This document shows, piece after piece, positions 1-64,000 of a stretch of 64,000 nucleotides of DNA. Position numbers and translations under genes: made by a program. The notes beneath the pieces were generated by a model. The model ran no database searches and had not been told where the DNA came from. It worked only from the letters and a program-made list of their open reading frames with translations. Origin of the DNA: Desulfonauticus sp. (GTDB taxonomy: Bacteria; Desulfobacterota; Desulfovibrionia; Desulfovibrionales; Desulfonatronovibrionaceae). The first letter of the stretch is position 1. Every line of letters begins with the position of its first letter. The stretch is from positions 62,001 through 126,000 of the forward strand of contig JAUZRP010000006.1 in NCBI GenBank assembly GCA_030950395.1, in the 5' to 3' direction.

Positions 1-1194
1 CTTTAAGTTTAGATCTTTGACAGGAATTTGAAAACGAATATATCCTGCATAGCGTCCGGCCATATCTATATCTCCAACCAAAACACAACCCACCAGATAA
101 TCACCTTTAAAAACGAGCTTTCTATAAACTTCTCTTTCCTCATCTACCATCATCTCTATTTGAAAACCCTTTCCTTCTGGGGGATTAACCAAACCTATAG
201 AAATAGTTGGCAACCCATAAAAACCTATGGAATTCATAGGTAGCCCACCTTCGTATTCACGTTTGGCCCCTGCCATGTTCTGACCAGCAGCATAACCTTG
301 AGCATAGGCATTAGGCCAAATAGGTATTACTCTATTATCGTTAATTAGTTTGTCCCAGGCCTCTGCCACATCCCCTGCAGCAAAAATATCATCCTTGCTT
401 GTAGTTAAAAATTTATCTACCAAAATTCCCCTATTTATTTCTAAACCTGCTTTTTGAGCCAATTCTATATTGGGCACCACCCCTATAGCCACAATTACTG
501 CATCTACTTCTAAGTAGGTTCCATTTTCTAAAAACACACCCTTCACTTTACCTGCATCATCTCTTTGGATCTCTTTTACTGTAGTGCCACAAAAAATGGA
601 CAAACCAACAGAGGTTAATCTGTTGGCAACTATTTTTCCAGCCACCTCATCAAAAGCAGAGCTTAATACCCTTGGAGCAAGTTCAACAATACTTACCTTA
701 ACTCCTCTATCAAACAAACTCTCTGCTGCCTTTAAACCAATCAATCCGCCTCCAATTACTACTACCTTTTTCAATTTGGGGCAGACAGCATCTAATTGTT
801 TAGCATGATTTAAAGTAGTAAAAAAATAAATTCCATCTCCTTCCAACCCTTTTATAGGAGGACAAAAAGGAGTTCCACCCGTAGCTATTAGCAATTTATC
901 ATAAGACACTTCTTGTTTATCTTTCACTACGATTTTTTTCTCTTCAGGCAAAATTTCAATCACTTTGCTCCCAAGCATAGTTTGCACATTGTTTTTTGAA
1001 TAAAAATCAGAAGAACGTAAGGCCAAACGTTCATCTCCCACTTTCCCTGCTAGAAAATAAGAGATAAGAGGTCGTCCGTAAGTAAGAAAACCTTCTTCAC
1101 TAATAACCAAAATCTCACTCTGTTTATCTATTTTGCGGATCCCTTCTATGGCTCCTATAGAACTAACTCCATTGCCAATAATTACATATTTCAT
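1..1194 (-). CDS. FAD-dependent pyridine nucleotide-disulfide oxidoreductase, partial (C-terminus beyond left edge)
   Basis: The reading frame is open from the ATG at 1194 to the left edge, so 398 residues are seen and the C-terminus is missing. The N-terminus shows a dinucleotide-binding glycine motif (IIGNGVSSIGA), a second one lies near residue 145 (VVIGGGLIGLKAAE), and the FAD-contacting motif AAGDVAE is near residue 270, as in NADH oxidase and rubredoxin or nitrite reductase-type flavoproteins. A GAGGA ribosome site precedes the start. It follows a 4Fe-4S protein and a glutamate synthase FMN domain in one operon, so it is probably the NAD(P)H-oxidising subunit of a split glutamate synthase. 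The electron partner is inferred from position only. Confidence 0.85.
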   Translation of the reverse strand, partial: MKYVIIGNGVSSIGAIEGIRKIDKQSEILVISEEGFLTYGRPLISYFLAGKVGDERLALRSSDFYSKNNVQTMLGSKVIEILPEEKKIVVKDKQEVSYDKLLIATGGTPFCPPIKGLEGDGIYFFTTLNHAKQLDAVCPKLKKVVVIGGGLIGLKAAESLFDRGVKVSIVELAPRVLSSAFDEVAGKIVANRLTSVGLSIFCGTTVKEIQRDDAGKVKGVFLENGTYLEVDAVIVAIGVVPNIELAQKAGLEINRGILVDKFLTTSKDDIFAAGDVAEAWDKLINDNRVIPIWPNAYAQGYAAGQNMAGAKREYEGGLPMNSIGFYGLPTISIGLVNPPEGKGFQIEMMVDEEREVYRKLVFKGDYLVGCVLVGDIDMAGRYAGYIRFQIPVKDLNLK

Positions 1195-1210
1195 AGGTTC
1201 ATCCTCAAAA

Positions 1211-1651
1211 TTATTTTTCCTCAAAAGTTAAGGCTTGGTTAGGACAACTACTTACACAGGCAGGAACGCTTCTGTCAGGGCATAAATCGCATTTGACAAT
1301 TTTTTCTTTTATAGGATGTCTTTTTATGGACCCAAAAGGACAGGCCATAAGACAAGACCAACACCCCACACACTGGTCTTCGTCATAAGTTACCCTGCCT
1401 GTTTCTGGGTCTTTTTGCAGCGCGCCAGAAATACAAGCCCGAACACAATAAGGATCTTCACAATGCCGACAAGTTAAAGACGCCGTAATATACCCCTTTT
1501 CTTCTACCCTATTTCTGGGCAAAAGACCAGAAGCAACTTCATCTCTATAAGCCAAGATTAAATCTTTGCTTTGTGAATGCTCTGTAAGACAGGCAAGTTC
1601 ACAAAGCCTGCAGCCAATACAAAATTCTGGATTAATAAAGACTCGCTTCAT
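1211..1651 (-). CDS. 4Fe-4S dicluster/polyferredoxin electron-transfer subunit
   Basis: A 146-residue protein with four cysteine clusters of the HydN/HycB type: CIGCRLCELAC, CRHCEDPYCVRAC, CVGCWSCLMAC and CDLCPDRSVPACVSSC. This pattern usually holds up to four [4Fe-4S] centres. No signal peptide is visible, so it should act in the cytoplasm. It starts 6 bases after the glutamate synthase domain gene and ends 16 bases before the FAD oxidoreductase, so the three are likely cotranscribed, with this protein passing electrons between flavin and synthase. The AAGGTAAT upstream of the ATG is a usable ribosome site. Its exact physiological partner cannot be read from sequence. Confidence 0.88.
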   Translation of the reverse strand: MKRVFINPEFCIGCRLCELACLTEHSQSKDLILAYRDEVASGLLPRNRVEEKGYITASLTCRHCEDPYCVRACISGALQKDPETGRVTYDEDQCVGCWSCLMACPFGSIKRHPIKEKIVKCDLCPDRSVPACVSSCPNQALTFEEK

Positions 1652-1657
1652 TATATA

Positions 1658-3262
1658 TTACCTTCCTGCAGGTTTTATTTTTAAAATATCTAACTCTATT
1701 TCACTTAATCCCACTGCTCTAAGCTTTTCTCTATTGCCTCGCAAACTTTCAATAGAATTTAGTCCCATTCCTCCAAGCATTTCTTCTATCTCGTGTCCCC
1801 AAGATCGAACCAAATTGACCAACTTTCGCTTGGCAATTTCTGGATTTTGTCTTCTGGCCAAAGCAGGCACATTAGTGGCTATGCCCCAAGGACATTTGCC
1901 AGTATAACACCTTTGACACATAGTACAACCAACAGCCACCAAAACAGCAGAGCCAATATACACGGCATCAGCACCCAAAGCTATAGCTTTCACCACATCG
2001 GCACTACATCTTATGCCCCCTGCAATTACAATAGAGGCCTTGTTTCTAACGCCTTCATCTCGCAATCTTTGATCAATAGCGGCCAAAGCTAATTCTGCAG
2101 GAATACCTACGTTATCTCTAATCATAGTGGGAGCTGCCCCTGTACCTCCTCTAAATCCATCTATAGCCACAATATCAGCTCCAGCCCGCACAATACCAGA
2201 AGCAATGGCAGCAGCATTATGAACCGCAGCTATCTTTACAGAAACCGGAACTCTATATTCTGTTGCTTCCTTTAAAGCATAAATTAATTGTCTTAAATCT
2301 TCGATAGAATAAATATCGTGATGAGGAGCAGGAGATAGAGCATCTGAGCCTATAGGAATCATTCTGGTTAGAGAAACTCCTGCATCTACTTTTTCTCCCG
2401 GTAAATGCCCTCCAATACCTGGCTTGGCCCCCTGACCGATTTTTATCTCAATACCACAACCAGCATTAAGATAATCTTTATGCACCCCAAATCGCCCTGA
2501 AGCAACCTGAATTATAGTATTAGGGCCATATTTATATAAATCTGGATGCAGACCACCTTCTCCTGTATTATACACAATACCCAACTCTGTGGCAGCTTTC
2601 GCCATAGCAATATGCAAATTAAAATTAATAGAACCATAAGACATAGCGGAAAACATTATGGGATAATTTAACTTTATCTGTGGAGAAAGCTTGGTTTTAA
2701 GATTAACCTTATTGTCTCTTTCTACAAATTCCAAAGCATCTGGTTTAGAACCCAGATAAGTCCTGAGTTCCATAGGCTCTCGCAAAGGATCAATAGATGG
2801 ATTAGTTACCTGACTAGCATCCAACAAGAGATGATCCCAATAAATGGGATAAGGTTGAGGATTGCCCATACCACTTAAAAGCACTCCACCTTGCTCTGCC
2901 TGTTTGTAAACGTTTTTTAAAAACCAAGGCTTCCAATGAGAATTCTCTCGAAACTGAGAAGGATTTCTTTTAATTACTATCGCCCCCGTAGGACATAAAG
3001 CTTCACAACGATGACAACCTACACACTTGGAACTGTCATGCATTACCCTTTGCCTGTTTTCATCCCAATAGTGCACAAGATAGGAGCACTGACGCTCACA
3101 CACCCGGCAATTAATGCACAAATCTAAGTTTCTCTCAACAACAAAATCATGATAATTCTGAACAATTGATTGATACAACAAGGCTCTCACTCCTGTGTAA
3201 ATATATTTACTTTTTAAAAACTTTTTTCTACATTTTGACTTAACTAATCCACAATCTAACAC
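1658..3262 (-). CDS. Archaeal-type glutamate synthase, FMN/Fe-S (central) domain protein with N-terminal ferredoxin
   Basis: Up to 534 residues. Residues 49-100 hold two ferredoxin clusters (CINCRVCERQC and CVGCHRCEALC). The rest is the glutamate synthase FMN barrel, with GGTGAAP, GGIRCSADVVKAIALGAD and the 3Fe-4S loop CTMCQRCYTGKCPWG. The domain reduces 2-oxoglutarate-derived iminoglutarate to glutamate. The glutaminase domain is not in this polypeptide, and homologous clusters carry it as a separate gene, possibly beyond the left edge. The longest frame starts with GTG at 3262 but has no ribosome site; an in-frame TTG at 3181 lies 8 bases after AGGAG and fits the family's shorter N-terminus better. 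It is divergent from folC across 75 bases, which must hold both promoters. Confidence 0.88.
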   Translation of the reverse strand: MLDCGLVKSKCRKKFLKSKYIYTGVRALLYQSIVQNYHDFVVERNLDLCINCRVCERQCSYLVHYWDENRQRVMHDSSKCVGCHRCEALCPTGAIVIKRNPSQFRENSHWKPWFLKNVYKQAEQGGVLLSGMGNPQPYPIYWDHLLLDASQVTNPSIDPLREPMELRTYLGSKPDALEFVERDNKVNLKTKLSPQIKLNYPIMFSAMSYGSINFNLHIAMAKAATELGIVYNTGEGGLHPDLYKYGPNTIIQVASGRFGVHKDYLNAGCGIEIKIGQGAKPGIGGHLPGEKVDAGVSLTRMIPIGSDALSPAPHHDIYSIEDLRQLIYALKEATEYRVPVSVKIAAVHNAAAIASGIVRAGADIVAIDGFRGGTGAAPTMIRDNVGIPAELALAAIDQRLRDEGVRNKASIVIAGGIRCSADVVKAIALGADAVYIGSAVLVAVGCTMCQRCYTGKCPWGIATNVPALARRQNPEIAKRKLVNLVRSWGHEIEEMLGGMGLNSIESLRGNREKLRAVGLSEIELDILKIKPAGR

Positions 3263-3337
3263 AAATGAGAATTATATAACTTTAAAAAAAATCAAACAAA
3301 AGTGTCAAGATAAAATAACATTTTTAACAAAAATGTA

Positions 3338-4609
3338 ATGTTTAAAACATTTCAAGATATTAACAACTATTTAAACCAATTAGGTCTATTTAAAATGGAC
3401 CTAGGTCTGGAAAAGGTCCAAAAAGCTCTAGAGCAATTAAACATACCTTTAAATTTCACTTTTATTGTTCATATTGTAGGTACGAACGGAAAAGGCTCCA
3501 CTGCTCATTTTTTAGAGCATTTAGCCAGAAAGCACGGGTTAAAAACAGGATTATTTACTTCTCCTCATCTGGTTTCCATAAAAGAACGCATCACAGTAAA
3601 TAACTGCCAATTATCCGATCAACTCTGGATTCAATACGCCAATAGCACATTGCAACACTGTTCCAATCTTTCATTAACGTATTTTGAATTTTTATTTATC
3701 ATATCTTGTCTGGCATTTAAAGAGCAAAAAGTAGATATAGCCTTTTTTGAAGCCGGATTAGGAGGTAAATTTGATGCTACTAATGTGTTAAAACCAAACT
3801 TGACTCTATTTACCTCTATTGGACTGGATCATACAGATATTTTAGGAAATACATTGATCAAAATCAGCATAGATAAAGCAGGAGCCATAAAAGACGCTCC
3901 TGTAATTAGTGCCTTTCAAAAAAAACAAGTTTTAATGGTTTTAAAAAAAACTGCAGGTGAACAAAGCACTCCATTTATTTATTCTCCGCAGGCAATAAAA
4001 ATTGAGCAAAACAGACTTATCTTACTAGAAAAAAAACAAACCATACGCCTTTCTCTGTATTTGGCTTGCTTTCAAAAATACAATCTTCCTCTCATCGTAA
4101 CTTGCTGGCAAGAAATAGTAAAATCCCTTAACCTACCCTTTTGCATAAAAAAAATAGAAACTATTTTAAACAGTACTTTTATTCCCGGGAGGTTACAACA
4201 GGTTCAAACCAATCCTGACGTTTATTTAGACGTGGGGCATAACCCAGAAGGGATAAAACTTTTAAAACAAGCCCTTTTTCAGCTACACATCCAACCTCAA
4301 ACCATTGTTTTTAGCTGCCTAAAAGATAAGGACTTGTTTGGCATTTACAAAGAATTAAAAGAAATTTCTGAGGACATACTTTTTTGTCCATTAGATTTAA
4401 GTCAAAGGGGCTTAAGTTTAAAAGACCTTCAAAAATTAATTTCAGACTTAAAAACCCTTTCTTCGTTTGAGCAAGTAATAGATCTTTTGGACAAACAAAA
4501 ATCAATACTCTTTTGCGGTTCATTTTATCTTTTGGCCAGATTGTTTAAACTCTATCCAAATTGGCTGGGGAAAAATCTTCTTAACCAAAATACATCCTTA
4601 TCGCCCTAA
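3338..4609 (+). CDS. folC: Bifunctional folylpolyglutamate synthase/dihydrofolate synthase
   Basis: A Mur-ligase-family enzyme of 423 residues, the normal length. It adds glutamate to dihydropteroate or to folates using ATP, in the cytoplasm. The ATP loop GTNGKGST sits near residue 48, followed by the folate-side segment LFTSPHLVSIKERI, the metal and glycine-rich region EAGLGGKFDATN, SIGLDHTDILG, and the C-terminal-domain motif DVGHNPEG. It stands alone, divergent from the glutamate synthase module and followed by 600 bases without a protein gene. No Shine-Dalgarno sequence is visible before the ATG, so the start is supported by the N-terminal alignment only. Confidence 0.95.
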   Translation: MFKTFQDINNYLNQLGLFKMDLGLEKVQKALEQLNIPLNFTFIVHIVGTNGKGSTAHFLEHLARKHGLKTGLFTSPHLVSIKERITVNNCQLSDQLWIQYANSTLQHCSNLSLTYFEFLFIISCLAFKEQKVDIAFFEAGLGGKFDATNVLKPNLTLFTSIGLDHTDILGNTLIKISIDKAGAIKDAPVISAFQKKQVLMVLKKTAGEQSTPFIYSPQAIKIEQNRLILLEKKQTIRLSLYLACFQKYNLPLIVTCWQEIVKSLNLPFCIKKIETILNSTFIPGRLQQVQTNPDVYLDVGHNPEGIKLLKQALFQLHIQPQTIVFSCLKDKDLFGIYKELKEISEDILFCPLDLSQRGLSLKDLQKLISDLKTLSSFEQVIDLLDKQKSILFCGSFYLLARLFKLYPNWLGKNLLNQNTSLSP

Positions 4610-4807
4610 AATATCCCCTAACTATCTTCTCAATCCTCTAAAAACAATAAAGCCAAAAATATATCTCACATCCACAAAATGCTGGTTTTTTCTGATCTTG
4701 ATTAAAAATCCACTTTATATAATGGTCCAATAAAAAACACTAAAAAAAATTCAGGGGGAATTGACACATTTTTATCATTAGAGGAGTAAAAAAAAACACA
4801 TTCAGAA

Positions 4808-4885
4808 TGGTGCCCCCGCCAGGACTCGAACCTGGGCTAACCGGGATTAGGAATCCCGTGCTCTATCCGCCTGAGCTACGGGGGC
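4808..4885 (-). tRNA. tRNA-Arg (anticodon CCU)
   Basis: On the minus strand the sequence folds as a complete cloverleaf of 78 bases including an encoded CCA (bases 4808-4810). The acceptor stem GCCCCCG pairs with CGGGGGC, the D stem is GCTC/GAGC, the anticodon stem is CGGGA/TCCCG around loop TTCCTAA, and the T stem is CCAGG/CCTGG around TTCGAGT. The anticodon CCT reads AGG codons. It is the only RNA gene found in the 4610-5210 stretch between folC and the c-di-GMP gene; the remainder holds its promoter, one inverted repeat and AT-rich filler. Confidence 0.97.
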
Positions 4886-4899
4886 AACTTAGTGGTAGA

Positions 4900-5004
4900 A
4901 GGTGACATTTACCCATTTTTCTCTGTTTTGGCAACCTTTTATTTTTTGACTTAATCATTTAAATGTCATTAGACTTTAATCTAAAAAACATTATAATGTC
5001 ACCT
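4900..5004. repeat. Inverted repeat AGGTGACATT/AATGTCACCT upstream of tRNA-Arg
   Basis: AGGTGACATT at 4900-4909 is repeated as its perfect reverse complement at 4995-5004, 85 bases apart. The inner arm overlaps the proposed -10 box of the tRNA promoter. A third related word, AAATGTCATT, lies between them. This could be a paired regulator site or chance in AT-rich DNA. Confidence 0.3.
4906..4934 (-). promoter_or_regulatory. Probable sigma-70 promoter of tRNA-Arg
   Basis: On the minus strand TTGCCA (4929-4934) is followed after exactly 17 bases by TAAATG (4906-4911). This places the transcription start near 4898, about 13 bases before the tRNA. The -35 box matches five of six consensus bases; the -10 box is weaker. 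Confidence 0.5.
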
Positions 5005-5210
5005 ATTCCAATTAAATTGTTTGAAGAATAAAAAAATAAATTTCACCTGCCAATAAAACAAACAAGGTAGTTGAGATTATTTTTTTAAATAATTTTAGTC
5101 AGTTACAAGCAAATCCAGCTGATAATTAAAGCTTGATTTTTTCTTACTTAATACGTAGTTCGAATATAGGTAAAACAAAAATTTTGCTTTGTAATTAAAA
5201 TTCAAAAGTT

Positions 5211-7433
5211 ATGAATACCTTTTCTAAAGCCAAAAAACTTTTAACTTCTACTCAACATCTAACTTTTATCTACATCAGAATAAAAGACGCTTTGCTCCTA
5301 AAAAAACTTTACGGCCCTCAATTTATCAATCAAGTTTACCACACGATAAAAACATTTCTAAACAACAAAATCAAAAACGCCAATATAGCTCTAGATTACG
5401 TTACCATTGGCAAGTACGAATTTATTATATTTGGACAAATTATTTCTGCTATTCAAAATCCCAATTGGGAGTTAGAAAAAATATTACCCCTAAAAATAGA
5501 ACTAGAACAAACACTCTCAGAAAAATTCTTTTCTCAGATAGGACAAGAATTAAAATTAGAAGTGGCTTGTGCTTACTTGTTAAAAAATCAATATAAGGAC
5601 GTAGAAAAAGCCTTTTTAATCACCCTAAAACAGTTGAGAAGTCAAGCCAAAGAAACTATTGATGGAAAACACCTTCAACTGACCAATCAATTTTACTCTA
5701 TTTTAAAAGAAAAACAAATTAATATTCTTTACCAACCTATTGTAAATCTTATTACAGGCAAAATCCTTGGCTGGGAGGCTCTGGCCAGAGGGCCAAAACA
5801 CTCTTATTTTTACTCTCCTATCAATTTATTTGGTTTTGCCGAAGAAATAGAAGAATTATTTGCTTTAGAGCAAGTTTGTCGAGAAAAGGCCATTGCCTGT
5901 ATTGGGGAAATTCAGCCTAACCAAAAATTATTTTTAAACATTCACCCCAAAACCTTGGCTGATCCCAATTTTTCTCCAGGAAAAACCAGAGAAATTTTAG
6001 CTTCATCCAACCTAAAACCAGAAAATATAGTCTTTGAAATAACAGAAAAACATAGCACCAAAGATTTTCCTCTATTCTACAAAACCCTAAATCACTATAG
6101 AACTCAAAATTTCCAAATAGCCATTGATGATGCTGGAAGTGGTTATTCTGGTCTCTGGATTATCGTAGAACTTGGTCCAGAATACATAAAAATAGACAAA
6201 GATTTAATTCATGATATTGACAGGAACCCTATCAAACGCTCTCTTATAGAAACAATGGTCACCTTTGCCAACAAGGTAGGGGCAAAGATCATTGCCGAAG
6301 GCATAGAAACAAGATCCGAATTAAATACCCTTATAGACATTGGAGTTCATTATGGACAGGGTTATTACCTGGCCAGACCTCAATACCCAAAACCAGAACT
6401 TCAAATAAACCTAAGACCCTTTAACGGCAATAAGATAAACGTAAAGAACAAAAAAATAGGCTTATCTTTCACCACCATTGGGGACCTGGCTGAACAAGCA
6501 GTCTCTGTTCCCCCAGAAACAAAAGTAGAAACAGTATATGACATGTTGGTGCAAGATCCAACAATCAGCAGTATAATAGTCTGTAACAACGCACAAGAAC
6601 CCATTGGTTTAATTGTTAGTTCTAACCTTACCAAAAAACTTGCTTCCAGGTTTGGCGTGGCCCTTTATTATACGAAAAGCGTTAGTTTTGTTATGGAAAC
6701 AGATTTTATTTGTGTAGAAGAAAACACACCTATAGAAATAGTTGCCCAAAAAGTAACCTCAAGAGATAAAGACATTGCTTACTATGATATTGTAGTAACC
6801 AAACACAACAAATTAGTAGGCATTGTCTCTGTTCAAAATTTATTAAGTCATATAAACAAAATCCAGGTAGAAGTAGCCAAAGGGAGCAATCCGCTCACAG
6901 GATTGCCTGGAAATTGCTGTATAGAGCAAGAAATTGAAAGAAGATTGAACAATAAACAATCCTTTAGCCTGATCTACGCTGATTTAGATAACTTTAAAGT
7001 TTACAATGACACCTATGGCTTTAAAAAAGGTGATGAGATTATTGTTTTGTTGGCCAATATTATGAACTGGGCTATTAAACGCCATGGCAATATTGATGAT
7101 TTTTTAGGCCACATAGGTGGAGATGATTTTGTCCTAATTACCACCCCAGATCGAGTAGAGCGCATAGGGCTTGCTATAACTCGCTGTTTTAAAAGATTGG
7201 TTAGAAAATGTTATTCTCAAATAGACCAGGAAAGAGGCTGGATTGAAGCCAAAGGACGCGATGGAAAAATAGGCAAATTTGCCCTGGTGTCTGTATCTTT
7301 AGCTGCTTTAGATTGTTTTAACAAAAACAATACTACCCTCCAACAAATTGCAGAAAGAGCCGCAGAAGTAAAAAAAGTAGCCAAAAAAATTCCAGGCAAT
7401 TCTTTTTTTAGAGACCGAAGATCCCCCCTCTAG
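5211..7433 (+). CDS. c-di-GMP signalling protein: degenerate GGDEF, EAL, CBS pair, GGDEF
   Basis: A 740-residue cytoplasmic protein with no membrane segment. Residues 1-150 resemble a GGDEF fold without its signature. About 170-400 is an EAL phosphodiesterase with its catalytic set visible: EALAR, LNIHPKTL, EITE, IDDAGSGYSGL, IKIDKD, IAEGIE and GQGYYLARP. About 430-560 is a CBS pair, a likely nucleotide sensor. About 570-735 is a GGDEF domain with YADLDNFK and a GGDDF loop near residue 636, a conservative variant that may still be active. It may therefore both make and break c-di-GMP. It stands alone, with no clear ribosome site. Confidence 0.88.
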   Translation: MNTFSKAKKLLTSTQHLTFIYIRIKDALLLKKLYGPQFINQVYHTIKTFLNNKIKNANIALDYVTIGKYEFIIFGQIISAIQNPNWELEKILPLKIELEQTLSEKFFSQIGQELKLEVACAYLLKNQYKDVEKAFLITLKQLRSQAKETIDGKHLQLTNQFYSILKEKQINILYQPIVNLITGKILGWEALARGPKHSYFYSPINLFGFAEEIEELFALEQVCREKAIACIGEIQPNQKLFLNIHPKTLADPNFSPGKTREILASSNLKPENIVFEITEKHSTKDFPLFYKTLNHYRTQNFQIAIDDAGSGYSGLWIIVELGPEYIKIDKDLIHDIDRNPIKRSLIETMVTFANKVGAKIIAEGIETRSELNTLIDIGVHYGQGYYLARPQYPKPELQINLRPFNGNKINVKNKKIGLSFTTIGDLAEQAVSVPPETKVETVYDMLVQDPTISSIIVCNNAQEPIGLIVSSNLTKKLASRFGVALYYTKSVSFVMETDFICVEENTPIEIVAQKVTSRDKDIAYYDIVVTKHNKLVGIVSVQNLLSHINKIQVEVAKGSNPLTGLPGNCCIEQEIERRLNNKQSFSLIYADLDNFKVYNDTYGFKKGDEIIVLLANIMNWAIKRHGNIDDFLGHIGGDDFVLITTPDRVERIGLAITRCFKRLVRKCYSQIDQERGWIEAKGRDGKIGKFALVSVSLAALDCFNKNNTTLQQIAERAAEVKKVAKKIPGNSFFRDRRSPL

Positions 7434-7513
7434 CCATCTAACTGCACCCTTACAAAACTTTAGCCCGAACTACTTTTAACGTTATTATTCTAAAAAACTC
7501 CTTCATATGTTTA

Positions 7514-8026
7514 TTGACTAAAACAACATTTTGGGATAGATCTAGAAATATGCAAATTGAAATAAATTCTGCGCATATTCCTCTTCCTACTCCACGAGCG
7601 TTTTTAGTGAATATGACTCTATATGCCTTTAAAGGCAGAAAAAATTTACAAATCCATCTCTATAGGTATAATTGGTGCAAAGAAGAGGAAAATCTTTATC
7701 CTTGGGAAGACATTCTAGCAAGTCTAGAGGGAGACGAAACATCTATAGAAAATGCCAAGATGCTGGTTTTAGAGTCCTTTACTCGGGAAGAAAGAGATCT
7801 GTTAATAGAATATCTAAAAAAGCGTTATTCTTCCAGGATCAAACAAATCGTAAGTGGGCCACTTAGCTTTCCCATACCTTTAGGACTATTACCTCTAAAC
7901 AAAATGCCCGAAGATGAGAATTTAGGCAGGATTTATTTAGACAAAGCTCCCAATTATCCCCTAGATTTTCAGGTCAGAGGTTTTTACGATCTAAATTCTG
8001 CTTCTCCTCTAATGAATGGCCAATAA
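7514..8026 (+). CDS. Hypothetical protein, 170 aa
   Basis: I do not recognise this family. The protein is soluble, without signal peptide or membrane segment, and rich in charged residues around a central helix-like part (SFTREERDLLIEYLKKRY). The longest frame begins with TTG at 7514; an ATG at 7550 would give 158 residues, and neither has a convincing ribosome site. It overlaps the start of the following glycosyltransferase by 11 bases, so the two are probably translated together. A surface-polysaccharide role could be inferred from that link but nothing in the sequence shows it. Confidence 0.65.
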   Translation: MTKTTFWDRSRNMQIEINSAHIPLPTPRAFLVNMTLYAFKGRKNLQIHLYRYNWCKEEENLYPWEDILASLEGDETSIENAKMLVLESFTREERDLLIEYLKKRYSSRIKQIVSGPLSFPIPLGLLPLNKMPEDENLGRIYLDKAPNYPLDFQVRGFYDLNSASPLMNGQ

Positions 8027-9065
8027 CTCTATTCTGTCCATCTCACCTAAAAAAATTCTTGTTTGTCAGTTAAGACAAATAGGTGACGTTATTTTAACCA
8101 CCCCAGCTATTCAATTATTACACGAAAAATTCCCTCAAGCCAAAATTTACCTATATACAGAAAAAAAATGTGCTCATCTTTTAGAACACAACCCCCATAT
8201 CTACAAAATTATTCCGTTAGATAAAAAAAAGCTAAAAAATTTCTGGGATGAGGTAAAATTTTACTATCAGGTAGCCAAACACGATTTTGACTTGATAATT
8301 GACTTTCAACAACTGCCAAGAAGTAGGTTTGTAGCCTTATTTTCCAAAGCAAAAATAAAATTAACTTATACTCCCCCCTGGTACAACCGCTTATTCTACA
8401 CTCACTGGACAAATTCCTTACCAGGTTATGCAGTCTATTCTAAACTCAGCATCTTAAGACTACTTGGCATTCAACCCCAGATCATCAAGCCTCAAATATA
8501 CCTTACTCCAGAAGAAATAGCTTGGGCCAAAGATTATCTAACAAGTCTAACTGCTAACCAATATCAAATTATTACCTTTGATCCTACTCACAGAAGGATA
8601 ACCAGGCGCTGGCCAACAGAACACTATGCGCTACTGGGGAAGTTAATTGGTCAAAAATTTCCTTTCACTAAAATTTTTCTTCTCTATGGTCCTGGAGAGT
8701 TTGAAGTGGCCCAAAAAATTTATTCCTCAGACCCTAATGTTTTTATTTTACCCCAAAAAATTTTATCCCTGAGAGAAATGGCAGCTATTATCCACCAAGC
8801 CAGCCTACACATTGGAAACTGCTCTGCTCCAAGACACATTGCCGTCGCTCTAGATACTCCAAGCTTAATAATATTAGGAGCTACCAGCTCTTCCTGGACC
8901 TATCCAGATCCAAAAAAACACAAAGATATTAGCCTAGGACTTGCCTGCCAACCCTGTAACCAAAATACCTGCCCCCACGTCAACTGTTTAAAACAATTAA
9001 CTCCAGAACAGGTACTTAGCCAATCAATAGACTGGATAAAAACTATTTTGACGCCATCTGATTAA
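8016..9065 (+). CDS. Glycosyltransferase family 9 (heptosyltransferase-like)
   Basis: A 349-residue GT9 enzyme beginning KKILVCQLRQIGDVILTTPA, the nucleotide-sugar transferase N-terminus shared with WaaC, WaaF and WaaQ. These enzymes transfer ADP-heptose to lipopolysaccharide core on the cytoplasmic side of the inner membrane. The usual C-terminal signature GNDSGPMH is altered here to GNCSAPRH, so donor binding or activity may differ. Four cysteines cluster near the end (CQPCNQNTCPHVNC). Its last 42 bases overlap the 3' end of the convergent aat gene. Family assignment is firm; the sugar and acceptor are unknown. Confidence 0.85.
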   Translation: MANNSILSISPKKILVCQLRQIGDVILTTPAIQLLHEKFPQAKIYLYTEKKCAHLLEHNPHIYKIIPLDKKKLKNFWDEVKFYYQVAKHDFDLIIDFQQLPRSRFVALFSKAKIKLTYTPPWYNRLFYTHWTNSLPGYAVYSKLSILRLLGIQPQIIKPQIYLTPEEIAWAKDYLTSLTANQYQIITFDPTHRRITRRWPTEHYALLGKLIGQKFPFTKIFLLYGPGEFEVAQKIYSSDPNVFILPQKILSLREMAAIIHQASLHIGNCSAPRHIAVALDTPSLIILGATSSSWTYPDPKKHKDISLGLACQPCNQNTCPHVNCLKQLTPEQVLSQSIDWIKTILTPSD

Positions 9066-9710
9066 AGAGGATTTAGAAATAGCACGCTTTAATAAAGCTA
9101 GGTATTTGCTTCTATCTACCTCAATGGCTCCAAATCTAAGCACAAGTTCAGAACTTTGCTGGCAATCTAAAAACACAAAATTATGCTTTCTTAAAAAACA
9201 AATCAAAGCCCACAACCCAACTTTGGAAGCATCTGCCTGAAGGTGAAACATAGACTCTCCAAAAAAGGCCCTGCCAATGCTCACACCATATAAACCACCT
9301 ACCAAATGCCTGCCAGACCATACTTCTACCGAGTGGGCATAACCAAGTCTATGGAGTTTTTTATATGCTCTTTTCATTTCCAGAGTAATCCAGGTCTTTT
9401 CCCTGAGCCCAGCACACAATTGAATAACCTGGTCAAAACAAGTATCCAAAGACACGTTAAAAATCTTTTTCTTTAAAACTCTTTTTAAACTTTTAGAAAG
9501 ATGGGCTTTTGAAGGGAAAATAAGAGGACGAGGAAAAGGCGCCCACCACAAAATAGGACCCTCTTCTTCGTACCAAGGGAAAATGCCAGAACTATAAGCA
9601 GCAATTAATCTAAAGCAGGAAAGATCTCCACCCACTGCTAATAATCCATCAGGATCAGCAAGCTCTACAGGGGGAAAAACAGGTTCTTCTGTAAGAAAAA
9701 AAATACTCAC
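9024..9710 (-). CDS. aat: Leucyl/phenylalanyl-tRNA--protein transferase
   Basis: About 228 residues. It attaches Leu or Phe from aminoacyl-tRNA to proteins with N-terminal Arg or Lys, marking them for ClpS-ClpAP degradation. Family motifs are FPPVELADPDGLLAVGGDL, SGIFPWYEE, WWAPFPR and GGLYGVSIGRAFFGESMF. I prefer the GTG at 9710 (VSIFFLTEEPVFPP), which has GGA seven bases upstream and the normal length, over a TTG at 9722. clpS and clpA lie upstream on the same strand, but about 1.9 kb of unrelated genes separate them from aat. The functional link to ClpS is established knowledge; the loss of direct linkage is seen here. Confidence 0.95.
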   Translation of the reverse strand: MSIFFLTEEPVFPPVELADPDGLLAVGGDLSCFRLIAAYSSGIFPWYEEEGPILWWAPFPRPLIFPSKAHLSKSLKRVLKKKIFNVSLDTCFDQVIQLCAGLREKTWITLEMKRAYKKLHRLGYAHSVEVWSGRHLVGGLYGVSIGRAFFGESMFHLQADASKVGLWALICFLRKHNFVFLDCQQSSELVLRFGAIEVDRSKYLALLKRAISKSSLIRWRQNSFYPVY

Positions 9711-9917
9711 TCCCAAATCCAATCTTATCTAAAATAAAGAAGTAGAACTACCTAAGATAACACTATGTTTTTATTCAAAAAAAGCCAAAAAACCACTTTG
9801 TAAAAAATGAAAAAATGCCACTATCTAACCTTGTAATAAAGAGAAATAAATTTTAACAGAAAATTTTAGGAAAAACAACAGTAAGAATATCTGATGGGCG
9901 ATCAACCAAACAACAAT

Positions 9918-10393
9918 TTAATCAATGATTTCAATATCCATATCACTCAAATAATCTTTAGCTAAGGCATAGATATTGATTAACGGTAATATTACGCTGG
10001 CAAATCCTGCATTACTTAAAAAACTTGTTATTGTTCCTCTTAAATAGGGAAAAAGCAAGGCTGGAATCTGGTATTTTACCAACTTCTCTTCAACTTCTTT
10101 CTCCAATTTTCCTTCTTCAACCACAAACAAACCTGCTATCCCTGCTTCCAGTTTAAGGAGATCCACCTTTTTTCTTTGTCCTGGTCATCAGGCAATTCTA
10201 AGCGCAGTTTTACGTCAAGTCCACCAATATACGCTTTTTGACTTTTTGAAAAAACAGGCCTCCTTACTCCAATTTTAATTTCCCATAAATCTTGATCAAA
10301 TTTTTCATTAACCTTCAGTAGCTGCAAAAAAAGGCTCATTTGATAATTAAAACGATCAATCTTATAACCTTTAAATTGAAATTCAGATATCAT
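9918..10393 (-). pseudogene. SecB-like chaperone of a CmdTAC-type system, frameshifted (CmdC-like)
   Basis: Two overlapping frames make one protein of about 158 residues. The first half (10393 down to about 10175) has FKGYKIDRFNYQM and GGLDVKLRLELP. The second half has the SecB C-terminal signature: PALLFPYLRGTI, AGF and LPLINIYALAKDY, compare LFPYARE and LAPVNFDALY in SecB. The break lies at six A's on the minus strand (10168-10173): 0-frame GAA AAA AGG becomes GAA AAA AAG GTG if one A is added. The start overlaps the previous gene by ATGA, with GGTGG upstream. Such SecB paralogues hold antitoxins in toxin-antitoxin-chaperone systems. It may be dead, or expressed by slippage. Confidence 0.8.
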
Positions 10394-10743
10394 GCCACCA
10401 ATAACTCCATATCATATTTTTGTTCAAAGTGTCCTGACTTGTTAGAAACCCTCCGTAAGTTCAGCGCCTGCTTTTTATATTGATTCTTATCAAACAAATT
10501 TTCCATTCTCATTTTTGTAACTATAAAACTCTCCATGTCAAAATTCATAACATCTTGTCCCAATATTTTTGGTTCTTTTGACCACTTCCCTTTAAGATAT
10601 TGTTCCCATTCGTATTTAGCAGCTCCAAGTTCGATCATAGCCTGGGCAATATCTCCCTGCGCATACTCATTAAGACACTCACGAAATTCTTTATCTTCTA
10701 AAGACATTAAATACTCAAAAGCAGCATCTAGAGCTTTTGCCAT
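10390..10743 (-). CDS. Putative antitoxin between ADP-ribosyltransferase and SecB-like genes (CmdA-position), 117 aa
   Basis: I do not recognise the sequence by itself. It is an intact 117-residue soluble protein, acidic in its first half (SLEDKEFRECLNEYAQGD) and ending in a basic then hydrophobic tail (KYDMELLVA). It has an excellent ribosome site (AGGAG, seven bases before ATG) and overlaps the SecB-like gene by four bases, so the two should be translated together. Its position between an ADP-ribosyltransferase-like gene and a SecB-like chaperone matches the antitoxin CmdA in CmdTAC, where the tail is held by the chaperone. The antitoxin role is inferred from position; no DNA-binding motif is visible. 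Confidence 0.6.
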   Translation of the reverse strand: MAKALDAAFEYLMSLEDKEFRECLNEYAQGDIAQAMIELGAAKYEWEQYLKGKWSKEPKILGQDVMNFDMESFIVTKMRMENLFDKNQYKKQALNLRRVSNKSGHFEQKYDMELLVA

Positions 10744-10822
10744 ATCTTTACTCCTAGAAAACCTTTATACCACCTCGCATTTATCTATTTCTATACATGA
10801 TGCATCTCTAACAACTAAACAG

Positions 10823-11295
10823 TCAGGAGCACCAAAAAACCTTAATATCGTATTCAGGACAATCCTTAGGTGGTGCTAACCTAACATGAACCACCTTTAT
10901 TTTATAACTTCTTTGTTTTTCCACTAAATTAATATAACAATCATACAATCTAGCTAACTCTTTCAAACTATTAATACCTTTCTTGTCAATAAGTTCATGT
11001 ATGTGTTCTCTGATTTTATCGTATTCTAAATCCAAATAGCAATCTGATTCAATGTGTAATACTACCCAAATTAAGGCACATCTTTTGTTTTTGTCATTTT
11101 CATATTCCTTATTTGCCAAACATTGTTTGTACCAACATATCCCCAAATCCCGTGCTTTATATCCTGTCCAAAAATAAACTCCTTTTCCAGCTCTGCCACT
11201 TGAAGGCTTAAAGCCATTATGTTTAATTTTTTTGCCCTTGATAATGTTGTCCCATGCACTCCCTTCAACTTTTCCATATAAGCTTTATTCCACAC
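10823..11295 (-). pseudogene. ADP-ribosyltransferase-like toxin of a CmdTAC-type system, frameshifted (CmdT-like)
   Basis: Two overlapping frames combine into one protein of about 157 residues. The first frame gives VHGTTLSRAKK, the second HNGFKPSSGRAGKGVYFW and then a 100-residue remainder ending KVFWCS. HGT followed about 20 residues later by GxGVYF is the NAD-binding pattern of PARP-like ADP-ribosyltransferases. The break is in seven A's (11227-11233): GCA AAA AAA TTA becomes GCA AAA AAA ATT with one more A. The 0-frame A AAA AAA heptamer is also a classic -1 slippery site. Start is GTG 11295 or ATG 11277, both with poor ribosome sites. Neighbours support a CmdT-like toxin. Confidence 0.75.
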
Positions 11296-11339
11296 TCTAA
11301 ATACTAATGTATATTTTGCTTATATTGCCAAGTTTACCA

Positions 11340-11560
11340 GTCTGTCAATTGAAAAGTGCTCTTTTTCTTAGAGCCTTAAACTCTACTGGATGACCGGACA
11401 TGTTTAAGGGAATTTTTAAGGTTATAAGGGGTATAAAAGTTGGCAATTTATAATTGATGATAAATAATTGGCTCTGGGGAAAGTAATTGATAGGCTAAAG
11501 ACCATAACCCATAGCTCAATGGCTTTGACCTATAGCCCATTGTCCATATACCCATCATAA
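11340..11560. repeat. Intergenic repeat-rich stretch between the toxin-like gene and clpA
   Basis: The 324 bases 11296-11619 contain no gene I can support. Words such as TAAACTCTACT, CTAAAGACC, TAACCCATAG and GACCTATAGCCCAT recur in the stretch downstream of glpX (18930-19060), in a different arrangement. This looks like a dispersed, degenerate intergenic repeat family and may mark the edge of the inserted segment. Confidence 0.45.
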
Positions 11561-11619
11561 CAACTAGGCAACATGACTTCTACGAAAAAACGTCTAAATT
11601 TTTGGTAGCCAGTACCTGC

Positions 11620-13884
11620 TTAATTACTAAAACTACAAATATTAAATTCAAGTCTATCTTTTTGACTATTGTTTTTAATTAAAATTTCTGTGCCTTTTTC
11701 AATTTCTCCAGCCAAAAATTTTTCTGCTAATATGTCTTTTATCTCTTCTTCTATTACCCGTGCCAATGGTCTGGCTCCAAAATTGGGATCATATCCTTTT
11801 TTAGCCAACCATTTTCGAGCACTTTTACTTAATTTTACACTAACACCTCTGGACTTTAAAGTGTGATTTAATTCTGCAATATACTTATCCACAATACACT
11901 CCACTATCTCCAGAGTCAAACCTTTAAAAGGCACGATGGCATCTAGTCTATTTCTAAATTCAGGACTAAACAACTTTTCTACTTCTTTTAATCCTTTTTT
12001 AGCTTTATCCTGAACACTTTCTGAGGTAAAACCAATAGATGGGCTAGACATTTCTCTGGCCCCAGCATTAGAGGTCATAAGTAAAATAACGTGTTGAAAA
12101 TCAGCTTTTCTCCCTGTATTGTCAGTAAGAGTGGCGTGATCCATAATCTGTAATAAAATGTTAAAAATATCAGGATGAGCCTTTTCAATCTCGTCTAACA
12201 GCAATACACAATAAGGATTTTTGCGTATTGCTTCAGTCAAAAGGCCACCCTGTTCAAAACCTATATATCCAGGAGGAGAACCAATAAGTCTAGAAACAGC
12301 GTGCTTTTCCATGTATTCGCTCATATCAAAACGTAAAAAACCAATATTTAAAACTTTGGCCAGTTGTTTAGCAAGCTCTGTTTTCCCTACTCCTGTAGGA
12401 CCTATTAATAGAAACGAACCTATGGGCTTTTGAGTATTTTTAAGCCCTGCCCTAGCCCTGCGAATGGATTTGACTAATGTTTCAATGGCTTCATCCTGAC
12501 CAAAAATAACCTTTTTTAGTTCCTTATCTAATACCAATAACTTTTCTCTATCACTTACTGAAACTTGTTTAGCTGGTATTTTGGCAATGCTGGCCACCAC
12601 TTTCTCTATATCTTTTGGGGTCACAGTTTTTTTGCCTTTAGAAGCGCCCTCTAAAACAAATACAGCTCCAGCTTCATCAATAACGTCTATGGCTTTATCT
12701 GGAAGATACCTGTCTCTAATATAACGCGCGGAAAGCTCTACTGCAGTCAACAAAGCTTTGGTTTGATATTTTACCTTGTGATATCGTTCATAATAAGGTT
12801 TTAGACCTTTTAAAATCTTTAGAGTATCTTCCACACTTGGCTCTGAAAGCTCTACTTTTTGAAAACGTCTAGATAAGGCTTTGTCTTTTTCAAAATAATT
12901 TTTGTATTCTTCATAAGTAGTAGAACCAATGCAGCGAATTTCTCCAGAAGCTAAAACGGGCTTTAAAATATTAGAGGCATCCAAAGAACCTGAACTACCA
13001 GATCCTGCCCCAACTACTGTATGAATTTCATCTATAAACAAAATCGCTTTTTTCATAGATTTCAGCTCGTTTATAACCCCTTTTAACCTGGCTTCAAAAT
13101 CACCCCGAAATCGAGTGCCCGCGACCAAAGCACCCATGTCTAAGGCAAACAATTTAGTGCCTTTTAATTGGTCAGGCACCTCTCCTTGGGCAATTTTGAG
13201 GGCCAAACCTTCAGCCATAGCTGTTTTGCCAACGCCTGGCTCACCAACAAAAATAGGATTGTTTTTTCTCCTTCTAAGTAAAATCTGAATAGCCCGTTTT
13301 AATTCTTGAGTTCTTCCAATTAGAGGATCTATTTTGCCCTGTCTGGCTTTTTTTACCAAATCTACAGTAAATTTTTTAAGAAATTCGCGTTTTGTTTTTC
13401 CTCGAGTTGCTTGCTCTTCTGCTTCACAATGAGGGCAATTGGTTCCTGGATGATCTGGCTCTAATTCGTGAGAAACGTATTCCACAAGTTCAAGACGATT
13501 TATACCCTGCATGCGTAAAAAATAGGTAGCATGAGACTCTGGCTCTTCAAAAAACGCCACTAACAAATCACCCACCTGAACCATGTTTTTGCCAGCAGAT
13601 TGAGCCTGCATAATAGCACGTTGAATAACCCTTTGCACTCCTATAGTTTGAATAATCTCTCTGTCCCACGCATTGGGAAACACTTCCATATGTTCTGCAA
13701 AAAACTCTTCTAAATCTGCTCTCAACTCGTCTAAATCAACTCCCATATCCTCCAAAATCTGGCTGCCCTTTTCATCTATCGTATAAGCAAATAAAATATG
13801 TTCTAAAGTTAAAAATTCGTGTTGACGCTGTTTTACCTCTTGCACAGCAAGAGACAATATCCTTTCTAATTCTTTACTTAACAC
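11620..13884 (-). CDS. clpA: ATP-dependent Clp protease ATP-binding subunit ClpA
   Basis: About 754 residues, the normal ClpA length. It unfolds substrates and feeds them to ClpP. The N-domain (residues 1-145) is followed by AAA-1 with Walker A GEPGVGKTAMAEGLA and Walker B ILFIDEIH, and AAA-2 with GPTGVGKTELAKQLA and VLLLDEIEKAHPD. A C-terminal IGL-like loop (IGFTSES) for ClpP docking is present. A CPHCEAE pair before AAA-1 is a linker feature. I prefer the GTG at 13884, with AGAGG seven bases upstream and two bases after the clpS stop, over an ATG at 13908. It forms an operon with clpS. Confidence 0.96.
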   Translation of the reverse strand: MLSKELERILSLAVQEVKQRQHEFLTLEHILFAYTIDEKGSQILEDMGVDLDELRADLEEFFAEHMEVFPNAWDREIIQTIGVQRVIQRAIMQAQSAGKNMVQVGDLLVAFFEEPESHATYFLRMQGINRLELVEYVSHELEPDHPGTNCPHCEAEEQATRGKTKREFLKKFTVDLVKKARQGKIDPLIGRTQELKRAIQILLRRRKNNPIFVGEPGVGKTAMAEGLALKIAQGEVPDQLKGTKLFALDMGALVAGTRFRGDFEARLKGVINELKSMKKAILFIDEIHTVVGAGSGSSGSLDASNILKPVLASGEIRCIGSTTYEEYKNYFEKDKALSRRFQKVELSEPSVEDTLKILKGLKPYYERYHKVKYQTKALLTAVELSARYIRDRYLPDKAIDVIDEAGAVFVLEGASKGKKTVTPKDIEKVVASIAKIPAKQVSVSDREKLLVLDKELKKVIFGQDEAIETLVKSIRRARAGLKNTQKPIGSFLLIGPTGVGKTELAKQLAKVLNIGFLRFDMSEYMEKHAVSRLIGSPPGYIGFEQGGLLTEAIRKNPYCVLLLDEIEKAHPDIFNILLQIMDHATLTDNTGRKADFQHVILLMTSNAGAREMSSPSIGFTSESVQDKAKKGLKEVEKLFSPEFRNRLDAIVPFKGLTLEIVECIVDKYIAELNHTLKSRGVSVKLSKSARKWLAKKGYDPNFGARPLARVIEEEIKDILAEKFLAGEIEKGTEILIKNNSQKDRLEFNICSFSN

Positions 13885-13886
13885 TA

Positions 13887-14195
13887 TCACACCTCTTCCA
13901 TAGTACATTTTAAGGGGAAACCCCTACTTCTAGCCATCTGTCTAACCAATATCACTTTGGTTTCTGCTATTTGTTTGGGATAAACACCGCATACACCAAG
14001 ACCTTCGTGGTGAACTTTTAGCATAATAGCATAAGCCTGTTCTCGAGTTTTATGAAAAACCCTTTCCAGGACCTCTACCACAAAATCCATTGTGGTATAG
14101 TCATCATTGTGGAGCAATACTTTGTAAAGTTTGGGTTCTTCTAAGGAATCTTCTACAACTTCTTCTACGGAAACATCAGATAAAGTTTCTGTCAT
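13887..14195 (-). CDS. clpS: ATP-dependent Clp protease adapter ClpS
   Basis: A 102-residue adapter that binds N-degron substrates and delivers them to ClpA. The core shows YKVLLHNDDYTTMDFVVEVL, the DD of the binding pocket, VHHEGLGVCGVYPKQIAETK, and the C-terminal RSRGFPLKCTMEEV. The acidic N-terminal tail is the part that inserts in the ClpA pore. It lies two bases before the preferred clpA start. Its substrates would include proteins tagged by the Aat enzyme encoded further downstream. Confidence 0.97.
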   Translation of the reverse strand: MTETLSDVSVEEVVEDSLEEPKLYKVLLHNDDYTTMDFVVEVLERVFHKTREQAYAIMLKVHHEGLGVCGVYPKQIAETKVILVRQMARSRGFPLKCTMEEV

Positions 14196-14289
14196 GCCTT
14201 AAATATTAACCCCTTATCTCAAAAAGTCAATTTATCTATCAAGTCTGCAAAACTAACGCCTAGAAATTCAAGCCAGAAATATTCTCAAC

Positions 14290-15150
14290 TCAATTTGTTT
14301 CTAATAATTCTGCAGCATGATAACTGCTTCTCACTAAAGGACCAGCAAAAACCTGTAATCCCAGAGTTTGACCAAACTCTTTTAGTTCTTCAAATTCATC
14401 CGGATGCACATACCGCTGGACAGGAAAATGATATCTGGTGGGTTGTAAATATTGTCCTAAAGTAATCCAATCACATCCGGCTTTTTTTAAATCCTCTAAA
14501 GTTTGTTTCACCTCATCTTTATTCTCTCCCAATCCAAGCATTAATCCGCTTTTAGTAAGAATACTTTTGTCCATTTTTTTAGCTTGTTCTAAAACATCTA
14601 AACTTTGTTTATAGTTCGCCTGAGGTCTAATTTTGGGATATAACCTAGAAATAGTTTCCAGATTATGATTAAAAACATAAGGACCAGAGCTAATAACCTT
14701 TTCTAAGGACCTAAAATCTCCTCTAAAATCAGGAGTTAAAACCTCCACCTTTAGGGATAAATGCTGCTTTAATAAAGAAATCACTTTTTGAAACTGACTT
14801 GCCCCGCCATCTTCGAGATCATCTCTGGTAACAGAGGTAATTACCACATACTTTAAATCTAATCTTTTAACCGCTTCTAAAATTCTAAAAGGCTCATCCC
14901 TATCCACTGGCTCTGGAGCAAAATGCTCTATTTTGCAAAAAGCGCAGTTACGGGTACAAAATTTGCCCAAAATTAAAAAAGTAGCTGTTTTTTTAGAAAA
15001 ACATTCAAAGATATTAGGACATCTGGCACTTTGACAAACTGTATTCAAATTGAGAGAAGTCAGTACTTTTTTAGTATTAGAAAACTCTACTTTTGTAGGT
15101 AATTTTACTTTTAACCATTCAGGCTTACGTAAATATTGCTTTGAACTCAT
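14290..15150 (-). CDS. lipA: Lipoyl synthase
   Basis: A 286-residue radical SAM enzyme that inserts two sulfurs into octanoyl-carrying lipoyl domains. Both Fe-S clusters are visible: the auxiliary cluster in CQSARCPNIFEC and the radical SAM cluster in CTRNCAFC. VITSVTRDDLEDGGASQF and the C-terminal RSSYHAAE motif, with the conserved RSSY serine, are present. It overlaps lipB by 26 bases, so octanoyl transfer and sulfur insertion are made from one transcript. Confidence 0.97.
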   Translation of the reverse strand: MSSKQYLRKPEWLKVKLPTKVEFSNTKKVLTSLNLNTVCQSARCPNIFECFSKKTATFLILGKFCTRNCAFCKIEHFAPEPVDRDEPFRILEAVKRLDLKYVVITSVTRDDLEDGGASQFQKVISLLKQHLSLKVEVLTPDFRGDFRSLEKVISSGPYVFNHNLETISRLYPKIRPQANYKQSLDVLEQAKKMDKSILTKSGLMLGLGENKDEVKQTLEDLKKAGCDWITLGQYLQPTRYHFPVQRYVHPDEFEELKEFGQTLGLQVFAGPLVRSSYHAAELLETN

Positions 15151-15742
15151 CTATCACTTCCTGTTTAATTGTTTTTAAATCAGGCTTAAAAGATGACTCT
15201 AAATGCATAGAGGTCATCTCACAACCAAGACCACAAGGATTTATGACTCCAAACAAACTAATATCTTCCAACACATTCAAAGCAAGTCCATGATAAGAAA
15301 TCCAATGCCAAACCCCAATACCTATGGAGCATATTTTCTTTTTGTTCACAAAAACTCCACTCAAGCCAGCAATACGCTCTCCTTTTATTTGATATTTTTT
15401 TAAAACCCTAATCACAACTTCTTCTAAATCAAAAAAAAATTGCTTTAACCCACCTTTTCTTTTTCCTATCCTAAAAATAGGATAAGCCACCAGCTGACCA
15501 GGAAAATGACAAGTAATATTTCCACCTCTAGAAGACTTTACTATCTGAATACCTCTGCTATTTAATTGATCAACCCTAACTAATAAATTTTCTTCTCCAC
15601 CATGCCGCCCAAAGGTAATCACAGGAAAATGCTCTAACACCAACAAAACATTCTCCCCACCAAGATAAACCTCTTCTAGATATTTTTTTTGTATCTCCAA
15701 ACAATCTTGATAATTTATTAAACCAAGATCTATCACCTTCAT
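15125..15742 (-). CDS. lipB: Octanoyltransferase (lipoyl(octanoyl) transferase)
   Basis: A 205-residue enzyme that moves octanoate from acyl carrier protein to lipoyl domains. The conserved RGGNITCHFPGQLVAYPI, the catalytic lysine segment KKICSIGIGV followed by WISYHGLALNV, and the catalytic cysteine in NPCGLGCEMTSM are all present. It is the first gene of lipB-lipA. The 220 bases to the divergent transketolase gene hold its promoter, which I cannot fix exactly. Confidence 0.96.
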   Translation of the reverse strand: MKVIDLGLINYQDCLEIQKKYLEEVYLGGENVLLVLEHFPVITFGRHGGEENLLVRVDQLNSRGIQIVKSSRGGNITCHFPGQLVAYPIFRIGKRKGGLKQFFFDLEEVVIRVLKKYQIKGERIAGLSGVFVNKKKICSIGIGVWHWISYHGLALNVLEDISLFGVINPCGLGCEMTSMHLESSFKPDLKTIKQEVIDEFKAIFT

Positions 15743-15962
15743 ATTTTTCTTGCCTTTAATTTATCTTAAATCTAACTTATTAATTTCATAAGTTATTGAT
15801 TTCAGTTCAATTAATCTTATTATTTAGGTCTTTTCTTGAAGATTACTTTTTAGTGAAAACAATTTTATTTTTTCTTGACTTTCGTCTTTTTTCTTGTTTG
15901 CTTGCAACACGTTGGTGAGGTAAACTAATTTTGTTTAACCTTCAACCCCTAAAAATAAAGCT

Positions 15963-17930
15963 ATGAACACACTAGACTTACAAAGCGTAAACGTAATTAA
16001 AGGACTTATTTTAGATGCTATCGCCAGGGCAAATTCTGGTCACCCTGGCGGGGCTATGTCTTCAACAGATTTTGCCTACATCTTATTTAAAGATTATCTA
16101 ACATTTGACCCTGACAATCCCAACTGGTTCAATCGAGACAGATTTGTTCTTTCTGCAGGCCATGAATCTGCCTTGCTCTATACTTTGCTTATCCTGCAAG
16201 GTTTTTTAACTTTAGAAGACCTAAAAAATTTTCGTCAATGGCAAAGCAAAACTCCTGGCCATCCTGAGTGTGACTTAACCCCAGGAGTAGATGCCTCTAC
16301 AGGACCTCTAGGACAAGGTTTTAGCATGGCCGTTGGTATGGCTGTGGCAGAAAGTTTTTTACGCCAAAAATTAGGAGAGTCAATTTGCTCTCACTACACC
16401 TACGTATTGGCTTCAGACGGAGACTTGCAAGAACCTGTGGCAATAGGGAGTGCTGCTTTGGCCGGCCAGTGGAACTTAGGAAAACTTATTGTCTTTTATG
16501 ACAGTAACAAAATTCAGCTAGCAGGACCTACTGCAAGGTGTGATAGAGCTGACTACACGCAGATTTTTCAGGCCTTAAACTGGCAGGTTTTAGAAATTGA
16601 TGGACACGATCATTCCCAGATAAAACAGGCCATTGAGACCGCCCAAAAAGAACAATTTAAACCGACCTTAATTATTGGCCATACTACTATGGCCAAAGGC
16701 TGCGCTACTCTGGAAGGCAGTGAAAAAACCCACGGCTCTCCTTTGCCTGAACCAGAGCTAAAAGCTACCAAACAAAAGCTTGGCTTGCCAGAACAAAGCT
16801 TTTACCTACCAGAAGAAACAGTAAAACATTTTCAAAAAAGATTTCCTCTTCTGCGAGAACAAGTAAAACAATGGCAAGCAGAAGTTAAAAAACTCCAGGG
16901 AGAGGGAAAAAACTTCTGGGAATTAATTACTCAGAAAAGATGTGTTTCTTACGTGTGGCCAGAGTTTAAAGAAAACCAGCTTGCTACTAGAAAAGCTTTT
17001 GGTTTATGTCTTAATGCCCTAATAGAGCAGGTGCCCAACTTAATGGGTGGCTCAGCAGATCTTGACCCTTCCAACCAAACAGTTCAATTCAGAGAAAGCG
17101 TAGGACTATTTAATGCCAGAGAAAATCCAGCAGGTAGATATCTGGCCTTTGGGGTTAGAGAATTTCCTATGGGAGCTATTTTAAATGGACTTGCTCTCCA
17201 CGGTGGGATTATACCCTTTGGAGCTACTTTTCTAGTATTTTCTGATTATGAGAGAAATGCTATTCGCATGTCTGCTATGCAAAAAATACCAGTATTGCAC
17301 GTTTTCACCCATGACTCTTTTTACGTAGGAGAAGATGGCCCCACTCATCAGCCCATAGAGCATATTAGCTCTCTGCGCCTAATTCCTAATCTTTATGTAT
17401 TTAGACCAGCTGACGCCAACGAAACCAAACACTGCTTTAATCTAGCTCTCAATCAAAAAAATAGACCATCTGTGCTTATTTTCACCCGTCAAAGTGTTCC
17501 TGTATTTCCAGAAACAAAATTCACTCAAATCCAAGAAGGAGTGGCCAGAGGAGGATATATTTTGTATGAACCAGAGCAAACTCCAGAGCTAATTTTTATT
17601 GCTACAGGATCAGAAGTACATCTTGCCCTGAATGTAGCCCAGCAATTAGCAATTCCGACTAGAGTAGTTAGTATGCCTTGCCTAGAATTATTTAAAGAAC
17701 AAACTCAAGACTATCAAAACTATGTCTTGCCTCCTCACATAGAAAAAAGAATAGCCCTAGAAGCAGGTAAAACTGATATATGGTATCAATTTGTAGGCCT
17801 AAAAGGAAAAGTAATAGGTATTGATCACTTCGGGGCCTCAGCACCAGCCAGTGTTTTGGCCCAAAAATATGGCTTTACAGTAGAACAAGTGTTAAACATC
17901 ACCCAACATTACTTAAAAAACTTTTCCTAA
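15963..17930 (+). CDS. tkt: Transketolase
   Basis: A full-length 655-residue thiamine diphosphate enzyme of the non-oxidative pentose phosphate pathway. Motifs in order: SGHPGGAMSSTDF near the N-terminus, GHPECDLTPGVDASTGPLGQG, the TPP motif ASDGDLQEP, HTTMAKGC, GSADLDPSN, and EDGPTHQPIEH. It is followed 15 bases later by class II fructose-1,6-bisphosphatase, an operon that feeds gluconeogenic carbon into pentose phosphates. Confidence 0.97.
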   Translation: MNTLDLQSVNVIKGLILDAIARANSGHPGGAMSSTDFAYILFKDYLTFDPDNPNWFNRDRFVLSAGHESALLYTLLILQGFLTLEDLKNFRQWQSKTPGHPECDLTPGVDASTGPLGQGFSMAVGMAVAESFLRQKLGESICSHYTYVLASDGDLQEPVAIGSAALAGQWNLGKLIVFYDSNKIQLAGPTARCDRADYTQIFQALNWQVLEIDGHDHSQIKQAIETAQKEQFKPTLIIGHTTMAKGCATLEGSEKTHGSPLPEPELKATKQKLGLPEQSFYLPEETVKHFQKRFPLLREQVKQWQAEVKKLQGEGKNFWELITQKRCVSYVWPEFKENQLATRKAFGLCLNALIEQVPNLMGGSADLDPSNQTVQFRESVGLFNARENPAGRYLAFGVREFPMGAILNGLALHGGIIPFGATFLVFSDYERNAIRMSAMQKIPVLHVFTHDSFYVGEDGPTHQPIEHISSLRLIPNLYVFRPADANETKHCFNLALNQKNRPSVLIFTRQSVPVFPETKFTQIQEGVARGGYILYEPEQTPELIFIATGSEVHLALNVAQQLAIPTRVVSMPCLELFKEQTQDYQNYVLPPHIEKRIALEAGKTDIWYQFVGLKGKVIGIDHFGASAPASVLAQKYGFTVEQVLNITQHYLKNFS

Positions 17931-17945
17931 AAGGGGAGGGGACAA

Positions 17946-18929
17946 ATGGAGCAACCTAATAAAAATTTAGCTCTTGATTTAGTAAGGGTTACTGAAGCTG
18001 CTGCTCTTGCCTCAGCCAGATGGCTTGGAAAAGGACAACGCAAGGCGGGAGATCAGGCGGGAGTAGATGCTATGCGTTTTGTGTTTAACAGTCTGGACAT
18101 AAACGGAACGATCATCATTGGCGAAGGAGAAAAAGACCAGGCCCCTATGCTGTACAATGGGGAAAAGGTAGGTAAGGGCATAGGTCCAGAAGTAGATGTG
18201 GCTGTAGATCCTGTAGAAGGCACTAATTTACTTGCCCTTGGAAGACCTAACGCCATATCTGTAGTTGGCATGGCCCCCAAAAACACCATGTTTAACCCTG
18301 GGCCAAGTTTTTATATGCAAAAATTAGTAGTTCCAGAAGAAGCAAAAACAGTGATAGACCTAAACGCCCCCGTTAGCACAAACTTAACTAATATCGCCAA
18401 GGCGCTTGGCAAAGACGTAGATGATCTTGTAGTATTTGTCCTGGATAAACCCCGTCATAAAAAATTAATAGAAGAAATAAGGACTGCTGGAGCAAGGATC
18501 CAATTACATACAGATGGAGATGTGGCAGGAGCTCTTATGGCAGTAGATCCATCATCTGAAATAGATGTAATGATGGGAACTGGCGGAACTCCTGAAGGAG
18601 TAATTTCTGCCTGTGCCATCAAAGCCTTGGGGGGAGAAATGTTAGCTCGTCTGGATCCCCAAAAAAAAGAAGAAAAAAAGGCCCTTCAGGAACAAGGTTT
18701 TGACCTAAAAAGAATCTATACTGTAGATAATTTGGTCACCAGTGACGATGTATTTTTTGCAGCCACAGGCATCTCTGGAGGGACATTTTTACAAGGAGTA
18801 AAATACACTGGCGATGGTGCCATTACTCATTCTCTGGTTATTCGAGGTAAAACAGGCACAGTTCGCCGTATCCAATCCTATCATAAATGGAGTAAATTGA
18901 TGAAAATAAGTGGTATAAAATACGACTAA
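17946..18929 (+). CDS. glpX: Fructose-1,6-bisphosphatase, class II
   Basis: A 327-residue GlpX-type phosphatase that makes fructose 6-phosphate. It shows TEAAALASARWLGKG, the metal site GEGEKDQAPMLYNGE, VDPVEGTNLLALG, and GTGGTPEGVISACAIK. A strong ribosome site (GGGGAGGGG) precedes the ATG. It sits directly after tkt. Class II enzymes can also act on sedoheptulose 1,7-bisphosphate, which would fit the transketolase link, but this cannot be decided from sequence. Confidence 0.96.
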   Translation: MEQPNKNLALDLVRVTEAAALASARWLGKGQRKAGDQAGVDAMRFVFNSLDINGTIIIGEGEKDQAPMLYNGEKVGKGIGPEVDVAVDPVEGTNLLALGRPNAISVVGMAPKNTMFNPGPSFYMQKLVVPEEAKTVIDLNAPVSTNLTNIAKALGKDVDDLVVFVLDKPRHKKLIEEIRTAGARIQLHTDGDVAGALMAVDPSSEIDVMMGTGGTPEGVISACAIKALGGEMLARLDPQKKEEKKALQEQGFDLKRIYTVDNLVTSDDVFFAATGISGGTFLQGVKYTGDGAITHSLVIRGKTGTVRRIQSYHKWSKLMKISGIKYD

Positions 18930-19060
18930 CCTCATCATTTTGTAATTGGGTAATTGGAGAGAGGTAATGAATGTGTCCTAAAGACCGTTGACCTATGAGC
19001 TATAACCCAATATCTTTAGCCCATAGTTGAGGGCTAAACTCTACTAAACATTTTTATACT
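18930..19060. repeat. Intergenic repeat-rich stretch between glpX and the hydrogenase-like gene
   Basis: Non-coding sequence with near-repeats (GTAATTGGGTAATTGG, GACCTATGAGC, TAACCCA, TAGCCCATAGTTGAGGGC) that share words with 11340-11560, including TAAACTCTACT and CTAAAGACC. No transposase or terminal repeat is visible. Confidence 0.4.
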
Positions 19061-19132
19061 TTTGGAGATCAGTACAAATTTATCTGTAAAAATTATTTTA
19101 AATCTACATATATAAGAGAGGAAATAAAAAAA

Positions 19133-20593
19133 ATGAGAAGATTAGTTGTAAATCATATTGTAAAAATGCGTAGAGATATTTATCGAAAAATTGTAGAAGC
19201 GTACAAAAATAATACGTTAAAAAAAGAATTGCCCAAATTCTGGGCACACATAATAAGTGACGAAGAATTCATGGATAGAAGAAAATTCTTTTATGAAAGA
19301 GAAGTTATAAAAGAAAAGATAAAATTCGCTCTAGGATTAAACTATAAAAAAGTAAAAGATATGGAACTTTACGAAATAACTCAGTACTTAGACGAAATAT
19401 TAGAAGGAGCATCTGACCTTTTAGAAAAAGAAAATTTTATGGAAATAATAGAAATACTTTGTGCTGAGTGTCCTGGTGGAAGATATTACATAACAGAGCT
19501 TTGTCGAAACTGCCTTGCCCATCCATGTACCAGCGTATGCACTAAAGGAGGCATAAAAATAGTTCAGAATAGGGCTCAAATAGATTATTCTGAATGTATC
19601 AATTGTGGATTATGTGCTTCTGCCTGTCCTTACCATGCTATAACCAAATTGGAAAAACCCTGTACACTCGCCTGTTACTGTGAAGTTATTCACATAAACC
19701 AAAAAGGAAGAATGGAGTTAAGCAGTAAAGACTGTGCATCTTGTGGTGCCTGTTATCTAGCTTGTCCGTTTGGCGCTCTAGAAACATCCTCTATGATGCT
19801 TCAGGTGCTACACAGACTAAAACGAGAAAAGATGATAGCCATTTATGCGCCAGCAGCAATTACACAATTTAAAAGAAAGGCAAGTGTAGAGCAATTTATA
19901 GAAGCCTTAAAAATTCTTGGATTTGATGAAGTATTTGAAGTTGCTATTGGAGCAGATATGGTTGCCGAAGCAGAGGCACTGCATTTTCTTGAGCATGGGG
20001 GACTTATGCTCACCTCCTGTTGCCCATCTTACGTCAGATTGGTCAAACAGAGATGGCCAGAATTTGCCCAAAACATATCCCCCATTCCATCTCCTATGGT
20101 AATGTTGGCTCAAAAATTAAGAAAAGACTATCCTGAACACAAAATAGTTTTTATTGGACCATGCATAGCCAAAAAGAAAGAAGCCATTGAAAATAGTACG
20201 CCAGATTATGTTCTTACCTTTGAAGAAACCGCTATAATATTTGAGGTGTACGGGATAAACGTACCTTTACTTAAAGGTGAAAAGACAAAAGAGGCCACTC
20301 CTTATGCCTGGGGCTTTGCCACAACAGGCGGAGTAGGTGAAGCAGTAAGATACTACGTGAAAAAACACGCTGGAGATACAAAAGCTAATTCTCTAAAAAT
20401 ACTTTCAGCAAATGGTTTAAAAGAATGCGACAAATACTTAAAAGAAATAAAACGAGGCAAACTTGAAGTAGATATTCTTGAAGGAATGGGATGTGATGGC
20501 GGGTGTATAGCTGGACCAGGGGTTATGGTGGACCCAATTAGTTCAAAAGCCCTGTTAATGCGTGAAGTCGCAAAGATGAAGCAAAATGGCTAA
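19133..20593 (+). CDS. [FeFe] hydrogenase-like protein, group B type
   Basis: A 486-residue single-subunit protein. After a helical N-terminus come cysteine-rich segments (CAECPGG, CRNCLAHPCTSVC) and two ferredoxin clusters (CINCGLCASAC, CASCGACYLAC). The H-cluster domain has L1 TSCCPSY near residue 294, L2 GPCIAKKKEA near 343 and L3 EGMGCDGGCIAGPG near 452. The proton-relay cysteine and all four H-cluster cysteines are kept. L2 begins GPC rather than MPC and L3 has GC rather than AC, as I recall for group B enzymes. No HydE, HydF or HydG maturase is in the window. GAGAGG precedes the ATG. H2 evolution is likely but unproven. Confidence 0.85.
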   Translation: MRRLVVNHIVKMRRDIYRKIVEAYKNNTLKKELPKFWAHIISDEEFMDRRKFFYEREVIKEKIKFALGLNYKKVKDMELYEITQYLDEILEGASDLLEKENFMEIIEILCAECPGGRYYITELCRNCLAHPCTSVCTKGGIKIVQNRAQIDYSECINCGLCASACPYHAITKLEKPCTLACYCEVIHINQKGRMELSSKDCASCGACYLACPFGALETSSMMLQVLHRLKREKMIAIYAPAAITQFKRKASVEQFIEALKILGFDEVFEVAIGADMVAEAEALHFLEHGGLMLTSCCPSYVRLVKQRWPEFAQNISPIPSPMVMLAQKLRKDYPEHKIVFIGPCIAKKKEAIENSTPDYVLTFEETAIIFEVYGINVPLLKGEKTKEATPYAWGFATTGGVGEAVRYYVKKHAGDTKANSLKILSANGLKECDKYLKEIKRGKLEVDILEGMGCDGGCIAGPGVMVDPISSKALLMREVAKMKQNG

Positions 20594-20630
20594 TCAACAA
20601 TCAACACGATAAACCCATACAAATTCATAC

Positions 20631-20705
20631 TCAGGCTGGATAACTATTTGAAAACTACTTTTATGCGCCCAAAAATCCCCCTTCCATGCTAATTATCCAG
20701 CCTGA
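20631..20705. repeat. 13-bp perfect inverted repeat downstream of the hydrogenase-like gene
   Basis: TCAGGCTGGATAA (20631-20643) and TTATCCAGCCTGA (20693-20705) are exact reverse complements separated by 49 bases. There is no T-tract, so a simple terminator is unlikely. It lies 38 bases after the hydrogenase-like stop codon. It could be an mRNA 3'-end stem or a remnant element. Confidence 0.45.
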
Positions 20706-20784
20706 ACATAACAAAATCACTGCCAACTATCACTATTTTTAAGCCCAACCATCTCATTGCCTTGATTAAATTCATTACAATCTC

Positions 20785-20812
20785 TTGACATTTTATTATG
20801 TTTTTAGATACT
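20785..20812 (+). promoter_or_regulatory. Probable sigma-70 promoter of the speD-speE leader
   Basis: A perfect TTGACA (20785-20790) is followed after 16 bases by GATACT (20807-20812), matching four of six -10 consensus bases. Transcription would begin near 20820, giving a leader of about 220 bases before speD. Confidence 0.55.
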
Positions 20813-20860
20813 TTCTACCTCTCTAGAGAGAAGGTGCCCCTTTCTTTATTTGAATTACGT

Positions 20861-20894
20861 ATCTGCCTATTTTTATCTGGCAGATAATTTTTTT
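20861..20894 (+). terminator. Intrinsic terminator/attenuator in the speD leader
   Basis: ATCTGCC (20861-20867) pairs with GGCAGAT (20879-20885) around an 11-base loop, followed by AA and nine T's. It stands between the proposed promoter and a short ORF plus speD, so it should act as an attenuator. TACGTAT just before the stem can pair with ATACGTA about 30 bases after it, which could form a competing structure. Confidence 0.6.
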
Positions 20895-20944
20895 TTGCAA
20901 AGTAAGAGGTATACGTACAACAAAATTTAAACTAAGAGGTGGTT

Positions 20945-21010
20945 ATGAGTAGTGATGACCCGTTAAAAGGCATTATTTACTTACCCAAAGAAAGTTTAGC
21001 TCCAACGTAG
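20945..21010 (+). CDS. Putative 21-residue leader peptide upstream of speD
   Basis: An ATG at 20945 follows a good ribosome site (AAGAGGTGG, about five bases away) and opens a 21-codon frame, MSSDDPLKGIIYLPKESLAPT, ending at TAG 21010. It ends 30 bases before the speD start, which has its own AGGAGG. Its place after an attenuator-like hairpin suggests a translated regulatory leader controlling polyamine synthesis. That function is inference; the codon content shows no obvious run of one amino acid. Confidence 0.5.
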   Translation: MSSDDPLKGIIYLPKESLAPT

Positions 21011-21040
21011 CGAAAAATTCAATATAAGGAGGATAGAGCA

Positions 21041-21454
21041 TTGAAAAACACAATCTGTGGTCTCCATCTTGTAGTAGAACTAAAAGGTTGTCCTTTTTCC
21101 ATCCTAAATGATGAGCAACTCATCAGGCAAGCCATCGAACAAGCTTCCCAACAATCCATGTCCACTTTATTAAATTTAGTAAGCTATAAATTTCATCCTA
21201 TAGGAGTTACTGCTTTGGGCCTTCTGGCAGAATCCCACATTTCCATTCATACCTGGCCAGAAATAGGCTATGCAGCAGTGGACATATTTACCTGTGGAGA
21301 ATGTTCCAATCCTTACAAGGCCTGTGATTTTCTAGCCAAATTTCTTAAAGCTGATAAAGTGGAAGTTACCACCTTACCCAGAGGAAGCAACGTAAACAAA
21401 GGAAATTTTCACCAATTAACTAAGGATTATGAACAATGTCAGGTAGCAAATTAA
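21041..21454 (+). CDS. speD: S-adenosylmethionine decarboxylase proenzyme
   Basis: A 137-residue prokaryotic class 1B AdoMet decarboxylase, normal length. It cleaves itself before a serine that becomes the pyruvoyl cofactor; here the site is LLAESHISIHTWPE, with Ser at about residue 65. The following YAAVDIFTCGE contains the conserved catalytic cysteine. It supplies decarboxylated AdoMet to SpeE, which overlaps by 19 bases. The start is TTG at 21041, fixed by a perfect AGGAGG eight bases upstream. A leader with terminator and short ORF precedes it. Confidence 0.96.
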   Translation: MKNTICGLHLVVELKGCPFSILNDEQLIRQAIEQASQQSMSTLLNLVSYKFHPIGVTALGLLAESHISIHTWPEIGYAAVDIFTCGECSNPYKACDFLAKFLKADKVEVTTLPRGSNVNKGNFHQLTKDYEQCQVAN

Positions 21455-22374
21455 AAAACTACTTTTCAGAGATCATAACTGGTGGAGATATTTTTTTACA
21501 CGCTGCAGAAGAAGTTCTTGAGTTAAAAAAGACCAAATATCAGGAATTAGCCCTTATCCAATCTCCAACTTTTGGCAAGACATTGCTCCTGGACAATATT
21601 TGCCAAATAAGTGAAGTCGATGAATTTATTTATCATGAATTACTCGTTCATACTCCTTGTATTTTTCATTCAAATCCTAAAAACGTTTTAATTCTTGGGG
21701 GTGGAGATGGTTGCGCCTTACGAGAAGCCCTACGCTGGAAGAGTGTAGAAAACGTTACTCTGGTAGATATAGACGAAGAAGTGGTAAATTATTCTAAAAC
21801 CTGGCTAACAGATTTAAATCAAAACTCTCTTAATCATCCAAAAGCCAGAATAATTATTGAAGATGCTTTTAATTTTATAAAAAATTCAGATCTAAAATGG
21901 GACATAATCATCTGTGATCTATCAGACCCTATAGAAAACAGTCCTGCTCTGGCTTTATTTACTAAAGAGTTTTTTGAAAGTTTAACCCAAATATCCCATC
22001 CCCAAACCATAATCAGTGTGCAATCTGGACCAGCTGCCCCACCTGATCACTTTTGTTTTACTAGAGTCGCCAATACCCTAAAACGAGTTTTTCCTTATTT
22101 TAAGGCTTGTTTGTGTTTTTGTCAGGCCTACATAACACCTCTGGCCTTTTCCATTGTTTCCAGCCAGCCTTTTAAAAAATTAAATGCTGGGGAAGTAGAA
22201 AACATTATCCAAAACAATCTAGAGGGAGATTTAAAATACTTAGATGGGGAAACTTTTTTGGCCAGTCAAAATCTGCCTAAATTTCTAAAACAAGCCCTAG
22301 AAAAAGAACAAGTCGTCTATACTTTAGACAATTTGCCTCAATGGTTTAACTCTGACCTTAATAAAAACGTATAA
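21436..22374 (+). CDS. speE: Polyamine aminopropyltransferase (spermidine synthase)
   Basis: A 312-residue enzyme that moves an aminopropyl group from decarboxylated AdoMet to putrescine or a related amine. Motifs: LLLDNICQISEVDEFIYHE in the substrate site, the AdoMet-binding ILGGGDGCALREAL, VDIDEEVV, and the active-site loop DLSDPIENSPALALFTKEFF. The usual loop reads SSDPxGPA, so this one is divergent and substrate preference could differ. It is translationally coupled to speD. Confidence 0.92.
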   Translation: MSGSKLKNYFSEIITGGDIFLHAAEEVLELKKTKYQELALIQSPTFGKTLLLDNICQISEVDEFIYHELLVHTPCIFHSNPKNVLILGGGDGCALREALRWKSVENVTLVDIDEEVVNYSKTWLTDLNQNSLNHPKARIIIEDAFNFIKNSDLKWDIIICDLSDPIENSPALALFTKEFFESLTQISHPQTIISVQSGPAAPPDHFCFTRVANTLKRVFPYFKACLCFCQAYITPLAFSIVSSQPFKKLNAGEVENIIQNNLEGDLKYLDGETFLASQNLPKFLKQALEKEQVVYTLDNLPQWFNSDLNKNV

Positions 22375-22433
22375 AAAACTAACAGTTACTAGTTCCTTTA
22401 ATTTTACTCTTTATTAAATACTTCTCATAAAAC

Positions 22434-22470
22434 AATGCCCCTTGATTCCAGATTGGACAAGGGGCATTTT
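22434..22470. terminator. Bidirectional intrinsic terminator between speE and the PEP synthase gene
   Basis: AATGCCCCTTG (22434-22444) and CAAGGGGCATT (22458-22468) form a perfect 11-bp stem with a 13-base loop. Four T's follow on the plus strand and TTGTTTTA-like sequence on the minus strand. It lies between two convergent genes. Confidence 0.85.
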
Positions 22471-22491
22471 AATTCACAAGACTTCTTAAAT

Positions 22492-25400
22492 TTACCAAAC
22501 GTGTTTTCTTTGTTCTTTTACAGCCTGTTCTTGTTCTTCAAATGACTTAAAGCCTGCCTGATGTAAAGCATCTAGAACTGTTTCATCCCAATCCCAGTTA
22601 GCATAAATAACAGGTTTATGAAAAGTTTTTCTAAACTTATCCAATTCTTGACGATAAAATTCTTCTTTAGATGAGCCAAGGTGAGAATGAATTTGCTCAT
22701 GTAGTCTAGCTAATTCACCTTCATACCATTCTAGTAAATCCTTGGCAGTAACACATTTTTTTACAATATGTTCATAATTGTTTTGAGTTAACAGATCCTT
22801 TAATCTGACCAGATGTTGCTCTTTTAACCACTTCCCTAAATCTTTGAGAGGGATATTTTCTGCCTCTGTTTCTGCGATGTCAAACTTGGTTTGAGCATAA
22901 GTATCTGGCACAACTGATGCAGAAACAATCCCTGCAATACAAACCAAACCTCTTATAATTTTGCTATTAGAAACACCCTGACCACAGAATCCTATTTTCT
23001 TTTTGTATTTTTGCCCAGTAAAAATAGTCACTAAAATCGCCCATACTACTGCAGGATCTTCTTCGTCGTAAATATATCTTAACCTGGCATTATCTCTGTC
23101 TGTCCCCAAGACGAGCTGAGTCATATCGTTGGAACCAATGGAAAAGCCATCAAATTCTTTTATAAAATGTTTGGCCAAAATAGCATTGCTGGGTATCTCA
23201 GACATTAAAATTAATTTTAACCCATCTGTTCCAGATCTGAGATGATGCACGTCTGCTAAATAACGTTTCATACTTCTGGCTTCTTCTATGGTTCTTACAA
23301 ATGGCAGCATTAAATGTAAATTTTTGCCTCCATAAGCACCTCTGGCCAACTTAAAAGCCTCTAGCTCCCAATCGTGAATTCCTCTAGAAACACCTCTATA
23401 GCCAAGCATAGGATTATCTTCATGCTCCTCAAATAGATTGCCACCTACTAAATTTCTGTATTCATTTGTTTTATAATCAGTGGTTCTATAAATAATTGGT
23501 TTGCCATAAAAGGCCATAGCAAATAATCCCAAACCTTGAGCTAAAGTCTGAACGTATAATTCTTTGCCTGTCCTATATCCTTTTGCCTTTAAAATACTTT
23601 TAATTTTCTCTGGCAACTGACTTACTTCGTCCATCTCCTGCTTATAACCAGTATTTATAGCTACCTTATCTCTTAATTCCTGAATTCTCGTAAGGACTTC
23701 TTTAACATAAGGCTCATCTTTTATTCTGTTATAAACTTCCTCAATATGATCTTCTATTTCCTGTTTCCTTCTTCTTGTCTCTGGATCATGTCCAGTGAGA
23801 GTAGCTAATTCTTTTTTATAGCCCAAAATAGCTGCTATATGCTCTTTCAAATCTACAGACGTTTTTAATAAATCCAGATAATTGGTAGCCTTATCTAAAT
23901 ATTGATCCCACTTATGATCCAATTCTCTTATCTGACGGTGGATAGCTAAAACTTCCTCTGTACCTTTACTTCCTTCTATTTCGGTCAATTCATTAACTCT
24001 TTGCTTAAGTCCCGTGATAATACCTACGTACTTTCTAAGCTTTAAATCTAACGTAACCACACCTGCTGCCAATTGATCTTTTATAATTTTCACCAAAGCA
24101 TTTTCCAGATCAGCCAATTTCTCATCTACTATTTTCTGGAGCTTACCTTGATCGTATGCTTCCAGGGCCAAAGGATGTACTCCAATATTGCCCAACATAA
24201 ATTCGGCTCTCAATAAACCAACTTCAAAATCAGGCACATTGCGCAATCTGGACAAAAACATAGCCTGACCAACGTCAGCTAAAATAATACCTACTTTGGT
24301 CTTAGTGGCTGGCAACTTGCTGGTATCTATCTCCCCACCCACTTCTACTAGAGGTATTAGTCCTTGATAAACTTTACCCCTGGATGCATCTACAGTAACC
24401 TCCATACCATCCAGAGCTCTTAACACTTCTAATTTTTGAATGCCTATAATCGCAGGTATGCCCAATTCTCGAGACGTAATAGCAGCGTGGCTAGTATCTC
24501 CACCTGCATCTGCTAAAATAGCGGAGGCAATCCTCATACCTGGAACCATATCAGGATCAGTCCTTTCTGCAGCAAGAACATCTCCTTTAGAAATTTTATT
24601 CAATTCTAAAGCAGAGCGCAAAAACTTGACCACTCCCTGGCCAGCACCTCTAGAAGCTCCATTCCCCTCTAAAAGCACCTCCACATCATTTAAAGCCTCA
24701 GGATCTACCTCTAACCTCTTCATATAAATAGTATTAGGATGTTTCTCCAATTCTTCGTTCCAACGAGTCTCAGGTCTGGCCTGCACAAACCACAATCTAT
24801 CGTATTCATCTATACAAAATTCTGTGTCCATAATCATCCCGCCATAAGCCTTACTTATGGCTCTTACGCCCTTAGCTACCATCTCTGCTTGAGCAAGAGA
24901 CAAAGCCCATCTACAGGCTACGTCTTCGGGAACGTCAACTACCTTTGTGCCACTACCACTCTGATCGTAAACTATCTTCTTATTTTTAAAACCCATGAAC
25001 CGAATAACAACTTCTTCCCCATCATCTCTTTGAAACACATAAAACTTATCAGGTGTGACCATTCCACTAACCACAGCTTCTCCAAGTCCATAACTGGCAT
25101 CTATAGAAACCAAATCATTTCTATCCGTGCCTCTACATCCTGTTGCAGTGTCTGCGCTAAAAGCAGTACCCGAAACAACGGGATTTATCATTCGCATAAT
25201 ACATACAGATAAAGAAGTGTTTTCTATGGCCCAATCCTTTTTAGCTTCTATAGCTATACTTTCATCTCCTGTTTTCTCTGCCTTAGCCAAGGCATCTAAA
25301 ATAGCTTCACGCCTATAAGTCATACTTCTCAGATTATAAGCAGAAGCACAGTCCCAGTGATAAGCTAAAACAACCTCGTCCTCACCTACGATATTTAAAT

Positions 25401-26106
25401 ACGTATCTTGTAAGCCGGCAAAAGCTTTTTTTCTACTATCTTCTCCTGCTGCAGAAGAACGTACAGCTACAGGGACGTTTTCCTCTCCAGCTTCTTTACA
25501 AATATCTCGATAAGCCTGACGTACACTTTCTTCTACCTCTTTCGGCAAATCTACAGACAAAATAGCCACCTGCACCATCACAGAACGCTTCCTAAGCTGG
25601 TCAATTCCTTCAGGAGAAGTGGCAAAGCCCTCCACAATATTGTTAATAAATGTTCTTAACTTTACTTGAGATTCATTTCGCCTTTCATCTTTTTTTATCT
25701 TATTGGCCAACTTGCGGACAAAATTTCGTAAGAATTCAGGATCTTTATTTATTTCACTACCATTCCAATCAATGGCATCATAGGCTTTATCCACCACCCG
25801 CCTGATTAAAGAGGCATTTACCTTTGCTTCGTCTAAAAGCTTATGAAAAGCCAAAGAAGAAATAGCTCTAAATTGAGGAGCTCTTACGTTTTCTATTGTG
25901 CTAATAATTGCAGTATTATAATTTTTACCACCTACTAATAATTCTGCCTCAACCCCTATTTTTTTGATATCCTCTCCAGTTAATACTAACTTTTGCTTGA
26001 TCTTCTCCACCTCAGTAACACAATCTCTTGACTTTTCTTCCACTTTGGCCTTCATTTCAGATTTTTTACCCTCCTGCTTTGACTTACAACTATTTTTGGT
26101 TGTCAT
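22492..26106 (-). CDS. ppsA: Phosphoenolpyruvate synthase, enlarged form
   Basis: A 1204-residue enzyme of the PEP synthase/PPDK family that makes PEP from pyruvate and ATP. The ATP-grasp part shows VPVAVRSSAAGEDS and GLGEAVVSGMVTPDKF. The phosphohistidine is in GGDTSHAAITSRELG near residue 540, and the PEP barrel has IGSNDMTQLVLGTDRD and the acid cysteine in IGFCGQGVSN near residue 1040. E. coli PpsA has about 790 residues; the excess here is a charged N-terminal extension and roughly 170 residues of coiled-coil-like insert (about 640-830). With pyruvate carboxylase in this window it gives two routes out of pyruvate. Confidence 0.93.
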   Translation of the reverse strand: MTTKNSCKSKQEGKKSEMKAKVEEKSRDCVTEVEKIKQKLVLTGEDIKKIGVEAELLVGGKNYNTAIISTIENVRAPQFRAISSLAFHKLLDEAKVNASLIRRVVDKAYDAIDWNGSEINKDPEFLRNFVRKLANKIKKDERRNESQVKLRTFINNIVEGFATSPEGIDQLRKRSVMVQVAILSVDLPKEVEESVRQAYRDICKEAGEENVPVAVRSSAAGEDSRKKAFAGLQDTYLNIVGEDEVVLAYHWDCASAYNLRSMTYRREAILDALAKAEKTGDESIAIEAKKDWAIENTSLSVCIMRMINPVVSGTAFSADTATGCRGTDRNDLVSIDASYGLGEAVVSGMVTPDKFYVFQRDDGEEVVIRFMGFKNKKIVYDQSGSGTKVVDVPEDVACRWALSLAQAEMVAKGVRAISKAYGGMIMDTEFCIDEYDRLWFVQARPETRWNEELEKHPNTIYMKRLEVDPEALNDVEVLLEGNGASRGAGQGVVKFLRSALELNKISKGDVLAAERTDPDMVPGMRIASAILADAGGDTSHAAITSRELGIPAIIGIQKLEVLRALDGMEVTVDASRGKVYQGLIPLVEVGGEIDTSKLPATKTKVGIILADVGQAMFLSRLRNVPDFEVGLLRAEFMLGNIGVHPLALEAYDQGKLQKIVDEKLADLENALVKIIKDQLAAGVVTLDLKLRKYVGIITGLKQRVNELTEIEGSKGTEEVLAIHRQIRELDHKWDQYLDKATNYLDLLKTSVDLKEHIAAILGYKKELATLTGHDPETRRRKQEIEDHIEEVYNRIKDEPYVKEVLTRIQELRDKVAINTGYKQEMDEVSQLPEKIKSILKAKGYRTGKELYVQTLAQGLGLFAMAFYGKPIIYRTTDYKTNEYRNLVGGNLFEEHEDNPMLGYRGVSRGIHDWELEAFKLARGAYGGKNLHLMLPFVRTIEEARSMKRYLADVHHLRSGTDGLKLILMSEIPSNAILAKHFIKEFDGFSIGSNDMTQLVLGTDRDNARLRYIYDEEDPAVVWAILVTIFTGQKYKKKIGFCGQGVSNSKIIRGLVCIAGIVSASVVPDTYAQTKFDIAETEAENIPLKDLGKWLKEQHLVRLKDLLTQNNYEHIVKKCVTAKDLLEWYEGELARLHEQIHSHLGSSKEEFYRQELDKFRKTFHKPVIYANWDWDETVLDALHQAGFKSFEEQEQAVKEQRKHVW

Positions 26107-26168
26107 CTAAACGTCCCCTCTTCTTTTTTTATAATTTAATTCAGTTTCGTTAATAAACTTAAACGACC

Positions 26169-26186
26169 TGCAAAAAACTTTTTGCA
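26169..26186. promoter_or_regulatory. Palindrome upstream of the PEP synthase gene
   Basis: TGCAAAAA (26169-26176) and TTTTTGCA (26179-26186) form an 8-bp inverted repeat 63 bases before the PEP synthase start. It could be an operator. I do not know its regulator, and chance is possible in AT-rich DNA. Confidence 0.25.
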
Positions 26187-26341
26187 ACTAATCTTCTGCC
26201 CTGTAAAAAATTATAGAATCTAATAAGTATTGCCAAAATACAAAACAAAGTATGTCCTTAGCAGAACTAGATTACACTTTAACCTTAAATAAGGTCAAGA
26301 AAAATCCTAACTCCTATCTTATTTTTGAAGTCATGTGGACC

Positions 26342-27076
26342 TTACATTCCAAGCAATTTATCTCGCTCTAAATTCCACTGTACCCACGGGTTTTGTTTGT
26401 CCTGAAGCAAGTCAAATTTTCTAGGTTTTTCAAATCTCCCATCAGAATAAACTACAAATTCATATCCTTTACTTACTATAGTAGTCCATTCTTTTAAACT
26501 TACTTTATGAGGACCAGAGATTTTACCTGGTCCAGACACCACGTGAGGTTTTTGAAGAACCTTTCCCGGTACGTATTTTTCAGACACAGGTCTATAACTA
26601 ACTTTTATTTTACCGTCATAAACCATAAATTTACTATAATCCCTTTGCGCCACTACCCTATACTTTGTACCAGAAACACCAGCCACAGCAGTTGGAGAAC
26701 TCACCTCAAATTTATTATCTTCTCCTAACATCTTTTGAACAGATGCCCAACACTCACCAAGTACTAAATCAGTTCTTATATCCCTTTTTTCTTTATCAAC
26801 AACTGCTTTAACTAGTTTAAATTTGCTATTTTCATTAAATCTTAAAACACTGTTATCTGGCAATAACAATTCCAAACGTGAATTTTTCATTACACATACG
26901 CTCAAGGGAGGAAAAAAAATTTCTCCTTCTTTAACTTCTTTTCCATTAACCAGTACTTTGCCCTGTACAAAGTTGATTTTAACCTTACCATTTACCTCTA
27001 CGTTTTCTGCCAATGCAAAAGAAGATAGAAAAAAACACAAAAAAATAATACCCACTCCATATAGTATCGTTCTCAT
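26342..27076 (-). CDS. FecR-domain exported protein
   Basis: A 244-residue protein with a Sec signal peptide (hydrophobic ILYGVGIIFLCFFLSSFALA, cleavage after about residue 23). Residues 35-150 form a FecR-like domain: glycine-and-valine strands, LLLPDNSVLRFNENSKFKL, and the family's SSPTAVAGVSGTKYRV. In other bacteria such free FecR domains occur in envelope proteins of unknown role rather than in iron signalling, and no sigma factor gene is adjacent. It is the last gene of the minus-strand envelope cluster. Confidence 0.8.
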   Translation of the reverse strand: MRTILYGVGIIFLCFFLSSFALAENVEVNGKVKINFVQGKVLVNGKEVKEGEIFFPPLSVCVMKNSRLELLLPDNSVLRFNENSKFKLVKAVVDKEKRDIRTDLVLGECWASVQKMLGEDNKFEVSSPTAVAGVSGTKYRVVAQRDYSKFMVYDGKIKVSYRPVSEKYVPGKVLQKPHVVSGPGKISGPHKVSLKEWTTIVSKGYEFVVYSDGRFEKPRKFDLLQDKQNPWVQWNLERDKLLGM

Positions 27077-27125
27077 TTAACTAACCCCTTCAGTTATGAC
27101 CTGAGTGCAAAAACTTAAAACTGAC

Positions 27126-27216
27126 GTTTTTGATTAAATTTTTAAATATAACTAGATTATTAAAAAATTCTTATTAAGTCTAACTACTTAAACTAATTTT
27201 TGATTTTTGCAATTGG
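27126..27216. repeat. Copy 1 of a degenerate intergenic repeat
   Basis: Blocks GTTTTTGATTAAATT (27126-27140), ATATAACTAG (27146-27155) and ATTTTTGCAATTGG (27203-27216) recur in the same order at 49551-49641, with different spacing. The last block runs into the final codons of the next gene. Confidence 0.3.
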
Positions 27217-28092
27217 AATAGTTATAGAATAACTTATATTTTGATTATGCAAAAAATCTTTTAATTTATTTAAAAATTCATCTTTGTTAAGGGTCCATAT
27301 TTTCCACTTAGCTTTCATAGAAGCAGTAGCAAGAGAAATGTCTAACAATTCTTTTTTTAAAACCACCTGATCCCATTTACTTAGCTCCAAATCAAAATTA
27401 TGAATACTATCTGCCGACACCCAACCAGTAGTAATAATCTCAAAATGTTCAGTTAACTGATCCATAACCTCTGGTAAATCAAAATATTGACCCCACAACT
27501 TTAGCCAAAGATCTTGTAATGATGACGCACTAGTCTCTAAAACATGATCTCCAAAAATTAAAATCCCTCTCCAATTATTCTCTCCTTTTATAATAGTAAG
27601 CTGTAATTTAGCTCCAGGTTTTACTTCCAAACCTGTTAATATTTGTAATCTATTTAAAGTAATAAACTCTTCTGGACTAACTCCTTGCAAACTTAAATTA
27701 TAAACTATTTTATTTTTAGCAGTAAACAATACTCCATATTTTCTAAGTTCTTTGCGAAGTAATTTTTTATTTATCTCACACTCTAATTTTAATTCTATCT
27801 GATTTTCACTTTGATTAAAAAAAATTTCTCTATATCCATAAATTAAGTTATCCACCTCTGGTTCTAAAAAATCTCTTAATACAGACAATCTATCATCACT
27901 TAAATTAACGCCTAAAATATGCTCAGTCTCTTTTAAACAAGCCTGTAAAAAGGCCTCCTTGTAGGCACTCTTTTTTACGTCCAAACTAGACTGAGTTTCT
28001 GGAGTCTGAAGTTTAACATCTACAACAATACCTGCCTCTACTTTAGAGCAAAATAAAAACAAAAAACATAACGTTAATATAACTTTTTTCAT
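27193..28092 (-). CDS. Exported protein, DUF2066-like N-terminus
   Basis: A 299-residue protein with a Sec signal peptide (KKVILTLCFLFLFCSKVEA). Residues 40-130 have the layout seen in DUF2066 or FlgT_N domains: an alpha helix with repeated Ala (KKSAYKEAFLQACLKE), then a YGYRE strand and a ELKLECEINKKLLRKELRKYG segment. That resemblance is by eye and weak. The remainder is unrecognised. A long hairpin separates it from the preceding SLH lipoprotein gene. Probably periplasmic or outer-membrane associated. Confidence 0.65.
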   Translation of the reverse strand: MKKVILTLCFLFLFCSKVEAGIVVDVKLQTPETQSSLDVKKSAYKEAFLQACLKETEHILGVNLSDDRLSVLRDFLEPEVDNLIYGYREIFFNQSENQIELKLECEINKKLLRKELRKYGVLFTAKNKIVYNLSLQGVSPEEFITLNRLQILTGLEVKPGAKLQLTIIKGENNWRGILIFGDHVLETSASSLQDLWLKLWGQYFDLPEVMDQLTEHFEIITTGWVSADSIHNFDLELSKWDQVVLKKELLDISLATASMKAKWKIWTLNKDEFLNKLKDFLHNQNISYSITIPIAKIKN

Positions 28093-28185
28093 TTCAACTT
28101 CCCTTTATTAATCTCCGAAAACACTTCCATCTTTGCACCTACAGTATGTCTATAATTAAGAAGTTAACTCTTCCCATATATTTCC

Positions 28186-28220
28186 GTGTCTCTGCTAAAG
28201 GAAATAGCTAGCAGAGACAC
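28186..28220. repeat. 12-bp perfect hairpin between the SLH lipoprotein gene and the next gene
   Basis: GTGTCTCTGCTA (28186-28197) and TAGCAGAGACAC (28209-28220) form a perfect stem with an 11-base loop. No T-tract follows on either strand, so it is not a standard terminator. It may be an mRNA-processing or stabilising stem between genes of one operon. Confidence 0.5.
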
Positions 28221-28231
28221 AGAAACCTCGT

Positions 28232-29416
28232 TTAAAACAACCTCAACATGTCTTTTAGTTTTTTAATCGCCAAAACAGCATCCACACCTTTTACAGGAGC
28301 TTGAGGATGAAACAGTCCTGTTCTAAGATCTGTACTTAACAGACCCCTGGTAGTACAAAGCATAACTGCATTAAAGGCATAATGACTGGAGGGGATATCA
28401 GGAATATTACTTTCTTGACCGATAAATTCACTGGCCAGTTTATCATTTCCAGTAGCTCGCACGATTATATCCTCAAAAAGCAAAGCTACTTCTACTTTGG
28501 TCATAGGCTCATTGGGTCTAAAAGTATGGTCAGGATAAGGTTGTAAGCCCTTTACTCCCAGATCTATTACCAGATAAATATCATTTTTTAGGGGATGATT
28601 AGCTATATCAGTAACTTTAATTTTTTTATACAAATCAGCCAAATTCATTTGAATGCCAGAAGGTGGCTCAAAACCCTGTTTTTCTACTTTTTGAGAACGA
28701 GTATAAAAACGCTCCAAATCAAGTTCCTCTATTAACAGGCCTGCCATATCTGCTCTAGTTAATTTATCTACCAAAACAATTTCTTTGCCAAGTTTACTCT
28801 GTGGGGCTGCGCGATTGGCTTTTTGCACCAATTCCCATCTCTCATTAGCCCTTTCTTGAAACCCTTTTCCTATGGAAATCACTTTGGCATACATTTTTTC
28901 TGCCCGAGGAAATCTTAGGCCATACAAATAGGCCTCTCCCATATAAAAATAGAGGGCAGGATTATTAGAATCTATAACCTTCCCTCTATTAAAAGCATCT
29001 TTTGCCTGTAAAATCAATTTATCTGGAGATATTTTATGTAATTTTCTAAAAGCAATATATCCTCTCATTTCAAGGCAGATACAGGCTATTTTTTGTTCTT
29101 TACCCTTAGCCTTTCTTTCTCCTTTTTGAATCAACCTAAAACCTTGTTTATCGCCTGCTAACACCAATAAATATCCCTTGCCAGCCAAAGCTGGACCATA
29201 ATCTGGGGCTAGACTAAGCGCCTGTTCAAACTCCTCTCGGGCAAGATTAATTTTATCCTGATCCAAATATTTAAGCCCTTGTTCAAAATGATGTTCTGGA
29301 TTGTCCATAATTCCACTAGGAACTCTCCCTTTTGGAGCACATCCTACAACCACCATTAAAAATACAGTCACAATCAATAAAAAATTAAAAAGGATATTTT
29401 TACGCCCTATGTTCAT
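28232..29416 (-). CDS. TPR lipoprotein with SLH domains
   Basis: A 394-residue lipoprotein. The N-terminus carries a hydrophobic stretch ending in the lipobox VVVGC (Cys about residue 26). Residues 42-190 contain TPR-like helical repeats (HHFEQGLKYLDQDKINLAREEF). The C-terminal third contains S-layer-homology units, with DLGVKGLQPYPDHTFRPNEPM and the second unit around PDIPSSHYAFNAVMLCTTRG. SLH domains bind the cell wall or outer-membrane-associated polysaccharide. In a Gram-negative host this would tether the protein at the outer membrane periphery. Confidence 0.82.
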   Translation of the reverse strand: MNIGRKNILFNFLLIVTVFLMVVVGCAPKGRVPSGIMDNPEHHFEQGLKYLDQDKINLAREEFEQALSLAPDYGPALAGKGYLLVLAGDKQGFRLIQKGERKAKGKEQKIACICLEMRGYIAFRKLHKISPDKLILQAKDAFNRGKVIDSNNPALYFYMGEAYLYGLRFPRAEKMYAKVISIGKGFQERANERWELVQKANRAAPQSKLGKEIVLVDKLTRADMAGLLIEELDLERFYTRSQKVEKQGFEPPSGIQMNLADLYKKIKVTDIANHPLKNDIYLVIDLGVKGLQPYPDHTFRPNEPMTKVEVALLFEDIIVRATGNDKLASEFIGQESNIPDIPSSHYAFNAVMLCTTRGLLSTDLRTGLFHPQAPVKGVDAVLAIKKLKDMLRLF

Positions 29417-29437
29417 AGTCCCGTCCTCTTTTTTTGG

Positions 29438-30373
29438 TTAGTCTAAAATAATCATTACTCTACATTTTTCTAAAAAATTTTGATTTTTGCTCAAGGCACG
29501 CAATTCATTGGCCACCTTATTGCTAATTACCAAATCTGTTCTAGCTCTTCCCTTCACCTGAATAGCTTTTACAATAAAAGGATTATTTGCAACTCTTGGG
29601 TTCATCTTGGCCTTTTCTAAATCCTTGGCATAGCCAGCCATGCCCTGTTGGATAGCGTATTCCCTGCTTACAAAAGCAGAGCCATATACTTCCTGACCAT
29701 TTTCATCATACACCTTAGGACTCATAGCAGGACGAGCACTTAAACCTCTGGCATCAATAATTAGGCCTGTATAAACCACCTGAGGTTTGGGCTGAGTCTC
29801 AGCTTGAGGCACGGTAGGAGGTTGAGGTGTTGAAATCTCAGGAGTAGTAGGAACTGATGGAGTGCTGACAGCTGGTTTTTGGGGAAGCAATTCACTTGGT
29901 TTTTGCATCTTTGTGCCAAATTGAATGGTTGGAGGGATTAAAATATTAGCCAATCCTCCTCGTAAATTAACCCCCACGGTAACTTCTACTGAACCATCAG
30001 ACATATAAGAAATGTCCAGAACCTGTGAATTTTGTAAAAAACCATTGACCCTGGAGACAATAATATCATTGGTAACCATATAATTTTGAACAGTGGTTGT
30101 AGAATCTATTTGTACCCCTTTAATAACTTCTAATAAATTTCTTCTGGCAACTACTGTAGCCGCCCTTACAGCCATAGCCCTGGCCTGAGCCATGTTGACC
30201 GCTGTAGCGGGTGGGGCTCCAATACCTTTGGCAGTAACTACTCCTGTGGTCCAATCAATTTGACCATTGGCAAATTTCTGCACATAATCTCCACTAGATT
30301 GAGCCATAGCTCCAGCACTTATTAGTAACCCCAAAATCCAACTAACTAAAAATATTCCCAATGTTTTTCTCAT
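29438..30373 (-). CDS. LPP20-family exported protein
   Basis: A 311-residue protein with a Sec signal peptide cleaved near AMAQ. Residues 30-150 match the LPP20 pattern: GIGAPP, then MAQARAMAVRAATVVARRNLL and a long strand region VEVTVGVNLRGG. A proline-rich linker (about 180-205, PQPPTVPQAETQPKPQ) separates a C-terminal domain with YTGLIIDARGLSARPAM. Homologues are outer-membrane or periplasmic proteins often encoded near flagellar or envelope genes. No function is known. Confidence 0.78.
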   Translation of the reverse strand: MRKTLGIFLVSWILGLLISAGAMAQSSGDYVQKFANGQIDWTTGVVTAKGIGAPPATAVNMAQARAMAVRAATVVARRNLLEVIKGVQIDSTTTVQNYMVTNDIIVSRVNGFLQNSQVLDISYMSDGSVEVTVGVNLRGGLANILIPPTIQFGTKMQKPSELLPQKPAVSTPSVPTTPEISTPQPPTVPQAETQPKPQVVYTGLIIDARGLSARPAMSPKVYDENGQEVYGSAFVSREYAIQQGMAGYAKDLEKAKMNPRVANNPFIVKAIQVKGRARTDLVISNKVANELRALSKNQNFLEKCRVMIILD

Positions 30374-30390
30374 ACCTCTCCTCCTGACAG

Positions 30391-31239
30391 TTAACGTTTT
30401 TTTATTTTTCTTAAATAATAACGAGCAGACTTATTCCTAGGCTCAAACAGCAAAGTCTTTTTCCACCATTCAACCGCCTTTATGATATCGCCCCTATTAT
30501 AGGCCCGCAAAGCCAACTCGTTATATACCTTAGCCAAATTATGCCTGGCTTCACTATCTCTGGTATTAATTCTAAGAGCCTTTTTCCAAATAGCAATGGC
30601 TACGTCCACTTTACCCTGATTAAAATACACCCAACCCAAAACATTTAACGACTTAATATGCTTAGGATTAAGAGCTAAAGCCCGTTTTAACTCCAACTCA
30701 GCATTATACACCATATCCAATCCCAAAAAGGCGTTGGCCAAGCGATAATGAGTCTCTGGATCGTCAGAACCCACTTTTTGGGCCTTTCGCAAAAAAATAA
30801 TGCTTTGCTTTAAATTATGCTCTACTCCATAAATAACTCCAATAAAATAATAAGCATTGGCATTGTAGGGATCTATTTTTAAAACAGATTCAAACTCTTG
30901 CATTGCCTGTCGCGATTTATCATTTTTTAACAATAAAACCCCGATCCAAATCCTGGCAAACGTATTATCTGGTGAGATCTCCACAACTCTTTTAAAATAT
31001 TTATAAGCTAAAGAAAATTTCTTTCTCTTAGCGCACAGCAAACCTAACTGGTTGAGTGCAAATTCATTTTTGGGATCAATCTGAATAACCTTTAAAAATA
31101 TCTTTTCAGCCTCTTCTAACTTACCCTGATAATGCAAGTCAGAGGCCTTAAAAATCAGATCGTTCACATCCACAGCCAAAGCCAAACTAACCCCACTCAA
31201 TACCCCCCAAAAAACGAGCACAGAAATAACCTTTCTCAT
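30391..31239 (-). CDS. TPR-repeat exported protein
   Basis: A 282-residue protein with a signal peptide (VISVLVFWGVLSGVSLALA) and about seven tetratricopeptide repeats throughout, for example NEFALNQLGLLCAKRKKFS and ESVLKIDPYNANAYYFIGV. TPR proteins act as scaffolds. Its position between LPP20-like and amidase genes suggests a scaffold for envelope assembly. The partner is not visible. Confidence 0.8.
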   Translation of the reverse strand: MRKVISVLVFWGVLSGVSLALAVDVNDLIFKASDLHYQGKLEEAEKIFLKVIQIDPKNEFALNQLGLLCAKRKKFSLAYKYFKRVVEISPDNTFARIWIGVLLLKNDKSRQAMQEFESVLKIDPYNANAYYFIGVIYGVEHNLKQSIIFLRKAQKVGSDDPETHYRLANAFLGLDMVYNAELELKRALALNPKHIKSLNVLGWVYFNQGKVDVAIAIWKKALRINTRDSEARHNLAKVYNELALRAYNRGDIIKAVEWWKKTLLFEPRNKSARYYLRKIKKR

Positions 31240-31337
31240 GTTCTTTTCCTAAACATTTATTTCAAAACTTAACGTTCTAAACAAAAACATTCCAACGCAA
31301 TCCCCTAACCAATCAGCAACCACTGCTACACAAATTA

Positions 31338-32468
31338 CTATATAGTCACATTCTGCAGAGCCAAAATCCCTTTAGCCACACTATAAGCAAGTTTATGCCG
31401 AAAATCTACGTGACTTAACAATCTTTCTTCTTCTGGGTTGGAAATAAATCCCAATTCCAATAAAATAGAAGGCATCTTTGCCCTTCGTAAAACATAAAAA
31501 TTAGCACTATGCACCCCTCTATTTTTCAAAGGCAAGTCTTTTTTTAAAGCTGATTGCAGATAAGAGGCAACTTTTCCACCAGCTTCCCAATATCTTTTCC
31601 GTTCAAACAAAAATAAAATTTGCTCTATATCGACGTATCCTTTTTGGACCAATTCAGTTTTTTCTAACTTTAAAACAGAATTTTCAAACTTAGCCACTCT
31701 GGCAGCCTCTTTACTAGATGCCCTTTCAGAACAAAAATAGGTCTCCATACCCCTTGGTTTTCTATTTCTATTCGCATTTACGTGAAAAGACACAAACAAA
31801 TCTGCACAATATTGATTGGCTGTAGTAGTTCTGGCGCTAAGAGGGACAAAATAGTCTTCTGTTCTGGTAAAAAATATTTTTAAATTAGAATTATATTGAT
31901 TTAGAATTTGGGCTGTGCGCTTAGCCACATCAAGATTTACGTTTTTTTCTTCCAGCCTATGCAAACCTACTGCTCCAGAGTCAAAACCACCATGGCCAGG
32001 ATCTAATACTATTCGTTTAATATTATAACCAAGTCCTTGCTTTGATGCCAATTTGGCAAAAATCCGTCTTTCCTCTTCAAGGGCTTTTTTTTCTAATGGC
32101 GTTAATTTCTTCTTTTTTTCTTCTCTTCTAGGGGGAAGAGGTTTTTGACTGATAATGTCTATCATCATCCGGGAATACGTATCTTCTGGATTTAAACTCA
32201 ATACTTTTCTAAAGCTACTTAAAGCAGCTCTCATATCTTTTAGCTGAAAATAAGCTCGGCCCAAAAGTCCCCACAACCATTCATTATTAGGTTCAATTTT
32301 TACTGCTTCCTGTAAAACTTTAATTGCCTCTTTAAACTTACCCTTAGCCAAAAATTCCTGTCCCTGCAAACCCAAATCAAATCCAGAACTAGCCCCCGCC
32401 ACACCAGACAACAGGGAAACACAACTACTACCCAGCAACAACAAAGCCTTTCTCCTGCTCAAATACAC
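31338..32468 (-). CDS. N-acetylmuramoyl-L-alanine amidase with TPRs and Tat signal
   Basis: A 376-residue cell-wall amidase. The N-terminus SRRKALLLLG is a twin-arginine export motif, as in E. coli AmiA and AmiC. Residues 30-100 hold two TPR units. The Amidase_3 domain (about 150-370) keeps its zinc ligands and catalytic glutamate: LDPGHGG, the Glu in LEEKNV, SFHVNA, and ELGFISNPEE. It cleaves the amide between MurNAc and the stem peptide during septal splitting or remodelling. It lies between spoIID-like and TPR genes in the same operon. The start is GTG, with AAGG upstream. Confidence 0.92.
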   Translation of the reverse strand: MYLSRRKALLLLGSSCVSLLSGVAGASSGFDLGLQGQEFLAKGKFKEAIKVLQEAVKIEPNNEWLWGLLGRAYFQLKDMRAALSSFRKVLSLNPEDTYSRMMIDIISQKPLPPRREEKKKKLTPLEKKALEEERRIFAKLASKQGLGYNIKRIVLDPGHGGFDSGAVGLHRLEEKNVNLDVAKRTAQILNQYNSNLKIFFTRTEDYFVPLSARTTTANQYCADLFVSFHVNANRNRKPRGMETYFCSERASSKEAARVAKFENSVLKLEKTELVQKGYVDIEQILFLFERKRYWEAGGKVASYLQSALKKDLPLKNRGVHSANFYVLRRAKMPSILLELGFISNPEEERLLSHVDFRHKLAYSVAKGILALQNVTI

Positions 32469-32500
32469 CTCTACCTTCTCCTTTAGCTTAAAAACTGCTT

Positions 32501-34024
32501 TTAATACAATCTTTTTAATTTGGTTCCAGGATAATAAAATTGCAAAATCTTCTGATAATCTTTGCCTTTTTGGGCCAAGTTATAAGCTCCCCATTGACTC
32601 ATTCCAACACCATGTCCATATCCCTTACCTGAGAAATAAATTTTATTGCCCTGTTGACTTACCTTACACAACGTAGATTTTACCCAAAAAGGACCCAGCC
32701 AAATCCTTAAACTATTGCTCGCTAACAAAATACGTCCATTTCTAGCCTGTATTTCAAAGGCTTCTACCCTGCCAGAAGGAGAGAATTTGGCGCATTTTAT
32801 TCTTTTTATCCCCGCCAAGCCAAAGCCCTTGTCGTGGAGTACCTGCTCCAATTTAGAAAGAGGCACTTCTGCTTGCCAATACATTTTTTTGGCTTCATTA
32901 GAATAATAATCCTGTTTTATCTTAAAATAAGGGAAATTCACTTTCCACACATTTTGAGCAGATTCTAAAACCCCTCCACTATGGGCGTGAAAATAAGCCA
33001 AAACAGGTCTATTCTTATAAAATAAAATTATCCCCCTGGTCTCATCTACTGCCCGTTTACTTCTAAGATGAGAAGATACACCACCATAAACCTGAGAACC
33101 TACGTCTGAATATAAATCGTAATCCTTATCTTCAGACTTTAAGTGCAAAAAATAGGCATAAGATCTAGCAGCTACAGCTTGCGCTTTTAAGGCCTCAAGA
33201 GGCCAAGCAGGCGACATCTCTTTAGGCACGACGCCTTTTAAATACTCTTCCAGAGGTAAATAATTGATAACCAAAAGTTGCTTATTTTTTACTTTTAAAG
33301 CTAACCAGCCTCTATAAATTTTATCTTTAAATTTAACATACCCATAATCTTTCAAAAAAACAAATCTATCTAATTTTTTTTGATTTAAAAATAGATTTTT
33401 GTTTTGTACCGTAAAAAAGTACCTGCCCGAAGGATAAAAACTCTTATTCAAATAAAAACCCTTAGGAAAAATAAACTCTACTTGTATGCTCTTCACTAAC
33501 AAAACTCTTATCTTAGGTTCTTTTCTTAACTCAGGAGAAACAGATACTTTCTGTTTACAAGGGGCTGTTTTTAGTTCTCTATTAATCCTATCAAGCATAT
33601 ATTGAGCAGTAGAATAACGAATATCTTCAGGAAATAACTTTATAAACATTTTAAAATAACGCAGAGATTGCGTTAGTTCTTGCTGTTCATAACACAACAT
33701 TGCCAAATTAAAATACGCATTTTTCAGTTCTTTACATCCTTTAAAATCAGCAATTGCTTTTTTATAATAATCTTTGGCCAATTTTTTTTGGTCTAAAAAT
33801 AAAGCGCTTATGTCCGCCATTCTCACTAAAGCAAAAGCTTTAACTGACTTATCCTGAGCATAACTATAGACTATATTATAGTTTTCTATGGCTTGAACAA
33901 AATTGCCCTTTTCTAAACATTGAGAGGCCTGTTGTAAAAGTGGATTAGGGTCAAAAATATAGCCTTCTACATTCCTTGCAAAAACAAAAAATAAAATCAA
34001 AAATAATTTAATTGTTTTAACCAT
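32501..34024 (-). CDS. SpoIID/LytB-domain protein with TPR N-terminus
   Basis: A 507-residue exported protein with a signal peptide (KLFLILFFVFARNVEG). Residues 30-150 are TPR-like. The C-terminal two thirds form a SpoIID domain with GVVPKEMSPAWPLEALKAQ, RSYAYFL, and the C-terminal YGHGVGMSQWGA. SpoIID-family enzymes cleave peptidoglycan glycan strands lacking stem peptides. It precedes an amidase, so the pair could remove peptides and then cut the bare strand. It overlaps miaA by 28 bases. Confidence 0.9.
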   Translation of the reverse strand: MVKTIKLFLILFFVFARNVEGYIFDPNPLLQQASQCLEKGNFVQAIENYNIVYSYAQDKSVKAFALVRMADISALFLDQKKLAKDYYKKAIADFKGCKELKNAYFNLAMLCYEQQELTQSLRYFKMFIKLFPEDIRYSTAQYMLDRINRELKTAPCKQKVSVSPELRKEPKIRVLLVKSIQVEFIFPKGFYLNKSFYPSGRYFFTVQNKNLFLNQKKLDRFVFLKDYGYVKFKDKIYRGWLALKVKNKQLLVINYLPLEEYLKGVVPKEMSPAWPLEALKAQAVAARSYAYFLHLKSEDKDYDLYSDVGSQVYGGVSSHLRSKRAVDETRGIILFYKNRPVLAYFHAHSGGVLESAQNVWKVNFPYFKIKQDYYSNEAKKMYWQAEVPLSKLEQVLHDKGFGLAGIKRIKCAKFSPSGRVEAFEIQARNGRILLASNSLRIWLGPFWVKSTLCKVSQQGNKIYFSGKGYGHGVGMSQWGAYNLAQKGKDYQKILQFYYPGTKLKRLY

Positions 34025-34929
34025 TTCTCAATCTCTTTTTTTAATTCTCTAACATTTGCAGGGGTATTCCAGATAACATTACTTTCTTTTTTAAACCAGG
34101 TTAATTGTCTTTTGGCATAAGCTCTGGTATTTTTCAACCATTTTAATTTCATTTCTATAAAATTAACCTTTCCTTCTAAATATTCTATTATTTCAGGAAT
34201 ACCAATACCACTAAATCCAGGTAAACTTTTATCTCCATACTTTAACCAAGCCTGTTTTACTTCTTCAATAGCTCCTGTCTGAATCATTTTATCGATTCTT
34301 TGTGCTAAAAAATCTGTAAGCAAACTTAAATCCATTTTTAAACCAATTTTTAGGCAATTATATTTAGTCACGTTTTGTTCTTGTTTTTTGTGCCAGGTAG
34401 AAAAAGGTTTTCCTGTTTGGAAATAAACCTCTAAGGCCCTTTTTATTCTCTGTTTATCGTTAAAGTGAATTTTAGAAGCATATTCTAAATCCACTTTAGA
34501 TAGATACTCGTACAAAAAAGCAAGACCTTTTTCTTGCTCCCACTGAGTAACTTTTTGACGGATCTCCTCTGAAATAGGGGGAATAGGAGCAAGACCTAAG
34601 AGCAAAGCCCGTAGATACAGTCCTGTTCCACCTACTAGCACAGGCAATCTTTTTTGCTCGCTGACTTGTTTAATCTTTTCTTCAGCCAGGCAAACGAATT
34701 GGCCGGCATTGATTTGCTCGTAAACCTTTAAAAAACCAAATAAATAATGAGGACAAACTTGTTGTTCTTCTATACTAGGTTGGGCAGTTACGATGGGAAA
34801 ATCTTGATAAACTTGTCTGGAGTCAAAATTAATAATAGCTATAGGATATTTTCTAGCCAAATCCAAGGCTAGACTAGTTTTGCCAGTACCTGTAAGGCCT
34901 AACAAACACAAGAAATTAAGTTGAGCCAT
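33997..34929 (-). CDS. miaA: tRNA dimethylallyltransferase
   Basis: A 310-residue enzyme that adds dimethylallyl to A37 of tRNAs reading U-starting codons. The P-loop LTGTGKTSLALDLA, the target-binding NFDSRQVYQDFPI and GGTGLYLRALL are present, and the C-terminal KRQLTWFK is conserved. It overlaps coaD by 14 bases and SpoIID by 28. The set rsmD-coaD-miaA is a compact housekeeping operon. Confidence 0.97.
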   Translation of the reverse strand: MAQLNFLCLLGLTGTGKTSLALDLARKYPIAIINFDSRQVYQDFPIVTAQPSIEEQQVCPHYLFGFLKVYEQINAGQFVCLAEEKIKQVSEQKRLPVLVGGTGLYLRALLLGLAPIPPISEEIRQKVTQWEQEKGLAFLYEYLSKVDLEYASKIHFNDKQRIKRALEVYFQTGKPFSTWHKKQEQNVTKYNCLKIGLKMDLSLLTDFLAQRIDKMIQTGAIEEVKQAWLKYGDKSLPGFSGIGIPEIIEYLEGKVNFIEMKLKWLKNTRAYAKRQLTWFKKESNVIWNTPANVRELKKEIEKWLKQLNYF

Positions 34930-35401
34930 ATTTTTCCTTTAAAGCTACTTCCACCTCTAAAGGCACCAGCCCTGAAATCTCTCCCCCCAATTTAGCCACT
35001 TCTTTAATAATAGTGGAGCTAATATACAGCCATTTATAATCAGTCATTAAAAACACTGTTTGAATGTCAGCATTTAATCTGCGATTCATTAAGGCCAATT
35101 GAAATTCATACTCAAAATCAGAAACAGCCCTAAGCCCCCTGAGAATGGCTATGGCTTTTTTTTGCTTGGCATATTTTATTAACAAACCTTTAAAAGGCTC
35201 CACCACTACTCTAGGTTCGTTGCAAAAAACTTTTTTGGCCAATTCTACTCGTTCTTCTAAAGAAAATAACGTTTTTTTAGGCGTATCGCAAGCTATGCCT
35301 AGAATTATTCTATCAAAAATCATCAAGCCTCTTCTAATTAGACTGAGATGCCCATTGGTCAAGGGATCAAACGTACCAGGATACACTGCTATCTTGTCCA
35401 T
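34916..35401 (-). CDS. coaD: Phosphopantetheine adenylyltransferase
   Basis: A 161-residue enzyme making dephospho-CoA from 4'-phosphopantetheine and ATP. The nucleotidyltransferase motif YPGTFDPLTNGHLSLI is at the N-terminus, with RGLRAVSDFEYEFQLALMNR and the C-terminal YISSTIIKEVAKLGGEI. Length and motifs are standard. It overlaps rsmD by 13 bases and miaA by 14. Confidence 0.97.
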   Translation of the reverse strand: MDKIAVYPGTFDPLTNGHLSLIRRGLMIFDRIILGIACDTPKKTLFSLEERVELAKKVFCNEPRVVVEPFKGLLIKYAKQKKAIAILRGLRAVSDFEYEFQLALMNRRLNADIQTVFLMTDYKWLYISSTIIKEVAKLGGEISGLVPLEVEVALKEKYGST

Positions 35402-35949
35402 ATCAATACCTTAGTCTGACCAAATAATTTTTGTTTGTATAAATTTAAACCTAACAAATCTTCTTCTGCTTGAAAAGTGCTTTCCACCTCTGCAACCAAC
35501 ACTCCGTTTCGAGATAATAAACTCCCGGTCAAAATTAGTTGTAAAGTCTTAGTTAAATAATTTTTACCATAGGGAGGATCTACAAAAATAAGATCAAACT
35601 GAAGACCTGTTAACTGAGTTTCTAATGCTTTTAACGCATCTTTGCAAATAACTTTTGTTTTGCTTGCATCTAGTTGCAATTCTAAACAATTTTTTTGAAT
35701 GCACGCGCAAGCCTGACGCATTTTTTCTAAAAAATAAACCTGCAGGGCCCCTCTACTAAGGGCTTCAAAGCCAAGCACTCCACTTCCAGCAAATACGTCC
35801 AACACAATTTCTTCACCACCAAAAAAACCCAAAGACCTCAACATAGAAAACAAAGACTCTCTAACCCTTGCTGTAGCAGGTCTATATCCCTCTCCTCGAG
35901 TGGTAATAATTTTTCTTCCCCTATATAAGCCACCAGTAATTTTTAGCAT
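35389..35949 (-). CDS. rsmD: 16S rRNA (guanine966-N2)-methyltransferase RsmD
   Basis: A 186-residue Rossmann methyltransferase. It shows GGLYRGRKIITTRGEGYRPA at the N-terminus, VLDVFAGSGVLGFEALSRGA for AdoMet binding, and the catalytic DPPYGKNY. It is the first gene of rsmD-coaD-miaA, 13 bases after the MBL-fold nuclease gene. Confidence 0.95.
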   Translation of the reverse strand: MLKITGGLYRGRKIITTRGEGYRPATARVRESLFSMLRSLGFFGGEEIVLDVFAGSGVLGFEALSRGALQVYFLEKMRQACACIQKNCLELQLDASKTKVICKDALKALETQLTGLQFDLIFVDPPYGKNYLTKTLQLILTGSLLSRNGVLVAEVESTFQAEEDLLGLNLYKQKLFGQTKVLIWTR

Positions 35950-35962
35950 AACTTACCACAAT

Positions 35963-37588
35963 CTACTGATTAACTGGCAGATCAGAATGAATCTTATTTA
36001 ACAAAGATATTACGTCCAAAATTTCATCTCTAACATCAGTTTGATCGATTAGGTCTAACTTAGCCAAAAACTCTTTGTGCTGCTCTAAAGAGGTAATCTT
36101 CTCTTTTAATTCTGCAAATAAATAATCCCAATTTACAAGGGAAATGCGCTTTTCTTCTGGCACTCTGCCCTGAACCCTATCTAAGGCAATCTCGCATTCT
36201 TCAAGATATTCTGGAATATGCACAGAAAAAGAATAACGTTTTTTTATTAGGGTGGCTAAAATGTTTTGTTTTTCTTCTTCACCGTGCACTAAAAACACTT
36301 TTAAATTTTTATTTTTAAAATGTCCCAACCAAGTTAAAAGTTGACTTTGCCCAGCGTGAGATGAAAACCCGTTTATTGTATAAACTCTAGCTCTAACAGC
36401 CACTTGCTCGCCAAAAATCTTTACACTTTTGGCCCCATCCACAATTTTACGTCCTGTGGTGCCCTTGGCCTGAAAGCCTACAAAAACAATACTTGCTCCG
36501 TCTCTCCATAAATTGTGTTTTAAGTGATGTTTGATCCTTCCTGCATGAGCCATACCACTGGCAGAAATAATAATTGCAGGCTGATTAAAATTATTTAAAC
36601 GCATAGAATCTTGTGTACTAAGAGAATATTTTAAAGTGGGCAAATCTAAAGGACTATCTCCTTTTTGCAATAAAGATTTGCCTAATTCATCAAAGTATCG
36701 ATAATGTTTTTTAAAAACCTCTGTAGCCCGTATAGCCAAAGGACTATCCAAAAAAATCGGCATGTCCTTGGGCAATTTATCTTCTCTATACAATAAATGT
36801 AAAATAAACAAAATTTCCTGCGTTCTTTCCACAGCAAAAGCAGGAATAATCACCTTTTCTCCATTTTTATAAGCGTACCAAATAGCATCAAGCAATTCTT
36901 CTCTAGTTTGACCTTCGTCTTTATGATCTCTATCTCCATAAGTTGATTCCATAAACACAAAATCAGCCTGTTCAAAATATGTAGGATCATTGACAATAAG
37001 TTGGTGAGGACGACCAAGATCACCTGAAAATACAAAATCATAAGCCCTATCTTCCTGCTGGAGCGTAAGTTTTACAGATGCTGAGCCCAAAATATGTCCA
37101 GCATCATAAAGAGAAAATTCCAACCCAGGAAAAGGACAAACCTTTTGTCCGTAATCAACTTTTTCAAAAAAAGACAAAGTATTGTCCACATCTTCTTGTG
37201 TATAGAGAGGTTCTATTAAAGTTGTAGAGTTATCTCCCCTTCTAACCTTTTTCTTTTTCTTCCATTCCACTTCCATTTCCTGCACATGAGCACTATCAGC
37301 CAGCATGATGTCCAACAAATCAGCCGTAGGAGGAGTGAGATAAATTTTACCTTTAAAACCCTCTTTGACCACCTTAGGCAACAGACCTGAGTGATCGATA
37401 TGAGCGTGAGTAATGATAATAAAATCAAGATGTTTGGGATCGTACTCTTCTATGTTCCAATTTCTCTTTTCTATTTCTCTATTGCCCTGATGCATACCGC
37501 AATCTATGGCAAAACGCCTCCCATTATAAGACAAAATAAAACAAGAACCGGTAACAGTCCTGGCAGCTCCTAAAAATTTAATTTTCAC
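35963..37588 (-). CDS. MBL-fold RNA exonuclease/beta-CASP protein
   Basis: A 541-residue metallo-beta-lactamase/beta-CASP nuclease. The metal-binding HAHIDHSG, SGDLGRP, the beta-CASP markers MESTYGDRDH and ASGMAHAGRIKHHL, and the C-terminal SSHAGQSQ and LVHGEE are all present. The family (YSH1/CPSF-like, bacterial RNA-metabolising MBL) cuts or trims RNA. A C-terminal extension of about 80 residues is helical and of unknown role. It is cotranscribed with rsmD. Confidence 0.9.
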   Translation of the reverse strand: MKIKFLGAARTVTGSCFILSYNGRRFAIDCGMHQGNREIEKRNWNIEEYDPKHLDFIIITHAHIDHSGLLPKVVKEGFKGKIYLTPPTADLLDIMLADSAHVQEMEVEWKKKKKVRRGDNSTTLIEPLYTQEDVDNTLSFFEKVDYGQKVCPFPGLEFSLYDAGHILGSASVKLTLQQEDRAYDFVFSGDLGRPHQLIVNDPTYFEQADFVFMESTYGDRDHKDEGQTREELLDAIWYAYKNGEKVIIPAFAVERTQEILFILHLLYREDKLPKDMPIFLDSPLAIRATEVFKKHYRYFDELGKSLLQKGDSPLDLPTLKYSLSTQDSMRLNNFNQPAIIISASGMAHAGRIKHHLKHNLWRDGASIVFVGFQAKGTTGRKIVDGAKSVKIFGEQVAVRARVYTINGFSSHAGQSQLLTWLGHFKNKNLKVFLVHGEEEKQNILATLIKKRYSFSVHIPEYLEECEIALDRVQGRVPEEKRISLVNWDYLFAELKEKITSLEQHKEFLAKLDLIDQTDVRDEILDVISLLNKIHSDLPVNQ

Positions 37589-37600
37589 CTTCTCTCTCCA

Positions 37601-39247
37601 CTATTTCTGATATTTTTCCATATCTTTGGCCCGAATTTCAGCCCTTTTTATTTTACCACTAATAGTTTTAGGCAGCTCTTTAACATATTCTATAATTCTT
37701 GGATACTTATAAGGAGCAGTTACCCTTTTTACGTGATTCTGAATGTCTTTAGTTAACTGCTCTGAGGGCTCATAGCCATCGGCCAAAACGATACTTGCCT
37801 TTACAGCCTGCCCTCTTACAGGATCAGGCACACCAGTTACTGCAGCCTCCACCACTGCAGGGTGAGTAATAAGCGCGCTTTCCACTTCAAAAGGACCAAT
37901 TCTATAGCCAGAACTCTTTATCAGATCATCTACTCGCCCCAAAAACCAAAAATACCCATCTTCATCCATCCACGCCTTATCTCCTGTACAATAAAAACCA
38001 TTTTTAAAAACTTTGGCAGTCCTTTCTGGCTCATCTAAATAACCTTCAAAAAGCCCTACTGGTCGATTTTTATCAACACGCACACAGATCTCTCCTTCAT
38101 CTCCAGGTAAAACTTCTTCTCCTTCTTCGTTTAACAAAACTATATCCCACCCGGGCGAAGGCTTGCCAATAGAGCCTGGCTTTGGCTCCATAAAGGGAAA
38201 TGTAGCTATCTGCAGTACTGTTTCTGTCTGCCCATAGCCTTCATAAATGGGAATCCCCAAGGCCCTTTTCCAATCTTCAAACACGCTGTCATTTAATAAT
38301 TCACCCGCAGTGGTACAATGTCTCAACGCTTTAAGGTCGTACTTACTCAAATCCTCTCGCACCAAAAACCTATAAACTGTAGGTGGAGCACAAAAAGTAG
38401 TTACTCTATGTTCACTAATGACTTCCAACAAATCACCGGGATTAAATTTTCCCCTAAAATCATACACAAATACCGTTGCCCTAGCCATCCATTGGCCATA
38501 AAATTTACCCCAAATTGCTTTGGCCCATCCTGTATCAGCAACAGTTAAATGAATGTCCCCTGGTTCAAGATCGTGCCAATAAAAACCAGTAATAACGTGT
38601 CCGAAGGGATAGGTATGATTGTGAGTTATCATTTTGGGAAGACCAGTAGTACCTGAAGAAAAGAAAATAAATAACTTATCCTTACCTCCTGGCTTTGAAC
38701 GAGGATTAAAATTTGAAGATGCGCCTTGAATTAATTCCTCAAGAGTTTTCCACTGAGCATTAGGTTTGGCACCTGCTACTATAAAAACGTCTAAACTAGG
38801 CGTTACAGACTTGATTTCTTCGATCCTAGAGACAATACTTTCATCAACGATAACCGCCTTTATTTTAGCGAAATTTACCCGAAATTCTATATCCTTAGCT
38901 GTCAATAAAGATGGAGAAGGCACGGCCACAGCCCCAATTTTATGCAAAGCAAGCACGGTCACCCAAAACTCTACCCGTCTATACAAAATTACCATCACCC
39001 TATCGCCTTTTTTCAGACCTTCTTTTACCAACGCATTGGCTAACTTAGCAGATTCACTGGCAAAATAAGCATAAGTATACTCCCGCCTGACCTTATCATC
39101 ATCCACGTGAATCATAGCCAGCTCATCTGGCATTTCCCTGGCCAAAACATCCATTACATCAAAGGCAAAATTAAAATTTTCTGGAACATCAATCTTAAAG
39201 TTACTTACAAACTCTTCATAACTCGAAAATTTTTGTTTTTTATGCAT
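37601..39247 (-). CDS. AMP-forming acyl-CoA synthetase
   Basis: About 548 residues. It activates a carboxylic acid as acyl-AMP then acyl-CoA. Motifs: the ATP loop FFSSGTTGLPK, YGQTE, TGDKAWMDEDGYFWFLGRVDD, and the C-terminal lysine in KTISGKIKRAEIR. The sequence is nearest the medium-chain or aromatic acid class by eye; the substrate is unknown. I choose the ATG at 39247, with AGGAG eight bases before it, over a start at 39313 lacking one. The gene upstream is an XRE-cupin regulator, a common pairing that probably controls it. Confidence 0.9.
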   Translation of the reverse strand: MHKKQKFSSYEEFVSNFKIDVPENFNFAFDVMDVLAREMPDELAMIHVDDDKVRREYTYAYFASESAKLANALVKEGLKKGDRVMVILYRRVEFWVTVLALHKIGAVAVPSPSLLTAKDIEFRVNFAKIKAVIVDESIVSRIEEIKSVTPSLDVFIVAGAKPNAQWKTLEELIQGASSNFNPRSKPGGKDKLFIFFSSGTTGLPKMITHNHTYPFGHVITGFYWHDLEPGDIHLTVADTGWAKAIWGKFYGQWMARATVFVYDFRGKFNPGDLLEVISEHRVTTFCAPPTVYRFLVREDLSKYDLKALRHCTTAGELLNDSVFEDWKRALGIPIYEGYGQTETVLQIATFPFMEPKPGSIGKPSPGWDIVLLNEEGEEVLPGDEGEICVRVDKNRPVGLFEGYLDEPERTAKVFKNGFYCTGDKAWMDEDGYFWFLGRVDDLIKSSGYRIGPFEVESALITHPAVVEAAVTGVPDPVRGQAVKASIVLADGYEPSEQLTKDIQNHVKRVTAPYKYPRIIEYVKELPKTISGKIKRAEIRAKDMEKYQK

Positions 39248-39320
39248 CTTAAACTCTCCTTGTATATAACATCTACAATTTTTTATAAATAAACTAACAT
39301 TATTTTCTAACACTATTAAA

Positions 39321-39409
39321 AATCAACATCTTACTAATCAACATCTTACCAGTTACTAGCAATCCATAAAAAATGTTTTAAATCATTTTATCTACAACTT
39401 ATCTACAAC
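39321..39409. repeat. Two sets of short tandem repeats upstream of the acyl-CoA synthetase
   Basis: AATCAACATCTTAC occurs twice in tandem (39321-39334 and 39336-39349), and TTATCTACAAC occurs twice in tandem (39388-39398 and 39399-39409). Both sets lie in the 260-base gap between the XRE-cupin gene and the acyl-CoA synthetase start. They are candidate operator iterons. Confidence 0.45.
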
Positions 39410-39507
39410 AAACTCTTAGTTGCAGTTAAGCTAGAGTAACATTTTTAGGAGTAAAAATTCACAGTATAGATTTAACTTTAGATTATCAAACCACCAGGTG
39501 AAAATTT

Positions 39508-40059
39508 TTACACAATTACGTCTAAAAATTCAGCATCACCATCAACACCTCTTAGAGCATGAGGCGTTCTAGAAGAAAAATAAAGACTATCTCCTGGCTC
39601 TAGAATTAAAACATCATCTCCCAATCTAATTTCTAATTTACCTTTGAGCATGTAGATAAATTCCTGACCTGCATGGGTATTAAAATTCAACTCTTCTTCT
39701 TTTTTAGAAGGAACAGTCACTAAAAAAGGCTCCATCCTGCGCCCACTAAATTTATAGGCTAAACTTTTATAGGCATAATCCTTACGCCTCTCCACACTAA
39801 GACCTTTTCCTTCCCTAACCAGAGCATAAGAATGTAAATGAGCTTCTTTTCCCGCGATAAGCACAGTTAAATCAACTCCACACACTTTGGCCACTTCAAA
39901 CAAGTAACTTACAGGGATTTCTCTATCCCCTGCTTCATAACCAAGCACCTCTTCTGGACTCACACCAAGCTTATGGGCCAATTCTTCGGGGCTAAACTCT
40001 AAAGCTTCTCTAAGTCCCTTTAATCTTTTGGCAATTTCTACGTATGGTGGTACGCTCAT
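39508..40059 (-). CDS. XRE-family regulator with cupin domain
   Basis: A 183-residue regulator. Residues 9-63 form an XRE helix-turn-helix (LRGLREALEFSPEELAHKLG, then SPEEVLGYEAGDREIP). Residues about 115-175 form a cupin barrel with HAGQEFIYMLKGKLEI and LEPGDSLYFSSRTPHALRG, which would bind a small acid or metal. Its downstream neighbour is an acyl-CoA synthetase, so it likely responds to that enzyme's substrate. Tandem repeats in the gap are possible binding sites. Confidence 0.88.
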   Translation of the reverse strand: MSVPPYVEIAKRLKGLREALEFSPEELAHKLGVSPEEVLGYEAGDREIPVSYLFEVAKVCGVDLTVLIAGKEAHLHSYALVREGKGLSVERRKDYAYKSLAYKFSGRRMEPFLVTVPSKKEEELNFNTHAGQEFIYMLKGKLEIRLGDDVLILEPGDSLYFSSRTPHALRGVDGDAEFLDVIV

Positions 40060-40258
40060 AAGTTAACTCCTATAATTTTTTTATGATTTATATTTAAAAA
40101 AGTTTTAATATACAGTTTTTTTTAAATTGGACATAACAGACTACATATTCTCTAAATATCAAGTAACGCATAATTGTAAACCTATATAACAAAAAGATGA
40201 AAATGAGTTTGTTAGAATAGTCCTTAACCTAAAATACTCCATCATTCAACAACATAAA

Positions 40259-41224
40259 TCACCCTAAAAATCTCTCTCCCAGCACAAAGGCCTGTTGCAG
40301 GCTTTTCGTGGAGGCCAGACCTTTTCCTACCAAATCGTACGCAGTGCCGTGATCCACAGATCCTCTAAAAAAAGGCAGTCCCAGAGTTACATTCACACTC
40401 TGGCCAAAGTATAGCATCTTTAAAGGAGCCAAACCTTGATCATGATACATGGCCAACACAACGTCATAATCTCCATTTTGGGCTTTATAAAACAAAGTAT
40501 CTGCAGGGAAAGGCCCCTCACAATCTATGCCTTTTTGTCTGGCCTTATCTAAAGCAGGGGCAATAATATCCAGCTCCTCTTGACCTATTTTCCCGTTTTC
40601 TCCAGCATGAGGATTTAATCCACACACTCCAATCTTTACTGTATCCCTAAAAAGTTTTCTAAACTGAAACGTTAATTCTAAACAACGAATAATCTTTTCC
40701 TGACTGATTAAAAAAGGCACTTGCTTTAAAGGAGGGTGGGTAGTAACCAAACTCACCCCAAAACCAGAACTCCAAAAATGCATACAAACGTCTTCTGAAG
40801 TTAAACCAAAGGCAGAGGCTAAAAACTCTGTATGACCAGAAAATGAAAAACCAGCTTGTTGCAACGTGTATTTATTTAAAGGTCCTGTAATTAACACCTT
40901 ATAATCAAATTGTTTAATTAAGTCACAAGCTAATTCCAGACTTTTACCAGCGACTAATCCACCTGCTGAAATGGCTTTCCCTGGTTTAAAATCTAAATTT
41001 CCACCAAAATCAGGCTCTATACAAAAAATACCCCTATCTGGAACTGCATCATCCTTGGAAATTAACTGCCAAAAAGGAGCTATGCCTGCAATTTGGCAAT
41101 GATAGAGCAAGGCCTTTTCTAAACCAATTATAAGTAAAGAAGAAGGTAAAGCTTTTTGCCTAGCTAAAAGCACAATAAGCTCTGGGCCGATTCCACCAGG
41201 ATCTCCCATTGTGTATAAAAACAT
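40259..41224 (-). CDS. pdxA: 4-hydroxythreonine-4-phosphate dehydrogenase
   Basis: About 321 residues, in pyridoxal phosphate synthesis. MGDPGGIGPEL at the start, TGPLNKYTLQQAGFSFSGHT, GLNPHAGENG with the metal histidine, and MYHDQGLAPLK are conserved. I prefer the ATG at 41224, preceded by GGGGGAG, over the GTG at 41248. It lies 55 bases after the Nudix gene and is probably cotranscribed. Confidence 0.95.
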   Translation of the reverse strand: MFLYTMGDPGGIGPELIVLLARQKALPSSLLIIGLEKALLYHCQIAGIAPFWQLISKDDAVPDRGIFCIEPDFGGNLDFKPGKAISAGGLVAGKSLELACDLIKQFDYKVLITGPLNKYTLQQAGFSFSGHTEFLASAFGLTSEDVCMHFWSSGFGVSLVTTHPPLKQVPFLISQEKIIRCLELTFQFRKLFRDTVKIGVCGLNPHAGENGKIGQEELDIIAPALDKARQKGIDCEGPFPADTLFYKAQNGDYDVVLAMYHDQGLAPLKMLYFGQSVNVTLGLPFFRGSVDHGTAYDLVGKGLASTKSLQQAFVLGERFLG

Positions 41225-41279
41225 GCGCTCCCCCTTTTCGTTATTCACAATTTACCAGACTATATTGCCTCTGGCCATT

Positions 41280-41738
41280 TTATAGGTTGGACACTTTTTG
41301 ATACCAATCACAAAAATCACTTAAGATCTTTTGATGGTCAAAGGCAAGTTCTGGCAGGGACTTTAAAGCAAAAAACTTTACTCTAGCAGCATCATCTCCT
41401 GCTTTTAAGGTGCTGAGATCTTTTGGCTCTGCCACAAACACAATACTTATGGTGTGAAAACGAGGATCTCGTTTAGGATCTGAATATACACCCAAAAGAG
41501 TACGTAAACTAACTTCTAAGCCTGTTTCTTCTTTGGCCTCTCTCAAGGCCGCCTGTTCCACACTTTCCCCATAGTCCACAAACCCACCAGGAATAGCCCA
41601 ACCAAAAGGTGGATTTCGCCGCTCTATTAAAATAACCTTTTGGTCTACAGGGATAATAATGTCCACAGTAGGAAAAGGATTTTTATACGTCTTTACTGGA
41701 TAACCGCACTTAGGACATGCTTTTATTAATTCTGACAT
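41280..41738 (-). CDS. Nudix hydrolase with zinc-ribbon-like N-terminus
   Basis: A 152-residue enzyme with a perfect Nudix box, GGFVDYGESVEQAALREAKEETGLEV split as G-x5-E-x7-REUxEExGU. Residues 7-15 carry CPKCG. The family cleaves a nucleoside diphosphate linked to another group. The substrate cannot be told from sequence. A strong ribosome site (GGGGGGAATC before ATG) supports the start. Confidence 0.9.
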   Translation of the reverse strand: MSELIKACPKCGYPVKTYKNPFPTVDIIIPVDQKVILIERRNPPFGWAIPGGFVDYGESVEQAALREAKEETGLEVSLRTLLGVYSDPKRDPRFHTISIVFVAEPKDLSTLKAGDDAARVKFFALKSLPELAFDHQKILSDFCDWYQKVSNL

Positions 41739-41898
41739 GATTCCCCCCTTTTTAAAAAGGTACTAAAAACAAACATTGCTTTTTAAACAATTTAGGGTTA
41801 AAGGCATAGCCCCAAATGGCTCGTTTTTTTGATGTTTTTTCTCCGTTACTTATATCCCAACAATTTCATCAATGAATCTAAATTGTTAAATTAACATA

Positions 41899-42783
41899 AT
41901 GAAAATTCTTATTATTCATAAAGGAAGTTTGGGAGACTTTATACTGTCCTTACCAGCAATAATCAGTCTAAAATATTTTTTTTCTTCCCATCCAATATAT
42001 TTTGAAACCAAAGAAAGCCATCTTTTCTGGTGCAAAAAATTAAGCCTCCATCCTGCCACTCTCCAACAAAAACAAGGTATTTTCAAGTTATTTTCCATGT
42101 CCTCCTGGCCAGACGAACTCAAAAATACTCTTATCTTTTGGTTCAAAATACAAAAAAATCCATCCTTAGAGCCCAATTCTTCTAACATCACCTATTTCTA
42201 TCTCACCTCAAAACAAAATTTGCCCGTTCGAACCTACCTACAACAACAATTTATTCAACTTAATATCCCCTGGCTTACCAACTGGGAAAACTTCCTTAAC
42301 CTAACTAAAAAAAATAATCCAAAATATTTATTGATATTCCCTGGCTCTGGACATCCTGCCAAAAACTGGCCTCTTCAAAATTTTTATCACATTGCTAAAA
42401 AATTCCAGTCAAGGGTTTCCCTGCGCTTTGTCTTAGGCCCAGCAGAGCACAGGTTAAAAATTTTGAACTTCTCCTGGATACAATTAGAAACTATACCAGA
42501 ACTCATTTCTATTCTTCAACAAACTTTTCTCGTGCTTGGTAACGACTCTGGCCCCATGCACCTGGCGTCTTTACTCAAAATACCAGGTATAGTTCTGTTT
42601 GGACCAACTAACCACCAGATATGGCAACCAGAACATCTTCACCTTATAAAATCTCCCTGTGCTTGCGCCCCTTGCTCTAATAATGCCCAAATCAATTGTG
42701 CTAATCCCAAATGTATGTCTGAAATATCAATAGAAAAAGTAGAAAAGACTTTGCACCAACTTTTGCAGTGTCACCACAAATAG
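41899..42783 (+). CDS. Glycosyltransferase family 9 (heptosyltransferase-like)
   Basis: A 294-residue GT9 enzyme, shorter than usual. The N-terminus KILIIHKGSLGDFILSLPA and the intact C-terminal GNDSGPMHLASLLKIP, FGPTNHQIWQP are present. Cysteines near the end (CACAPCSNNAQINCANPKC) resemble those of the GT9 at 8016-9065. It is followed by a bidirectional terminator. It is a lone gene, transferring probably a heptose to core lipopolysaccharide. Confidence 0.85.
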   Translation: MKILIIHKGSLGDFILSLPAIISLKYFFSSHPIYFETKESHLFWCKKLSLHPATLQQKQGIFKLFSMSSWPDELKNTLIFWFKIQKNPSLEPNSSNITYFYLTSKQNLPVRTYLQQQFIQLNIPWLTNWENFLNLTKKNNPKYLLIFPGSGHPAKNWPLQNFYHIAKKFQSRVSLRFVLGPAEHRLKILNFSWIQLETIPELISILQQTFLVLGNDSGPMHLASLLKIPGIVLFGPTNHQIWQPEHLHLIKSPCACAPCSNNAQINCANPKCMSEISIEKVEKTLHQLLQCHHK

Positions 42784-43163
42784 TCTGTTATGTAGCTCTA
42801 TCCTTGAACCCCAAAAAATACTTATAAAAATTCAAAATCAAAGGAAAAAACTTCCCTAAATAATAAAGCCAGATCCCCAAAACTTGTTTTTGAAGGATCT
42901 GGCTTTATCAAAAGGAGGAACGCATCTATATTTCTTCTTGCAAAAAACGTTCCTCACATCTAAAAATCACAAGGGGTTAGGTCTCAACTAAAAGAGATAT
43001 GAAAAGAGATAATAAGAAAGAGTTCAATTTTTTTAACCAATTTTTTTAACTTTAGGGTATGACTAAAATTTGGGTTCAAAAAATTAAACTCCACACCATC
43101 TTGCGAGCTTGAAAAATTCCTGATTTTGCAAAGAAAAATTTAATCAAAGATAAACGAATCAAG
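42784..43163. other. Intergenic stretch between GT9 and Sua5 genes
   Basis: This 380-base stretch holds a terminator (42865-42906) and a second hairpin, GAGGAACG (42915-42922) with CGTTCCTC (42948-42955) around 25 bases. A strong AAAGGAGG before it is followed by no start codon at proper spacing. I see nothing else. Confidence 0.5.
42865..42906. terminator. Bidirectional intrinsic terminator between GT9 and Sua5 genes
   Basis: AAAGCCAGATCC (42865-42876) and GGATCTGGCTTT (42895-42906) form a perfect 12-bp stem with an 18-base loop. T-rich tails are short on both sides (TTTATC on plus, TTTATTATTT on minus). It separates convergent genes. Confidence 0.7.
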
Positions 43164-43799
43164 TTAAAATTTTTGCCAAGAAGATAAAAGCATCTTTTCA
43201 TCCAAAGCACCTTTACGAAGAATAATTAATTTATCCTGCTGAAAAGTAATAATAGTGGAAGGTTTGTCTCCGATGGGATGATTTTGAGTTCTAAAAATAA
43301 AATCAACTCCTTCTAAAATCACGGCATCTATTTGTTCAAAGCTTCTAGGCGATGGTTTATTGCTTATGTTTGCGCTCGTGGCCACCAGAGGGTATCCACA
43401 ACGCAAACACAGTTTTGTTAATTCTGGATGAGAAGTAACCCTTATGCAAACCTCCTGTTTTTTATTTACGACCATAGGACTGACAAATCTTTTTTTTGCT
43501 ATCCCAATCACAGATAAAGGACCAGGCCAAAATTGTTTTAAAAATTTTAACATCTTCTCAGACAAAACAACAAAATCTAAAACCTGCTCTATACTACCCG
43601 CCACTAAAGGAACGCTTTTGGACCATGCTCTTTGTTTTAATTGAAACAATTTAGATACAGCCTGAAGAGAAAAAGGATTACAGGTCAATCCCCAAAGAGT
43701 TTCTGTAGGGATTAAACCAACTTTGCTCTGCTCTAGAGCCTGATAAACCTGTTCTAGGGTACACGTCTTTGTCTTTACTATGCTTTTCTTAGAAAACAC
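43164..43799 (-). CDS. Threonylcarbamoyl-AMP synthase (Sua5/YrdC family)
   Basis: About 211 residues. It makes threonylcarbamoyl-AMP for t6A37 of tRNA. The RNA and ATP pocket motifs LIPTETLWGLTCNPFS, LKQR and KSVPLVAGS are visible; later parts (ATSANISNKPSP) are conserved too. Length suits YrdC/YciO rather than long Sua5. I choose the GTG at 43799, with GAGGA seven bases before it, over the TTG at 43856. Confidence 0.9.
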   Translation of the reverse strand: MFSKKSIVKTKTCTLEQVYQALEQSKVGLIPTETLWGLTCNPFSLQAVSKLFQLKQRAWSKSVPLVAGSIEQVLDFVVLSEKMLKFLKQFWPGPLSVIGIAKKRFVSPMVVNKKQEVCIRVTSHPELTKLCLRCGYPLVATSANISNKPSPRSFEQIDAVILEGVDFIFRTQNHPIGDKPSTIITFQQDKLIILRKGALDEKMLLSSWQKF

Positions 43800-44075
43800 A
43801 CTCTTTTCCTCGCTATCCCTAACGTTCAAAAGTAAACCTGAAGCAACTTGCTCCAACTTTTACAGGTTAGGCCTATCTCCCAGGCAAAAAATTTTAATTA
43901 GCTTACTTTTTGACCAAATCTTCAAAAAAAATGAAATAAGACCTAATTTTTCGTAACTAAAACAGATAAAAGAAGGAAATGTTAGCAAATTTTAGCCTTT
44001 TGAACGTGCAAATTCGTGTCTTCGAATATTTACAACCTATATTCACGCTCTCTCAAGCAATCGCGTGGTTACCTC

Positions 44076-44090
44076 TGGCAAAGATATTGC
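44076..44090 (+). promoter_or_regulatory. Sigma-54 promoter upstream of the 147-aa gene
   Basis: TGGCA (44076-44080) and TTGC (44087-44090) sit at exactly the -24/-12 spacing of the consensus TGGCAC-N7-TTGC, with a T just after. The predicted start is near 44102, about 50 bases before the ATG. The match covers the invariant GG and GC. In deltaproteobacteria many flagellar genes use sigma-54 promoters. Confidence 0.65.
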
Positions 44091-44151
44091 TTTTTTAAAC
44101 AAAAGAGAATAGGAACTAGGTAAAAATTTCCTTAACCAAGGAGCGTTAGTT

Positions 44152-44595
44152 ATGAGCATAAAAATAACCAATGATTACTTAAAACAGTTAGAGGTCAAAC
44201 AAAATAAAACCAAAACAACTAGCTCAGACTTTCAAAATTTATTAGAGCAGGAACTAAAAACTAATCAACAACCAAAAAACATTGCAACTAACATGGCCCC
44301 AGGAACGATTTTACCCCTTAACTTACAACCTTCTAACCTTGAGTTAAATCTTATGCAAGACGTAGATAACTTATTAAAAATGTGGGAAAATTATTCCCAA
44401 AAGTTAAGCTCTGAACAAGACAGTCTAAAAGAAATCTATGGCCTACTGCAAGAAATTCAAAACAAAATAAACAAGGTAAAGCAACATCCTTTTTTTGCTA
44501 AACAACCAACTGACCTTAAAAACCTCTTAAACGAGATAGAAATTATGGCCACTACCGAAGAAATAAAAATCAACCGGGGAGATTATTTTGTATAA
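44152..44595 (+). CDS. Hypothetical coiled-coil protein, 147 aa, sigma-54 promoted
   Basis: I do not recognise this family. It is a soluble helical protein: a charged N-terminus rich in Lys, Thr and Gln with a LLEQEL segment, then a long helix (DVDNLLKMWENYSQKLSSEQDSLKEIYG and following, shown here by ends only). No signal peptide. A good AAGGAG lies before the ATG, and a sigma-54 promoter precedes the gene. Size and helical character resemble flagellar export chaperones or hook-associated proteins, but no signature supports that. It is a single-gene unit. Confidence 0.7.
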   Translation: MSIKITNDYLKQLEVKQNKTKTTSSDFQNLLEQELKTNQQPKNIATNMAPGTILPLNLQPSNLELNLMQDVDNLLKMWENYSQKLSSEQDSLKEIYGLLQEIQNKINKVKQHPFFAKQPTDLKNLLNEIEIMATTEEIKINRGDYFV

Positions 44596-44648
44596 AATCC
44601 TCCCTATGCTAGAGACAATTTTGTTTAGGACATATTTTTGACCATTGT

Positions 44649-45203
44649 TTAGAGGCTATTTATCTCCAAAATAGGCCTATAGATAGCACCGCTCGGATGT
44701 AGTTGCGATTGCCAAAGAGTTATTTTATTTAGTTGCAATATAGGCCAGGAGCAATTATTTAACTCTTGTTTAAACTCTAACCAAGGATCATTAGGCCAAA
44801 AACTTTTTACCCTCCCCAAAGTTAGATGAGGATGATAAGGCCTACTTTCCTCTAGAAAACCCAATTTCGCGCACAAACTTTCTATCTGTTGAAAATAATC
44901 TTGAAAACTTGCCATCTCTCTGACTCCAAGCCAGATTACCCGCACAGCCCCTTTATTAACGAAAAAACCAACGCCATTTATAGACAATTGAAAAGGAAAA
45001 AACTTAATTTTTTCCTTTAACTGCTGCTTTAACTCTTCTACTTGATGTGTTTTTGCTTCTCCTAAAAATTTTAAAGTAAAATGATAGTTCTCAGGCTTAA
45101 CCCAAACAATATGCGATCTAAACTTCCTTTTCCAAGGTGTTAACCGTCTTGCTAAAAAACAGGTTAGTTCTTCATTTATAGGTAGTCCAATAAAAATACG
45201 CAT
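44649..45203 (-). CDS. thpR: RNA 2',3'-cyclic phosphodiesterase (2'-5' RNA ligase family)
   Basis: A 184-residue 2H phosphoesterase. Both catalytic HxT motifs are present: HFTLKFLG (His41) and HPHLTLGRV (about residue 128). FIGLPINEEL at the start is conserved. It opens 2',3'-cyclic phosphates on RNA in vitro; the role in cells is unclear. It follows the CinA-type gene by seven bases and is probably cotranscribed. Confidence 0.92.
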   Translation of the reverse strand: MRIFIGLPINEELTCFLARRLTPWKRKFRSHIVWVKPENYHFTLKFLGEAKTHQVEELKQQLKEKIKFFPFQLSINGVGFFVNKGAVRVIWLGVREMASFQDYFQQIESLCAKLGFLEESRPYHPHLTLGRVKSFWPNDPWLEFKQELNNCSWPILQLNKITLWQSQLHPSGAIYRPILEINSL

Positions 45204-45210
45204 CTGTCCC

Positions 45211-45708
45211 TTACCTTTTTAACGAATTAAATTTTGTATTTCTAAATTTAGTTAAAAGTTCTTTTAAACAAAATTCAACACTTTGTTCTTTTATCTCCAG
45301 ACGCTCACCTGCAAACAAACACTTTTTACTCCAAATCTGGCCATTAAGCCAAAAGGCCTGATAAACCGTACCTACAGGTTTTTCTTCACTCCCTCCTCCA
45401 GGACCAGCAATTCCAGAAATAGCAACTCCCACTTCTGTTTTAAATAATTTAATCAATCCCTGCACCATAGCCAGCACACACTGTTGGCTAACAGCACCGT
45501 ATTGAATTAAAATTTCTCTATCTACACCAAGAAGTCTTTCTTTTATCTCATTGGCATAAGCTACAATACCTCCTTTAAACCACAAGGAACTACCAGAAAC
45601 ATTAGTTACAGTATGGGCTAACAAGCCTCCTGTACAAGATTCAGCTACGCTGAGCCAATAACCTTTACTTTTTAAAATTTCTGCTAATCTAAAAACAATA
45701 TCCTGCAT
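45211..45708 (-). CDS. pncC: Nicotinamide-nucleotide amidase (CinA C-terminal domain)
   Basis: A 165-residue stand-alone CinA-C/PncC protein. It turns nicotinamide mononucleotide into nicotinate mononucleotide for NAD recycling. Conserved segments are LSVAESCTGGLLAHTVTNV, GGIVAYANEIK and GVAISGIAGPGGGSEEKPVG, the catalytic Ser being in ESCTGG. No N-terminal CinA pyrophosphatase domain exists here. It is next to thpR, and the sigma-54 regulator gene is just upstream. Confidence 0.93.
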   Translation of the reverse strand: MQDIVFRLAEILKSKGYWLSVAESCTGGLLAHTVTNVSGSSLWFKGGIVAYANEIKERLLGVDREILIQYGAVSQQCVLAMVQGLIKLFKTEVGVAISGIAGPGGGSEEKPVGTVYQAFWLNGQIWSKKCLFAGERLEIKEQSVEFCLKELLTKFRNTKFNSLKR

Positions 45709-45746
45709 AGCTACCTCTCCTAACTTACATGTTGATTACATTCTAA

Positions 45747-47132
45747 CTAACGGGATACGTGTAAACCTAAACGTTTAATTATTTTTTGCAAACTAACTCT
45801 TTCAATGCCACTTAACCTAGCAGCTTCTGAAATATTTCCCTTTGTTTTTTCAAGTACTTTTAAAAAATATGTTCTAGTAAAACTATCTACGATCTGCTTT
45901 TTACAAACTTTATAAGGCTTTATATCCTTTTCCATTATCAGTTCATCCATCTCTAATAATTGCACCGTTTCTATTCCTATTTTTTTTTCAGAACTAAAAA
46001 CCACTAATCGCCTAACAAAATTTTGCAATTCTCTTACATTCCCTGGCCATTCTTTTGAAGTCAAATACGCCAAAACTTCTGGCGCAATTTCCTTATCTTC
46101 CAAACCAAGCTCTTTACAGGTCAAAGTTACGAAATAAGTTGCTAATAAAGGTATGTCCTCCCTTCTCTCCCGCAAAGGAGGAACGACTATCTCCATAACA
46201 TTCAAACGATAAAACAAATCTTCTCTAAAAAGACCTTTTTTTATCTTCACTTCAAGATTTTGATTAGTAGTAGCTAAAATCCTTACATCACATTTTAAAG
46301 TAGTGTTGGCACCTACAGGCCTAATTTCCTTCTCCTGCAATACCCGCAATAATTTGGTTTGCACACTCAAACTAATATCCCCAATTTCGTCTAATAAAAT
46401 AGTCCCCTTATGAGCTTGCTTAAATAATCCCTCTCTATCCTTGTCTGCTCCAGTAAAAGCTCCCTTTTTATGTCCAAACAACTCACTTTCCAACAAAGTC
46501 TCAGGAATGGCCGGACAATTCACGCTAATAAAAGGATAATTATTTCTAGAACTTAATTCGTAAATTTTTCTAGCCACCAATTCTTTTCCTGTACCAGATT
46601 CTCCACGGATTAAAACCGTAAAATCTGTCTTAGCTATAGCACTAATTTTTTCCTTTAATCTCTGCATCACTAAAGTGTTGCCAACTAATTCTTTATCAAA
46701 GGACAAAGACAGTATCTTTTGTTTTAATTTTTTATTCTCTTTTAAAATAGTTACCTTTTCCAAAACCTTATTTAAAACCAAATTTAATTGTTCCATATCA
46801 ATAGGTTTAGTCAAAAAATCATAAGCTCCAGATTTTACTGCCTCAACAGCACTTTCTATACTTCCATAAGCAGTTAAGACAATCGATGTAATGTCTTCTT
46901 TAATAAGTTTTAACTTCTGAATTAATTCAATACCATCTAATCCAGGCATTCTTAAATCTGTAATCACAACATCTACACCTTCTGGACTATTTTTTATAAA
47001 TTCTAAAGCCTGTTCAGCAGAATAAGATTTTATACATTTACAAAAAAATTTTCTTTCTAATATTCTACATAGACCATCTACAAAATCTTTTTCATCATCT
47101 ACGACAATAATATTTATCTTACTATGTTCCAT
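45747..47132 (-). CDS. NtrC-family sigma-54 response regulator
   Basis: A 461-residue regulator. The receiver (1-120) has the acidic pocket VDDEKD and phosphoacceptor Asp59 in VITDLRMPG. The AAA+ domain (about 150-380) has Walker A GESGTGKE and the sigma-54-contacting GAFTGA. The C-terminus ends in a Fis-type helix-turn-helix (NISEAARLSGIERVSLQKII). It overlaps the sensor kinase gene by 19 bases and so is its partner. Its targets could include the sigma-54-promoted gene about 1.2 kb away; this is untested inference. Confidence 0.95.
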   Translation of the reverse strand: MEHSKINIIVVDDEKDFVDGLCRILERKFFCKCIKSYSAEQALEFIKNSPEGVDVVITDLRMPGLDGIELIQKLKLIKEDITSIVLTAYGSIESAVEAVKSGAYDFLTKPIDMEQLNLVLNKVLEKVTILKENKKLKQKILSLSFDKELVGNTLVMQRLKEKISAIAKTDFTVLIRGESGTGKELVARKIYELSSRNNYPFISVNCPAIPETLLESELFGHKKGAFTGADKDREGLFKQAHKGTILLDEIGDISLSVQTKLLRVLQEKEIRPVGANTTLKCDVRILATTNQNLEVKIKKGLFREDLFYRLNVMEIVVPPLRERREDIPLLATYFVTLTCKELGLEDKEIAPEVLAYLTSKEWPGNVRELQNFVRRLVVFSSEKKIGIETVQLLEMDELIMEKDIKPYKVCKKQIVDSFTRTYFLKVLEKTKGNISEAARLSGIERVSLQKIIKRLGLHVSR

Positions 47133-49492
47133 GTATCCTCCTTTACATCCCTTTTCAAAGGCAAAAAGACTTGAAAAACAGCTCCATTTTGATTAAATAC
47201 TTCTATTTTTCCTCCAAATTCTTCTACAAATCTATACACTATGGCTAAACCTAACCCTGTACCTTTACCAACTTCCTTGGTTGTAAAAAAAGGATCAAAA
47301 ATCAAGTCTTTAATTTCTGGGGCAATACCAGGTCCATTATCTCTAACTTCTAAAATAAATTCCGTATCAGATCGTTTCAAAGTAACTACGACCAAAGGAT
47401 TATCTCTATCTTCCACTGCATCAAAGGCGTTCAAAATTAAATTAGTAAAAATCTGCTCCAATACTCCACCGTCATACCGCAACAAAAATAAATCTGTATT
47501 ATCAATAAATTTAAAGGTAATCTTTTTTTTCTTAGCTTGAACTTCAAAAATAGACGTTATATTACGAACAAGTTCTTTTAAATTACAAATTCCAAAAGAG
47601 GTCTTTGGTCTCGCAAAATTTAATAAGTCTCTTAAAATTTTTTGAGCTTGTAAAGCATGTTTCTGAATTATTTTTAAATCTTTTAATCCCTGCTCTGTAT
47701 TGATAGTTTCTTTTAATAAATCCACATAACACAAAATAACCCCCAAAGGATTGTTAATTTCATGGGCTAAACCAGCAGCTAACTTACCTACAGCAGATAA
47801 TTTTTCTGTCCTTCTTATCTGCTCTAACATCTTTTTCTCATGGGTTACATCCCGCACATAAATAATTAAACGCTTTAACTCGTTGGGAGGAGAAAATAGA
47901 GGATATATCTTTACGGCAAAATAATGTTCTTCCAGACACCAATCTATTAAAGCAGATTCACTTTTTTGCCAACATCGATTAACTATTTCTCTATGTTCTG
48001 CAAGGGCAATAAAATTATGAAAAAAATCAAAATCTTTATTTAACTTACGAGCTGCTTCATTTTGTAAAACCAGTTCTCCACCTTCTTCTGCCATAAATAA
48101 AGGATCAGAAATACCATCAAAAACAGATTGCATAATATCATATTGATAAACAAGTTCCTTAATAGATTGAAGACTTTCCAGAGCAATACCCATTTGTTTT
48201 CCAATAGCTGTTAAAATCTGCTTATTCTTTGCTGCAAATTCATTTTCAGGCAAAACTAAAAATCCCCAGACTTTACTTTGAAAATAAACTGAAATATAAA
48301 CCCAACCATCTTTATATAAAATTCTATCTTTCCCATCTAAATCTAATTTATCTTTAGAGAAATTAACTTCCTTAACATCTTTAGGCCAAATAAAAACTTT
48401 ATTTGAATTATATTCTAAATACATTGCATAGCTAAAATCAAAACGTCTTGAAATTAGTTCCAAAGTTATAATAATAAGTTCATTACTATCCTTGCATCTA
48501 GTTAATAAATCTACTAAATTCACTAATAACTCAATATCTTTTATCCTGTACAAAACCTCTTCTTGTAATTCTTTAGTGCGTTCCTGAACCTTAGATTCTA
48601 AGTTAGTCGCGTAATCTTTTAATTTTATTCTCGTTTGATAAAGATGTCTTGCTAATTCTTCCATGCCTAAGACGAGCTCTTCTATTTCGTCTTTAGCACG
48701 AATTCTATCCAGCAAATTCAATTCTTCAGGATCAGAAAAGTGTTTTTTAAAAATTGACGTCAATTTTTTAAAGTTTAAAATAACAAGTTGTCTAAAATAA
48801 ATAGAAACCAACGCAAAAAATACAAAAAACATCGAAGAATAAATAGCTACATAACCAAGTGTTGCTTCTTTTATCTGTTTTACCGCTACATCTATAGGAA
48901 AACCAATAATAACTGCCCCATCTATAGCTCCCGGTTTATGAAAAAAACCTCTTTTAGCTCCATACTTAGCCACAAGCTCTTTTGGAGCATCCTGAGGTTT
49001 ACCATGACAATGCAAACAGTGCTGCTCAAAAACCACTGGAATTGCTGTAATATAAAATTCTTTTCCCTGTACCTTTTCAAATTTTTCATAAGATACAGAC
49101 TTATGTTTTCTAAAAAAAACAATTATTTTTTTTTCCAATTTATTAGGCTCATAGCGTGGATTTCTAGCATTAAAAGCAACTCTTCGGTAATACACAGGAG
49201 TATTATAAGTTAACTTTTCCATAATTTTTCTTGAAATATAAGAAGATGACATAGCTTGAAGGATAAACTTATCTGGTGGCAAATTTTTAAACATTACAGG
49301 TCGCAAAACGTTTTTAACATAATCCTGAACAGAACTTATTTCTTCTAAAACAAGGTGGGCTTTATCTCTTACTTCAGAAACTAAAAGACTTTTCATGTGA
49401 AAATATAAAGTACTAATAAAAAATATTCCATTTAAAATACAGACAAAAGCCACACCTAAAATAAACTTGCTTTGTAAACTCAGTTTAGACAT
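47114..49492 (-). CDS. Membrane sensor histidine kinase with periplasmic c-type heme domain
   Basis: About 792 residues. A first membrane helix (about 10-30) and second (about 212-232) enclose a Tll0287-like/DUF3365 sensor with the c-heme motif CLHCH near residue 157. Inside come a HAMP-like segment, coiled coil, a GAF-like region, and a PAS domain ([20 protein letters not shown]). The kinase core has the phospho-His in [14 protein letters not shown] and the ATP-binding DNGPGIA and [10 protein letters not shown] prefer the ATG at 49492, after AGG eight bases upstream, over a GTG at 49501. It probably senses redox state or a heme ligand such as NO or CO. Confidence 0.92.
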
Positions 49493-49550
49493 AGAAAGCA
49501 CCTGACCTTAAAATGTTAAGACCTCATCACTGCAAAAGCTCAAAAATTGA

Positions 49551-49641
49551 GTTTTTGATTAAATTGCCAAGTTATAATCAATTTAGACTGTTTACAAAAT
49601 TTTCTCTATATATAACTAGTTAAAATAATTTTTGCAGTTGG
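49551..49641. repeat. Copy 2 of a degenerate intergenic repeat
   Basis: The blocks GTTTTTGATTAAATT (49551-49565), ATATAACTAG (49610-49619) and ATTTTTGCAGTTGG (49628-49641) match those at 27126-27216 with at most one base difference per block. The spacing is not conserved. This may be a family of intergenic elements or a shared regulatory layout. Confidence 0.3.
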
Positions 49642-49731
49642 GTATGTTAAATATCTTTCTTGCCAATAAATAAGAAAACGTATATTTTCAAGGAAATAAG
49701 CAGTATCCAATTCACCTCAAGGAATAAACCC

Positions 49732-51441
49732 ATGAAAACAGCATCTCAATTAACACAACTACTTATCGAATTAGATGGCAAAGGCTACAAGGCCTATAAA
49801 AAACTTGTTGGAACTTATCAATATAACAATTTTACCTTATTTATTGATCACGTTCAAAGTGATCCCTTTGCCCCACCATCCAAAATAAGATTGCGAGTTG
49901 CTCAAGCACTAGCTAAATTTCCCCAAAATCTTTATTCTCCCAAAATTAGAAACATTGCTCTAGCAGACTATCTAACTCGTCTTTTTCACAAAAAAATTTC
50001 TCTTTTATCTCCAACTAAAACCACAGGCAAATCAGGGCTTATTTATATTGACAAATGTGGTCAAGAAGTACTGGAAAGGTCATCCTGCAAAATAAATTCC
50101 GAATACATTGAACTTCGATTTTACGTAGGTCTTCCTGCCAGAGGCAGAACGATTTTGGGCCGTGTGGCTCAAAAAATATTTTTCTCTTTTATACCCCAAC
50201 TAGGGCAAGAAACGCTGTTTTATAAAAATCTGGATATCGCTCCTCTACAAACTCACATAGAATGTATTGAAGATCAAGATTGGCTGAGACAACAACTACC
50301 CTCTAATAATCTGGTCGCCTTTATCGCCAATGGCTCTATTTTACCCCGAGAAAGTGGGATCAGCGAGAAACCTCTAGAAGCGTCAAAAGCTATAAAATTC
50401 CAATCTCCTCCAGATCTGGAAGTGGAATTTATCTTACCCAACAAAGGGAAAATAAAAGGTATGGGTATAAAAAAAGGCATTACTCTCATTGTTGGAGGGG
50501 GATTTCACGGAAAATCTACGCTTTTAAAAGCTCTGGAAAAAGGTATTTACAACCACATTCCTGGAGATGGCCGAGAATTTGTAGTAAGTCTGGAAAGTGC
50601 AGTTAAAATCAGAGCAGAAGATGGAAGAAGTATTGTCAAAACCAATATTTCCCCTTTTATTTCCAATCTTCCGCTGGGCCAAAATACCCACAACTTTACT
50701 ACTCAAAATGCCAGTGGTAGCACCTCCCAAGCGGCCAATATCATTGAAGCTCTAGAAAGTGGAACTAAGTTATTGCTTCTAGACGAGGACACGTGTGCAA
50801 CAAATTTTATGCTTAGAGATAAAAGAATGCAAGAACTGGTACAAAAACAAAATGAGCCTATAACCCCATTTTTGGATAGAATTGAAGAACTTTATAAAAA
50901 CTTTAATGTTTCTACGATTTTGGTCCTTGGAGGATGCGGAGATTATCTGGACGTAGCAAACCTCGTCCTTATGTTAAATAATTATAAAGTAATAAACGTA
51001 ACAAATGAAGCCAAATCATTGATCCAAAAATTGCCTTTAAATAGAAAAAAAGAATGTCTAGAAAAATTCGACACTATTCAATTAAGATATCCTGATAAAT
51101 CCTGTTTTAACGAACTAAAACAACAAAAAATAAAGGCAAAAGACAAACATTTAATTTTAGCTGGAAAAGAAAAAATAGAAATACAATATCTGGAACAAAT
51201 AGCCTGTAAAGAACAAACTAATACTCTGGCCAAAATTTTTTCCTATTTGAGCCTACACCTAACAGACAAAGAACCCTTGAGTAAACAAATAGATAAAATT
51301 ATGCGGGCAATAGATGAAAAGGGACTAGATTTTTTCTCTTCTGGAGGTAAACATCCAGGCAGTTTAGCCTTTATCCGCAAACAAGACATCATGGCTGCTC
51401 TTAATCGTTATAGAAAGCTAAAAATACAAAATTTGACCTAA
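49732..51441 (+). CDS. ABC-class P-loop ATPase (PF09818-like)
   Basis: About 569 residues. The P-loop is the unusual IVGGGFHGKSTLLKALEKGI, followed by GDGREFVVS, QAANIIEALESGTKLLLLDED as the signature and Walker B region, and a C-terminal ILVLGGCGDYLDVAN. This is the predicted ATPases of the ABC class family, widely found but with no established function. Substrate-like domains precede the P-loop. It is cytoplasmic, with no membrane segment. I choose the ATG at 49732 (AAGGA eight bases upstream) over 49660. Confidence 0.88.
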   Translation: MKTASQLTQLLIELDGKGYKAYKKLVGTYQYNNFTLFIDHVQSDPFAPPSKIRLRVAQALAKFPQNLYSPKIRNIALADYLTRLFHKKISLLSPTKTTGKSGLIYIDKCGQEVLERSSCKINSEYIELRFYVGLPARGRTILGRVAQKIFFSFIPQLGQETLFYKNLDIAPLQTHIECIEDQDWLRQQLPSNNLVAFIANGSILPRESGISEKPLEASKAIKFQSPPDLEVEFILPNKGKIKGMGIKKGITLIVGGGFHGKSTLLKALEKGIYNHIPGDGREFVVSLESAVKIRAEDGRSIVKTNISPFISNLPLGQNTHNFTTQNASGSTSQAANIIEALESGTKLLLLDEDTCATNFMLRDKRMQELVQKQNEPITPFLDRIEELYKNFNVSTILVLGGCGDYLDVANLVLMLNNYKVINVTNEAKSLIQKLPLNRKKECLEKFDTIQLRYPDKSCFNELKQQKIKAKDKHLILAGKEKIEIQYLEQIACKEQTNTLAKIFSYLSLHLTDKEPLSKQIDKIMRAIDEKGLDFFSSGGKHPGSLAFIRKQDIMAALNRYRKLKIQNLT

Positions 51442-51445
51442 ATAA

Positions 51446-52129
51446 TTATCCTTCAGGGACAGAACTAATCCCCTCAGGCAGGTTCCTCCACACGTTTTCT
51501 ACTTCTTGACGATGCTCGTGCAACCACAAACACACAGCATCAGGCACTAAATAAGATAGAGATTTTTTGTGAAAAAACTTTTCTCTAAGCAAAGAGGAAC
51601 TTATTGAAATAGGCAAGGGATCAAAAAACAAGACTTTTTTATGTGCTCCAGCTAACACATTGCTTTTAATTTCTTTTGCTTTAAAAAAATCTTTTGCAAA
51701 CAAAGACAATTTATCCAAAGAAAAATTATTTCTCCTGGCAACCAACAAATTAGCATAATCTAAAAGCTTCTTCCCTTTATACCAGGTAGGCAAACACAAA
51801 AAATCCTTATCGCCCAAAATAAAATAAAAATCAAAATCAACATACCTTGAAGTTAATATCTGCAAAGTCCTTACAGTATAGGAAACACCTCCTAATTCTC
51901 CTTCAATCTCAGTAACTTCCACATTGTCTAGACCTTTTACAGATAAATTCAGCAGAGTTAAACGAATATCATAAGATAACAAACCAGTTTCTCTTTTATG
52001 AGGGGGGATATAAGCAGGCATAAGCCAGACTTTATCTAGCTTAAACACTTCCAATGCCTCTATGGCCAGACGTAAATGACCAACGTGCACGGGATTAAAC
52101 GAACCGCCTAAAAGACCTATTTTTTTCAT
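51446..52129 (-). CDS. nadD: Nicotinate-nucleotide adenylyltransferase
   Basis: About 227 residues. It makes deamido-NAD from nicotinate mononucleotide. The nucleotidyltransferase loop LLGGSFNPVHVGHLRLA and the SISSSLLREKF motif, with DFYFILGDKDFLCLPTWYKG between, are conserved. I prefer the ATG at 52129. It is convergent with the ABC-class ATPase gene, four bases away, and sits beside a FetAB-like transporter. Confidence 0.94.
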   Translation of the reverse strand: MKKIGLLGGSFNPVHVGHLRLAIEALEVFKLDKVWLMPAYIPPHKRETGLLSYDIRLTLLNLSVKGLDNVEVTEIEGELGGVSYTVRTLQILTSRYVDFDFYFILGDKDFLCLPTWYKGKKLLDYANLLVARRNNFSLDKLSLFAKDFFKAKEIKSNVLAGAHKKVLFFDPLPISISSSLLREKFFHKKSLSYLVPDAVCLWLHEHRQEVENVWRNLPEGISSVPEG

Positions 52130-52141
52130 AATAAGCAAAAG

Positions 52142-52930
52142 CTAAGATTTAAACACCTGATTTTTTAAACAACCAAAATCATCAAAACAACTTTTTAAAG
52201 TAAAAAGAATACCCAAAACCACGGCCAACAGACCATTGGACAAGATAGCAAACATGATCATAATTTGATATTTCACTGCTATCTCAGGACTTGCTCCACC
52301 CAAAATAACTCCTGTCATCATTCCGGGAAGAGCCACTATTCCCATAGTGGCCATAGTAGCTAAAAAAGGTTTTACTGCCAATCCAACTGACTCTGTTAAA
52401 TAAGGAAGTATTGCTTCATAAGTAGATGCCCCTAAACTCAAAAGATATAAATATTTTTTAGGATAGCTTTTAATTTGATTATATACGCTAGATAAGGCAA
52501 TAATATTACTTCTCAAACAATTTCCCAACAACATACCAGCTAAAATAATAAAGTATCTAGCATCAAATATATGTTTTAAATGCAAAACCAAAAAATTTAA
52601 ATAGATAACCAAAAAAAACGTTGGCAAAACAAAGGCTAAAAACAAAGGAAAAAAGATAGTCTTTAATCTTAACGGTGTATTTTTCACTACAGAAAATACA
52701 GAAGTTATAACCATGATCAAAAACCAGCTAACATTAATCCAGGGATTATTCCACAAAAATAAATATCTTAAAAATATCCCTATAAGTAAAAGTTGCACAG
52801 ACATCCGCAAAACAGATTGCAAAATATTTTTGGTCAAACCAAATTTAAAAATAAGGTCCAAAGCAAGAGGAATACCTATAAGGACAAAAACAAAACCTAA
52901 AGATAATAAATTTAAATCTATACTACCCAT
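52142..52930 (-). CDS. Iron-export-like ABC transporter permease (FetB/UPF0014 family)
   Basis: A 262-residue membrane protein with about seven hydrophobic segments and the family signature GMLLGNCLRSNIIALSSVYN, LGASTYEAILPYL and ALPGMMTGVILGGASP. E. coli FetAB exports iron and protects against peroxide stress. It overlaps its ATPase gene by 13 bases. Substrate here is inferred from family membership. Confidence 0.88.
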   Translation of the reverse strand: MGSIDLNLLSLGFVFVLIGIPLALDLIFKFGLTKNILQSVLRMSVQLLLIGIFLRYLFLWNNPWINVSWFLIMVITSVFSVVKNTPLRLKTIFFPLFLAFVLPTFFLVIYLNFLVLHLKHIFDARYFIILAGMLLGNCLRSNIIALSSVYNQIKSYPKKYLYLLSLGASTYEAILPYLTESVGLAVKPFLATMATMGIVALPGMMTGVILGGASPEIAVKYQIMIMFAILSNGLLAVVLGILFTLKSCFDDFGCLKNQVFKS

Positions 52931-53568
52931 TTTTTTAACTCTAAATTATAAATCTGAGCCTTAGGATGTTCTAACCATTCAGGATCGTGAGAAATACTTA
53001 ACACTGTAAAATTATGACTCGACATAAAATAATCAACAACCTTTTGTTTTAATTTTTTATCCAAAGAAGACGTAACTTCGTCTAAAAGAAAAATTTCTCT
53101 TTGTAATAAAATGGCAATAACTAAACCAAGACGCTGTTTCTCTCCCCCGGAAAGTTCTCCTATGTCTTTATTGATAATATTATAATCCAATTCAAATTTT
53201 TCTAAGACACTTATCAATCTGTTTTGCTCAAATTCTAAATGTTTATTGGCTTTAAAGGAAAAAATAAAATTTAAAAAGTCAAAAACTTTTTGATTGGGAA
53301 AGGATACATCCTGATCAACATAAGCAATTTGTCTCCTCACCTGCCAAATATATGAAGCATCAAGTTTCTTATCTTTAAAAATAATGTTTCCCTTTTCAGG
53401 TTTTTTAAAACCAAGCAATAATTCAAAAAGAGAGCTTTTACCACAACCTGATTTACCAATAAAAACTATCTTTTCACCTTTTTTTATTTTCAGATTAAAA
53501 TTAGAAAAAATTGTCTTTTGACCAAAAGATAAATATACATTATGAAATTCTATCATATCAAATTCCAT
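52918..53568 (-). CDS. ABC transporter ATP-binding protein (FetA-like)
   Basis: A 216-residue ABC ATPase. Walker A is GKSGCGKSSLFELLLG, the signature ELSGGEKQRLGLVIAI, Walker B REIFLLDEVTSSLD. Size and coupling to a UPF0014 permease mark it as the FetA type. Start may be the ATG at 53568 or 53556; both frames are the same. Confidence 0.9.
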   Translation of the reverse strand: MEFDMIEFHNVYLSFGQKTIFSNFNLKIKKGEKIVFIGKSGCGKSSLFELLLGFKKPEKGNIIFKDKKLDASYIWQVRRQIAYVDQDVSFPNQKVFDFLNFIFSFKANKHLEFEQNRLISVLEKFELDYNIINKDIGELSGGEKQRLGLVIAILLQREIFLLDEVTSSLDKKLKQKVVDYFMSSHNFTVLSISHDPEWLEHPKAQIYNLELKKWVV

Positions 53569-53570
53569 CC

Positions 53571-53777
53571 CTAAATTAGCACCTTAACGCAAAAACAATC
53601 TATACTGTATCTAACAAATCTTATATTTTTAAATCCCCAACCAACTATCTCTCTAACTCCTTTTAAAGCTTTAAGTAATCCACTCTTATCTAAAGGGCTA
53701 ATTCTCTCATTTATGATATCATTATTAAAAATTTGTGTTGGTCCACTAACTTTGGAATCCAAGACATTTTTGGACAA
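53571..53777 (-). pseudogene. Degenerate ORF of 68 codons, doubtful
   Basis: An open frame beside the FetA-like gene. The segment SGLLKALKGVREIVG followed by IRFVRYSIDCFCVKVLI faintly recalls the C-terminus of PhoH-type ATPases (SGLxxAL...GIxFVxF...DxVRH), without the conserved tail. It could be a remnant or chance. No clear ribosome site is visible. Confidence 0.2.
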
Positions 53778-53843
53778 CCCAGATTTCCATAGAGCATAAT
53801 CCCAAACTTAGAATCCTAAACTGGAATATAGGGTTTGAATGCA

Positions 53844-53872
53844 TGGGGCAAGCACGGCTCTCCCCTGCCCCA
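53844..53872. repeat. GC-rich palindromic (REP-like) element
   Basis: TGGGGCA (53844-53850) and TGCCCCA (53866-53872) enclose AGCACGGCTCTCCCC. It is clearly more GC-rich than the surrounding DNA, and its form recalls short palindromic repeats in thermophile genomes. No T-tract follows. Confidence 0.35.
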
Positions 53873-53888
53873 CAAAAAACAACAATTA

Positions 53889-54701
53889 CTATTGGTTGCC
53901 ATCATTCCTACACCATTTGTTTATACTTGCATCCACAATGGGAATGGCAAATTCTTCAAAAAAACTCTTTGTCTTTAAAACTATTTCCTTAGGATAATAC
54001 ACTTTTCCTTCTTTAGATATATAGTTTTTACTGAGTACGCATTTTAATTGTTCTTTTCCTTCTGCCCATTCTTCTTGTAAAATAGATGTGATTTCCTGTC
54101 CATTATCTATATATCTTATGGGATGAACCAAATTTATATTGTATCTTGAGCATATCTTCGTATAATAATTAAGGGCAACATCTGTTTGATTTAATTTCAT
54201 TTTTCCATCATGTTTTTCTCTTTCTCCACTTATGATGATATCTGAATTTATCAGTTTTGCAAGAGGAATTCTAATTGTGTGTAGATATAAATGGCATCCA
54301 ATACATGGGGTATAAAATCCAAACTCATCTATTAAATAGCTTATATATCTTCCACATAGCTTCCACCAAAAAGTAGGTGAACCTAAAAATATAGGATCTA
54401 AACATCTAATTCCATTAGATTTCAACCTCTCCTTTAACCCCATACATTTTTTTAAGGTAATATCAACACTTCCATATTCTGTTGCAGTATAGGCAATAGT
54501 AGGGACCAAAACGTTCACAGAATGATTTTCTAGATATTTAAAAACAGCGGCAAAGCTGTCTCTTCCGGCTATTTCAGCTATTACCACGTCTTTTTGTCCC
54601 TGTAATTCTTTTATTGATTTTTTAGATAACATCCAGTCAGGGAAATCTACGATTATTTCTGGCTTTTCACTCCAGATTTTATAAATTTCTATAAGTTGCA
54701 T
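53889..54701 (-). CDS. PP-loop ATPase-like protein of unknown function
   Basis: A 270-residue protein with the variant PP-loop EIAGRDSFAAVFKYL in place of SGGxDS, and a later CIGCHLYLHTIR with two cysteines, then ISGEREKHDGKMKLNQTD. PP-loop enzymes adenylate carboxylates or RNA and move sulfur or nitrogen. The CxxC suggests zinc or thiol chemistry. It lies 13 bases after the ApgM-like gene, with a good GAGGG ribosome site. I know no named family for it. Confidence 0.7.
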   Translation of the reverse strand: MQLIEIYKIWSEKPEIIVDFPDWMLSKKSIKELQGQKDVVIAEIAGRDSFAAVFKYLENHSVNVLVPTIAYTATEYGSVDITLKKCMGLKERLKSNGIRCLDPIFLGSPTFWWKLCGRYISYLIDEFGFYTPCIGCHLYLHTIRIPLAKLINSDIIISGEREKHDGKMKLNQTDVALNYYTKICSRYNINLVHPIRYIDNGQEITSILQEEWAEGKEQLKCVLSKNYISKEGKVYYPKEIVLKTKSFFEEFAIPIVDASINKWCRNDGNQ

Positions 54702-54714
54702 AACTTTTTCCCTC

Positions 54715-56007
54715 TTACATGCTTAAAGGTGTATAAAAACCAGGATAATATGGTTGATCTTCTGGTGTGTCCATAAGTCCTTTGAGCTTTCCCATGTCCA
54801 TAAAATTTAAGATAAGATACATGAGTTCATCACCTTTGACCATACCAAGACCGCCCTTTGCACAGTCAATCTCATTAAAAGCAGTTACCAAGTCCCTTCG
54901 AATATATTGGCCAACCATTGTAATAGGCACACTCTCTCCCGTATGGATCATACGGCCACTACTTGCAGTGGAGTGATCTCCTGTTATTACCACTAAGAGT
55001 TCAGGGTCTAAAATTATCTCATCTTTTATAACTTTTATTGCTCTATCCAAACAAGATATAATATCTTTTTTGTAAACAGGATCTTTTAAGTGACCTGCCT
55101 TATCTGGCATCTTTGTGTGGACGTGGATAAAAGAATATTCTTTAGATTGTATTGCTATTTTTAGCCTTTGTGCAAGGTCAGCTTCCGGGTCCTTTGTATC
55201 TTTTGTCTTTACAATATCAAAGCCAAGCTCTTTAAAAAGTCCCCAGTAAATTGCCTGAGAAGAGATGGAAAGCCCTTTTAGCCCCCACTTTTGCCTAAAA
55301 TTCATTAAACTCTTTTTCTGACCTGCCCGCTGAGTAATCACCATATTTACAGGATACATCCCATTCTTTTGTCTAAGCTCTATGTTGATCTCATGGTTGT
55401 TTAATTTATTAAAACTCCACTTTAAATATTCACGAATACAAGCAGATGTACTTTTAGCTTGAGTTGAACTATCTGTTGGACATATATCTATGATATATCT
55501 GTTTTCATAAAAAGGATCACTATCTGTAATATGAGGACTAACACTTCCGGATATCTTTAAAAATCCACGCAAACCTTTGGTAGGGATAAATTCTATCTTG
55601 ATATTTTTATATTCAAAATATTTTATTTCATTTACTATCTTAGGAATATATTCTTGTTTTACTTTTGGATTTCTGTTTAACAACAAAAATTTATTTTCAT
55701 GTAATTTTACACTAACTAGACGAGCAATTATACCTACTTGTTTTTCTTTTATTTCTATTCCTTCTCCAATGGCTTCTAAATAGCCCCTTCCAGGAAATTC
55801 TTTTAAACTATATCCCATCATCAAAAAATGGGCTATCTCGCTGGGCATGGCGACACCCTGTTTATAGGTGTGATATAGACCATTTAGACCAATGGAGGCA
55901 AGATAATCTAAATTAGGGGTATAAGCAGAATAAAGGGGAGTGTTATGCTCCAATATGGGATGAGATCTGTCTCCTATGCCATCCAGTATAACAAGAATAC
56001 ATCTCAA
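54715..56007 (-). CDS. Alkaline-phosphatase-superfamily phosphomutase (ApgM-like)
   Basis: A 430-residue metalloenzyme of the archaeal-type cofactor-independent phosphoglycerate mutase family. The first metal motif is VILDGIGDR, then MPSEIAHFLMMGY with a candidate nucleophile Ser, GRGYLEAIGEGIEI, HVHTKMPDKAGH and ITGDHSTASSGRMIHTGESVP. It is about the family's length. The start is TTG at 56007, with AGGA upstream. It overlaps the PHP gene by 65 bases. Because it sits with a PHP phosphoesterase and a PP-loop protein, its substrate may not be phosphoglycerate. Confidence 0.78.
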   Translation of the reverse strand: MRCILVILDGIGDRSHPILEHNTPLYSAYTPNLDYLASIGLNGLYHTYKQGVAMPSEIAHFLMMGYSLKEFPGRGYLEAIGEGIEIKEKQVGIIARLVSVKLHENKFLLLNRNPKVKQEYIPKIVNEIKYFEYKNIKIEFIPTKGLRGFLKISGSVSPHITDSDPFYENRYIIDICPTDSSTQAKSTSACIREYLKWSFNKLNNHEINIELRQKNGMYPVNMVITQRAGQKKSLMNFRQKWGLKGLSISSQAIYWGLFKELGFDIVKTKDTKDPEADLAQRLKIAIQSKEYSFIHVHTKMPDKAGHLKDPVYKKDIISCLDRAIKVIKDEIILDPELLVVITGDHSTASSGRMIHTGESVPITMVGQYIRRDLVTAFNEIDCAKGGLGMVKGDELMYLILNFMDMGKLKGLMDTPEDQPYYPGFYTPLSM

Positions 56008-56593
56008 AGTTGTTTCCTGAAATTATGGGATAGTAACTACCAGACTTTAAGTTATCTATAAGGTCCCAAACGTTAAGTATGGGCTTTTTAAAATAGGTAA
56101 TGACCCTTCCTATCTCTTTTAAGGTATGGGCATCACTTCCCCCTGTAATCTTTTTTAAATTATCAAGGGCCCAGTTCATTGTCAAAATATTTTCTTCCCA
56201 ATTACACCTGCCATTTACCCCTTCTATGACTTCCATACAAGCCAGCAAACTGGAATCAAATCTCCTCTTTTTTCTAAAAGGATGGGCAGCTATGGCCATA
56301 GAGTTTCTATTTTTTAAGGTATGGAGTAAATCTTTTGCTGTCAGTCCTTTGGGGATATTGTCTATTTCTCCAAAAATTAAAAAATCTCCCTGTGGTGTGG
56401 CATATTCCATCCCTACAATAACAGTGATTCCATACGTGGGAATTTTAGAAAGGATATTTTTGGCCTCAAGGGTGTCGTGGTCTGTGATGCATATCCCATC
56501 TAGCCCCAGCTCATAAGCCCTTTTTATCAGGTCATCTAGGCCCATATTGCTACACGGAGATATATTGCTGTGAACGTGTAAATCCATACGCAT
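55943..56593 (-). CDS. PHP-domain phosphoesterase
   Basis: About 216 residues. The metal-binding MRMDLHVHSNISPCSN, ITDHDTLEAK, AIAAHPFRKKRRFDSS and GGSDAHTLKEIGRV are the four PHP motifs with their histidines. PHP enzymes are phosphoesterases such as histidinol-phosphate phosphatase, or act on nucleotides. I use the ATG at 56593 over a TTG at 56611, since the motif begins two residues later. It is the first gene of the trio. Confidence 0.85.
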   Translation of the reverse strand: MRMDLHVHSNISPCSNMGLDDLIKRAYELGLDGICITDHDTLEAKNILSKIPTYGITVIVGMEYATPQGDFLIFGEIDNIPKGLTAKDLLHTLKNRNSMAIAAHPFRKKRRFDSSLLACMEVIEGVNGRCNWEENILTMNWALDNLKKITGGSDAHTLKEIGRVITYFKKPILNVWDLIDNLKSGSYYPIISGNNFEMYSCYTGWHRRQISSHIGA

Positions 56594-56735
56594 AAAGGGA
56601 ATATTCAACAAATCCCAGACAGAGTCAAATAGAGATTGTTAATAGATAACTTGAGTTCTTATCTTAATTTTTTATAAGTTAGGTTTAGGTTGAATTTCTA
56701 ACCTAATATTGCTAGTAAAGGGAAAATTTGTCCAA

Positions 56736-56782
56736 AATCAGATAAGTGTTTTTTTGGGTCTCATTTTTACACTTTTCTGATT
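56736..56782. promoter_or_regulatory. Near-perfect hairpin upstream of the ThiS-like gene
   Basis: AATCAGATAAGTGT (56736-56749) and ACACTTTTCTGATT (56769-56782) pair at 13 of 14 positions around a 19-base loop that begins with seven T's. It ends 23 bases before the ThiS-like start. It could be an operator or a mRNA leader hairpin. Confidence 0.4.
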
Positions 56783-56805
56783 AAGTCAAAAAATAAGGAT
56801 TAATA

Positions 56806-57000
56806 ATGAAAGTCATCGTAGAGCCAGAAAATCATATTCTTGAATTATTTAAAATAAAATCAGTAAAAGCGCTTTTAAACAGGCTACAATTATATCCTTT
56901 TCAGGCTTTAGTTATTCGAGACAATCAATTACTTACCCCAGATGAAAAATTATTTCCCAACGATACCGTTATAATCCGTAAGGTGGTGTCTAGAGGTTAA
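56806..57000 (+). CDS. ThiS/MoaD/TtuB-like sulfur carrier with unusual -SRG end
   Basis: A 64-residue beta-grasp protein (KVIVEPENHILELF...PNDTVIIRKVVSRG, ends shown). Sulfur carriers of this fold end in GG, whose terminal carboxylate is thiolated; this one ends Ser-Arg-Gly. Its stop codon precedes the TtuA-like start by three bases, so it should be the carrier for that enzyme. Either RG is tolerated in this subfamily or the protein works differently. An AAGGA ribosome site is present. Confidence 0.8.
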   Translation: MKVIVEPENHILELFKIKSVKALLNRLQLYPFQALVIRDNQLLTPDEKLFPNDTVIIRKVVSRG

Positions 57001-57003
57001 TCT

Positions 57004-57903
57004 ATGAAATGCACTAGGTGTAAACAAAAGGCTGTGGTTGCCCTACCAAGTCACAATGCCGGATTCTGCGCTTCTTGTTTTTTGCTCTATTTCCAGAATC
57101 AAATGGAAAAAGCCATTAAAAAACAAAAAATGTTTTCTCCTCGCCATAAAATCCTGGTAGCTTTAAGCGGTGGCAAAGATTCTCTGGCTCTAGCCTTACA
57201 ATTAAAATTACTTGGCTATAATCTAGAATGTTTACACCTTGATTTAGACATTTCAGATACATCTAAACAGGTCAAAACCATAGCTCAACGCTTTTGCGAA
57301 CGATTTGAATTAAAACTCCACATAATAGAATTAAAAAAAGAAAATCTATCTATTCCAGAAGTGAAAAAAAAATTATCCAGACCTATTTGCTCTGCCTGTG
57401 GACAAATAAAAAGATATTATTTTAATTATTTTGCCAAACAAAACAACTTTGACGTTCTGGCCACAGGACACACTCTGGATGACGAAGTTTCTCGTCTTTT
57501 TGCCAATACCTTACGCTGGGACATAACTTACTTACAACAACAAAGTCCTATTTTAGAACAGGATCAAGAATTTGTACGCAAGGTAAAACCATTATACAGA
57601 TTAACAGAATTTGAAACTGCAGTATTTTGTTTTCTGCACAACATCCAATACAGTACTATCCCCTGTCCTTACAGTAAAGGAGCAAGTTTTACCTTTTACA
57701 AACGTTTATTGGACGAATTGGAATACAATCAACCTGGACGTAAATTTAATTTTTACGAAACCTTTTTAAAACAAAAATCCCAACTTTTTCCACCCTCAAC
57801 CTCTAAAAACAAAATAAATTTCTGCTCTATCTGCGGATATCCTACTCTCCAGGATATCTGTGGAGTTTGTAGAATAAAAAAAATGCTTTCCAAAACCTCA
57901 TAA
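57004..57903 (+). CDS. TtuA/Ncs6-family tRNA 2-thiolation enzyme
   Basis: A 299-residue PP-loop sulfurtransferase. An N-terminal zinc finger (CTRCKQKA, then CASC), the ATP motif ALSGGKDSLAL, and the Fe-S cysteines CSAC (about 128-131) and CPYS later are all visible. A second zinc finger CSICGYPT and CGVC closes the protein. TtuA makes 2-thioribothymidine at position 54 of tRNA in thermophiles; the family also includes Ncs6-type enzymes for wobble uridine. With the sulfur carrier beside it, TtuA is the better guess. Confidence 0.88.
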   Translation: MKCTRCKQKAVVALPSHNAGFCASCFLLYFQNQMEKAIKKQKMFSPRHKILVALSGGKDSLALALQLKLLGYNLECLHLDLDISDTSKQVKTIAQRFCERFELKLHIIELKKENLSIPEVKKKLSRPICSACGQIKRYYFNYFAKQNNFDVLATGHTLDDEVSRLFANTLRWDITYLQQQSPILEQDQEFVRKVKPLYRLTEFETAVFCFLHNIQYSTIPCPYSKGASFTFYKRLLDELEYNQPGRKFNFYETFLKQKSQLFPPSTSKNKINFCSICGYPTLQDICGVCRIKKMLSKTS

Positions 57904-58024
57904 ACAAAATTTTCCTTGCTTCTTTTTCCTTTCTATAATAGCTACCAGATGTAGGAAAAAATTTTTTGGTCCATTTTTCACTATCAGATTAAACATAAAA
58001 GTAATATGATCAACAAATTAAGTT

Positions 58025-58050
58025 AGAATTAAGTCCTAACTCTTAATTCT
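58025..58050. promoter_or_regulatory. Hairpin upstream of ndk
   Basis: AGAATTAAG (58025-58033) and CTTAATTCT (58042-58050) form a perfect 9-bp stem with an 8-base loop, about 35 bases before the ndk start. It may be a leader hairpin or operator; no regulator is suggested. Confidence 0.35.
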
Positions 58051-58085
58051 TAACGCTAAAAATCAACCATGGAGGTAGATTAATT

Positions 58086-58502
58086 ATGGAGCAAACATTG
58101 GCCATTATTAAACCAGATGCAGTTAGAAGAAATCTCACGGGTGAAATTTTAGCTATGATTCAAAACAAAGGTTTAAAAATTGTAGGTTTAAAAATGATTT
58201 CTCTTACCAAAAAACAGGCAGAAGGTTTTTATCAAGTGCACAAAGATAAACCTTTTTTTGATAGTTTAACAGATTTTATGTCCTCTGGACCTATTGTAGT
58301 GGCCGTTTTAGAAGGGGAAAATGCCATAGAAAGATACAGAAACCTTATGGGAGCAACCAACCCAGAAAATGCAGAACCAGGCACCATTCGTAAAAAATAT
58401 GCGCTGGATATAGAACAAAACTCTGTTCACGGCTCGGATTCTCCTGAAAATGCTAAAATAGAAATAGCCTACTTTTTTAATCAACAAGAATTGGTAGGAT
58501 AA
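58086..58502 (+). CDS. ndk: Nucleoside-diphosphate kinase
   Basis: A 138-residue kinase that balances nucleoside triphosphates. [41 protein letters not shown], and [15 protein letters not shown] with the downstream catalytic-site surroundings match the family. The phosphohistidine is in the NxVHGSD segment. GGAGG precedes the ATG. proC begins one base after its stop. Confidence 0.97.
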
Positions 58503-58503
58503 C

Positions 58504-59301
58504 ATGTCCTCCACACTGGGAATAATTGGAACAGGTAATATGGGGAAAGCCTTGTTAACAGGGCTTTCCCCTCTTGAAAATCTAACTATTTATGCTTACG
58601 ATCTAGACTCAGCCAAGCTAAATTCTTTAGCCCAGGCAGGGCTTTGCACTCCTGTTGATTCACCCCAAAAACTCGCACAAAAAACAGATTATATAATTTT
58701 GGCGGTAAAACCTTATTTAATTGTTCCCCTTATCCAGGAAATTTTGCCCGTCTTAAACGAGCAAAAACGTATTATTTCTATCGCAGCTGGAGTCAAATTA
58801 GACACGATTCTAACAGCCTGTAAGCAACGCTCTATTTGTATAAGAATAATGCCCAACACCCCAGCTCTTATAGGAAAAGGTGTTTTTGCCCTTTGTTTTG
58901 ACGATAAACGCATCCAAGAAGAAGATAAGCAATTTATTCAAAAAATCTTTTCTCAATTGGGAAGCATTTATATCCTTCCTGAACAATACTTTGATGCGTT
59001 TACAGCTCTAATTGGTTCTGGACCTGCTTTTGTCTTTCTAATTCTGGAAGCGTTTATTCAGGCGGGTATAACCCTGGGATTTGATCAAAAAACAACCAAG
59101 AAAATGGTTTTAGAATTATTTACTGGCTCTATTAAACTCTGCGAAACTCTTTCTGAGCAACATCTAGCTCAACTCAAAGACATGGTCACATCCCCTGCAG
59201 GGACAACCATTGCCGGCTTAAATCAAATGGAATTTAATGGTCTTAAAAAAGCTATTATTCAGGGAATCCTTGCAGCCTACCAACGTAGCCAAGAATTATA
59301 A
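58504..59301 (+). CDS. proC: Pyrroline-5-carboxylate reductase
   Basis: A 265-residue enzyme, the last step of proline synthesis. GIIGTGNMGKALL at the NADPH site, RIMPNTPALIGKG, ALIGSGPAFVFLILEA and DMVTSPAGTTIAGL are conserved. It is translated directly after ndk. Confidence 0.97.
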   Translation: MSSTLGIIGTGNMGKALLTGLSPLENLTIYAYDLDSAKLNSLAQAGLCTPVDSPQKLAQKTDYIILAVKPYLIVPLIQEILPVLNEQKRIISIAAGVKLDTILTACKQRSICIRIMPNTPALIGKGVFALCFDDKRIQEEDKQFIQKIFSQLGSIYILPEQYFDAFTALIGSGPAFVFLILEAFIQAGITLGFDQKTTKKMVLELFTGSIKLCETLSEQHLAQLKDMVTSPAGTTIAGLNQMEFNGLKKAIIQGILAAYQRSQEL

Positions 59302-59329
59302 AAACGAGAGGCGAATTTCTTCGCCCCTC
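59301..59329 (-). terminator. Intrinsic terminator after pyruvate carboxylase
   Basis: On the minus strand GAGGGGCGAA and TTCGCCTCTC form a 10-bp stem with one G-U pair and a GAAA tetraloop, followed by GTTTTTAT. It can also serve proC on the other strand less well. Confidence 0.8.
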
Positions 59330-59333
59330 ACCA

Positions 59334-62300
59334 TTACCCTTTTAAACCATTTAACTTTTGTCCACAATGGGGACAAAACTTTGCATTATCTATAGATAGC
59401 ACCTCTCTACAAGTAGGACAGGACTGTTTTATAGGCATAAGTTCAACAATTAACTCTCCTTCCTTTACAGGGACCATTTTTTTGTCTTCCTGGTAATTGG
59501 CAAATTTCAGCACTCTTTTCACCATTGCATCAATAGGACAAAAAACAGCTTTTTCTTGCTTCATCACTGAAATATTAAACAATTCTTCTCCCTTTCTCAC
59601 CACATCTCCAGGTCTAACGTGCATTACCCACAGGTCACCATTACAAGGGGAAGCCACGTGATAAGGATTGTTCGGATCTGCCATTTCCAGATCTCCTTCT
59701 TCTCCTTCCACTGCTTCCTGAACTTTCACCTGATAGGTAAAAAATTCAGAATCCAAACTATATCGTACTACGCTATTACCTCTTTTATCTGGAGAAGAAA
59801 TGTCCAAAATCACCATAGTATGGGGTTTATGGTTGGAATCTTCAAAATGTAATTCCTCCCCAACTTCTAAACCTTCAAACCACACGTCCAAAGGCAAGTT
59901 GTTGGGATCTCCAAATTTTTGGATAAATTTTATGGTCTTTAAAGCATCTCCTGGATGATTGAGATAATTCACCAACTCTTCTTTTGTTGGCTCTCTTCCA
60001 ATCAACTCTTTTAATTTTTTTCTTTCTGCTTCAATGTCTATATCTTCCAAATTGAGTAAAGGGGATTGCTCTGTTCTATTAGCTAAAGCCTGTTTATATT
60101 TGTCACCAAATGCGCTTTCATAAACCCAATCAGGTGGAAATCCAAGGGGCAACTTACCAAACTTGCCCAACAACAAATCCCTAAAAGCATCGTTGCTATC
60201 TTTATATATCATCAAGCGTTCTTTTTTAGTTTTGGCATCAAGTTGATCTTCAGGAATAGTAATCACTCTTTCCAGCACGTCTAACAATCTCTTTACTTCC
60301 TCTTCTCCTCCTTGTTTATAGGCCCCTGTAACAGCTAAAAAAGCAGTATTCCAGGTAATTTGAGAACCAGGAGTAACGTCATGATAACGAACGATTTTAC
60401 GAGTACCAGCTAAAAATTTTAGCATATAAGGCAACAAATGAATATAACCCTGTTTTAAAGCTCCTTCCTGGGAAGAAGAGGTTGCCCCTCCAGGCATACC
60501 GTGCTCTACTACTTCGTAATCTATGCCCTGAAAATAAGGGGACGTATATTTATCGTAATAAGGCATTATTTGTTTTAATACAAAATTACACTTGCTAATC
60601 ATGTCTTTATTTAAATTGGTCTTTAGTCCCAATTCTTCTATGTAAGCGGCAGTAGATAATACTTCCCCCTGTCCATACCAACGCACGGAAGCCCCTATAG
60701 CTGTATCTACTATTTTGGCTCCTGCCTTGGCAGCTTCAGCCACTGCAGGCACAAACAGACCATCTGTGTAATGACGATGATAATGAATAATTAAACCAGG
60801 ATATTCTTTGGCAATAGCCTCAACTAAAGCTCTTATAAACTTTGGAGGGCATACCCCGGCCATATCTTTTAGGCCAAGAATAATTAATTCTTGAGCTTTT
60901 TTTAGAGAAATACCGCTTACTTCTCGCACCAATTGCAAAATATTTTCTACCACCCCTAAATAATGGGGAATATCAAAACCTTTGGCCCAGGACAAAGAAA
61001 TAGCTGGCTCAAAAATATTACTTTTAGAATTTAAAACAACTTCCGCTAAAGGGCGCATGTTTTCTATGTGATTTAAAAAATCAAAACATCTAATTACATC
61101 ATAATGTTCACAAATCATTTCACTGGTTAGGCGCATCAAATTCTTAGGCTGAGGTTTGTAACCAAGTAAATTAGTAGATCTAACTAAAATTTGCTTTAAC
61201 GTGTTGGGAGCAAATCTATTCCATTCTGCAGCTTCAGTAAAAGGCTGAGTCATATTGGCCAACATGGCTACGTGATAATGAGCTCCTCCTCCATTCTCTA
61301 TGGAAAAAAAGCCACAATTATCTAAATAAGGTCCTATTAATCTATCTTCAGCTAAGCGAAACCTATTGCCACTATTTGACTGAGTAATGTCTCTTGGGGT
61401 AGTATCAGTAAAGTGAACATAATCACTATCTCTCACCAAGTCTAAAACTGCCTTTCTATCCCCTCTAGGATAACACTGTTTTTTACTTTTCTCCTCAATA
61501 GGAGGTAGCACTGGACGAAAACGACCCAACCTTTTATCCTGCACACTCCTATACTCACCTAATTGAACATAAGGATTAAAGCCCTTGGCTGAAATCTCTG
61601 CCACGAGTTGAGATAGTCTAAGAGACTCAGGTTCTCTATCTCTATAAACCATCACTTCGGGATGATTGGCTATAAACCTTGTATCGAATTCACCTGCTTG
61701 AAATACATGATGATTAACAATCTTGCGATGAAAAGGAATAGTGCTTTTAACTCCACCTATAGTATATTCACGCAAAGCTCTATCCATTGTTCGCAAAACC
61801 TTTGGCCAAGTTTTACCAAAGGCAATGAGCAAAGACGCTGCAGAATCATATTGAGAAGGAAAATTGTATCCTACTCCAATACAAGAATCTATTCTAATCC
61901 CCTGTCCTCCAGGTGTTTGATAACGGGTAATAACCCCTGAATTAGGACTAAAATTATTCTGAGGATCTTCTAAATTAACCCTCACCTGCATAGACCAGTT
62001 AGAAGGTTTAATAGTGTTCTCGTTAAACCTAAGTTTAGAACCAAACACTACTGCTATTTGCTCTTCTACCAGATCTATACCGTATCTACACTCTGTAATA
62101 CCATGCTCCACCTGCAGCCTAGTATTAACCTCTATTAAATAAGGCTCTACACTTTCTGCATCTACCAAAAACTCAACTGTAGCCAAAGAAACATAATCAA
62201 CTTCTTTGATTAAAGAAACAGCGTATTCTTTTAACCTAGCTCTTAACTCCTTGGTCATTTTGGGCCAGGGAGAAGGAGTAATTTCTATTAACTTTTGATG

Positions 62301-63026
62301 ATTTCTTTGAATAGTACAATCACGCTCATCAAAAGCAAACACATTGCCATATCGATCAGCTATAACCTGAATCTCTATATGCCTTACTGAAGGAAGAAAT
62401 TTTTCTACGTATAATCTTGGATTGCCAAAGGCAGCCTGAGCTTGGGTAGAAGCCTTTATAAAGGCATTTTCCAATTCACTTTCTTCATAAACTTCGTAAA
62501 TTCCTCGTCCTCCTCCACCACCTTCTGCTTTTAACATAATAGGGTAACCAATTTGTTTGGCTATTTTTTTGGCTTCTTTGATACTTACCGCATCTTCAGA
62601 ACCAGGCACCACAGGTATACCTAATTTTTTGGCCAATTTTCTAACTTCTACTTTATTCCCCAAAATCCGCATAGACTGTGCGTCAGGTCCAATAAAAATT
62701 ATGCCAGCTTGAGCACATTTTTCCGGGAATCTATCATCTTCAGAGGCAAAACCCCAACCAGGATGAATGGCCAAAATATTTTCCTCTTTAGCTTTGCTAA
62801 TAATTAAATCTATATCTAAATATGCCCTTGGATCTTCACCAAGTAAAAGCAACTCCATAGCCCCAGTGGTAAAAGGAGCAGTCTTATCTATATCTGTAAC
62901 CGTCATTATAGGGACAGCTTCCAATTCGTAGATGGATCTGGCAATCCTTCTAGCCGGAATTCCCCTATTAGCTACTAAGATCTTTTTCCCCTGCAATTCC
63001 TGTTTTATCTGTTCAAATGATTTCAT
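59334..63026 (-). CDS. pyc: Pyruvate carboxylase, single-chain with C-terminal zinc ribbon
   Basis: A 1230-residue enzyme making oxaloacetate from pyruvate. The biotin carboxylase (about 15-480) has AEGGGGRGIYEV and VEFLVDAESVEPYLIEVN. The carboxyltransferase (about 540-1000) has DTTPRDITQS and HYHRHYTDGL. The biotin carrier has VMKQE with lysine at residue 1156, where most have AMKM. The tail adds a CPTC...CPHCG zinc ribbon (about 1207-1225), not in textbook pyruvate carboxylases. GGGGGGTAT precedes the ATG. With PEP synthase it gives anaplerosis and gluconeogenesis. Confidence 0.95.
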   Translation of the reverse strand: MKSFEQIKQELQGKKILVANRGIPARRIARSIYELEAVPIMTVTDIDKTAPFTTGAMELLLLGEDPRAYLDIDLIISKAKEENILAIHPGWGFASEDDRFPEKCAQAGIIFIGPDAQSMRILGNKVEVRKLAKKLGIPVVPGSEDAVSIKEAKKIAKQIGYPIMLKAEGGGGGRGIYEVYEESELENAFIKASTQAQAAFGNPRLYVEKFLPSVRHIEIQVIADRYGNVFAFDERDCTIQRNHQKLIEITPSPWPKMTKELRARLKEYAVSLIKEVDYVSLATVEFLVDAESVEPYLIEVNTRLQVEHGITECRYGIDLVEEQIAVVFGSKLRFNENTIKPSNWSMQVRVNLEDPQNNFSPNSGVITRYQTPGGQGIRIDSCIGVGYNFPSQYDSAASLLIAFGKTWPKVLRTMDRALREYTIGGVKSTIPFHRKIVNHHVFQAGEFDTRFIANHPEVMVYRDREPESLRLSQLVAEISAKGFNPYVQLGEYRSVQDKRLGRFRPVLPPIEEKSKKQCYPRGDRKAVLDLVRDSDYVHFTDTTPRDITQSNSGNRFRLAEDRLIGPYLDNCGFFSIENGGGAHYHVAMLANMTQPFTEAAEWNRFAPNTLKQILVRSTNLLGYKPQPKNLMRLTSEMICEHYDVIRCFDFLNHIENMRPLAEVVLNSKSNIFEPAISLSWAKGFDIPHYLGVVENILQLVREVSGISLKKAQELIILGLKDMAGVCPPKFIRALVEAIAKEYPGLIIHYHRHYTDGLFVPAVAEAAKAGAKIVDTAIGASVRWYGQGEVLSTAAYIEELGLKTNLNKDMISKCNFVLKQIMPYYDKYTSPYFQGIDYEVVEHGMPGGATSSSQEGALKQGYIHLLPYMLKFLAGTRKIVRYHDVTPGSQITWNTAFLAVTGAYKQGGEEEVKRLLDVLERVITIPEDQLDAKTKKERLMIYKDSNDAFRDLLLGKFGKLPLGFPPDWVYESAFGDKYKQALANRTEQSPLLNLEDIDIEAERKKLKELIGREPTKEELVNYLNHPGDALKTIKFIQKFGDPNNLPLDVWFEGLEVGEELHFEDSNHKPHTMVILDISSPDKRGNSVVRYSLDSEFFTYQVKVQEAVEGEEGDLEMADPNNPYHVASPCNGDLWVMHVRPGDVVRKGEELFNISVMKQEKAVFCPIDAMVKRVLKFANYQEDKKMVPVKEGELIVELMPIKQSCPTCREVLSIDNAKFCPHCGQKLNGLKG

Positions 63027-63172
63027 ATACCCCCCTTTTAAAGGTTAACACAAACCCATCCAGCAATTTATGCTGTTAAAACAATAGATCTCCTTTTCGT
63101 AATTGTTTATTTTATTTTTATTTTTATTAAAGAGAATATCTCTATTAAAACTCTATTAAAATTAAATAAAAA

Positions 63173-64000
63173 TCAGCCCTTAAAAGACTTTAACTGATAA
63201 AAAACTGCCCGCAAATAACGTTTGGGGACAAAGAGATCTGTTATGCCAGTTAGAGACTCTGTAGATCCAATAATAAGATAGCCATCTGGTTGCATCACCT
63301 GAGCAATGCGTTCAAATAATTTTTTCTTATCCTTAGGCGAAAAATAAATAGCAACGTTTCTACAAAAAATAACGTCAAATTTGCCCAACCCAGAAAAAGG
63401 TTGCATTAAATTAATTTTTCTAAAAGTTACCATGGCTCTTAGTTCATCTTTAATTCTCCAATTACCATCTGGAGTAGGATTAAAATACTTTCTTAACTTA
63501 TCCGGCGGCAATCCCCTTTCTATTTCAAATTTATTGTATTTCCCATAACTGGCCTTAGCAATGGCTTCATCAGATATATCCGTGCCTAAAATAGTAATGT
63601 TGTATTTATCTAAATCAGGAATAACCTCTCTAACTGCTATGGCTATACTATAAACTTCTTGTCCAGTAGAGCAAGCAGCACTCCAGATTCTGATTTTTAT
63701 AGGCAAGTATTTAGAAGTGGTTTTAGATCTTCTATCGATTAAATCAGGTAAAATTTTAAACTTTAACAAATCAAAAGGAGCTTGATCTCTAAAAAATAAA
63801 GTTTCTTTAGTGGTAATTGCGTCAATTATAGCCTTTTCTATTCGCTTAGAGGGATCTTTTAAAGCCTTTTGATATAATTCTAAATAGGAATTTACCTTTT
63901 CCTGTTTTAAAAGAGGTTTTAATCTACTCTCTAATAAATAGGTCTTTGAAGGTTCAAGATAAATTCCTGAAATTTTATAAATATATTCACTAAGAACTTT
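63173..64000 (-). CDS. cheR: CheR-type MCP glutamate methyltransferase, partial (N-terminus beyond right edge)
   Basis: The frame stays open from the stop at 63173 to the right edge, giving 275 residues; the N-terminal start is off the window. An internal TTG at 63769 is not the real start, because conserved CheR sequence (ISGIYLEPSKTYLLESRL, ETLFFRD) lies upstream of it. The AdoMet site IRIWSAACSTGQEVYSIA, LGTDISDEAIAKA, and FCRNVAIYFS with IGSTESLTG are present. It methylates chemoreceptor glutamates. No other chemotaxis gene is visible. Confidence 0.94.
   Translation of the reverse strand, partial: KVLSEYIYKISGIYLEPSKTYLLESRLKPLLKQEKVNSYLELYQKALKDPSKRIEKAIIDAITTKETLFFRDQAPFDLLKFKILPDLIDRRSKTTSKYLPIKIRIWSAACSTGQEVYSIAIAVREVIPDLDKYNITILGTDISDEAIAKASYGKYNKFEIERGLPPDKLRKYFNPTPDGNWRIKDELRAMVTFRKINLMQPFSGLGKFDVIFCRNVAIYFSPKDKKKLFERIAQVMQPDGYLIIGSTESLTGITDLFVPKRYLRAVFYQLKSFKG

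Follow-up and report, generated by a model that had tools for sequence, protein, structure and literature searches.

The speD-speE operon of the window (the whole 64,000-nt stretch of Desulfonauticus DNA analysed here) is preceded by a short open reading frame with its own ribosome site, and comparison of three species indicates that the encoded peptide is itself under selection within the genus. We consider with good confidence that this ORF specifies a cis-regulatory leader peptide; with somewhat more reserve, we favour the reading that it is the leader peptide gene of speD-speE and controls the translation of speD in cis. As the peptide is kept in all three sequenced species of the genus, spermidine production is probably tuned via translation of this leader. 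That this would involve nascent-chain pausing with polyamine feedback is a distinctly more tentative proposal. An initial annotation of the region had proposed leader-peptide regulation of polyamine synthesis: its ORF does exist, has been retained in the genus under selection on the peptide and lies where it could govern speD translation, but its translation cannot run the terminator that lies ahead of it.

From 5' to 3', promoter-like boxes, a hairpin with nine T, the Shine-Dalgarno (SD) sequence of the leader, the 21-codon ORF and the SD of speD precede speD on the + strand (Table 1). The elements listed in the initial annotation, i.e. TTGACA, nine T's, an ORF with its own ribosome site, AGGAGG and a TTG-start speD, are all present. 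The gene identities that it gave are also supported: in a family-model search the speD product scores 132 bits against TIGR03330 (cut-off 75.65) and speE matches PF01564, its matches to TIGR00417 and PRK00811 falling under their curated cut-offs. Upstream of the operon, a [FeFe] hydrogenase gene ends at 20593; between this gene and the promoter boxes (20631-20705) there is a 16-bp inverted repeat, 94% complementary, with a 43-nt spacer and no T-run.

Table 1. Features of the speD-speE leader region in the window.
Feature	Position	Strand	Details
Promoter-like boxes	20785..20812	+	TTGACA (20785-20790), GATACT (20807-20812), 16-nt spacing
Alternative pairing around terminator	20849..20924	+	arms TTTGAATTACGTAT (20849-20862) / ATACGTACAACAAA (20911-20924), 79% complementary
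Intrinsic-terminator-like hairpin and T-run	20860..20896	+	hairpin 20860-20886, T-run 20888-20896
Shine-Dalgarno of leader ORF	20934..20939	+	AAGAGG, 5 nt ahead of ATG
Leader ORF	20945..21010	+	21 codons, 66 nt, ATG 20945 to TAG 21010, MSSDDPLKGIIYLPKESLAPT
Shine-Dalgarno of speD	21026..21032	+	AAGGAGG
speD, AdoMet decarboxylase	21041..21454	+	TTG start; TIGR03330 and PF02675
speE, spermidine synthase family	21436..22374	+	PF01564

Conservation of the leader peptide in the genus

The genus sample comprises the three species with speD: the window, G001 and G002. Each of them carries an SD-led ORF of 21 codons, MSSDDPLKGIIYLPKESLAPT, MSTDDPLIRVVYLPRESFAPT and MSSDEPLIKEKVLVPESMAPT, whose stop lies 30, 33 and 31 nt before speD respectively, and in each species another gene lies upstream of the operon (hydrogenase, ABC-permease-like and lipoprotein-like, the last two named by eye). 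Between the window and G001, the closest pair, the leader ORF differs 3, 3 and 9 times at the first, second and third codon positions, i.e. mostly at the third, with a dN/dS of 0.12. When the same substitutions are placed at random, the permutation p for an equal peptide similarity is 0.0068 for this pair and 0.0007 and 0.00035 for the other two, the three species pairs not being mutually independent. The C-terminal ESxAPT-stop is fixed in the three species while the codons for A, P, T and the stop vary; a search of 21 genomes for the ESxAPT pattern gave hits in this genus alone, each genome having a single site, which in every case precedes speD. A conserved peptide with synonymous changes, which the initial annotation had named as the observation that would support its proposal, is thus found. 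Of the conservation of hairpin and ORF in relatives, which it had proposed as a check, that of the ORF holds throughout the genus, and that of the hairpin in position but not in sequence.

In the window itself, 0.25% of shuffles of the region yield a leader ORF with an SD, such a length and such a stop position, and none of the other 26 genes with at least 130 nt of upstream space has a comparable one. The 21-residue peptide matches no family, and its carriers are limited to the three species. Own ribosome site and peptide conservation, two features of regulatory leader peptides (uORFs), are both found here, the latter not in the genus g22; the conserved residues close to the stop (ESxAPT) are a feature of polyamine-sensing arrest peptides. 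Selection at the peptide level would also suit a small protein with its own function, merely co-transcribed with speDE. However, it would have just 21 residues and no family, sister genera hold different peptides in the same slot and the stop is always near the speD ribosome site, and we regard this alternative as very improbable.

Amino-acid attenuation was rejected, since no single codon, whether for Met, Arg or another residue, forms a run in the three peptides. A known riboswitch or other Rfam element was likewise rejected: with the Rfam covariance models the leaders of the window and of its relatives gave nothing above the gathering score, and the matches in the window leader were at chance level. 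Two side observations concern the leader ribosome-site region: AAA(G/C)TAAGAGGT occurs there in two copies 30 nt apart (20899-20940), the first without a start codon, and the predicted fold would allow each copy to pair with the leader's 5' end (about 20815-20822).

Promoter and terminator ahead of the leader

The TTGACA promoter of the initial annotation calls for some caution. The boxes are present, but promoter-like sites are about as numerous in the region as expected by chance (17 observed vs 17.3 expected), and it is only the recurrence of TTGACA ahead of the leader in both sister species, G001 and G002, that lends the promoter weight. It is from these boxes that we infer the 5' UTR of the operon.

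The terminator hairpin announced at 20861-20885 exists with its nine T's, its ends being rather at 20860 and 20886. It has 8 bp, an 11-nt loop and a predicted energy of -10.7 kcal/mol, and is followed by A and nine T; none of 60 shuffles equalled its terminator score, and the 84-nt 5' part of the leader region has a folding z of -3.0. In G001, G057 and G039, too, the promoter and the leader ORF are separated by a hairpin and U-tract, with unlike sequences, and G002 has a weak counterpart: the terminator recurs by position, not by sequence, in the genus of the window and in a second family (f2). In g49, whose leader is short, no terminator hairpin was seen by eye.

Hairpin and ORF had been joined in a single attenuation mechanism. 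This part of the earlier proposal falls: the terminator precedes the ORF, and its outcome is settled by the time transcription reaches the ORF, so that leader translation cannot decide termination and the two constitute separate layers. Classical attenuation of the trp, speFL or tna kind by the leader ORF is rejected on the same ground. Neither a second terminator with a T-run between leader and speD, nor a credible ORF with SD upstream of the terminator, was found in the window. The TACGTAT/ATACGTA pairing does exist, but the antiterminator role of the ATACGTA segment is rejected: the 3' arm lies beyond the T-run and is transcribed too late for antitermination, and the pairing was not found in the sister species. 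The terminator could be either a fixed damper or under the control of some factor not recognised here.

For the terminator part only, it is conceivable, if rather doubtful, that the hairpin simply ends transcription of the hydrogenase gene upstream and does not attenuate speD. No antiterminator partner is evident upstream of it, and from the end of the hydrogenase gene to 20860 there is no other hairpin with a T-run, both of which would agree with such a role. On the other hand, the hairpin sits past the promoter boxes, and family f2 too has a hairpin and U-tract between promoter and leader. Moreover the upstream gene of G002 ends in its own terminator, so that the second hairpin, which lies past the promoter, is superfluous for that gene.

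Possible mechanism and known systems

When a ribosome ends the leader, 36 nt separate its P-site from the start codon of speD, and it adjoins the 30S site on AAGGAGG; across the order, the distance from leader stop to speD initiation, P-site to P-site, is about 21-39 nt. In the mechanism that we propose as most likely, speD translation is set by ribosome pausing or termination-reinitiation beside the speD ribosome site: a slow release at the conserved C-terminus (E-S-x-A-P-T-stop) would leave a stalled ribosome that hinders speD initiation, while a fast release would let speD be opened or reinitiated. The conserved peptide end argues for such a nascent-chain role at termination; the 36-nt gap counts against it, being at the edge of what a steric block requires. 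The likely sense would be a product feedback in which spermidine slows release and lowers SpeD, the translation, the effect and the ligand all being putative. A separate intrinsic terminator before the leader would pass only part of the transcripts.

Alternatively the ORF might merely bring terminating ribosomes to speD, keep the mRNA open or shield it from Rho, in which case neither the peptide sequence nor polyamines would matter. This is rather unlikely in our estimation: the stop position is indeed kept while the leader peptides differ widely between genera, but within the genus the amino acids, chiefly those at the C-terminal end, are more conserved than the nucleotides alone would account for.

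Polyamine feedback is perhaps the natural guess by analogy with the eukaryotic AdoMet decarboxylase (AMD1/SAMDC) mRNA of animals and plants, whose MAGDIS-type uORF is a textbook polyamine feedback loop. Both systems have a short uORF before the same enzymatic step, with a conserved C-terminus and a control, proposed in the case of the window, at uORF termination. They differ in that there is no sequence similarity, that the enzyme of the window is of the bacterial class TIGR03330 and the host another one, and that the eukaryotic uORF is reached by scanning, whereas the window leader has SD initiation and a putative polyamine response. We advance only as a speculation that polyamines feed back on this bacterial operon through nascent-peptide arrest at the uORF stop; it is an equally speculative extension that such an arrest uORF is the convergent counterpart of AMD1/SAMDC, with peptides changing fast across one order.

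Two leaders of Escherichia coli are precedents on other polyamine genes. The first, speFL, as cited in PMC7815308, is a leader peptide with ornithine-dependent arrest on the polyamine gene speF. It resembles the window leader in belonging to a polyamine synthesis operon and in pausing before the stop codon (proposed in the window), and differs in controlling speF, in acting on Rho and RNA structure 3' of the leader ORF, and in its unrelated peptide. The second, mdtU, is the uORF of mdtJI and a polyamine-gene precedent (PMC7815308), with a spermidine-related operon, a conserved C-terminus and premature termination in the 5' UTR as common points. Unlike the window leader, it has 34 codons and a stop 106 nt before mdtJ, its termination is Rho-dependent, and it is spermidine-induced and serves an exporter instead of a synthesis gene (PMC7815308).

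In open-licence papers we found no report of a leader peptide on bacterial speD, nor a description of leader-level feedback on spermidine synthesis at this gene, an absence which is weak evidence but agrees with the initial annotation, where the regulation was called undescribed. Leader peptides on polyamine operons are known as a kind, and on this enzyme in bacteria they appear to be new. If regulatory, the speD leader ORF would be an independent invention and a small arrest-peptide candidate open to direct test.

Leaders across the order and beyond

In the order speD is rare: within the class, 20 of 297 genomes have it. The other genera with a leader have ORFs of 21-25 codons that follow an SD, encode different peptides and stop 15-33 nt before speD. 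Six species of g22 share M[CF][LS]V...ARR[CF]FG[HR], which is 21 codons long and ends 24-27 nt ahead of speD; the peptide is MDVDPYSRSPLGGVFDPGGEPRH in g49 and, with a GTG start, MDVDSPSPRRVSAGPIFKGVILPRT in g35, while those of family f2 (genus g10) are MECLKIIFGQGVSCMGLTFNFY and MEYLSDYKRLGVYWICLTFNFY, at a shorter gap of 15 nt before an ATG-start speD. The strict ORF rule is satisfied in g1, g22, g35 and g49, with shuffle rates per locus of 0-2.5% (about 1%), to be taken as a guide only because the rule was set after the first cases had been seen. G001 and g22 have a ribosome-site context in common, CCAAGGGG(G)TTTT(T)ATG, which suggests that the leader ORF is old and that its peptide has since diverged. 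Varied peptides in one slot let one ask which feature is the sensor; since they are unrelated between genera and g22 fails the coding test, a peptide sensor common to the genera is only conjectural.

A leader ORF of this kind is missing from eight further speD loci in the order (L088, L095, L098-L100, L105, L107 and L108). Outside the order, any ORF was found in 8 of 64 speD genes under looser rules, none similar; a wider spread was rejected, speD genes of cyanobacteria, alphaproteobacteria and other Desulfobacterota having no comparable ORF.

The g22 leader brings in another explanation, namely that what is conserved is the RNA, folded into a riboswitch-like or SD-sequestering structure, with the ORF being incidental. 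In g22 the nucleotides are strongly conserved, the leader SD pairs with an upstream C-run and the coding test fails, as this would predict. However, no conserved helix is supported across the species of the window's genus, no Rfam family matches and the substitutions there are of the coding type, so that for the window we hold this explanation improbable and keep to the leader peptide. The g22 element may work otherwise: the speD 5' leader (L090:1238-1485, +, with equivalents in L091, L092, L093, L096 and L103) is GC-rich, highly conserved and structured, its predicted fold pairs the SD (GGGGG) with the C-run and contains a hairpin within the ORF with a few compensatory changes, and it has no match in Rfam. 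It is possibly an unrecognised cis-regulatory RNA.

Further loci show particular arrangements. L140 (G057) has, some 85 nt ahead of speD, an f2-type leader ORF that is interrupted by a frameshift at a run of nine A, its 3' part GLTFNFY being kept; assembly error, slippage and decay are indistinguishable here. At L094 (G217), about 100 nt upstream, a leader ORF starting MPSDPATLNLAPRTFF includes a run of six T and overruns the speD start in another frame. Finally, among the speD loci L049-L087, mostly from Rhodobacterales, many alphaproteobacterial frames have an upstream in-frame extension with a conserved LFQLGxGLETGAxEED.
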